DNA from: a virus
Reading direction: 5' to 3' (one strand)
Length of the DNA stretch: 29,916 bases
IMG/VR virus record: IMGVR_UViG_3300036759_000109
Location: 1-29,916 of that record
The notes under the pieces are model-generated. The model ran no database searches. It had not been told where the DNA came from and worked only from the letters and a program-made list of their open reading frames with translations. Shown in pieces: positions 1-29,916 of the stretch. The position numbers were made by a program, and so were the translations under genes. The first letter of the stretch is position 1, and the number at the start of each line of letters is the position of its first letter.

Positions 1-20
1 GGCCCCCCAGACAACTAAGC

Positions 21-62
21 GGGCCCCGGAGCCCGTGCCTGGGTAACACGGGCCCGGGGCCC
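21..62 (-). terminator. Strong hairpin terminator after the secreted-protein gene
   Basis: The arms at 21-37 and 47-62 pair over 16 bp with one bulged A and enclose a 9-nt loop. The hairpin lies just past the stop codon of the minus-strand gene that ends at 84, so it is probably its terminator. There is no T-tract, so it could also act in both directions or simply stabilise the 3' end. Confidence 0.6.
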
Positions 63-83
63 GCCTCCGGGCCCCCTGGGCCT

Positions 84-893
84 CTAGGGAGCGAGCGAGG
101 TAGCGAAGTGGTCTCCTGCCTTGTTGAGCGTGCCCGCGTAGGCGTGCCCCTGGGCGTCAACGAGGCGCACAATGTTCCGTGTCCACGGCCCCCGGAAGTT
201 GCCGTGTACTCCGGCATAGTTGGTGAAGGTGGCCGCGCTCCATGAGAGGTACTTGGTGACGGCCGCCGGCGGAGCCGTGTAACCCACGGAATCAAACGGG
301 GTATTGCCGAAATCGCCCGTAACGCGGGCCTGGCGGAAGAGAAGCCCTGTGCCGATGAAGTAATGCCCATGGTAGCTGTCGCCCGCATCCGTGAGAGCCT
401 CAAAGACGATTTGCCCATGAGCCCGGTCATAATAGAGCGAAAGCCTTGCATGCTGCCTGTCAGGCCAGAGGCCAGAGTCTCCGGGGGTGCAAACCCCGGC
501 CGTGCATGTCTCCCCGTTCACAGAAGCATCGTTCTGTGAGGCTATGAGCGTGTGACCTTGGTACACGTTGATACCCGGGCTCCAAGGGTGATGCGGCCCG
601 CTCGTGTCGGTTGAGATCCCGAGAAGTACCGTCTTCCCCGTGGTGCTCTTGAGCGAGACGGAGCCCCCAACCCCGAGGTTGGTTGCAGCGAAGAGTCCCC
701 CGTTGCGGAGGAAGATCGTTCCTGCCGCGTAGCGGAAGTTCGCCCCGGTTACCGCGTGCCCTGTCTGGCCGGCGGAGCCGATCGGCGGGCCGGGCGTCTT
801 GATGGCGGTTGCCGCCGTGGCGGGCCCGGCCACGGTCACAACGGCGGCCAGGACTCCCGCAACGAGCGCGGGCGTGATGAGTCGTCTAAGCAT
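84..893 (-). CDS. Secreted protein of unknown function (possible lysogenic-conversion cargo)
   Basis: 269 aa. The first ~30 residues form a classical Sec signal peptide: MLRR, a hydrophobic Leu/Val/Ala stretch, then an Ala-rich cleavage zone near ATA-AT. The mature part is rich in Gly, Thr, Phe and Tyr, with alternating polar/hydrophobic segments suggesting a beta-sandwich, and has one close Cys pair (TCTAGVC) that could form a disulfide outside the cell. I do not recognise a family. The ATG at 893 is preceded by GGGGAGAGGA, a good ribosome binding site. It is the last gene on the left, beyond the integrase terminator, and has its own terminator at 21-62. This is typical of a moron (cargo gene expressed in the lysogen), or of a host gene if an attachment junction lies between it and the integrase. 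Confidence 0.75.
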   Translation of the reverse strand: MLRRLITPALVAGVLAAVVTVAGPATAATAIKTPGPPIGSAGQTGHAVTGANFRYAAGTIFLRNGGLFAATNLGVGGSVSLKSTTGKTVLLGISTDTSGPHHPWSPGINVYQGHTLIASQNDASVNGETCTAGVCTPGDSGLWPDRQHARLSLYYDRAHGQIVFEALTDAGDSYHGHYFIGTGLLFRQARVTGDFGNTPFDSVGYTAPPAAVTKYLSWSAATFTNYAGVHGNFRGPWTRNIVRLVDAQGHAYAGTLNKAGDHFATSLAP

Positions 894-913
894 GGTTTTG
901 TCCTCTCCCCATA

Positions 914-940
914 GGCAAGTATTGCCGAGGCGGCAAGTAT
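914..940. repeat. Direct repeat GGCAAGTAT x2 in the promoter region of the secreted-protein gene
   Basis: GGCAAGTAT occurs at 914-922 and 932-940, an 18-bp period, 21 bp upstream of the minus-strand start at 893. Read on the minus strand the copies give CATACTTGCC and AATACTTGCC, which also resemble -10 elements. It could be a tandem operator or part of the promoter; nothing in the sequence decides which. Confidence 0.35.
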
Positions 941-973
941 GGCAGAGGGGGAGGCTATCCGGAGGGATTTCGT

Positions 974-984
974 GCTAGTTAACC
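974..984 (+). promoter_or_regulatory. Repressor-type site GCTAGTTAACC
   Basis: A perfect copy of the 11-bp motif that recurs at 5596 and 10166, with near copies elsewhere. It lies in the gap between the integrase terminator and the secreted-protein gene, about 80 bp upstream of the latter. A weaker copy (CTTAGGTAACC) follows immediately at 983-993. It is probably a binding site for the L5-like repressor encoded at 4995-5483 (inference). Confidence 0.5.
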
Positions 985-1022
985 TTAGGTAACCGGCTTC
1001 ACGGAGAGTAGTCTAGGCATGA

Positions 1023-1069
1023 GGAAGGCCCCGGGCCGCATCGAGGGGGCACGCGGCGCGGGGCCTTCC
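1023..1069 (-). terminator. Terminator of the integrase gene
   Basis: GGAAGGCCCC at 1023-1032 pairs perfectly with GGGGCCTTCC at 1060-1069, with further G/C pairing inside. It lies 7 bp past the integrase stop codon and no gene crosses it. Confidence 0.65.
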
Positions 1070-1075
1070 GTTGGC

Positions 1076-2527
1076 TCAGCCGGGCAGCCTGGCTAGCCGC
1101 TCGTGGGCTTCTGAGTCCCACACAAACTCAAGCCACCAGCGCCAAGCATGATCGGAGATCCGGTATTGCCTCCGAAGCTCCACGCGGAGGCCCAGGCTCC
1201 TAAGCATCGTGTGACGCTCAGCCTTGTCTGAGCGCATCCAGCGCTCTTTGACGGTCTCCCCGGTCGGCTCCCAATCGGTAGAGCTTGCCGCTTCCTGAGC
1301 CTGCCGAAGCTGCGCCAAGCGGGCTTCAAGCCGGCTAGCCACCTTGGCGAAGCGCTCAGCCGAAACGTTGTGAGCAACGTATTGATTTTCAAGCTCGCTA
1401 AGCTCCCGCTCGGTTAGCTTGATCTCGGCCGTGTAGTCTTTGCCCGCACGAGCGCGCCTCTCGATTCCCCGCTTGCCGTAGTTGGAAATCAAGAGATCCT
1501 CTGTCATAGCCTCTAGTGCTTCGGTACGGATGCCGGGGAGGCTATGGGTGCCGTGATCGCGGTAATAATCGTTGTTGCCGTTGTGCTGATGATGAAACGG
1601 GTTATCGCATTCACCACAAAATGCAATCCGTAGCATCATATGGAAGTTGGGCGAAGTCTTCCAATATCTCCGCCTCTCATCAAGCGCCTCTTGCAAGAGT
1701 GTCCACTCATGCAAAGTAATAAGGGGCTCTTCTGTCATCATGATTGGGCTGCCTTCGGCATCCAAGACTGAATGCCCGTTGTGCTGTAGCTCTCCAAGCA
1801 ATGCACGGGAGGCGAGGATTTTGCGGAGGCTTGAGGCTCGCCAAACCGGGCCGCCATACGGGGCCGGGATTCCCTCATCCGTAAGGCGCTCACAAACTTT
1901 GTCTTGTGTCATGCCATCTATGATCTCATTGATAAAGCGGCGCGCTATCGGGGCGGTATCGGGGTTTTGGTAAATCCGGTCGCTTCCGTCTTTGCGCATA
2001 TAGCCGTACTTTGGCCGGCCTGAGCCCATGCGGCCCAAGACGCGGAGCTTTTCGGCTGCCTCCGCTCTCCGCTCTCCGATGCGCTCCCGCTCAAACTGAG
2101 CAAACGAAACGAGGATATTTGCAACCATCCTCCCGGCCGGGGTGCTTAGGTCTATGCCTTCGCTAACGCTTATGAGAAGCTTTTCATGGACATTGGCCCA
2201 TTTGACGAAATCCGCGAAATCGAAAAGCGACCGGGTAAGGCGGTCAAGCTTCGGGACTATAAGCACGTCCCATTGCGCGATCTTAGCTGGCTCCGTAAGC
2301 CAGGGGCCTAGCTCTTCCCGTTCAAAGGGGCTTATGGCTCCGGATACGTCGTTGTCAAAAGCTATGTGTATGAGCCTGTCACCGCGGAGCTTGGCGCTAA
2401 GCTCTATCGTCTCATACTGCCGCTCTTTGCTCGTGCTAGTATCTTTGTCACGGCTGAGCCGGCCTCCGCCTAGTGCTCTCATGACGCTTACGCTAGTCAA
2501 CCTCGGGCCTCCCGTCTCGTAGGACAC
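1076..2527 (-). CDS. int: Large serine integrase (Bxb1-like phage integrase)
   Basis: 483 aa from the GTG at 2527. Large serine recombinases cut attP and attB through a Ser-DNA link. The N-terminal resolvase domain begins MRALGGGRLSRDKDTSTSKE, closely resembling Bxb1 integrase; Ser25 is the likely nucleophile. The catalytic arginine segment is KLDRLTR (93-99) and the dimer helix with SFAQFERERIGERR follows. A recombinase domain (~165-290), a zinc-ribbon-like segment (CGEC at 304-307) and a coiled coil (~365-410) come next. The ATG at 2482 would put Ser at residue 10, as in Bxb1, so the true start may be there; neither start has a clear Shine-Dalgarno. The zinc ribbon is odd: only one Cys pair is present and the second pair is replaced by Asp/His. 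The gene ends at its own terminator. Confidence 0.95.
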   Translation of the reverse strand: MSYETGGPRLTSVSVMRALGGGRLSRDKDTSTSKERQYETIELSAKLRGDRLIHIAFDNDVSGAISPFEREELGPWLTEPAKIAQWDVLIVPKLDRLTRSLFDFADFVKWANVHEKLLISVSEGIDLSTPAGRMVANILVSFAQFERERIGERRAEAAEKLRVLGRMGSGRPKYGYMRKDGSDRIYQNPDTAPIARRFINEIIDGMTQDKVCERLTDEGIPAPYGGPVWRASSLRKILASRALLGELQHNGHSVLDAEGSPIMMTEEPLITLHEWTLLQEALDERRRYWKTSPNFHMMLRIAFCGECDNPFHHQHNGNNDYYRDHGTHSLPGIRTEALEAMTEDLLISNYGKRGIERRARAGKDYTAEIKLTERELSELENQYVAHNVSAERFAKVASRLEARLAQLRQAQEAASSTDWEPTGETVKERWMRSDKAERHTMLRSLGLRVELRRQYRISDHAWRWWLEFVWDSEAHERLARLPG

Positions 2528-2539
2528 ACTTGGTACGAA

Positions 2540-2572
2540 GACTATACTCCTACCCGTAGGAGTGTACTAGTC
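2540..2572. promoter_or_regulatory. Dyad upstream of int: promoter/operator and candidate attP core
   Basis: ACTCCTAC-CC-GTAGGAGT (2546-2563) is a perfect 8-bp inverted repeat around CC, extended by GACTA (2540-2544) and TAGTC (2568-2572). On the minus strand a TATAGT -10 box lies at 2546-2541, 13 nt before the GTG of int, so the dyad falls in the promoter spacer. An imperfect dyad around a 2-nt core beside int is also what a serine-integrase attP looks like. The two roles are not exclusive; both are inference. Confidence 0.45.
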
Positions 2573-2603
2573 CTACTAGCATCTTCCCAGGTAGCCGGGC
2601 CTC

Positions 2604-3356
2604 TTAGTCCTGGCCGGAGCCCTCAGGCGCGGGCCCGCCATCCTGCTCCGAGGCCCGCTCCAAGGCGTCTAGGCGCTGCCTCACGGGCTCGTACATATCC
2701 GGCATCTTTTCCCGCGTCTCAGCTATTGGCATCCATCGCACATCGGCCAAGTCTTCGGGATCTCCGGGCTTAAGATCTCCCTCAGCCTGGGCCCACACAT
2801 AAGACATGAGGCGGGCCGTCCGGGGATGAAGCCGGCGGCCGATAAGCTCCGTCTTCGTAACCCGGAGCCCGGTCTCATCCAGCACACGGCGGGAGGCGGC
2901 ATCATGGAGCGATTCTCCCGGGTTGATCTCGCCCCCGGGGAAGGTGAACGGGGGCACCTTGTCGCGCCGCTCCGCAACCACGACGCTAGAGCCGCTCGTG
3001 ACGATCGCTAGCACGACGTTCTGAGGCTCAGGCAAGCTCGTTGGGTCCGTCACTGGGTTTCCTCTTTCTCTGGCCGCTTTCATGATCTGGCTTGCACGGG
3101 GCCGGCTCACGCCAAGGAAGGCGGCAAGCTCCGCGGTCGTCAGTTTGTATTGATCTTGCAAGTATGCCGCGAGCCAGCCTCTAAACGCGGCCGTCTCTGA
3201 CTGTAGCTCAAGGATCTTGGCTCGGAGAGCCTCAACGGCGGCCCAGGCTTGCGCCGCATCCGGGCTTGCCTGTATCGCGGCACACGCAAGCGCAAACGCT
3301 TCCTCTAGCCGCTCAAGTTGCCCCTCCGGGGTTGTGCCCTTCCGGTAGCCCGTCAC
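2604..3356 (-). CDS. HTH-NUDIX fusion protein
   Basis: 250 aa from GTG. The N-terminal helical part carries a helix-turn-helix (about residues 74-95, TTAELAAFLGVSRPRASQIM) and the C-terminal half is a NUDIX domain (about 112-225). The NUDIX box starts at G142: G-x5-E148, R156, then R157 where the canonical motif has Glu, then V-L-D160-E161-T-G163-L. The replaced Glu and Asp-for-Glu make hydrolase activity uncertain, although E148 and E161 remain. It probably binds DNA and a nucleotide-like ligand. Established context: Pif of the Streptomyces element pSAM2 is a NUDIX-motif immunity protein, so a role in immunity is conceivable here (inference). It is transcribed toward the integrase with its own promoter, and its start appears leaderless. 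Confidence 0.85.
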   Translation of the reverse strand: MTGYRKGTTPEGQLERLEEAFALACAAIQASPDAAQAWAAVEALRAKILELQSETAAFRGWLAAYLQDQYKLTTAELAAFLGVSRPRASQIMKAARERGNPVTDPTSLPEPQNVVLAIVTSGSSVVVAERRDKVPPFTFPGGEINPGESLHDAASRRVLDETGLRVTKTELIGRRLHPRTARLMSYVWAQAEGDLKPGDPEDLADVRWMPIAETREKMPDMYEPVRQRLDALERASEQDGGPAPEGSGQD

Positions 3357-3363
3357 AACGCCA

Positions 3364-3392
3364 AGTGTAGGGGCGGGCTAACTGGCTGGCCA
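3364..3392 (-). promoter_or_regulatory. Leaderless promoter of the HTH-NUDIX gene with an overlapping operator-like site
   Basis: On the minus strand: TGGCCA as -35 (3392-3387), 17-bp spacer, TACACT as -10 (3369-3364), then 7 nt to the GTG at 3356. Transcription would therefore start at the initiation codon. The spacer begins with GCCAGTTAGCC (3386-3376), a 9/11 match to the dispersed GCTAGTTAACC motif, placed where a bound repressor would block polymerase. Confidence 0.45.
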
Positions 3393-3572
3393 GGAACGCG
3401 GCCGTAAGCCCCGTCTTGCGTGTCGCGTTAGATCGGGGTTACAGTCTTCGTAAGTGCCCTCTTGCCGTAGGGTGCGGGCCCTGTAGATGCCGGGCACGCG
3501 GGGCACCCCGTCAGGACACGGGCCCTCAGGGAGAAGGGATAAGCCCCCGTGCGAGGGATCGGCCACGGCGGT

Positions 3573-3605
3573 AACCCTGGCCCCTACAGGGGCGGGGCCA
3601 GGGTT
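3573..3605 (+). terminator. Perfect 12-bp hairpin upstream of the small gene at 3637
   Basis: AACCCTGGCCCC (3573-3584) pairs with GGGGCCAGGGTT (3594-3605) around a 9-nt loop. No T-tract follows. Nothing convincing lies between 3393 and 3572 apart from other G/C-rich short hairpins. A hairpin directly before the ribosome binding site is a recurring arrangement in this region, so it may shape the mRNA leader rather than end transcription. Confidence 0.5.
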
Positions 3606-3636
3606 GCGCCTCACGGATGCAAGAGAGGGGAGACCA

Positions 3637-3864
3637 ATGGCAAACCGTGAAGCGCCCCAAACTACTACTCTGCGCGAAGCTCCCCGGAGGGGTGCTAGCG
3701 GGGCACGTAGCGAGGCGTGCCCTATTGCGGTTGAAAGGCAATCTTTGGATGCCTACTCGCTGCCTCACGATGCGTTGGCGTTGCTCACTTGGCTGAGTCG
3801 CCAGCCAATATCCCCGAACGACTGGGAAGCCATACAAGCCGCTCTACGTAACGGGGAGATCTGA
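3637..3864 (+). CDS. Small protein of unknown function
   Basis: 75 aa beginning MANREAPQ. The start at 3637 is chosen because GAGAGGGGAGA precedes it; an upstream in-frame extension to 3487 runs through the hairpin and looks non-coding. The first half is polar and Arg/Thr-rich. The C-terminal half (ALALLTWLSRQPISPNDWEAI) is predicted to be two amphipathic helices. No family recognised. First gene of the rightward group. Confidence 0.6.
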   Translation: MANREAPQTTTLREAPRRGASGARSEACPIAVERQSLDAYSLPHDALALLTWLSRQPISPNDWEAIQAALRNGEI

Positions 3865-3877
3865 CACACACGGCGGA

Positions 3878-3923
3878 AGCCCCCGGGCATGGCTAGCGGG
3901 GAAGCGAAACCAAGCCCGGGGCT
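3878..3923 (+). terminator. G/C hairpin between two plus-strand genes
   Basis: AGCCCCCGGGC (3878-3888) pairs with GCCCGGGGCT (3914-3923) with one bulged C. It follows the stop codon at 3864 and precedes the ribosome binding site of the next gene, and is likely a terminator or 3'-end stabiliser. Confidence 0.45.
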
Positions 3924-3953
3924 CCCGTTGAAACCCGGAAGGGGTTAACAGAC

Positions 3954-4712
3954 GTGAGTTCACCTGCATACACATACAAGCCAAACGGAAGCGGAGCGGT
4001 GCCCGCCCCCGACGATCGCATAGAGCTTCATCCTAAGATCATGGACGGCTCAATACTTATCGGCCCTCCGAAGCTCACGGCCTCCCCAGCGCCCCCGGCC
4101 GGCCCGGATCTCCCCGCAACGGGGCTCCCGGAGCCGGGCAGAGGCAGGGGCAGGCACGGACGGAAGCACTGGCAGCCATGGCATTACATAGCGGTCGTTG
4201 TCGGGGTGATCACCATAGGGCCGCTCGCGGGCATTGGGGTTATTGCCTTGCTACAAGGATGGCAGGCACCCCCGGCCGCCACGGCGGCACACTCGCCAAG
4301 CCCAAGCCCAAGCCCAAAGCCCAGGCCGTCATACGATCTCGGCGGGTACCGCTCCGCCATCACGGGCAATGCCCGCCAGACCTTCGCCTCGGCTCTCGCC
4401 AAGGTGCAAGCCGACAGCAAAGCCGTTGACTTCTCTTCGGCCGGGGTTGACGCCCCGAAGCTTGCCGATGCTGCCCGCGCCTGGCTCAGGGAATTGAGGG
4501 CAACCAACCCGCCCCCGGCTGCCCGCGCGGGGAAGCTCGCCTACATCAATGCGGCAACGCTCGGGAGGCGGGCCGCCTGGGCGATACACAACGCCCTCGT
4601 CTCATCCAATCTCGGCCTCTATCAACACGGGGCCGATCTCGCCAACCGGGCCTCTTCGGCGCTCTCCCGCGCGCCCGGGGCCCCTTCCGGGGGCGGGCCG
4701 TCCGGGAGTTAG
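3954..4712 (+). CDS. Single-pass membrane protein with a helical outer domain
   Basis: 252 aa from GTG, with GGAAGGGG 9 nt upstream. Residues 1-75 are a Pro/Gly-rich cytoplasmic segment ending in a basic stretch (RGRGRHGRKH). Residues ~78-100 form one transmembrane helix, followed by a Ser-Pro/Lys-Pro linker (SPSPSPSPKPRP) and an Ala-rich helical domain (~128-240) that would lie outside the cell. By the positive-inside rule the N-terminus stays in. No enzyme motif is visible. Membrane-anchored outer domains near a repressor are often lysogen-expressed surface or superinfection-exclusion proteins, but that is only an inference. Confidence 0.75.
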   Translation: MSSPAYTYKPNGSGAVPAPDDRIELHPKIMDGSILIGPPKLTASPAPPAGPDLPATGLPEPGRGRGRHGRKHWQPWHYIAVVVGVITIGPLAGIGVIALLQGWQAPPAATAAHSPSPSPSPKPRPSYDLGGYRSAITGNARQTFASALAKVQADSKAVDFSSAGVDAPKLADAARAWLRELRATNPPPAARAGKLAYINAATLGRRAAWAIHNALVSSNLGLYQHGADLANRASSALSRAPGAPSGGGPSGS

Positions 4713-4740
4713 GCCCCTTCGACCGGACACCCGCCCCAGC

Positions 4741-4873
4741 GAGCCCCGCTCCCGGTTACCCTCCGTTGAAGCCCTTACCCCGTGTGACGTGGGAAAACAT
4801 GGCTTCCGGAGAGGCTCCCGTGGGGGTAACATGCCCCCGGGAGCGTTCAACAGTCCAACCGGGAGCGGGGCTC
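4741..4873 (+). ncRNA. Structured RNA element that can sequester the next ribosome binding site
   Basis: GAGCCCCGCTCCCGGTT (4741-4757) is perfectly complementary to 4857-4873 (17 bp). Inside it GTTGAA (4765-4770) pairs with TTCAAC (4846-4851). Within that, GCTCCC (4814-4819)/GGGAGC (4839-4844), a 2-nt bulge and GGGGG (4822-4826)/CCCCC (4834-4838) form a third stem with a 7-nt loop; GGAA/TTCC (4792-4795/4804-4807) may add a small arm. The 3' strand of the outer helix holds the GGGAGCGGGG that would serve as ribosome binding site for the ATG at 4878. Riboswitch-like leader, attenuator or plain terminator are all possible. No known riboswitch class is recognised. Confidence 0.5.
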
Positions 4874-4877
4874 ATCT

Positions 4878-5171
4878 ATGCGTATCATCATGAGCAGAGG
4901 GCCGGCGGCCTTCATGATCGGCGGGGCCTTGGCCCTAGGTTGCCTCTGGCTAGGCGGCAGGCTCCGCGAGGAAGCGAAGTTTAATGCCCAGCTTCTAGCC
5001 CTCGTTGCCGAGAGGCTCACTGTCCGCTATGTCAGGCGGGAGCCGGATGAGATTGTCTCCGTCACTGGCGAGCCTGGGCACGAGCCACCAACCCTCAGGC
5101 GTGGAGCGATCGTAAACGATGATCCGGCCCAAGGGGGCCTCTTCGTCAACGGCCGCGAGCAAGCGGTCTAG
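4878..5171 (+). CDS. Possible small membrane protein overlapping the repressor gene antisense
   Basis: 97 aa from the ATG at 4878; a second in-frame ATG lies at 4890. Residues ~8-28 form one hydrophobic segment (PAAFMIGGALALGCLWLGG), followed by a charged amphipathic stretch. The ribosome binding site lies within the 3' arm of the structured element just upstream. From 4995 on the frame runs antisense to the repressor gene (177 bp shared), so the C-terminal half may be a by-product of that gene. Either a genuine convergent overlap or only the first ~40 codons matter. Function unknown. Confidence 0.4.
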   Translation: MRIIMSRGPAAFMIGGALALGCLWLGGRLREEAKFNAQLLALVAERLTVRYVRREPDEIVSVTGEPGHEPPTLRRGAIVNDDPAQGGLFVNGREQAV

Positions 5172-5483
5172 GGCCCGGCATAGCCGCGCGTCCGTAGGGG
5201 AGAGCTTCTCGCCCTGTAGGCGCTTACTGCCCGCTTGCAGCATGTAACGGAATTGGCTTTGGTTGTGCTCTGGCAGGATACCCCGGGGCACGATGCCCGC
5301 ATGGGAGAGCCGGCGGGGGCCGAAGCCTAGTGCCCGCGCCTTTTTGGAGACGGCCGCAACGGATACTTTGCTACCGCCAAGCTCCTTGTTGAGCTTGGCT
5401 ATCTCCGCAAACGGCACCCCCGCCCTGAGCAGCGCCTTGAGGCGTGCCGTGGGCATCCAGACGGCTTGAGCCCTTCCCGCCAT
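4995..5483 (-). CDS. Immunity repressor, L5/Bxb1 type (probable)
   Basis: 162 aa from the ATG at 5483, chosen because GGGAAGGGGTGG lies just upstream; an ATG at 5579 would add 32 unnatural-looking residues. The N-terminus carries a helix-turn-helix (~14-45: RLKALLRAGVPFAEIAKLN, then VSVAAVSKKARALG). The C-terminal half (FRYMLQAGSKRLQGEKLS, then GRIIVYDRSTPEGWWLVPR and LIRLPP) matches my memory of the conserved C-terminal region of actinobacteriophage cluster A repressors. Such repressors bind asymmetric operators plus many dispersed 'stoperators' as monomers and keep the lysogen silent. Two such motifs lie just upstream of the gene and others are scattered through the window. Assignment is by sequence resemblance from memory. 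Confidence 0.7.
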   Translation of the reverse strand: MAGRAQAVWMPTARLKALLRAGVPFAEIAKLNKELGGSKVSVAAVSKKARALGFGPRRLSHAGIVPRGILPEHNQSQFRYMLQAGSKRLQGEKLSPTDARLCRALDRLLAAVDEEAPLGRIIVYDRSTPEGWWLVPRLASDGDNLIRLPPDIADSEPLGNEG

Positions 5484-5551
5484 GCTGCCACCCCTTCCCG
5501 CGCGGAAGCCTAGCATGCACGGTCCTGGCCAGGGCAACCGCGGAGCCAAAA

Positions 5552-5568
5552 AAACTTTGAGAAAGTTT
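5552..5568 (-). terminator. AT-rich hairpin plus T-tract in the repressor leader
   Basis: AAACTTT-GAG-AAAGTTT is a perfect 7-bp inverted repeat. Read on the minus strand the 3' arm runs into seven consecutive T residues, the layout of a weak intrinsic terminator or attenuator between the operator pair and the ATG at 5483. It stands out in an otherwise G/C-rich region. Confidence 0.4.
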
Positions 5569-5580
5569 GGCGAAACCATT

Positions 5581-5606
5581 GCTAGTTAACTCACTGCTAG
5601 TTAACC
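5581..5606 (+). promoter_or_regulatory. Paired repressor-type sites upstream of the repressor gene
   Basis: GCTAGTTAACT at 5581-5591 (10/11) and GCTAGTTAACC at 5596-5606 (11/11) lie in the same orientation, 15 bp apart. They sit between the repressor gene (leftward) and the rightward small-gene group, the usual place for autoregulation plus early-promoter control. I cannot fix the promoter boxes confidently. Confidence 0.55.
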
Positions 5607-5780
5607 TGTATCTAGACAGCTAAACAGGGGGCCGGGAGAGCCCCCCGGAGGCCGACCGTTAGGAGACCTTCGGGGCCGCGAGCTAAGGCGAGACGCTGAA
5701 AACCCGGTTAAGGCCCAAAGAGACCCAAGGGCTAACCTAGTGAATCGGATAACAGAAGCCAGCAAGATTTGACTTGTGAG
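5607..5780 (+). other. Gene-free leader region with a GC hairpin
   Basis: Between the operator pair and the first leader cassette no open reading frame with a start site is convincing. GGGGGC (5627-5632) and GCCCCC (5640-5645) form a hairpin 20 bp after the operators that could attenuate rightward transcription. TTGACT at 5769-5774 resembles a -35 box, but no good -10 follows at the right distance because a hairpin starts there. Confidence 0.3.
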
Positions 5781-5840
5781 GAAGCGGCACGGAGCCCAGG
5801 CCCCGCGCCGCTTCTGCTCAATTCAAACAAGGAAGGTGGC
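5781..5840 (+). promoter_or_regulatory. Hairpin-leader cassette A
   Basis: GAAGCGGC (5781-5788) pairs with GCCGCTTC (5807-5814), followed by TGCTCAATTCAAACAA and the ribosome binding site GGAAGGTGGC. The left arm and the TTCTGCTC tail are shared with the cassette at 6311, and the overall plan with 7010. Confidence 0.5.
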
Positions 5841-5844
5841 AACC

Positions 5845-6102
5845 ATGATGGCTAAGAGCATACCCAACTATGCGGGCCTTCGCTCTTGGACGCGGGCCCG
5901 GAGCACGGGCACACAAGTTGGCGTCTATGATGGAGAGCCGGCGGGAATGGACACGGCCGGGGGTCGTTGGCAAACCGTCTGTGAGCCACACGGCAACATC
6001 ATTTCGCATCGGACGCTAGCCTTGGCGCTCTCGTTTCGCTCATGCCCGGAGGAATGGTGCGATCGTTGCTCCGGGGCTGAGCCCGAAGAGCCGGGGGTCT
6101 AG
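5845..6102 (+). CDS. Small cysteine/histidine protein, probable zinc binder
   Basis: 85 aa beginning MMAKSIPNYAGLR; the start follows GGAAGGTGGC at a normal distance. The pattern VCEPHG and then CPEEWCDRC near the C-terminus gives four Cys and one His well placed for one zinc site. Small proteins with the pattern W-x-x-x-C-x-x-H-G and P-x-x-W-C-x-x-C recur in actinobacterial phages and integrative elements (from memory); their function is unknown. The next gene starts 2 bp after the stop codon, so the two are co-transcribed. Confidence 0.75.
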   Translation: MMAKSIPNYAGLRSWTRARSTGTQVGVYDGEPAGMDTAGGRWQTVCEPHGNIISHRTLALALSFRSCPEEWCDRCSGAEPEEPGV

Positions 6103-6104
6103 CC

Positions 6105-6302
6105 ATGAGCCAAGTGATAGCCGACAAGAGCGCATGGGACCGGGTTAAGGTCGGCCGGGCCGACCGGGCCCGGAGCTTCTCACACTCAATCACGATTGCC
6201 CCCGATGAAAACGGAGGCAAGCCACGACGGCTCTTGCTCACGCGGGATGAGCTTATCGCGCTAGCGGAGCTTTCCACGGAGTACGTAAACCAAGTGCTCT
6301 AA
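6105..6302 (+). CDS. Small protein of unknown function
   Basis: 65 aa starting MSQVIADKSAWDRVKVGRAD. It begins 2 bp after the preceding stop codon, with GCCGGGGG as ribosome binding site. The middle (ARSFSHSITIAP) looks like a beta strand and the end (LTRDELIALAELSTEYVNQVL) like an amphipathic helix. No family recognised. Confidence 0.65.
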   Translation: MSQVIADKSAWDRVKVGRADRARSFSHSITIAPDENGGKPRRLLLTRDELIALAELSTEYVNQVL

Positions 6303-6310
6303 CTAGTGAG

Positions 6311-6371
6311 GAAGCGGCACGAGCCCAACCGCTCCGGGCCCGTGCCGCTTCTGCTCTATTTAGGGAGGTGG
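6311..6371 (+). promoter_or_regulatory. Hairpin-leader cassette B
   Basis: GAAGCGGCACG (6311-6321) pairs perfectly with CGTGCCGCTTC (6341-6351), extended by GCCC/GGGC across a 1-nt mismatch. The following 23 bases (6349-6371), ending TTTAGGGAGGTGG, are identical to 7043-7065. The last bases are the ribosome binding site of the gene at 6376. Confidence 0.6.
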
Positions 6372-6375
6372 CATA

Positions 6376-6993
6376 ATGCCAACAGAAACAGAGCACAACG
6401 GTACTCCGCAAAGGAGGCGGAGCAAGATCAAGGTTGCCGCCACGGCGGCAGCAATCACCTTCGCGCTCCTTGTCGTCGTGAGCATCATCGCAAACGCGGC
6501 CGGGGGCGGAAACTCCACAAGCTCAACCGCAACGTCTGTGAGTCAAACCCCGGAGGATCTCGGGAGCCTTAACGGCTCTTCCCCGGCCGTCGTGCCCACG
6601 GAAACGGAGCCCACGGAATCAGCCCCGCCGGCTCCGCCTCACGTCAAGTGGACAGCCAAGCGGATTGTCTTCCGTGTCCGGGGCTACGCCCCTTCGGGCG
6701 TCTCGATCACCTACGGGAGCGACAGTGACAACCGCTCCCCGCAAGGCGGCATGGGGCCTCTCGGAGACGGCACGGCCGTCCCCTGGGAAGCGTCCGTGAA
6801 GTATCACGCGGACGATCTCTATTACAGCCTTACGGCTCAGCTTGAAGGCGGGGGCAACGTTACCGCCAAGGTTTACGTCAAGCTGATACAGCACATGAGC
6901 GACGGCACGACGCGAAGCGGGATGAAGGTCTGCGACACGGGACACGCATCTGGGTCGTACAACATCGCAGATGCCCAGTGTGAAAACTTCTAG
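6376..6993 (+). CDS. Membrane-anchored or exported MmpS-like protein
   Basis: 205 aa with GGGAGGTGG just before the ATG. A basic N-terminus (RRRSKIK) precedes one hydrophobic helix (~19-41), then a low-complexity Ser/Thr/Pro linker (~44-88) and a beta-rich C-terminal domain. VKWTAKRIVFRVRGYAPS followed by VSITYG, VPWEASVKY and GGNVTAKVYVK matches the general strand pattern of MmpS-type and related actinobacterial secreted domains. Two Cys near the end (C186, C203) may pair outside the cell. Phages often carry such proteins as surface-modifying cargo. Fold assignment by pattern only. Confidence 0.7.
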   Translation: MPTETEHNGTPQRRRSKIKVAATAAAITFALLVVVSIIANAAGGGNSTSSTATSVSQTPEDLGSLNGSSPAVVPTETEPTESAPPAPPHVKWTAKRIVFRVRGYAPSGVSITYGSDSDNRSPQGGMGPLGDGTAVPWEASVKYHADDLYYSLTAQLEGGGNVTAKVYVKLIQHMSDGTTRSGMKVCDTGHASGSYNIADAQCENF

Positions 6994-7009
6994 CCCCGTA
7001 AATCGGGAG

Positions 7010-7065
7010 GAAAGCCCACGGTCCCAGGCGGGCCCGTGGGCTTTCTGCTCTATTTAGGGAGGTGG
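7010..7065 (+). promoter_or_regulatory. Hairpin-leader cassette C
   Basis: GAAAGCCCACGG (7010-7021) pairs perfectly with CCGTGGGCTTTC (7034-7045) over 12 bp. The arms differ from cassette B, yet the 23 bases that follow the stem are identical to those of B. The stem is thus conserved by pairing and the tail by sequence. Confidence 0.6.
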
Positions 7066-7074
7066 GGATACGGG

Positions 7075-7281
7075 ATGCCCACACTTGCACACATTGACTA
7101 TTGGCGGCCGGATACGTGCCCGCCACTGGTCACGGGCCCGGACGGGATAACCCAGCTAAGGCGCTTCCGTGTCGAGGCGGTTATCTACGCGAAGGACCGG
7201 GGCGAAGCCCAACGGGATCTGAGCGCGGCGCGAATGTTCCTCGCGGCCGGCCGGATCATGCGCAACACGGAGGGAGCTTAA
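7075..7281 (+). CDS. Small protein of unknown function
   Basis: 68 aa, MPTLAHIDYWRPDTCPP at the start. The ATG at 7075 follows GGGAGGTGG by 9 nt; an upstream in-frame ATG at 7036 falls inside the hairpin and is unlikely. A basic, probably helical C-terminal half (YAKDRGEAQRDLSAARMFLA). No family recognised. Confidence 0.65.
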   Translation: MPTLAHIDYWRPDTCPPLVTGPDGITQLRRFRVEAVIYAKDRGEAQRDLSAARMFLAAGRIMRNTEGA

Positions 7282-7284
7282 GGG

Positions 7285-7623
7285 TTGACGCCTGAGGAAG
7301 CCCGCTCTTGGTTGAGCGAGCGGGCCGCTTTCTACCGCAGGGAGGCGGAAGCCTTCATTGCTGCGGAAAGCGCCCCTCAGCCGATCCTGAGCCGCAAGCA
7401 AGACGCGCGATATGCCCTCGTTTACAGCCTCGTAGCCCAGGAGCTTACGGGGCTTTACAAAGCTCTCTATGAGAGTGAAGGGAGAGGGAGTGAAACTGGG
7501 CATGAAGAGGAAGGGCCGCCATCGGCGGGAAGAGCAACAGGCGCGCGGCCAGGGCTACGGGCCGCCGATCCCCGGCCGCATCCTCGGCTGGGACGATTGG
7601 CTAGTGCTCGCCAGGCGGGATGA
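7285..7623 (+). CDS. Small helical protein whose 3' end overlaps the next gene out of frame
   Basis: 112 aa from TTG at 7285, with GGAGGG 10 nt upstream and only 3 bp after the previous stop. Residues 1-66 form a natural-looking helical domain (EARSWLSERAAFYRREAEAFI, YSLVAQELTGLYKALYE). From residue ~67 the composition turns to Arg/Pro/Gly and the frame runs through the first 122 bp of the following gene. The original stop may have been lost, or the true functional part is just the helical domain. No family recognised. Confidence 0.55.
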   Translation: MTPEEARSWLSERAAFYRREAEAFIAAESAPQPILSRKQDARYALVYSLVAQELTGLYKALYESEGRGSETGHEEEGPPSAGRATGARPGLRAADPRPHPRLGRLASARQAG

Positions 7624-7921
7624 TGGCACGCTCGTTTACCGCGGGTTTGAATATGATCCCCGTTGGCTTACCGCCCCGCACGAGGGAGATGCCCTCTACG
7701 GTTCGCCAGAGTGGCGGATTGACAACGCTTACATGCTTCACCGGATCAAGGCGGAAGACGCGGCCGATCTCTCCGGCTGGGCCCTGGCCGAGGCGCTCCA
7801 CGTCTCCGATGATGCTTTCGCGGAAGGGAGCGCGAAGGTCTATCTTCCCGCCCGGAAAGAGCTAGAGCTTAACAGAATCAGACAACAGAATCGTACAACA
7901 GGACAAACCAACATCACTTAA
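7502..7921 (+). CDS. Conserved-looking protein of unknown function
   Basis: 139 aa from the ATG at 7502 (MKRKGRHRREEQ); an ATG at 7469 would add 11 residues but lacks a ribosome binding site, whereas GGGAGAGGGAG precedes 7502. After a basic N-terminus comes a compact domain with ILGWDDWLVLARRDDGTLVY and FEYDPRWL, then an acidic helical part and a polar tail. Starts inside the previous gene in another frame. No family recognised. Confidence 0.65.
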   Translation: MKRKGRHRREEQQARGQGYGPPIPGRILGWDDWLVLARRDDGTLVYRGFEYDPRWLTAPHEGDALYGSPEWRIDNAYMLHRIKAEDAADLSGWALAEALHVSDDAFAEGSAKVYLPARKELELNRIRQQNRTTGQTNIT

Positions 7922-7936
7922 TGGGAGGTGGCAACA

Positions 7937-8233
7937 GTGAACGATGCCGAAGTGAGCCAGGCAGCAAACGAGCGCCGCAACGGCGGGCTCTTCATGGACG
8001 CGGCCGGGGAGTTTTACGGCCCGGAAGCCAGGCAGGCATACGAGGATTATTACGGGAGACTGACGGTAGAGGTTAACGCGGAAGACTTGGCGGCAGCCCT
8101 GGCGACCGTTGACGCGGTAACCGATATCCGGGCGCTCTCATATGACGAGCTTGCCGCGAAGCTCATCAAGCATCTATCAAACGAGCCAGGGGCGGCAGAG
8201 GAAAGCGCATGGACTCAGGAGACATTGAGATAA
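7937..8233 (+). CDS. Small acidic protein of unknown function
   Basis: 98 aa from the GTG at 7937 (MNDAEVSQAANERR). GGGAGGTGGCAAC just upstream copies the ribosome binding site of the leader cassettes, so this start is preferred over the GTG at 7928 that lies within it. Mostly helical by composition (DLAAALATVDAVTDIRALSY). It overlaps the next gene by 25 bp. Confidence 0.65.
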   Translation: MNDAEVSQAANERRNGGLFMDAAGEFYGPEARQAYEDYYGRLTVEVNAEDLAAALATVDAVTDIRALSYDELAAKLIKHLSNEPGAAEESAWTQETLR

Positions 8234-8430
8234 CCCGCACGGACGGGAAGCTAGGCATAGCCGGATGGCTTCCGGGCCGAACCATGGCCGTAATTCACTG
8301 GCGGGTTAACGGCTCACCATACCCATACACGGCCGTAACCCATTCGGAGCCGGCCGCGCTCATCCAGCTACGGTCAATCAACGCCCACCAAGAGACAACG
8401 CTCATCAAGGCAAGGCTCAAGATCAGGTGA
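8209..8430 (+). CDS. Small beta-rich protein of unknown function
   Basis: 73 aa starting MDSGDIEITRTDGKLGIAGW, translated from within the end of the preceding gene with GGCAGAGGAAAG upstream. Alternating residues and aromatic positions (MAVIHWRVNGSPYPYTAV) suggest a small beta sheet followed by a C-terminal helix. No family recognised. Confidence 0.6.
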   Translation: MDSGDIEITRTDGKLGIAGWLPGRTMAVIHWRVNGSPYPYTAVTHSEPAALIQLRSINAHQETTLIKARLKIR

Positions 8431-8441
8431 GCCGTGAGGAT

Positions 8442-8481
8442 GGCGGCCGGGGTAAAAACGTGGGGACGTATCCCGGCCGCC
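8442..8481 (+). terminator. Hairpin terminator after the 5845-8430 gene group
   Basis: GGCGGCCGGG (8442-8451) pairs perfectly with CCCGGCCGCC (8472-8481) around a 20-nt loop, 12 bp past a stop codon and before a 50-bp gap. Confidence 0.55.
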
Positions 8482-8533
8482 TTCCCCCTGGCTCAAACTC
8501 TCACAACCGGGGCAGGGAGAGAAGGGGTGATCT

Positions 8534-8929
8534 ATGGCAAGAGAGGCATGCAATCACGCGGGATGCAGCAAGCCTCGTGAGGCTCGCGGATTGTGTGTGA
8601 AGCATTACAAGCAATGGCAGCGAGGCACATACCGGGAAGAGGAAGATGAGCCCGAAGCCGACGCCTGGCTATTGCCCGACGATGATGGCTATATTGATCC
8701 TGTAGCTATCGAGGTGGCCGTGCACGGGCTCCGCCCTATCTGCATGACGCAAGCGGAGCGTGAAGTTGCGGCAAGTATCATATTGGATAACGAGGGAAAT
8801 GAGGTAACGCTTCTAGCTCACCTGAGTTTGCCTAGCGCGAAAGCGGCGCGGGAGTTGGCGGCAAAGGTACGCGAGCCAGAAACGGAGGAAGATGAAACCC
8901 CCTTTGGGGGATTTCTGGCGGCAGCGTGA
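8534..8929 (+). CDS. Protein with an N-terminal C-x4-C...C-x2-H zinc motif
   Basis: 131 aa; GAGAGAAGGGGTG lies upstream. Residues 6-24 read CNHAGCSKPREARGLCVKHY, the zinc-binding motif often found at the start of phage HNH nucleases and small DNA-binding proteins (C6, C11, C21, H24). No HNH motif follows; the rest is an acidic domain with one beta/helix region and an acidic tail, so it is not a nuclease on this evidence. Possible nucleic-acid-binding regulator. Confidence 0.7.
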   Translation: MAREACNHAGCSKPREARGLCVKHYKQWQRGTYREEEDEPEADAWLLPDDDGYIDPVAIEVAVHGLRPICMTQAEREVAASIILDNEGNEVTLLAHLSLPSAKAARELAAKVREPETEEDETPFGGFLAAA

Positions 8930-8969
8930 GGGGGCTTGAAGCTTCCGGGCCTTGAGCCCGGGAGATAAA

Positions 8970-9022
8970 GGGGAGCGGGTTAGGGTTTCGGTTTTGCCAC
9001 CTTCCCCCTTAGCCCGCTCCCC
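8970..9022 (+). terminator. 16-bp hairpin directly upstream of the tmRNA-like RNA
   Basis: Bases 8970-8985 pair with 9007-9022 (16 bp, two G-U pairs) around a 21-nt loop. It follows the stop codon at 8929 and ends 4 nt before the RNA at 9027. The absence of a T-tract leaves terminator and RNase III processing site both open. Confidence 0.5.
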
Positions 9023-9026
9023 GCCC

Positions 9027-9163
9027 GGGGGCGGAAGGTATCGACTGATCAGCTAACGGCGGACTCCCGCTTACCGGGCGCGCGTCCGTGTTTGGCGAGT
9101 AAGCGGCACGGATGAGACATCGTTAGCTGGGGCAGGATCGGGGTTCAATTCCCCGCGCCTCCA
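9027..9163 (+). ncRNA. Minimal tmRNA-like RNA (tRNA-like domain plus P2-like helix)
   Basis: Acceptor stem GGGGGCG (9027-9033) pairs with CGCCTCC (9156-9162). Its only wobble is G3-U70 (9029/9160), the alanine identity pair, and the discriminator is A (9163). The 5' side reads GAAGGTATCGAC, matching the GG-xx-UCGAC block of the tmRNA D-loop; a canonical D stem is missing, as in tmRNA. The T arm is CGGGG-TTCAATT-CCCCG (9139-9155), preceded by AGGAT as in actinobacterial tmRNA. CAGCTAACG (9050-9058) pairs perfectly with CGTTAGCTG (9121-9129), in the place of helix P2. The 62-nt interior holds CCGCTTAC/GTAAGCGG (9067-9074/9099-9106) and CGTCCGTG/CACGGATG (9083-9090/9107-9114), which interleave like a pseudoknot. 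Bacterial tmRNAs are about 350 nt; this is 137 nt and shows no clear degron tag. CCA is not encoded. Confidence 0.75.
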
Positions 9164-9192
9164 CGCGGTAAGACAACAACGAAGGGGCAAGG

Positions 9193-9393
9193 ATGCCACG
9201 GCATAGCGGAGGCGGAGGCGGAACGAAGCGCCGCTACCATCAATCAAAGCGAAACCGCAATGTGAGCAATTACCGGAAGCGCCTAGAGAAGCGGGGGCAG
9301 TCTGCCGCTTCCGTCCGGATGGCTCCGCTTGATATACTTCGGAGGCGCGCAAGAGCACGCGGGGAGCCCGTTGAGGAAGGCGAGGCAGCATGA
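9193..9393 (+). CDS. Small, very basic protein, possible RNA/DNA binder
   Basis: 66 aa, MPRHSGGGGGTKRRYHQSKR at the start, with GAAGGGGCAAGG upstream of the ATG. About a third of the residues are Arg or Lys, in an N-terminal disordered Gly/Arg/Lys segment and a helical middle (NYRKRLEKRG). It starts 29 nt after the tmRNA-like RNA. It lacks SmpB signatures. A nucleic-acid-binding role is inferred only from charge. Confidence 0.6.
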   Translation: MPRHSGGGGGTKRRYHQSKRNRNVSNYRKRLEKRGQSAASVRMAPLDILRRRARARGEPVEEGEAA

Positions 9394-9656
9394 GCACGCT
9401 AGTTAAACTATTTACCCCGTGGTATGACCACGGCCGGAGATTCGTGGGCATCAAGCCAGGCGAGGCAGACAAGCTCGTTGCCCAGGGCTTGACGGCGAGC
9501 TATGCGGAAGGCACGGTTACGATCTCCGATCCGGCTGGGCAGTATGGCACCAAGTATTACCCCGTCAACAAGCATTTGCACCGTAGGCACATCATCAAAT
9601 GGGTTGACGGCTTCAACGAGCGAGCCCATGAGCGGGTCCGTAAGGAGCGGGCCTGA
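9390..9656 (+). CDS. Small protein of unknown function
   Basis: 88 aa; its ATG overlaps the preceding stop codon (ATGA), so the two genes are translationally coupled. Sequence features: YDHGRRFVGIKPGEADKLVA near the start, a beta-rich centre (YAEGTVTISDPAGQYG) and a His/Arg-rich C-terminal helix. No family recognised. A near-perfect repressor-type site lies in its first codons. Confidence 0.65.
   Translation: MSTLVKLFTPWYDHGRRFVGIKPGEADKLVAQGLTASYAEGTVTISDPAGQYGTKYYPVNKHLHRRHIIKWVDGFNERAHERVRKERA
9398..9408 (+). promoter_or_regulatory. Intragenic repressor-type site GCTAGTTAAAC
   Basis: 10/11 match to the dispersed motif within codons 3-7 of the gene at 9390, oriented with transcription. 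Could be chance in a coding sequence; cluster A stoperators also occur within genes (established knowledge). Confidence 0.35.
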
Positions 9657-9674
9657 GAGCGCCTCTGGCAACGG

Positions 9675-9715
9675 GCAAGCCCCCGAAGCGGTATCACTAC
9701 CGCACGGGGGCTTGC
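9675..9715. terminator. Bidirectional terminator between convergent genes
   Basis: GCAAGCCCCCG (9675-9685) pairs perfectly with CGGGGGCTTGC (9705-9715), and inside it GCGGTA/TACCGC (9688-9693/9698-9703) adds 6 bp around a TCAC loop. GTTTG follows on the plus strand. It separates the rightward gene ending at 9656 from the leftward gene ending at 9740. Confidence 0.75.
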
Positions 9716-9739
9716 GTTTGCGCTGAGCCCGCCTGGGCC

Positions 9740-9991
9740 CTATCTGACGGCTTGCACGAGGGGCCGCCGTGGGCGGGGCTCATGCTCCCGCTCGTGGGCG
9801 ACGATCGCGGCCCAGGCCCCGGGGATCGTCCAAACCCGGTACAGCCCTTGAGGGGAAGACTTGAGACGCCAAACGTAGAGCTTCCCGGTAACTCCCCGCC
9901 ATATGCGCCAACCGGGATTATTCGCCCGGATCTCCGCAAGCTCTAGTTGCTCCGCTATCGTCTCGATTGGCTCCCCGCCCATCATGATCAT
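9740..9991 (-). CDS. Small protein of unknown function, lone leftward gene
   Basis: 83 aa from the ATG at 9991 (MIMMGGEPIETIAEQLELAE); GGGCGGGG precedes it. In-frame ATGs at 10042 and 10138 would lengthen it, and the promoter ending 12 nt before 10138 makes that start possible, but the added residues are an unnatural Arg/Pro/Gly run. The core (LELAEIRANNPGWRIWRGVTG, LYVWRLK) resembles small proteins seen in actinobacterial mobile elements (from memory), function unknown. It runs against its neighbours and carries a perfect repressor-type site at its promoter, so it may be controlled by the repressor. Confidence 0.6.
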   Translation of the reverse strand: MIMMGGEPIETIAEQLELAEIRANNPGWRIWRGVTGKLYVWRLKSSPQGLYRVWTIPGAWAAIVAHEREHEPRPRRPLVQAVR

Positions 9992-10150
9992 CCATCCCCG
10001 CCCGGTCTCCGGAGCGGGGCCCCTGCCCGTCGTTTTGCCCATACGGAAGGAAGCTCTAAGGGCACGCGGCCGGGAGGGGCTCCGCCCCTGGATGCCCCGC
10101 CCCACTCCCGTAACTCGTGGGACGATTTCCCGGGGCATCCTAAGACGGGA

Positions 10151-10176
10151 AGTATAGCCGAGGCAGGTTAACTAGC
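10151..10176 (-). promoter_or_regulatory. Promoter with a perfect repressor-type site
   Basis: On the minus strand TATACT (10156-10151) is a good -10 box and GCTAGTTAACC (10176-10166) lies 9 nt upstream, over the spacer and -35 region. It drives the leftward gene at 9740. A repressor bound there would block polymerase. Confidence 0.55.
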
Positions 10177-10460
10177 CGGCCCTCTTCGGCAAGTTTCCGC
10201 GGGGCCAACGGGGCCCTGGGAGGGCTTGAGTGGGCCCGATCGGGGTTGCGGAGGCCAGAGGTTGCCGCCTGGGCCCCCTGCCTGCCCGGTCCTGGCCAGG
10301 CTTCCAACGCTTTCACCTGGGCAAACTTGCCCCCGCGTAACGCTGGCAAGATCATCGGAGGTTTACTAGCCGCGAAGGCGTGTCTAGTTCCCCGTTGGGC
10401 TTAGTGTTGGTGCAGGCTTTATCGTGGCGTTAGCTTGGAGTGGAGACGGTAAGGGGTGGC
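10177..10460. other. Intergenic region with one GCTAGTAAACC site
   Basis: No gene is convincing here; a leftward 71-codon frame across it has an Arg/Pro/Ala composition and no ribosome binding site. It holds a minus-oriented GCTAGTAAACC at 10370-10360 (10/11 to the main motif) and TAGACA (minus, 10386-10381), a good -35 box without a matching -10. CCTGGCCAGG palindromes near 10290 have no obvious role. Confidence 0.35.
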
Positions 10461-10679
10461 ATGAGCGAGCGTGGGAGCGAGCAAGAGCAGGAACAGGCCC
10501 GGAAGCTTAGCTATCACCTGAGGCAAGCCCGCCTCTGGCTAGAACAGATGGCAAACGAGGAAGCGAAAGCCTCAGAGATCGTTGAGGGACAACCCGCACT
10601 AAAAGCCCTGTATGACTCCAACGTTGCCCCGCTCCTAGCCCGGCTGGACACGCTATGTAAGCGCTATTGCGGAAAGTAG
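10461..10679 (+). CDS. Small helical protein of unknown function
   Basis: 72 aa from the ATG at 10461 (MSERGSEQEQEQARKLS); AAGGGGTGGC lies just before it, so the in-frame upstream ATG at 10440 is rejected. Nearly all helical: LSYHLRQARLWLEQMANEEA and then a second helix ending in LDTLCKRYCGK with two Cys. The Gln/Glu-rich first helix could form a coiled coil. No family recognised. Confidence 0.6.
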   Translation: MSERGSEQEQEQARKLSYHLRQARLWLEQMANEEAKASEIVEGQPALKALYDSNVAPLLARLDTLCKRYCGK

Positions 10680-10692
10680 TTCCCGCCTGGGC

Positions 10693-10722
10693 TTGCACCG
10701 TTGCTAGTAAACCGCATAAGGT
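10693..10722 (+). promoter_or_regulatory. Candidate promoter with a GCTAGTAAACC site in its spacer
   Basis: TTGCAC (10693-10698) and TAAGGT (10717-10722) are 18 bp apart, and GCTAGTAAACC (10703-10713) lies between them. It would drive the membrane-protein gene at 10886 across a 160-bp leader. The boxes are weak; the operator-in-spacer arrangement repeats that at 3364-3392. Confidence 0.4.
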
Positions 10723-10885
10723 TCCCGGTAGTGACCGACCTTAACCGCGAGCCCGGACCTGCACGGCCCGGCTCTTGCCACCCCCAAGCAAGGTAATGCG
10801 GAGGCCGGCCACTGCGAGCGGGGGGCGGGCCCTGTTCCCCAAGCCAGAGGCCCGCTCTCCGCATCAACGCGGGAGCAAAGGGCAA

Positions 10886-11032
10886 ATGTGGCCGGTAATT
10901 GAAGCTATCTTGGCCGTGATAGGCGGCATGTTTGTTGCATCCTGGGTAATGGTGATCATTTGGTCGATCGTTGACCGGATCGCCTATGACCGGGCTGCAC
11001 GTCGCAAGACGGAGCATCTCCGGTACCACTAG
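10886..11032 (+). CDS. Small single-pass membrane protein
   Basis: 48 aa from the ATG at 10886 (MWPVIEAILAVIGGMFVASW), preceded by GGGAGCAAAGGGC. One long hydrophobic helix spans residues ~3-26, followed by a basic cytoplasmic tail (DRIAYDRAARRKTEHLRYH). The size and placement opposite the lysis genes would fit a small membrane regulator, second holin or exclusion protein, but nothing decides among these. Confidence 0.55.
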   Translation: MWPVIEAILAVIGGMFVASWVMVIIWSIVDRIAYDRAARRKTEHLRYH

Positions 11033-11046
11033 CCCAGGGCAAGCGA

Positions 11047-11080
11047 AGAGCCCCGGGCCGCCGAAGCGGGCCGGGGCTCT
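11047..11080. terminator. Bidirectional terminator between convergent genes
   Basis: AGAGCCCCGG(G)CC (11047-11059) pairs with GGCCGGGGCTCT (11069-11080), followed by CTTGT. It closes the plus-strand gene ending at 11032 and the whole leftward late operon, whose last gene ends at 11097. Confidence 0.7.
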
Positions 11081-11096
11081 CTTGTGCCCATGGTGC

Positions 11097-11591
11097 TTAT
11101 CCGGTTGTCGTGCGCCTGCCCCCGCGCCGCGTTGTGCCCGTCGTGCCCGTGCTCCGCGTGCTTCTGCGCCTGGGAAGGTCGGGGGCTCCGTCAGGCTCCG
11201 GGGGGTTGAAAGTGACCGGGGGAGCCGTGACGGGCGGAGGCGTCCGCGTGCCGCCTGCCGTCTCCGCCTCCCATTGCGATGTGATCTCCTGAGGGATGCG
11301 GCCCCGGTCGTTGACCGAAATCCCGCGTTCCCTCGCCCAGGTCCGGATCTCTGCCGAACGCTCCCGGTCGCTCGTGCTCCGCGTCCGCGTCATGTGTGCC
11401 GGGGGAGCCCCCACGCGGCCCAGCTTGCGCGCTCCCTCAAGGTAAGGGCCCATCTCCGCCCGGAGCTTGCTTGCGTTGGCCGCGCTCAAATCGATCTCGT
11501 AAGCTTTGCCGTCCAAGCCGAAGAAAACCGTTCCGTCGGCCGGGCCTCCGTTGAGATCATCCTCAAGGAACGTCTCAATGCGTTGCGCCAT
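11097..11591 (-). CDS. Lsr2-like nucleoid-associated protein (phage-encoded silencer)
   Basis: 164 aa from the ATG at 11591 (MAQRIETFLEDDLNGG), with AGGGAAG just upstream; an extension to 11642 would add 17 residues. Lsr2 bridges AT-rich DNA and silences foreign genes. The dimerisation domain (~1-60) carries the family pattern GGPADGTVFFGLDGKAYEIDL; the C-terminal DNA-binding domain (~87-125) has SAEIRTWARERG and the RGR motif in NDRGRIPQEI, which inserts into the minor groove. Unlike host Lsr2 (about 110 aa) it has an extra ~40-residue tail rich in Pro, Thr and Arg. It is the last gene of the late operon but appears to have its own repressor-controlled promoter. Prophage-encoded Lsr2 relatives (for example CgpS of Corynebacterium) keep prophages silent, so a role in lysogeny is likely. 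Confidence 0.9.
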   Translation of the reverse strand: MAQRIETFLEDDLNGGPADGTVFFGLDGKAYEIDLSAANASKLRAEMGPYLEGARKLGRVGAPPAHMTRTRSTSDRERSAEIRTWARERGISVNDRGRIPQEITSQWEAETAGGTRTPPPVTAPPVTFNPPEPDGAPDLPRRRSTRSTGTTGTTRRGGRRTTTG

Positions 11592-11629
11592 CTCTTCCCT
11601 CGCTTCCCTCGTTGGGATCTCCGGAAGGC

Positions 11630-11659
11630 ATGATAGCGCCAAGCGCGCTAATTAACCAA
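11630..11659 (-). promoter_or_regulatory. Promoter of the Lsr2-like gene with an overlapping repressor-type site
   Basis: On the minus strand TTGGTT (11659-11654), 18-bp spacer, TATCAT (11635-11630). GCTAATTAACC (11647-11657, plus orientation, 10/11) overlaps the -35 and spacer as well as the holin stop codon. Confidence 0.45.
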
Positions 11660-11891
11660 TCGTCTCGTCAACTCCGCGAGTGTCGTCAACCACGAGGCCC
11701 GGAAGCTCCCGCGTGAGCCATCCGGCCGCGAAGCCGGCCACGGCGGCAACCCCGGCCGCAACGAGGCCCGCCGTTGCGGGATCAAGGTTCACGCCCAGGC
11801 GGCCAAGAGCGAGGGCAACGAGGTACACGCCAAGGGAGGTCAATAGCTGGGCTAGCACCTTGCGGGAGATAGGCTTACCGTTGCTCTTCAT
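11652..11891 (-). CDS. Holin (probable)
   Basis: 79 aa from the ATG at 11891, which overlaps the endolysin stop codon (ATGA). Two hydrophobic segments (LLTSLGVYLVALALGRLG and ATAGLVAAGVAAVAGFAAGWL) are separated by a short turn (VNLDP), with a basic N-terminus and a charged, acidic C-terminus. Holins form membrane holes that release the endolysin. Size, topology and position directly after the amidase support the call; no sequence motif defines the family. Confidence 0.75.
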   Translation of the reverse strand: MKSNGKPISRKVLAQLLTSLGVYLVALALGRLGVNLDPATAGLVAAGVAAVAGFAAGWLTRELPGLVVDDTRGVDETIG

Positions 11892-12610
11892 TTCATCACC
11901 CAAAGCCTGAGCCCGGCCGGGAGAGGCTCCGTAGACTCCGCCTCACCCCGGAAAACCCGGTTGACATACTTAGCCAGGGGCCCATCAAGGGGCCCATACT
12001 TCTGGACAGTCATACGGAGGATGGTTGCGGGAGTCATGCCTAGCTTGTCGGCAAGCCCGGCAAGTGAAAGCATCCCCGCAGTTACATAGCTCCCCGGCTT
12101 GGGCGGAGGATCGGCAGGAACACTAAGCACCTTCGCGTTGCGCTCAATGTCGGGAAGCTGGGCAACGACCGGGGCCCCTGGGCATCCGGTATGCCCGCCC
12201 CACGAGGCCCCGCCCAAACCATGCCAGGCAAGCCCCGAGCCTTCCGGCCGCTTAGCGAGCCAGAGCGGGATCTCGTGTGCCTTATGGGCCCAGGCGTAAA
12301 GCTTGGAGACCGCGTTAACCTGAGCGGCCGTCAACGGGTGCCCCGCGAAACCCTCACACTCGCAACCGATAGAAACCCTGTTAGCGTTTGCGGCATGCCA
12401 AGCCGTGTCAGACGTGTTGACCCATTGGTATATGGTCCCGTCTTTGCCAACCCCGAAATGGGCCGAGACCTGAGCGGCCGGGTTATGAAACCAACTGTCC
12501 GTGCCAGCTAGAGAGCCTTGCATGATATGGACGATAAAGAGCTTAGGCTTATTGCCCCCACGGTTGAAGTTAACCGTAAGTGGTCGCCACTGAGCGCCGG
12601 GATATTTCAT
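11888..12610 (-). CDS. Endolysin: N-acetylmuramoyl-L-alanine amidase with C-terminal LysM-like domain
   Basis: 240 aa. It cleaves the amide bond between MurNAc and the peptide stem. The amidase_2/PGRP-like domain (~1-165) has zinc ligands H28 (FIVHIMQG), H140 and C143 (GGHTGCPG), plus conserved AHFGVGKDGTIYQWV and the W-H-A segment. After a Pro-rich linker (PPPKPGS) the C-terminus (MLSLAGLADKLGMTPATILR to PAGLRLWV) follows the LysM pattern and would bind peptidoglycan. No signal peptide, so export relies on the holin downstream. It starts on the last base of the previous stop codon (TAATG). Confidence 0.9.
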   Translation of the reverse strand: MKYPGAQWRPLTVNFNRGGNKPKLFIVHIMQGSLAGTDSWFHNPAAQVSAHFGVGKDGTIYQWVNTSDTAWHAANANRVSIGCECEGFAGHPLTAAQVNAVSKLYAWAHKAHEIPLWLAKRPEGSGLAWHGLGGASWGGHTGCPGAPVVAQLPDIERNAKVLSVPADPPPKPGSYVTAGMLSLAGLADKLGMTPATILRMTVQKYGPLDGPLAKYVNRVFRGEAESTEPLPAGLRLWVMK

Positions 12611-13119
12611 TAGCCGATCCTCCGGAGGATTAGTGTGGAGCCGGCCAGGACACGGGTTGCCGTCGCATCGGAGGTAAGCTGGGCAAATTGAAACTGGAAA
12701 TTCCCCGCCGTGCCAGCGGTTGTCAGTACCCCGTGGATTGGCACAACCAAAGATGTGCCAGCGCCAAGAGCGCCAACAGCGCCGGTATCGCTTAGCGTTT
12801 GCGCATTATGGCTAGCCGACTCAATAGGTGTCGAAGCGCCGCTACCAAGCCCCATGCCAACCCAAGTGAGCGTTGCCCCGGCCGGGCCCGTAAACCCGGG
12901 CTTGAAATCTCCAGCGGTTGAACCATCATAGACAATATGTGCCGTCACTTCGTAAACAGCGTTCGCGGCAACCGACAAAACTAGCGCGGAATCGTTAACT
13001 AGCGTCGTGCTAGATGTTACCGATTGGCTAGAGCTTTTAACGGCAACCTTCGGCGCAAGCCAGTTATTAAGATCGGATGCGGGCAACGCATTACCGTCAA
13101 CCCAAACGGGAACAGCCAC
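12610..13119 (-). CDS. Tail-tip or fibre-type structural protein
   Basis: 169 aa from GTG (MAVPVWVDGNALPASDLNNWL), with GGGGAG upstream. The N-terminal motif 'V-W-x-x-G-x-x-L-x-A-S-D-L-N-x-W-L' is common to short actinobacteriophage tail proteins (from memory). The rest is a Ser/Thr/Gly/Ala-rich beta domain (VYEVTAHIVYDG, FQFQFAQL) that suggests a jelly roll as in receptor-binding or decoration proteins. It lies between the minor tail protein and the endolysin. Confidence 0.7.
   Translation of the reverse strand: MAVPVWVDGNALPASDLNNWLAPKVAVKSSSQSVTSSTTLVNDSALVLSVAANAVYEVTAHIVYDGSTAGDFKPGFTGPAGATLTWVGMGLGSGASTPIESASHNAQTLSDTGAVGALGAGTSLVVPIHGVLTTAGTAGNFQFQFAQLTSDATATRVLAGSTLILRRIG
12993..13003 (-). 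promoter_or_regulatory. Intragenic repressor-type site GCTAGTTAACG
   Basis: 10/11 match to the dispersed motif, on the transcribed strand direction of the tail-gene operon, coding for L-V-N. In L5-type systems intragenic stoperators stop elongation in the lysogen; here it could equally be chance. Confidence 0.3.
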
Positions 13120-13139
13120 GATTCACACTCCCCAAATTC

Positions 13140-14636
13140 TCAAGCTAGGCGATCATGGCCAAGGATGCCCGTGCCGAGGATAAAGAAATTGTATTTTTCG
13201 GCGGATTGAAGCACCCATTGAGTCCGCCAATAGCCGGTCCTGTACTCATGCGATATGCCCCGGATAAAACAGTCCCGGCTAATTGCAGGCATCCCCGGGG
13301 GACGCCTGCGGATAGTCTCCCGGTCGCCAATTTCACTATTAAGAATAAGAGGAAACAGGGTATCGGGGATCGGGCGGGGATCTATGGTCACAGAATTAAA
13401 CCACTGCTCCGGATCTTTATTTTGATAAAGAATCAGGGAAGCCCATTGCAGGGCATCATCATCCGAAGTGAGCAGCAAATCCGTGTTACTATATGGCCGG
13501 CTGAGGTAACGGGTGACAGAGCCGCTATCTGTTAGCGTGTGCGAGGTGCCATTACGTATGCCGTAAATGATCGTATTGACAAGCCTTGTTGATTGATGCT
13601 CTAGCTCCCGGTCTATATAGGGAAGCTCGCCAGGACCGGAGCCGAAGGTTGCCTGAGAATCCGCAGAATCCGGGTTATTGAGAATCGCCTGCCGTGAAGT
13701 GAAGCGGAATTGCCCGTCCCCTGTTACATAGATAGCACCTAGCTCCGCATCTGCCGTTGCCTGTAGCTCTTCAAGCGGAGGCCCGCCAAGCGTTGTGCCC
13801 TGTAGGGCTACCGTACCTGTATCAACATTGCGGGCCCCTGGGCCCGTTGGCCATGAGGCAGAATCTAGTATGCGGTTGATACGGTCGCCCGATAGTTCCC
13901 CGGCTCCCGTAGGGCTTCCTAGCTCCGTCCGGAGTTCATCTTGGGCCAGATAGCCTAGCCCGTCCGTGGCCGTCAGGACACAATAAGAATGGGCGGGCCC
14001 GTTATATTGTGGCTCCCAATCGACCGCGAAACCCGACCATAGTGGATATGAGATCCCGCCGTATTCCGCACGGATGGCAACCTTAACTTGAGGCGTCACC
14101 ATGGTTTCATACCGGCTAGCCGTGCCACTAGAGATAACGCCCGGGGCCGTGGGAGTGATCGAGATATTACAGTTACCGCCAGACGGAGCCGATATCGCAG
14201 TAACCTTATAATTCCCGGCCACATCACTAAACTGTACCCAATCGCCAACATACACTTGCAAAGCGTTAGCGGTAGGCAAGATAAAAAACGTACCATCCGA
14301 AGGCGTGCCTGTGACGCTAAAGCTCCAGCCGGATTGCTGTTGATACGGGCCCTGAAAGTTGTCCGGATCAAAGCGGCCATCTTGGTTGATGAGGGTTATC
14401 GTCGCCTGGCCGGCCTCGTAGGAAATCAAGGGCCCGTCAACGCGGGTTGAGCCACGGGAGCAAGTGAGCGAGTTAATATAGGAACTAACATCTAGCGCGA
14501 TATCATCCGGGGCCAGCAAGCCCGTGCCCAGGAGCCCCCGCACGGGATCTCCGAGGCGCAAATATGAATCAGGGATCAAGGCCCCGGATGCTAGGCCAAG
14601 CTCAAGGATTACATTAGGCATCATCACGAGCGCCAT
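13140..14636 (-). CDS. Minor tail protein
   Basis: 498 aa; GGGAAGAA precedes the ATG, which lies inside the end of the tape measure gene (13-bp overlap). The sequence has beta-domain patterns of actinobacteriophage minor tail proteins: VSSYINSLTCSRGSTRVDGPLI followed by ATITLINQDGRFDPDN, PLWSGFAVDWEP and TDGLGYLAQDEL. These resemble the tail-hub protein family that forms the base of the tail tip. Residues ~95-165 look like an inserted beta domain (FSVTGTPSDGTFFILPTANA to APGVISSG). Position after the tape measure gene supports the role. Confidence 0.8.
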   Translation of the reverse strand: MALVMMPNVILELGLASGALIPDSYLRLGDPVRGLLGTGLLAPDDIALDVSSYINSLTCSRGSTRVDGPLISYEAGQATITLINQDGRFDPDNFQGPYQQQSGWSFSVTGTPSDGTFFILPTANALQVYVGDWVQFSDVAGNYKVTAISAPSGGNCNISITPTAPGVISSGTASRYETMVTPQVKVAIRAEYGGISYPLWSGFAVDWEPQYNGPAHSYCVLTATDGLGYLAQDELRTELGSPTGAGELSGDRINRILDSASWPTGPGARNVDTGTVALQGTTLGGPPLEELQATADAELGAIYVTGDGQFRFTSRQAILNNPDSADSQATFGSGPGELPYIDRELEHQSTRLVNTIIYGIRNGTSHTLTDSGSVTRYLSRPYSNTDLLLTSDDDALQWASLILYQNKDPEQWFNSVTIDPRPIPDTLFPLILNSEIGDRETIRRRPPGMPAISRDCFIRGISHEYRTGYWRTQWVLQSAEKYNFFILGTGILGHDRLA

Positions 14637-16987
14637 TTCTTCCCGTTACCGCGTTCATAAGCCTTGATGGCGTCAACGAGGCCGGCCCCAACTTCGGCTT
14701 TGCTAACCCCGGGGCTTATATGCTGATGGATGATGTAAGTGTTGCCCATACCCCGGCCGGGAGTCACGGTTTCATAGCCGCGTTCCCCGAAGGTGTAAGT
14801 ACGCCCGGAGCGGCCAACGCCAAAGATCGGCTCCGTGATGATCCCGCCGTCGGCGTAACCGCCCGGCTGATTCAAGGCGGCCAGGCTGCCATATCTCGCC
14901 AACGTGTAATGAAGCGCGGCCCACACGTTAGCCCACGGGTTATAAATGCCGAGGAACCGATACGGCCCCGCATAGGTGTTAAACGTGGAGCCGATGGTTT
15001 GCATGAGGCCCCGGCTAGGGTCGCCCATTTGGGCATTGATATCCCAAAGGTTGATAGCCCGGGGATTACCCCCGCTCTCCTGATTCATCCTCCGGAGCAC
15101 CGTGCCGACCCAAGCGGCGCTCAGGCCCATAGCCGCAAGCACGGCCAGCACGAGACCCCGCCAGCGCTCCACACTCCCCCCGGGCCCGGCCGAGGCTAGG
15201 AATTGCTTAGCCCAGGCGCGGGCGAGACCACCAACGGCCCGCCACGAGCTAAATGCAATCTCATCCCTGCTAGGAAAGCTCGTTGAGACATGGACACCCA
15301 CGGCCCCGCCGGCGGCCAGGCGGCCCGCGTTGACCGCATCAAGGAACCGTGTCCCGTACTTACGATGCGCGGAGGCCCGGATAACGTACTCATTATTAGA
15401 GAGCGCGAAGAGCCCGGCCCGGTCGTCTGTCGGCCCGCCTGGACCCTTGACCGGCCCGCCCATGGCACGGATAGCAAAGCCCGAAGGGTTAGCTCCCGTG
15501 TTAAAGAATGTTTTAACGTGTACGCTCCGGTTGTCGATACCGCGAAGCGAGGCGTTAACATTCCTCCGGAATCTGTCAAAAGCGCTAGCGGCCCCCTTGA
15601 GCTTCCCGCCAATGCCGGGAATCCAGCCGAAAGCGTTAGCAGCCCCATGGATGATAGTTCCGAAAAGTCCAAGGAGACGATCAACGAAAGCCGCGAAGAG
15701 GTTTCGCAACGCCTGAATAAGCCCGGAGGTTACTTTCTTAACCGTGTTCCAATGGTCGATAACAAACTTGACCGCAAGCCCAAAGGGCCCCGTCAGAATC
15801 GCAAGCAAGAGCGGCCAGTTGCGCTTAATCCAATTCCAGACCGCCAGCGCCGCTCCCTTGATCGCATCAAGGGCCGTGTTAACAGCCGCCTTGATCTTGG
15901 CCCAATTCTTAACGATGATCCCAACGAGGAGGATCGTACCGACGATAAGGGCCGTCCAGGGGTTAGCGGCAGCAACCTTGAGCGCGATGCCAAGAGCCGT
16001 TACAGCAATGGCGGCAATCTTGATCGGGCCTGGAAGGTTGCTGATAAACTTGATGATCGCCCGTAGCCCGACCAAAAAGAAGCCAATAGCCTCTGTAACT
16101 TTCGGAATAGCTACCCGCACCCATCCCATAATTGTCGGGATGAAAGCCTGCACTTGCGGCAGCAAATCCCGCAATATAAAGTTAGCAAGCTTCGTGACAA
16201 CAGGCAGGAGAGCCGTGCCAATATTCTCTTCAACCTCGCCAAAAGCGGTTTTCATCTTCTGCAATGGCGTTGCCATTGCCGCAGCACTGCCGCCAAACTC
16301 CTTGCCAAGCTCCCGAAGAATGATCTTCTGAGCGCCAAGCCGGTTGCCCGATTCCACGAGGGTCGTAATCTGCTTCTTTTGCTGATCAGTGAAGCTAACT
16401 CCAACCCGCTGCAAAGCCGTCATGCCCTTAATGGGATCGTTAAGGGCTTTGCCCAATCCCACGGCTTGCTTTCGCATGGCCTCTTGCGTGACCTCTCCGC
16501 CATGCATGGCGGCAGTCATGTCAAGGAGGATCTTGGAGCTTTGGTTAAAAATGTCGTTGTTTTTGCCCGACTCATTGCGAATATTGCGGAAGGTCAAGAG
16601 CATGTTTTGACCGGATTTGATTGCCTCATCATCAATCCCGGTTTTCCGCATGAGGCTCGCGGACAGATTATCAATCTGTTTCGCGGTTACGTTGGCGGCC
16701 CCTCCGGTAGACTTGATAACGGCCCGTGTCTGAGCCGAAACCTTGGCCGTCTCCTGGGCTGCATCGATCGAATCTTTAAGGAATTTGCCAACGCCAAGGG
16801 CGGCAACGAGCCCCCCAGCGTTGCGGAGCAAGCCTCCGGCCGCGTTGCTAAACGACCGTCCCCAGAGTTTGCCATGCCTGGCCCCGGCCGGGCCTACAGC
16901 CCGGCCAACGCCCGCCTCAAATTCGCCTTGAAAATTCTTAGTGTCGGCTTTAACCCTTACGGATACGGCCGCCAGCGTAATAGCCAT
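14624..16987 (-). CDS. Tape measure protein with lytic transglycosylase domain
   Basis: 787 aa. The length of this protein sets tail length and it is delivered with the DNA. Residues 1-270 are helical and polar (tail-core region); ~270-445 contain several hydrophobic helices (IKIAAIAVTALGIALKV, TALIVGTILLVGIIV, LLLAILTGPFGLAV). Residues ~605-715 are a soluble-lytic-transglycosylase-like domain with catalytic Glu637 in RRMNQESGG and the SRGLMQTIGSTFNTY motif, which would cut peptidoglycan during entry. The start follows GAGGG, 2 bp after the chaperone stop codon. At 787 aa it predicts a short tail, roughly 110-120 nm by the usual 0.15 nm per residue rule. Confidence 0.95.
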   Translation of the reverse strand: MAITLAAVSVRVKADTKNFQGEFEAGVGRAVGPAGARHGKLWGRSFSNAAGGLLRNAGGLVAALGVGKFLKDSIDAAQETAKVSAQTRAVIKSTGGAANVTAKQIDNLSASLMRKTGIDDEAIKSGQNMLLTFRNIRNESGKNNDIFNQSSKILLDMTAAMHGGEVTQEAMRKQAVGLGKALNDPIKGMTALQRVGVSFTDQQKKQITTLVESGNRLGAQKIILRELGKEFGGSAAAMATPLQKMKTAFGEVEENIGTALLPVVTKLANFILRDLLPQVQAFIPTIMGWVRVAIPKVTEAIGFFLVGLRAIIKFISNLPGPIKIAAIAVTALGIALKVAAANPWTALIVGTILLVGIIVKNWAKIKAAVNTALDAIKGAALAVWNWIKRNWPLLLAILTGPFGLAVKFVIDHWNTVKKVTSGLIQALRNLFAAFVDRLLGLFGTIIHGAANAFGWIPGIGGKLKGAASAFDRFRRNVNASLRGIDNRSVHVKTFFNTGANPSGFAIRAMGGPVKGPGGPTDDRAGLFALSNNEYVIRASAHRKYGTRFLDAVNAGRLAAGGAVGVHVSTSFPSRDEIAFSSWRAVGGLARAWAKQFLASAGPGGSVERWRGLVLAVLAAMGLSAAWVGTVLRRMNQESGGNPRAINLWDINAQMGDPSRGLMQTIGSTFNTYAGPYRFLGIYNPWANVWAALHYTLARYGSLAALNQPGGYADGGIITEPIFGVGRSGRTYTFGERGYETVTPGRGMGNTYIIHQHISPGVSKAEVGAGLVDAIKAYERGNGKKWRS

Positions 16988-16989
16988 CT

Positions 16990-17594
16990 TTAACCCTCAA
17001 GCCCCGCGATTAGAGAGGTGATGTCGTCTCGCTTGTCCAGGGGTGCATAAAGCTCCCCGATGATTTCCTCTCGTGCCTTGCCCGGATCTTCGGCCCGCTC
17101 CGCGGTCTCCATCAACCGTGCATAAACGAGATTGAGGAAGACGCGAGGCGTCATGCCATCTAGCGGAGAGCTTCGCCAACTGGGATGAGATCCTCTGCCC
17201 CATCCGGCCGCAAGGGAGCCTTCGATTTCATCGAGGTTTTCCGCCCCCGTGACGAGGAGCCGGATGGCGGCCCGGTAGGGCGGGAGCTTACCCGCTCCAT
17301 AATCTCCTTGATAAAATCAAAGATCTCTTCCGCATCGGGGCGCTTCTCAAGGGCCAGCTTGTCGAAACGCTCCCCATCTTCCTCCCGAAGCGAGCCATGC
17401 ACCATGTCATACATAGCGGCCAGGCCCGCATCATCATCCGTAGAGAGCCCGCTTTTGGCAGCCTTCCCGAAGATGACAAAGGCCCAGAATGCAACCTTCT
17501 CGGGAAGCTGGAAAACCTCTCCTAGAAACTCTATCTTGTCGTCAGAACTAACGCCTTCCTCGGCCATAGCGTCCGAGGCGTCTACAGGATTCAT
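16990..17594 (-). CDS. Tail assembly chaperone, frameshift product (G-T fusion)
   Basis: The frame that ends at 16990 has no start codon of its own until near its end, but reads as natural protein from just after a TGA at 17317-17315: DYGAGKLPPYRAAIRLLVTG, then DGMTPRVFLNLVYARLMETA, ending ITSLIAGLEG. It is -1 relative to the upstream chaperone frame, so a -1 slip after codon 94 (GAT-TTT at 17318-17313) would give a 201-aa fusion (94 + 107 residues). Such fusions are established for lambda G/GT and most siphophages, lying exactly between the major tail and tape measure genes. The joined coordinates are 17594-17313 and 17313-16990. Confidence 0.7.
17160..17594 (-). CDS. Tail assembly chaperone, unshifted product (G)
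   Basis: 144 aa from the ATG at 17594 (MNPVDASDAMAEEGV), with AGGGC 8 nt upstream and 2 bp after the major tail stop codon; a TTG at 17600 is less likely. Acidic helical protein (FLGEVFQLPEKVAFWAFVIF, DDAGLAAMYDMVHGSL). The last ~45 residues (RPTGPPSGSSSRGRK and on) are low complexity because they lie over the other reading frame. It guides tail-tube assembly around the tape measure protein and is not in the virion. Confidence 0.8.
   Translation of the reverse strand: MNPVDASDAMAEEGVSSDDKIEFLGEVFQLPEKVAFWAFVIFGKAAKSGLSTDDDAGLAAMYDMVHGSLREEDGERFDKLALEKRPDAEEIFDFIKEIMERVSSRPTGPPSGSSSRGRKTSMKSKAPLRPDGAEDLIPVGEALR
17310..17318 (-). promoter_or_regulatory. Predicted -1 frameshift site GAT-TTT-ATC
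   Basis: A tRNA-Phe on TTT (17315-17313) can slip back one base onto the T of GAT because four T residues run together; the next codon becomes TAT and the frame DFYQGDYGAGK opens. The site is not a textbook X-XXY-YYZ heptamer. It is the only run that fits between the TGA in the -1 frame (17317-17315) and the region that already looks like T-frame protein. Confidence 0.5.
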
Positions 17595-17596
17595 AA

Positions 17597-18178
17597 TCAA
17601 GCCCTAATAGTGCCAGCCGTCCAATAGCGGAAGGGGAAACCGGAAGCGGGAAGCTCAGAAGCAAACTCAACGGGGATAGTGGCATTGTCGGCTCCCTTCT
17701 TACGGGAAACCTGCAACGTGCCCGTCTGAAAAGCCTGTTCAAAGACGAGGCGCTCCGTGTTGTCCTGGCTCTCCCATCCGATCGCGCACCTAACCTCAGC
17801 CCCGGGAACCGGGGGAGTGTAAGTGTTAAGCTGGGTAGTGCCAGAGCCGGAAGGCGTCAAGACGCCTCCGTTAAGTGCTTTGCTAAACGAGGTTGCCGAG
17901 ATCTGCATAAGCTCAAACGTGACGGAGGCGGCCCGGCCAGTAGTCACAATTTGCAGGGGATCAAAATACTCAGCCGCGATAATCTTGTCGGTATCAATTG
18001 AGTAGTTGAAGGTATGGCCTTCCTTCGTGATGCCCAGGAGAGACCAACCGCCCGGCCAAGAGTCCGTAAACACGGAGCCCGAAACCGTGTTAGTGGGGAG
18101 CGTGACGCCAACCGCGCCAATGTAGAGATAGCCTGGGCCCGTGGCCAAGGCATTTTTAGGAACCGTAACGGCAGGCAT
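17597..18178 (-). CDS. Major tail protein (tail tube)
   Basis: 193 aa; GAGAGGGG precedes the ATG at 18178. The pattern of the phage tail tube family is present: a Gly/Thr/Val-rich N-terminus (ALATGPGYLYIGAVG), GWSLLGITKEGHTFNYSID, DPLQIVTTGRAASVTFELMQ and a C-terminal IPVEFASELPASG strand. It polymerises into the tail tube. Position directly before the chaperone pair and tape measure gene confirms the call. Confidence 0.85.
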   Translation of the reverse strand: MPAVTVPKNALATGPGYLYIGAVGVTLPTNTVSGSVFTDSWPGGWSLLGITKEGHTFNYSIDTDKIIAAEYFDPLQIVTTGRAASVTFELMQISATSFSKALNGGVLTPSGSGTTQLNTYTPPVPGAEVRCAIGWESQDNTERLVFEQAFQTGTLQVSRKKGADNATIPVEFASELPASGFPFRYWTAGTIRA

Positions 18179-18266
18179 AAGCCAACCCCTCTCTCACGGT
18201 AAATGGACAGAACGCGGCCGGAATCCCCCGGCCCTAGCCAGAGCCCGAAGAGGGCCCTAACCGGAA

Positions 18267-18632
18267 TTACTCCGCTCGCGGGAGTATCTTGCGGATATCG
18301 CGGAGCGCTGGCCTCAACGACCTATGCGGCCGGCGGTCGCGCACCTTTTTCCCCTCATGCACAACCGCATAGGGGAAGCCTGTTTCCTTATTCTGTACCG
18401 GGCTCTCAATAACCGCGTAAAGCTCTCCATCTTCGCGGATAACCCGGTAACGCATGGCGCTGGCCATTGCCCCGGTACGGCGGAGGGCCCGCCTCTTGGC
18501 CCCGGCCAGGACTACAGCGCCAAGCTTGTCTACAAGCTCAACGCCAATTTCGCCCGTGGGATCATTCAGATAGTGATCTAGCTTTCGGTCGTCCCAATCG
18601 AGGATTACCGGGCCTATCTTTTTCCTTGACAT
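18267..18632 (-). CDS. HK97 gp10-like neck / tail completion protein
   Basis: 121 aa from the ATG at 18632 (MSRKKIGPVILDWDD), preceded by GAGGGGGCCGAGG; an upstream in-frame ATG at 18689 is less likely. The centre (VELVDKLGAVVLAGAKRRAL to TGAMASAMRYRV) and the end (YAVVHEGKKVRDRRPHRSL to LRPALRDI) show the gp10 pattern: a helix, 'R-x-T-G-x-x-x-x-S' region, then F/Y-x-x-V-x-x-G and a final helix. The 88-bp gap to the major tail gene holds only its ribosome binding site. Confidence 0.7.
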   Translation of the reverse strand: MSRKKIGPVILDWDDRKLDHYLNDPTGEIGVELVDKLGAVVLAGAKRRALRRTGAMASAMRYRVIREDGELYAVIESPVQNKETGFPYAVVHEGKKVRDRRPHRSLRPALRDIRKILPRAE

Positions 18633-18873
18633 CCTCGGCCCCCTCCGGCTTGGGCGGGTAATCTTCGCGGCGCGACACGTCGGGGCCAACCTCTAGCCAG
18701 GCATCCGGGCCGGCCTTCGGATCTCCGATCACGGCAGTAGGCGACACGAGATCTCCGGGGTTGTATGCGCGGGCGCGATGTACTTCTAGCTTCCGGCCCC
18801 GCACATCTTCATAGATAACAAGGTCAATGACGCGGGCCGCTATATACGGCCATTCGGGAGCGTTCACGGTCAA
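18562..18873 (-). CDS. Head-tail connector, probable stopper/head-closure protein
   Basis: 103 aa if the TTG at 18873 is used (it overlaps the previous stop codon, TTGA); a GTG at 18867 is the alternative. It overlaps the next gene by 71 bp. WPYIAARVIDLVIYEDVRGR, then SPTAVIGDPKAGPDAWLEVG, reads as a small beta barrel. Between a gp6-like adaptor and a gp10-like protein, this is the place of the stopper. The C-terminal ~35 residues (KPEGAEDVKEKDRPG) are charged and disordered. Function assigned by position. Confidence 0.5.
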   Translation of the reverse strand: MTVNAPEWPYIAARVIDLVIYEDVRGRKLEVHRARAYNPGDLVSPTAVIGDPKAGPDAWLEVGPDVSRREDYPPKPEGAEDVKEKDRPGNPRLGRPKARSLSE

Positions 18874-19196
18874 CTCGCAAGCACGTAATATTTAACCTCG
18901 GCCGCCGTGCCATCAACCCCGATACCAACACGGCCGTTGGCGTCACCATAAATGCCAGGCACAAAGAAAGCCTTGATTGTGCCCGTTGTCATTGAGTGAG
19001 TACGGCTCGTTACTCCGAGCCCGTCAACCGTTGCATTGACAACGAGCGTGACAACGTGTGTGCCTGCCCCCGTGTTGCGGGCGAGGATCGTAGAGTTAGC
19101 GGGCACGGTATCTGTTCCTGCCGTGGCTCCGCTTCGTTCCGTCATGGCGTTAGTAACGCCCGTCTGAAATGCTCCCTCAGCCGGAAAATCTGTCAT
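18870..19196 (-). CDS. Structural protein of unknown role between adaptor and neck genes
   Basis: 108 aa, AAGGAAGG upstream of the ATG. Strongly beta-rich with Thr/Gly/Val repeats (HVVTLVVNATVDGLGVTSRT, VGIGVDGTAAEVKYYVLAS). Likely a virion or connector component by its place in the operon; no family recognised. Confidence 0.55.
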   Translation of the reverse strand: MTDFPAEGAFQTGVTNAMTERSGATAGTDTVPANSTILARNTGAGTHVVTLVVNATVDGLGVTSRTHSMTTGTIKAFFVPGIYGDANGRVGIGVDGTAAEVKYYVLAS

Positions 19197-19217
19197 GTTG
19201 GGCCTTCCTTAAATCAG

Positions 19218-20045
19218 TTACGCGAAGCCGGGCATTCCGCCAACCCCGGCAAGTAGCGCCTTAGCGTGCGGGGGCATGTCATATCCCGGGGGCATCGTTG
19301 CCTCATATGTTGAGGTTTCCTCTAGTCCTGGCTCTAGCTGGTCGGCTTGCGGCATGCGCTGGGTAGCCCAGAGATCAAAAACGATCTCTTTAACCGCTAG
19401 CACGACGGCGAGAGGAATAATCTTCCTTCCTGCCTTATAGGTTGCGACCCAGGGCCCAAACCAAAATCCCTGCATATCCTTAGGCTCAACAACCCCGGAC
19501 TCCGGGTACACGTTCAACAGGGTTGAATCCCACGTTGGGCCGTTGGGCCAAACGGAGGTGATCGAGGTAACCGCGGAGGCGTCCGGAAGCGGCCCTTGCG
19601 GGAGCCGGATGGCTGCCCGCATGCCCCCCGGGATATGCTCGTTGGTGATTGTGCGGACAACGCAAGTGCCAACGATGCTCTCCGCTAGCTCCGTGGCTCC
19701 CGCCATGAAGACTCTAAGCATGTCGTCTTGGGAAGTGTCGTTGAGGTGAAGGAAATCCCTAACTTCCCCAATGCCGACAACGGAGCGGAAGACGATAAAG
19801 TTTTCATAGTCGGTCCTGGCCGTGTCCGGGCCCGTCGTTACCCATGAGACGGAATGCAAACCCTCCTGGGCTCCCATGAAATCGGCATGAAAAAGGCCCG
19901 TGCCATCGGAGACGATCGTTGGCGTTGCGGTAGAGCCGTCCGGTTGCGTAACCGTATAGATCTTCGTGGCCGGGTTGGTGAGAGCGCCTGTATCATCCCT
20001 AACCTGTATCGTAGAGCGGTAAACCGCTCCCACGTCTGTAGCCAT
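19218..20045 (-). CDS. Head-tail adaptor (gp6-like) with an N-terminal Ig-like domain
   Basis: 275 aa. Residues ~1-85 look like an immunoglobulin-like beta domain (YRSTIQVRDDTGALTNPAT, TVTQPDGST, GLHSVSWVTTG). Residues ~90-250 are the helical gp6/gp15-type adaptor: VGIGEVRDFLHLNDTSQDDM, LRVFMAGATELAESIVG and VVLAVKEIVFDLWATQ. The adaptor ring binds the portal and the stopper. The start codon overlaps the upstream stop by one base (TAATG). The Ig-like extension may add surface-exposed or stabilising mass. Confidence 0.75.
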   Translation of the reverse strand: MATDVGAVYRSTIQVRDDTGALTNPATKIYTVTQPDGSTATPTIVSDGTGLFHADFMGAQEGLHSVSWVTTGPDTARTDYENFIVFRSVVGIGEVRDFLHLNDTSQDDMLRVFMAGATELAESIVGTCVVRTITNEHIPGGMRAAIRLPQGPLPDASAVTSITSVWPNGPTWDSTLLNVYPESGVVEPKDMQGFWFGPWVATYKAGRKIIPLAVVLAVKEIVFDLWATQRMPQADQLEPGLEETSTYEATMPPGYDMPPHAKALLAGVGGMPGFA

Positions 20046-22150
20046 TAGGCAAACTCCCTGCCTTGCACGAAGCTTGATAGTGAGTGACCTTCAATCCGGG
20101 CGAAACTGCCCGTGCCTTCAACCCCGCTTGTAGCGGCATCTCCGCTAGTTACGCTTGCGGTGCCGTAGGTGACGGGGCCCAGGGCGACGACAGTTGGCGC
20201 GGGGATCACGGCCAGGGCTGCAACGAGGGCCGGGATTATCGTTTGCCCCTGGGCAATCGAGGGGGAGCTAATCGAGGCTGAGCCCTGGACAACGCCGGGG
20301 GTTGCCCGGGAGCTTGCGGAGGCCGTTGGCGCTGGGATGCTCGTTGTGCATGCCACAACAGCCGGGGTAATGAAGGCATCCCCTCCGGTCGATACGGAGG
20401 GCGTTGGAATGCTCGTTGTGCCCAGGACCGTTGCCGGGCCGGCCATGGAGCCCGCGCTTAGTGTCCGGGCGGGGAAGCTTGTTGTGCCCTGGACTGCTGA
20501 GGGGCTGGCCGTAGAGCCCGCGCTAACTGCCGGGGCGGGTATCGAGGTAACGGCAGAAACGACGCCAGGCGTTGCCCTGCTAGAGGCTGAGACCGTGGGA
20601 GCCGGAATCGAGGCCGTACCCTGGACAACGGAAGGCGTGGGCTTAGAGCCCGCGCTAACCGTTGGCGCGGGGATAGTGGCTGAGCCAGCAACCACGGCCG
20701 GGCTAGCCGATGCGTCTCCGCTATTGGAGACCGTGGGCGTTGGAATCGCAGTTGAGCACTGGACAACGGCCGGGGCCGCCGTAGAGCCCGCGCTAGGCGT
20801 AGGCGCGGGGATCGTTACCGATCCGGAGACAACGCCAGGGGTAGCAGTTGCATCCCCTCCGGTTGGCAACAATACTTCAATGCCGATAACCGCATAATCA
20901 TCATTGCTAATTGTCCATGCGGTTGTGACGTTTGATCCCGTGCCCGGGGAGGTGGCCCCCGCACAGTTGCCGGCTCCGCTATTAGAATCCCCGTTAGCAA
21001 TGAAACGGCTTGTTGACGGGCTCGTTGCGGAGCTTGTGCCGCCTCCGTCTGCAACGCCCGCAACAATGAGACTGCCGTTTGTGCTTCCGGAGCTTGTGGC
21101 CGTTGCGGTTGTCGTGCCGGCTCCGGTATTGCTGTATTGAGTGTTGAAGCTTCCCGCGTTGGTGACGGAAATTGAGCCCGCGGTTACCTTCTCAGGGGAG
21201 CCCGTCCAAGAGACCGAAACCGTGTTAGAGCCCGTGGCCGGGTTGAGAAGCGTAAACGCCCGTAGATATCCGGCCGTGCCACCCGCGCTATGTACCGGGG
21301 TGCCCCCGGTCATAGCAACCCCGTTATAGGTGACAGAAACAGTTATGCCACTATCACCAATTTTGCCGACCGCTACGAAAACAACTAGGCCGGTAGCGTC
21401 CGCCCCGTTAACGTGAGTCCAGGTTAGCGGGGACGTTGGGTTGGTAGCGGAAACCTGGCCAGACGAAGACGGCCCTACGGCATCAAAATTTACTGACGTG
21501 AATACTTCACGGACGGCAAGTGCCACATAAGCGCGATCGTCAGACGTGCCGAAGGTGAAGCCAACGTTACGGGCCCCTTGGCCGGCGGTAGACTCGCGGC
21601 ATACCGTGTCAGTGTAGTTGCCGAGGTCGTTAGATGCCGTGACCGTTGAGCCCGTGGCGGCACTGAGAATATTAGCCCCGCCAGAATAGCCGCCGGCAAA
21701 ACGCATTGAGTTAACGCCGGTAGAGCCATCGTTAACGCTAATGGCCGCGAAGGTGCCGTTTTCCTGTTGAATTGTGGTGCCGACAACTTCGGTATCATCA
21801 TCTGCCGAAACGGTCGTTGCGGTTGCCCACACTTGATCGCTATTGTTAGTGCGGGTAACTTCGACCGTTTGCGTACCTGTTGGGATACCGGAGCCGAGGA
21901 ACCATGCTTTACAATCGCCCGGCTCAGTGGCGGTATCGGCGGCCCGGCCGCCAGGAACGGCAGTAAGCGCCACGCCACCATAGGTAACGTTAGTGACGAT
22001 ATCGCCAGTTGCCGGAGTATGGAAAGTGTAGACTAGAACGCCTCTGGGCGTAGTGCCGCCGTTAGCGTGTGACCAGTTAAATGAAGCCTGATTAGTTGAG
22101 GCAGAGCCGGAGCTATGTGATTGCGTAGTTAGAATGTGGCCAACAGCCAT
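20045..22150 (-). CDS. Large virion-type protein: two related beta domains plus ~9 tandem 22-24-residue repeats
   Basis: 701 aa, AGGGTG before the ATG. Residues ~1-217 and ~218-430 are two related beta-sandwich domains sharing the patterns WSHANG/WTHVNG, VTNVTYGGVALTAV/TVSVTYNGVAMTGG and RAYVALAVREV/YAVIGIEVLLP. Residues ~436-660 are tandem repeats of the type TPGVVxG-x3-IPAPTVSAGS, with Pro spaced regularly as in a rigid rod. This suggests a spike or fibre on the head or neck, possibly binding sugars. It lies among head genes, not tail-fibre genes. I do not recognise a named family. Confidence 0.7.
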   Translation of the reverse strand: MAVGHILTTQSHSSGSASTNQASFNWSHANGGTTPRGVLVYTFHTPATGDIVTNVTYGGVALTAVPGGRAADTATEPGDCKAWFLGSGIPTGTQTVEVTRTNNSDQVWATATTVSADDDTEVVGTTIQQENGTFAAISVNDGSTGVNSMRFAGGYSGGANILSAATGSTVTASNDLGNYTDTVCRESTAGQGARNVGFTFGTSDDRAYVALAVREVFTSVNFDAVGPSSSGQVSATNPTSPLTWTHVNGADATGLVVFVAVGKIGDSGITVSVTYNGVAMTGGTPVHSAGGTAGYLRAFTLLNPATGSNTVSVSWTGSPEKVTAGSISVTNAGSFNTQYSNTGAGTTTATATSSGSTNGSLIVAGVADGGGTSSATSPSTSRFIANGDSNSGAGNCAGATSPGTGSNVTTAWTISNDDYAVIGIEVLLPTGGDATATPGVVSGSVTIPAPTPSAGSTAAPAVVQCSTAIPTPTVSNSGDASASPAVVAGSATIPAPTVSAGSKPTPSVVQGTASIPAPTVSASSRATPGVVSAVTSIPAPAVSAGSTASPSAVQGTTSFPARTLSAGSMAGPATVLGTTSIPTPSVSTGGDAFITPAVVACTTSIPAPTASASSRATPGVVQGSASISSPSIAQGQTIIPALVAALAVIPAPTVVALGPVTYGTASVTSGDAATSGVEGTGSFARIEGHSLSSFVQGREFA
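20171..20845 (-). repeat. Tandem repeat array coding for 22-24-residue units
   Basis: About nine imperfect units of 66-72 bp. Conserved codons encode Pro-x-Val-Val and Ile-Pro-x-Pro; variation includes units with a GGDA or SGDA insertion. Such arrays expand and contract by slippage, so length may differ between relatives. Confidence 0.7.
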
Positions 22151-22212
22151 GAGGCACCCTAAATTCCCGGGCCCTGTTAACCGCTTCCGCGATTAGCTAC
22201 CCATGTAGAGAC

Positions 22213-22734
22213 TCAGGGCGTTATGTCAATCTCAACAAGGCCCGTGCCGCTAGGCGTAATCCCAAAAGTGCCGTTATTCGTCGGATATGAAGCCGCGAAG
22301 CATATAGCGACAATCATGGCATCGGCCATATCCGAAGGTGACGTAACCGGATCGGCATAGATGATGCAGCCAAAGGGCCCGCCCCCGGAATTGAGCGTTG
22401 TACTGGCCACGGAGAGCGCGCTAGTCCAGTTATACCGGATACTGCCCGTGGTGCCTTCCGCGAGCGTCGGGGTAACACTGCCGCCCCCGGAGGCGGCCGT
22501 TGAAAGCGTGATACCGCCGGCGGCCCAGCCTGTACCGGAAACCTCGTTAGTGTTAACCCAAGACGGAGTAGCGGTAGAGAAATTGATTGGCGAAGATCCG
22601 TCCGTGTTAGACGAGTTGTGAAGCGCGATCTTGTATGTTGCCAAACGCCAGTCAAATTGCCCGCCAGTTAGCGAGGTACCGCGGAGGATCTCTTGGAACG
22701 TGTGGACATAGAGCCCGCTTTTAGTCCATGCCAT
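22213..22734 (-). CDS. Virion-associated protein of unknown role
   Basis: 173 aa from the ATG at 22734 (MAWTKSGLYVHTFQEIL), lying inside the end of the preceding gene in another frame (14-bp overlap), so it is translationally coupled. The sequence has a patterned beta fold (ATYKIALHNSS, GWAAGGITLSTA, FGCIIYADPVTSPSDMADAM). Similar proteins occur in actinobacteriophage structural modules and are often labelled minor tail or capsid accessory proteins (from memory). Function unknown. Confidence 0.6.
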   Translation of the reverse strand: MAWTKSGLYVHTFQEILRGTSLTGGQFDWRLATYKIALHNSSNTDGSSPINFSTATPSWVNTNEVSGTGWAAGGITLSTAASGGGSVTPTLAEGTTGSIRYNWTSALSVASTTLNSGGGPFGCIIYADPVTSPSDMADAMIVAICFAASYPTNNGTFGITPSGTGLVEIDITP

Positions 22735-22957
22735 TGATGGCCCCAATCTTTACCCGGACGGTCTCAGGCCGGATATTCACGTCAACGCGATCATCCTTCG
22801 TGGCATGTTCGGTAACCGTGTTGCCTAGCTCGTCTGTCGTTTCTTTGAAGGCGGCCCCGCTTTCCGGATGCTCCCGGCCTTCACGGATGCGTGAGCGGGC
22901 ACGGCCGCGCGGGAGATAGCCGACGCTTAGAAGCTTGTCCCGGTAGGCATTGCTCAT
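22721..22957 (-). CDS. Small protein of unknown function in the head module
   Basis: 78 aa; its ATG overlaps the upstream stop codon (ATGA). Charged, basic first half (RGRARSRIREGREHPESG) and a Val/Thr-rich end (TVTEHATKDDRVDVNIRPET). No family recognised; expressed with the structural genes. Confidence 0.6.
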   Translation of the reverse strand: MSNAYRDKLLSVGYLPRGRARSRIREGREHPESGAAFKETTDELGNTVTEHATKDDRVDVNIRPETVRVKIGAINGMD

Positions 22958-23229
22958 CCGGCTGCCCGCCTGGCCGTGTTGCGCCGCTCCGGGCTCTCCT
23001 TGCGGCCAGGCGGAGCCTCGCCTTGCTTACGCTTGAGAGGCTTACCGTCCGGGCCGAATCCATGGCGCTCTAGCTCCGCATCGATCTCCGCTACCCGCTC
23101 CGGAGCGCCAAGCCGGGGTGCCGCCTCCCGCTCCCGCAACAGTGCCGCAATGTATTTTTCGTTGTCAGACATAGGGGGCTCCGTAACGGCTTCCGGGTAA
23201 TCAACAGTAAACGTAATCACTTCGTACAT
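22954..23229 (-). CDS. Small charged protein of unknown function in the head module
   Basis: 91 aa from the ATG at 23229; an in-frame ATG at 23172 (MSDNEKYIAALLRERE) has a better ribosome binding site (GGAG, 6 nt) and may be the real start. The middle is a charged helix (LLREREAAPRLGAPERVAEI), the end is Lys/Arg/Pro-rich. No family recognised. Confidence 0.55.
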   Translation of the reverse strand: MYEVITFTVDYPEAVTEPPMSDNEKYIAALLREREAAPRLGAPERVAEIDAELERHGFGPDGKPLKRKQGEAPPGRKESPERRNTARRAAG

Positions 23230-23235
23230 AGCTAC

Positions 23236-23619
23236 TCAGAAGAAATAGACGTTGGCCGTATTGGTGACATTAGTGTTAGCCGAATAAGTAATACGAAGCT
23301 GCTTAAACGGCTGATTCGGCTGGATAATCACTTGCTTAGTTGTGGCGGTCGTAATCGCAAACGTGGTTGTAACGACCGTGCCCGGGGTTGCCGAGTCCGC
23401 ATATTGCAGGGCCCACCAGTTAGAGCCATCGGCCGAACCCTCAACCGCATATGTGCAAGTTGGCGTTGCGCCTATCGTTGTCGTGATCACGAGCATTGCC
23501 GGGCCGCGAGACTGTACGAATGTCTCCGGCTGCATGCGGTCGGCTATGTTGGTACTCTGGCCGTTGCCCGTCTGGGCCGAGGAAAGATTAACCTCGCGGT
23601 TGTTGATGATAACTGCCAT
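23236..23619 (-). CDS. Probable capsid decoration or virion surface protein
   Basis: 127 aa, GAGAGG upstream. Beta-rich throughout, with MLVITTTIGATPTCTYAVEG, DGSNWWALQYAD and FKQLRITYSANTNVTNTANV; the 'S-x-D-G-x-x-W' element is typical of beta-sandwich domains on phage particles. It lies two genes after the major capsid protein, a usual place for decoration proteins. Assignment by fold pattern and position. Confidence 0.55.
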   Translation of the reverse strand: MAVIINNREVNLSSAQTGNGQSTNIADRMQPETFVQSRGPAMLVITTTIGATPTCTYAVEGSADGSNWWALQYADSATPGTVVTTTFAITTATTKQVIIQPNQPFKQLRITYSANTNVTNTANVYFF

Positions 23620-23629
23620 GCCCGGCCTC

Positions 23630-24004
23630 TCAATAAATCACTAGCGGGTAATAAGGATCACGGCCCCCGCCATGCCCAGGCGGAAACGGTCTCTTGCCGT
23701 CAACAACGAAAGCCTCCATAGCCTCATGACGCTGTACTAGAAGGATCTGCTCTAGTACCCAGCGGGCCCAGTTGCGGAGATTGTGTGAGGCAGGCGGCAC
23801 GCTCATATAGTGAGTTACCGTGTAAGGCTCGCCAGGATTGTAGGCATCCGTTGTCTCAATCGAGATAACTAGGGTGAGACCGCGGGCTCCCGCGTGCTTT
23901 TCGCAATCGCGTAGCTCAAAACTCCAGCCCGGGGCAAACTCCAGTTTGGAGATTACTTCCTCTAGCTCAACCGGGTATGGCGCTACATGACTCATTTGCC
24001 GCAT
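23630..24004 (-). CDS. Conserved-type head module protein of unknown function
   Basis: 124 aa; AAGGGG 9 nt before the ATG at 24004. Alternating strand and helix (GWSFELRDCEKH, LTLVISIETTDAYN, NWARWVLEQILLVQRHEAMEAF) and a Gly/Pro/Tyr-rich C-terminus (PGHGGGRDPYYP). Resembles small proteins that follow the capsid gene in actinobacteriophages (from memory). No function known. Confidence 0.6.
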   Translation of the reverse strand: MRQMSHVAPYPVELEEVISKLEFAPGWSFELRDCEKHAGARGLTLVISIETTDAYNPGEPYTVTHYMSVPPASHNLRNWARWVLEQILLVQRHEAMEAFVVDGKRPFPPGHGGGRDPYYPLVIY

Positions 24005-24020
24005 TGGCTAAACCCCTTGC

Positions 24021-24057
24021 CGGGGAGCCCGGAGCCAGCTAAACCCCGGGCTCCCCG
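24021..24057 (-). terminator. Hairpin directly after the major capsid gene
   Basis: CGGGGAGCCCGG (24021-24032) pairs perfectly with CCGGGCTCCCCG (24046-24057) over 12 bp. It lies 6 bp past the capsid stop codon within the late operon, so it probably ends part of the transcripts or protects the capsid mRNA, lowering expression of the genes behind it. Confidence 0.6.
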
Positions 24058-24062
24058 CTAAC

Positions 24063-25487
24063 TCAGAATGCCGGGGTAACCAATCCGGTACCGTCAATAT
24101 TCTGGATAATCGAGGAATAGCGGGCAAAGGTGTAGGCAAAATAGCCGTACACGACAAGGAGCACGCCCAGAGAAGGCGAGTTAGGCTGTTCAGCCCTGAT
24201 AAAAGCTGGCTGCCCGGCCTGTTCCCAAAGGTGGCACTCATCCTGAGGCACGACATAAACGCGATCCTGGTTAGTCCCAACGCCAAGGTTAGTGACAACG
24301 TTGTTGTCAACCACAACGCCAAGCCCGTTAGGAAGCTGTCCGCGAATCCCGCTCGCATACGAAGAACCCTCGTTTGCGGAACCACCAACCCGGGAATCCC
24401 CGCCCATGTTAACGAGCGGCCAAGTGGAGGTTAGCTGAGACTGGAGCCAGTACCAGCGCCGGCTATGCATGATCACATGAGTTGGCCGGCCCATGGCCAG
24501 AAGTGCCGCCTCAACTCCGGACATCGCGCCAACGACCTTCGTAAACAGCGCCGTGCCCGTGGGAGAGCCCGACGTGTAAGTGTTGGTCACGGAAACCGCA
24601 TCAAGCCCGTTAGTAGCCTGATTAATCAGCGTGTTATCCAGAACGGTAGCGTACCTCTTAAAGAGATCCTGTAGCACAACGTCGCCAATGCCATAGCCGC
24701 GGTCAAGAGCCTGACGGGAGACATTCTGCTGGCCGGCGGCCGTCTGTACCGACACGTTGAGATCGGTCTCAGCCAGGGAGGTTGCCGAAACGCCCGTAAG
24801 CTGAGTTGCTTGGAGAGCCGCGCTCGTGGCCGTGGTAATCTTCGGGATCGTAACCGTCATGCCCTGATCAGGCAGAATGTGATGGTTACACACGTCCGCA
24901 AACGGGCGAAGGTTCGCAACGGCCGGAGCGGTCATATCCACAAGGAACTGAGGCACAACGAGCCCGCCCAGGGCGGTTGTCGCAAGGTCGCCTGCCGCCC
25001 TCTGGAAATACTGCGGACGCTCAACGCGCTCTTCGTGCATATGGCGGGCAAGTCTAGTCCCGGCCGAAACGTCGTTGTTAAGGAACTGGTGGCAAACGTC
25101 ACGGATAAACATATCCCCGGAAGGATCGTTACCCTTGTGATAGGTGCGCTCTTCCTTGCCAACCCGGGCAACCTCGTCATACTTCGGACGCCTAACCGGG
25201 GTTTCCCGCGTCTCACGAGCGCGGGCCTCCGCCTCGGCTTCCTCAGCCTTGACCTTCGTAGCGTTGGCGAGCTTGCGCTTAATGCCCGCCTGGGCTTCCT
25301 TGGAGCCCTCAACGGCGGCAAAGAGATCCTCTGAGCGCTTGTCTTCCTCTTCGCTCAGGTTAGAACGGCCCTCATTTCCGGCCGTCTCAATCATGAGCTT
25401 GATCTCCGCGCGAGCCTTCTGCTCACGCTTCTGCTCTGCCTCAAGCTCAACCTCAATCGAGGAAATCAGTTCGTCAATCGTGGCCAT
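24063..25487 (-). CDS. HK97-fold major capsid protein
   Basis: 474 aa from the ATG at 25487 (MATIDELISSIEVELEAEQK), GGAG 9 nt upstream. Residues ~1-120 are the charged coiled-coil delta domain that acts as built-in scaffold and is removed by the prohead protease; the mature N-terminus is likely in the GNDPSGDMFIRD to AGDLATTALGG region. The rest shows HK97 features: GLVVPQFLVDMTAPAVANLRP, TIPKITTATSAA, PTHVIMHSRRWYWL and DQDRVY-like VGTNQDRVYVVPQDE. It forms the icosahedral shell. Protease and portal lie directly upstream, as usual. Confidence 0.93.
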   Translation of the reverse strand: MATIDELISSIEVELEAEQKREQKARAEIKLMIETAGNEGRSNLSEEEDKRSEDLFAAVEGSKEAQAGIKRKLANATKVKAEEAEAEARARETRETPVRRPKYDEVARVGKEERTYHKGNDPSGDMFIRDVCHQFLNNDVSAGTRLARHMHEERVERPQYFQRAAGDLATTALGGLVVPQFLVDMTAPAVANLRPFADVCNHHILPDQGMTVTIPKITTATSAALQATQLTGVSATSLAETDLNVSVQTAAGQQNVSRQALDRGYGIGDVVLQDLFKRYATVLDNTLINQATNGLDAVSVTNTYTSGSPTGTALFTKVVGAMSGVEAALLAMGRPTHVIMHSRRWYWLQSQLTSTWPLVNMGGDSRVGGSANEGSSYASGIRGQLPNGLGVVVDNNVVTNLGVGTNQDRVYVVPQDECHLWEQAGQPAFIRAEQPNSPSLGVLLVVYGYFAYTFARYSSIIQNIDGTGLVTPAF

Positions 25488-25539
25488 AGCGGCACACTCC
25501 AATCATTCAAAGAAATGTGATCAACGATTGGCCTTCGTG

Positions 25540-25616
25540 TGATCTCGCCAGGCCAAACAAAAGGCGCTAACCCGGTGTGACCTCCGGGTAAAAACCCCGC
25601 GTTTGATCTCGCCAGG
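25540..25616. repeat. Direct repeat TGATCTCGCCAGG between protease and capsid genes
   Basis: Identical 13-bp copies at 25540-25552 and 25604-25616, 64 bp apart, fill the 115-bp gap between the two genes together with a CCCGG/CCGGG hairpin. They may be promoter, processing or translational control elements for the highly expressed capsid gene. No recognisable -10/-35 pair. Confidence 0.45.
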
Positions 25617-25618
25617 GC

Positions 25619-26394
25619 TTACCGTTCGTCAAGCGCCAGAAATCTCCGCCTGACGATCGCCAGCGACGGGCCCGCGCCTGGGCCCTCGTGGGGAGCTTCG
25701 GGAGTCTCTCTCGCGGGCTCAGAGAGCCTCACGGAGAGACGGGAGAGAGCGGCACGGGCAACCGGGAGCGGGAGGCGCTCCGTGTCCGCTAGATACTCCT
25801 GAGCCCGCGCCTCAATGCTCGTGTAAGGCGAGGCCCCATAGTTGACGGCCGAAACATCTCCGCGGTCAATATCCGCCTCATAGATAGTGAAATGATCATA
25901 ATTATCATTCCACTTGCCCTCATTGAGCATAAAGGCAAAAGACATTTCGGTAATAAGCTTGTCGTCAATCGCGCTAGCCAGATCCTTAACGTCTTGCCGC
26001 TCCGCGTTAAGCAAGCCATGGACGCCTAGCCCAGTATCATCCTTGAAGAGATCAAGCGTGCCGTTGCTAGTCCTGGCCATAGTCATGCCGCGATGATTGA
26101 GCAAAAACGCAACGTCCGGATCATTCGCCAGCGTCATATCAAAGGCGGCAGAATCAACCTTCTCTTTATATGGGCCAAACATGTCGTACATCTCATACCA
26201 AACGTTAAAAACGCTTGCGTATCCATCAACCTCATAGAAGCTCTTGCCGTCACGCTTGGTGAGCTTCGCCCGGATCTCGCTTGGGAAACGGTGCATACGG
26301 GCGGGGCCGGCGGGCCTGCCCGCCTGGGCCCTGGCATCACGGATATCAAATGGGACAAGGGTTACATTGCTCGTGACAGTCTGGCTAGTTTGCA
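25619..26394 (-). CDS. HK97-type prohead protease
   Basis: 258 aa from the ATG at 26394 (MQTSQTVTSNVTLVPF), which overlaps the portal gene end by 10 bp. Serine protease of family U35/S78 that cleaves the capsid scaffold domain. Visible: EVDGYASVFNVWYEMYD and FGPYKEKVDSAAFDMTL, catalytic His in AFLLNHRGMTMARTSNG, catalytic Ser in ITEMSFAFML, and the ERGDVSAVNYG-like DRGDVSAVNYGASPYTS end. The C-terminal ~50 residues are Pro/Arg-rich and variable. Confidence 0.92.
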
Positions 26395-27614
26395 TTTGCG
26401 TTATCCTCCGGAGGCGGAGCGGCCATACCCTGATCAGCAGGAGCGGCGCTCTTGATAAGGCCAAGCTCCGTAAACTCCGCGATTTGATCAGCGGTAAACG
26501 GCGGCCGGTTGTCGATAGCGCGGGCCTCAGACGGGGCCAGTACACGAGAGTCAATCTGAGTCTTGATGTACGCTGCCCGCGTCATTGGGTCCATGCGCAA
26601 GAGCGCCTCAGAATTGAGCTTCACGAATCTTGGCCGGGGAATAGCCCGCGTCAAGGCGTCTTCCCGCCTGGAGATCGCGGGGCCAAGATGCATGATCAGG
26701 AATTGAAGGTTGCGCTCCGTAATGTTTGCATAGGTGATGCTCTGGCCAGAAACGGCCGCGTCTATGAGATCGGCCGGGCAGCCAAGGAAACGGGCAATAT
26801 CAACGTCCGTGTAACGCTTGGCCTCTAGCCAGTCGGCGCTAGCTTTCTCCGCCTGGATAAGCGAATATTCCCAGTCATTACCGTGCACGAAGGGCTCACC
26901 CATGGCGATAGAAGCCCGCCAAGCCTCCTTGACAACGGCAGCCTCCGTGCCCTTAAGCTTTTTCTCCGTGTTGCGGAGCCGGGCCCTGGGAACAGCGCCC
27001 CCGCCAAACCACGATGTAACAAACTCTTGCACGGAGACATATTCGCCAAGCGTGTATGCCGCGTAAGCTATGGGCGAGAGGCCAAACGGCACGCCCGCCA
27101 GGGGATATTGCCGCTCGTGCCAAATGTACTCAGGCGCATAGCTTTCGCCATCGATCAAATATTCCGTGACTTCCTCATAACGGCCACGGATGGCGCAAGA
27201 CGAGGAACACACGAGATCAACACGGGCGGGGTAGCCTTGCGCGTCAACCTCCCGGATAATCCCGATGTTGTTGCCCGATCGGTCAAGCTCAACTTGGCCC
27301 ATGTAGAGCCACTCTTTGATGCCCACGCGCTCCCCGCCTGGGCTCACCAGGAGCGGGGGTACGGCCGCCGGGATCTGTATGGACGGCTCCCCGGCAACGA
27401 GCGTGATCCTCCGGAAGACATCTATAGGCAGAGTGCTAACAAGATCGGCCCGGAGTCTCAGGCACGCCCATACGGCGGATTGCTGCATAGCCCGCTCAGG
27501 CGTGACAATCGGCCTCGGATACAAGCTCGTGGGAACACGGGCGGGGATAAGCTCCCCAACGGTAGAGATCCCCCAGAGGCGCTCAGCCATGGGCCGGCCA
27601 GAAATCAGGCCCAC
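26385..27614 (-). CDS. HK97-type portal protein
   Basis: 409 aa from GTG. Forms the 12-subunit ring through which DNA enters and leaves the head. Family features: SAVWACLRLRADLVSTLPIDV near residues 46-66, GNNIGIIREVDAQGYPARV, IWHERQYPLAGVPFGLSPIA, and the C-terminal half with DIARFLGCPADLIDAA and NITERNLQFLIMHLGPAIS. The length is usual for the HK97 portal family. The next gene (protease) starts within its last codons, and a small membrane protein gene lies between it and the terminase. Confidence 0.93.
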   Translation of the reverse strand: MGLISGRPMAERLWGISTVGELIPARVPTSLYPRPIVTPERAMQQSAVWACLRLRADLVSTLPIDVFRRITLVAGEPSIQIPAAVPPLLVSPGGERVGIKEWLYMGQVELDRSGNNIGIIREVDAQGYPARVDLVCSSSCAIRGRYEEVTEYLIDGESYAPEYIWHERQYPLAGVPFGLSPIAYAAYTLGEYVSVQEFVTSWFGGGAVPRARLRNTEKKLKGTEAAVVKEAWRASIAMGEPFVHGNDWEYSLIQAEKASADWLEAKRYTDVDIARFLGCPADLIDAAVSGQSITYANITERNLQFLIMHLGPAISRREDALTRAIPRPRFVKLNSEALLRMDPMTRAAYIKTQIDSRVLAPSEARAIDNRPPFTADQIAEFTELGLIKSAAPADQGMAAPPPEDNANAN

Positions 27615-27617
27615 GGG

Positions 27618-27809
27618 TTACAGCCTCGCGTCTATACGAAGCAACAGGACCCCGCCGATAATGAGCCCGGCCGGAAGGTAAATGAGCGAAGCCCCGAACG
27701 AGATAAGCACCATGCCCGCGATCCCGGGCAGCGTTGCCGCGATCCTGGCCGACAGTAGCGGCCGGAGCAAGCCCCGAGCCCGCGAGAGGCTAGCGGTAAT
27801 AGCCGTCAT
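27618..27809 (-). CDS. Small membrane protein between terminase and portal genes
   Basis: 63 aa; the ATG overlaps the terminase stop codon. Two hydrophobic segments (AATLPGIAGMVLISFGASLI and LPAGLIIGGVLLLRI) after a basic, amphipathic N-terminus. Small membrane proteins are often found in this place in actinobacteriophages; no function is established to my knowledge. Confidence 0.65.
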   Translation of the reverse strand: MTAITASLSRARGLLRPLLSARIAATLPGIAGMVLISFGASLIYLPAGLIIGGVLLLRIDARL

Positions 27810-29440
27810 GTATCCACCTTCAATGCCTCTAGCACGGTCTCTAGCTCAGCGTCCGTAATCAGCTTTTGATCCCTCAGCCGTTGCAAATCCGAGGGGCTAT
27901 AGAATCCCGCACGGGCGAGGCGGGTAATCTCGTCAACATCAAAATGCACGGAATCCCGTGCCTCATAATCTGTATCCTCGCCAAACTTCATGAAGCCCCA
28001 TAGAGCAAACGTCACGGCAACAAGAGGCGAGAGATCAACCGCGGCATTCTTCTCGTCCCAGGCCCACGATTCGGAAAGAGTCCGCTTGTCGGCCCCGGCC
28101 AGCGCATCCCGCAAAGGCTTCTGGCGGAGATGCCACACGAGATCATCACGGAGCGAGTCAAAGAATTGCCCGCAAGCATGCCCCACGTCTTGAGTCGTAA
28201 GCTTTACGACGTTGAATTTCTGCCGCTCCAAATCATCAACGAGGGAGCCAGAAGCCCCCCGGGGGTTGATGATCCAGGCGGGCGAGTGCCAGCGCTCTTG
28301 AAGCTCCACGCAACGAGGCACAACCCAGTTGGTACCGGGCCTCCGGTCGGCAACCTCAATCCCCATCCGGCCATCTGGCCGGGCTCCCGCCAGGCCGATA
28401 GACGCCCATTTGCGATCCGGGGAGACATTGACCGCGAAGACGGGACGGGCCGGGCGGGCAGGATCATCATTGTTGTCCTGGGTTGCATCCCACCATTTAC
28501 GCGGGATGACAAGCCAGCCATCCAGCGGGGCCGGGTACTGGCCGACTCCCATACGCTCCCGGAGCCACTCCGTCTCATCCATAGCCTCTTTCTCTTTGAC
28601 TATGTAATCTTCGGAGATCCGGATACCTAGAGCCGGGTTGGCGCGGGCAACAGAGCGTATATCGTCCGGATCATCGTGGGCTTTACAGGATGGGTCGCAT
28701 TCCTCCCCGTGAGCGTTAATGCTCCACTCAAGGAAAACGAGGGAAGGCGAGCTACCCGCAACCCCGCGCCTTCTCACCTTCGCTAGCTGCGTTGAGGTGA
28801 TCATCCCCGCGCTAGCCATATACAGGACTTGAGGGTTGGGCCTGGCCGAGAGCGTTGGAAGCGTAGCCCCGACCTTGGCCGCGTCAAGGATCATGGCTTC
28901 GTCATAAATGACGAGATCCCCGGTAAAGCCCCGGCCGCTCCCGCCCGACCGGGCGAGGAACCTTAGCCGCTTCTCAGCCCTCCGAGTTATGTGCCTTCCG
29001 CCTGGGCCCATGATGATTGTTGGGGAAGGCAGAAGCGTTATGCCCTCTTGCCCATGGGAATCGCTATATTTCTTTATCCTACGGTCAAGGTCTGGAGTGT
29101 TTTGTATCAGATACTTGACGCGAAAATAGGCCTCTTCCGCAGTTTTAAACTCGTGTGCCGTGTGAATGATCAAGCGATCGGAGGGGAAGAGGAAGAGGCC
29201 GGCTAGCTCCCTGGCCTCAATGATGCTGCCCTTACCGTTTTGACGCCCAAGGATGGCGAGAAATTCAAACCCGCTCCATTTGCCGTCAGTCCTTACGCTA
29301 ACCATCTTGTCTAGCGCGAAGGATTGCCAGTCATCAAGGAAGAGGCTTGCCGAGGCGGCAAGCTCTATCGCCTCGGCCCCGTATGATTTGGCTATATCTT
29401 GCGGATATGAGAAGAGCCGCGGTCTCTGCTCACCTATCAA
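27806..29440 (-). CDS. Terminase large subunit
   Basis: 544 aa from the TTG at 29440, which overlaps the preceding stop codon (TTGA). The motor ATPase and nuclease cut and pump concatemeric DNA into the prohead. Walker A is GRQNGKGS (65-72), Walker B is DLVIYDEAM (D180, E181), and the coupling motif is in YMASAGM. The C-terminal RNase H-like nuclease domain starts near FAVNVSPDRKWASIGLAG with a likely metal-binding Asp, and SLVDDLE and the last Asp-rich stretch complete it. Length is usual. Confidence 0.95.
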   Translation of the reverse strand: MIGEQRPRLFSYPQDIAKSYGAEAIELAASASLFLDDWQSFALDKMVSVRTDGKWSGFEFLAILGRQNGKGSIIEARELAGLFLFPSDRLIIHTAHEFKTAEEAYFRVKYLIQNTPDLDRRIKKYSDSHGQEGITLLPSPTIIMGPGGRHITRRAEKRLRFLARSGGSGRGFTGDLVIYDEAMILDAAKVGATLPTLSARPNPQVLYMASAGMITSTQLAKVRRRGVAGSSPSLVFLEWSINAHGEECDPSCKAHDDPDDIRSVARANPALGIRISEDYIVKEKEAMDETEWLRERMGVGQYPAPLDGWLVIPRKWWDATQDNNDDPARPARPVFAVNVSPDRKWASIGLAGARPDGRMGIEVADRRPGTNWVVPRCVELQERWHSPAWIINPRGASGSLVDDLERQKFNVVKLTTQDVGHACGQFFDSLRDDLVWHLRQKPLRDALAGADKRTLSESWAWDEKNAAVDLSPLVAVTFALWGFMKFGEDTDYEARDSVHFDVDEITRLARAGFYSPSDLQRLRDQKLITDAELETVLEALKVDT

Positions 29441-29604
29441 AGCTTAATCCCGGACGGGATAGAGCATTGCTCCCGGGAGCAAATCTCACACTCGCATTCG
29501 TCCGAATAGCAGAGGTGAATATCCGAGCGCTCATCCGGATCTTCCGCGAAAGAGGCCCACCAGCAATCAAAGCAATAGCGGAGCCCGCTAGAGGTGGTAA
29601 TCAT
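29437..29604 (-). CDS. Small cysteine-rich protein between the terminase genes
   Basis: 55 aa, MITTSSGLRYCFDCWWASFA at the start and CECEICSREQCSIPSGIKL at the end. The start ATG overlaps the upstream stop codon (ATGA) with GGAG directly before it, and its stop overlaps the terminase start (TTGA), so it is tightly coupled to both. Seven Cys in C-x2-C (11, 14), a single Cys (32), C-x-C-x2-C (37, 39, 42) and a single Cys (47) suggest one or two zinc sites. No HNH motif. Possibly an accessory to DNA packaging; function unknown. Confidence 0.65.
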   Translation of the reverse strand: MITTSSGLRYCFDCWWASFAEDPDERSDIHLCYSDECECEICSREQCSIPSGIKL

Positions 29605-29843
29605 TTCTCCTGCACTTTGCGGGCAAGGTCGGCAATTCTATCTGTTTCCGGGGCCGGCTGAGAGGCTATTGCCGCCATGGTGAGCCGAAGCTCCCGGGCG
29701 ATCCCGGCCGCCTGCCGGTCATCTATTTCTTCCGAATCAAGCAATTGGGCGAGGCGAATAGCGAGCATTTCTAGCGCTGATTTTGGCCGGGAAATGCCAA
29801 GCTTGCGGAGGTCGGATTTGACTCCACTTTCAATTCTGCCCAT
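29601..29843 (-). CDS. Probable terminase small subunit
   Basis: 80 aa, GGAG 10 nt upstream of the ATG. Helical, with LDSEEIDDRQAAGIARELRL followed by TMAAIASQPAPETDRIADLA. Short proteins with a 'D-x-R-x-A-A-x-x-A-R-E-L-R-x-T-x-A' segment stand at this place in actinobacteriophages and are annotated as small terminase subunits (from memory). It lacks a visible helix-turn-helix, so the call rests mainly on position. Confidence 0.6.
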   Translation of the reverse strand: MGRIESGVKSDLRKLGISRPKSALEMLAIRLAQLLDSEEIDDRQAAGIARELRLTMAAIASQPAPETDRIADLARKVQEK

Positions 29844-29914
29844 TTAACAATGGCTCCGGAATGGCATGGGGAGAGAAATTCGATAAGCGAGCCGGCTCCG
29901 TCCAGGGCAAACGC
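29771..29914 (-). CDS. Possible 3' end of a gene entering from the right edge
   Basis: A frame without a visible start is open from the window edge to a TAG at 29773-29771 and would overlap the small terminase gene by 73 bp. It ends with SPCHSGAIVKWAELKVESNP, faintly like an HNH endonuclease tail, which is a common neighbour of terminases. Too short to judge; no other gene is visible between 29844 and the edge. Confidence 0.2.
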   Translation of the reverse strand, partial: AFALDGAGSLIEFLSPCHSGAIVKWAELKVESNPTSASLAFPGQNQR

Positions 29915-29916
29915 TA

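Follow-up and report, generated by a model that had tools for sequence, protein, structure and literature searches.

The closest described relative of the element studied here is the 'TLD only' tmRNA of mycobacteriophage DS6A (tmID 11587; Mao et al. 2009, cited through PMC4131195 and PMC11915505), which is described as little more than the TLD. A TLD-only molecule similar to that of DS6A strongly inhibits tmRNA, perhaps by titrating SmpB, whether or not it can be charged (PMC4131195), and the DS6A form is stated to inhibit endogenous tmRNA in Escherichia coli (PMC11915505). The 2025 tmRNA database lists only 9 standard-form sequences without a coding part among 97,179, and tagless mitochondrial and plastid forms have been noted (PMC11915505). 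A phage tmRNA without a message is thus known, as far as the sources consulted show, from one phage, and no paper describing such RNAs as widespread was found in the literature searched.

The window analysed, the whole 29,916-nt stretch of IMG/VR virus record IMGVR_UViG_3300036759_000109, contains a 137-nt gene that the first-pass annotation described as a tmRNA-like RNA with a full tRNA-like domain and P2 helix but almost no message part. All of the features that it listed were confirmed, and the parts of the locus are as follows.

9027..9163, + strand: message-less tmRNA gene, 137 nt, CCA not encoded
9027..9033, + strand: 5' strand of the acceptor stem, GGGGGCG, with G3 of the G3-U70 pair at 9029
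9037..9045, + strand: tmRNA D block, GGUAUCGAC
9050..9058, + strand: 5' strand of P2, CAGCUAACG
9059..9120, + strand: 62-nt interior between the P2 strands (the cap), helices inferred
9121..9129, + strand: 3' strand of P2, CGUUAGCUG
9139..9155, + strand: T arm, CGGGG-UUCAAUU-CCCCG
9156..9163, + strand: 3' strand of the acceptor stem, CGCCUCC, with U70 at 9160, and discriminator A73 at 9163
8971..9022, + strand: strong predicted hairpin of about 16 bp directly upstream, without a U-run, perhaps an RNase III or other processing site, though not needed for the present conclusions

The acceptor stem paired at 7/7 positions with G3-U70 as the only wobble, and the 5' acceptor strand is followed by GAA and the D block. 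The Rfam tmRNA model RF00023 matched the element from model position 1 to 374 with 42.7 bits and an E value of 1.3e-17 on the whole record, slightly under the curators' cut-off of 47 bits, so that default annotation misses it. The similarity covered the acceptor, D block, P2, linker and T arm and was thus not limited to the T arm. A P2 run of 9 Watson–Crick pairs in this geometry occurred in 1 of 10,000 shuffles. ARAGORN also called a tmRNA here, though it placed the start at 8971, giving 194 nt. The cap also allows an 8-bp helix, 9067-9074/9099-9106, a run of 8 occurring in 2.2% of shuffles, which crosses a second helix, 9083-9090/9107-9114. Both together would form a tight pseudoknot, but with no nucleotide between the two 3' strands they look strained, and the predicted minimum-energy fold keeps only the second; the full 8+8-bp pseudoknot is not claimed.

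The record is a piece of an actinophage-like temperate phage with a serine integrase (1076-2527), an amidase-type endolysin (11888-12610), a major head protein (24063-25502), a head maturation protease and a terminase (27806-29440), whose best phage matches are in phages of Rhodococcus, Arthrobacter and Mycobacterium at under 60% identity. A 25-kb contig overlaps both ends of the window, suggesting a genome of about 45 kb. The RNA lies in a rightward run of short genes, after 8534-8929, which has a weak HNH match, and before a 66-aa frame that starts at 9193. A blastn search of phages with the element gave short fragments, the neighbouring regions 8534-8929 and 9390-9656 had no phage matches, and relatives of the terminase and integrase in viral contigs did not cover the element.

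To search for relatives, a DNA pattern for the tRNA-like domain with a short interior was scanned through IMG/VR and GTDB contigs. A first version mostly hit tandem tRNAs, because GGNNTCGAC also fits a T arm. The refined pattern fixed U70, C71, C72, A73, the inner T stem and the D block, and left free the whole 5' acceptor strand, the partners of acceptor pairs 4-7, the outer T stem and P2. Acceptor pairing was bimodal, being 7/7 or 5/7 and less, with one hit of 6/7. Hits with 5/7 or less were treated as chance, among them pieces of canonical tmRNA and tRNAs, though the 6/7 hit and some plausible hits with 4/7 under the fixed linker lengths were also left out of the count, as were two that may be still shorter members starting at GGGGGTG in another register. 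Hits from Burkholderiaceae and Atopobiaceae were left out of the statistics, as was one at a contig edge that was used in one alignment only. The Burkholderiaceae gene gave a 140-143-nt tmRNA match scoring 118 bits, the best of its genome, and is perhaps a tmRNA with a large internal deletion or an assembly artefact. Ruegeria phage RpAliso looked like a normal two-piece tmRNA on inspection. The 37 distinct 7/7 sequences kept, comprising the window element, 27 viral and 9 bacterial sequences, were 84-137 nt long. Their free acceptor and T-stem pairs use several pair types (GC, CG, AT, TA), which is covariation, GGAC precedes the T stem in most, and P2 exceeded shuffles at p<0.05 in 18 of 37. 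In the next longer interior bin, 134-164 nt, no hit had a paired acceptor, indicating that these sequences form a size class apart from canonical tmRNA.

Although position 3 was free and A3-U70 would have passed, all 37 sequences have G3-U70, and a control scan for C70 gave only two hits, both chance. Charging with alanine is therefore very probably under selection, which speaks against decay. GCN-start frames with an in-frame stop inside the interior occurred in 19 of 37 members, against 22.1 +/- 2.7 expected from shuffles. Both of the tag frames named in the first-pass annotation are open, but tag-like frames are thus no commoner than in shuffles, and the tag readings are not supported.

Members of the class were also found in cultured phages. 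Streptomyces phage BRock (NC_048650.1) has an unannotated 78-nt member scoring 64.5 bits, over the cut-off (minus strand). Homologues lie at the same place in a tRNA cluster, after tRNA-Val(tac), in LuckySocke, GiJojo, Alone3 and pSt2308, and in GiJojo a hypothetical protein is annotated over it. These five phages hold 77-78-nt versions and no full-length tmRNA. Phages Tomas, Naboo and Riptide have a related but diverged copy, in which G3-U70 is kept while the D block and GGAC are changed, and also a separate 269-275-nt tmRNA, annotated with a tag in Riptide. G3-U70 is kept in all six sequences tabulated, while P2 changes sequence and stays mostly paired. None of the 46 phage or virus records tested, including the window, encodes SmpB; among the 35 IMG/VR records, one (G014) also holds a canonical tmRNA.

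In Saprospiraceae and Balneolaceae, a 116-137-nt member coexists with SmpB in 10 of 10 genomes and, in seven of the ten, with a full-length tmRNA match. The alignment of ten showed compensatory changes in 18 of 32 predicted pairs, including P2. In a sample of 150 Saprospiraceae genomes only 3 carried it, all already known from the scan, suggesting that it is accessory, though strict filters may lose some. In six of nine loci with enough flank, a same-strand PcfJ-like gene (PF14284 in the three tested) follows within 700 nt of the start of the RNA, which lies 200-670 nt upstream of it; in one of these loci the PcfJ-like gene has ankyrin repeats. Some loci also hold NADAR-like, ADP-ribosylglycohydrolase-like and DUF4291 genes. 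The arrangement may represent a two-part RNA–protein system.

Considering these results, we favour, with only moderate confidence in the absence of expression, charging or binding data, a scenario in which the element is a phage-encoded, message-less tmRNA that blocks or diverts trans-translation. The tRNA-like domain and P2 are complete, the alanine identity pair is kept across the class, there is no sign of a message, and the record encodes no SmpB. We infer that the transcript is trimmed like a tRNA, receives its CCA, is alanylated by host AlaRS, binds host EF-Tu and SmpB and enters the empty A site of ribosomes stalled on broken mRNA. Having no resume codon, it would add at most one alanine and could provide neither tag nor stop codon, thereby occupying SmpB and stalled ribosomes and keeping canonical tmRNA from tagging the nascent (phage) proteins. 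The cap over P2 probably protects the short RNA and replaces the pseudoknot ring. The inhibition reported for the TLD-only molecule is the precedent for a decoy, one of the options raised in the first-pass annotation, which did not cite it. However, that inhibition does not need charging, so a pure SmpB sponge would not need the strictly kept alanine identity, and the presence of a longer tmRNA and a diverged short relative in Tomas, Naboo and Riptide, and of both kinds in G014, is odd for an inhibitor.

The tension over charging leaves a real share for a tagless rescue RNA, which remains possible though less likely. In this case the charged RNA with SmpB would enter stalled ribosomes and take over the peptide as peptidyl-Ala-RNA, and the complex would then be cleared by peptidyl-tRNA hydrolase or another release factor, rescuing ribosomes during infection without proteolytic tagging, as has been suggested for mitochondrial tmRNA. 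The strictly kept charging signal, the retention of mitochondrial tmRNAs without a reading frame together with SmpB (PMC11915505), and the location of many members among phage tRNAs, as expected of translation helpers, are consistent with this reading. However, no release route for a message-less tmRNA is known, and the related molecule tested in E. coli inhibits. Message-less tmRNAs may also be a widespread RNA class of phages and of accessory bacterial loci that reprograms ribosome rescue, the charged RNA ending translation without tagging as a counter-defence or infection-control device and, in Saprospiraceae and Balneolaceae, forming the RNA half of a two-part system with a PcfJ-like protein; we regard this only as a tentative possibility.

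Another use of the tRNA-like domain, such as a sink for AlaRS or EF-Tu, a processing or stability element of the early phage mRNA, or the RNA part of a separate system such as the bacterial PcfJ-like loci, is doubtful. The PcfJ-like genes and the strong hairpin upstream of the element are in its favour, but the tmRNA-specific D block, GGAC-type linker and P2, which are not needed for AlaRS alone, are kept, and no PcfJ-like domain was found in the window proteins tested. A miniature tmRNA that still encodes a tag (ANGGLPLTGRASVFGE or ADSRLPGARPCLASKRHG in the window) is unlikely: two frames are open, and one phage subfamily keeps GCAAATACG...stop frames of 8 codons (ANTAGLTE or ANTVGMFK), but such frames are at chance level across the class, the first frame in the window starts inside the 5' strand of P2, neither follows a PK1-like knot, and neither ends like a degron. 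A decayed ssrA copy, attachment-site remnant or chance resemblance, though compatible with a score just under the Rfam cut-off and with the apparent habit of many phages of integrating at ssrA and carrying its 3' end, is very unlikely given that the element is complete from 5' to 3' end (7.9-8.1 kb from 1 to the element and about 6.5 kb from a serine integrase gene), has an intact G3-U70, P2 and T arm and a low E value, and shares its architecture with dozens of other genomes.

The element is thus a genuine message-less tmRNA and one of a widespread class; the breadth of the class, the kept alanine identity, the structured caps and the bacterial copies beside PcfJ-like genes are, as far as the sources consulted show, new here. 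It shares with canonical one-piece tmRNA (ssrA, RF00023) the acceptor with G3-U70, D block, P2, linker and T arm, but shows no sign of a message with resume codon, tag frame and stop, lacks the PK1-PK4 series, with at most one possible tight knot in the cap, and measures 137 nt against about 350-385. It is not a permuted two-piece tmRNA, being in one piece in 5' to 3' order with only a partial match to RF04321 (22.7 bits), nor a tRNA, since it has no D stem and ARAGORN gave no tRNA here. Mitochondrial tmRNAs without a reading frame (RF02544; jakobids and others) likewise keep the tRNA-like domain and have lost the message, but are organellar, mostly have permuted two-piece genes and occur with their own imported SmpB (PMC11915505). 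The 77-78-nt RNAs of BRock, LuckySocke, GiJojo, Alone3 and pSt2308 share with the element the acceptor with G3-U70, GGAC, T arm and P2, with no message and no SmpB, but have a shorter conserved cap (AAAGCC...GGAAC-like) without close sequence relation to that of the window and lie in tRNA clusters. With the DS6A RNA, the element shares a phage-encoded tmRNA tRNA-like domain without a coding part, and in the window this domain is accompanied by a 9-bp P2 and a 62-nt structured cap.
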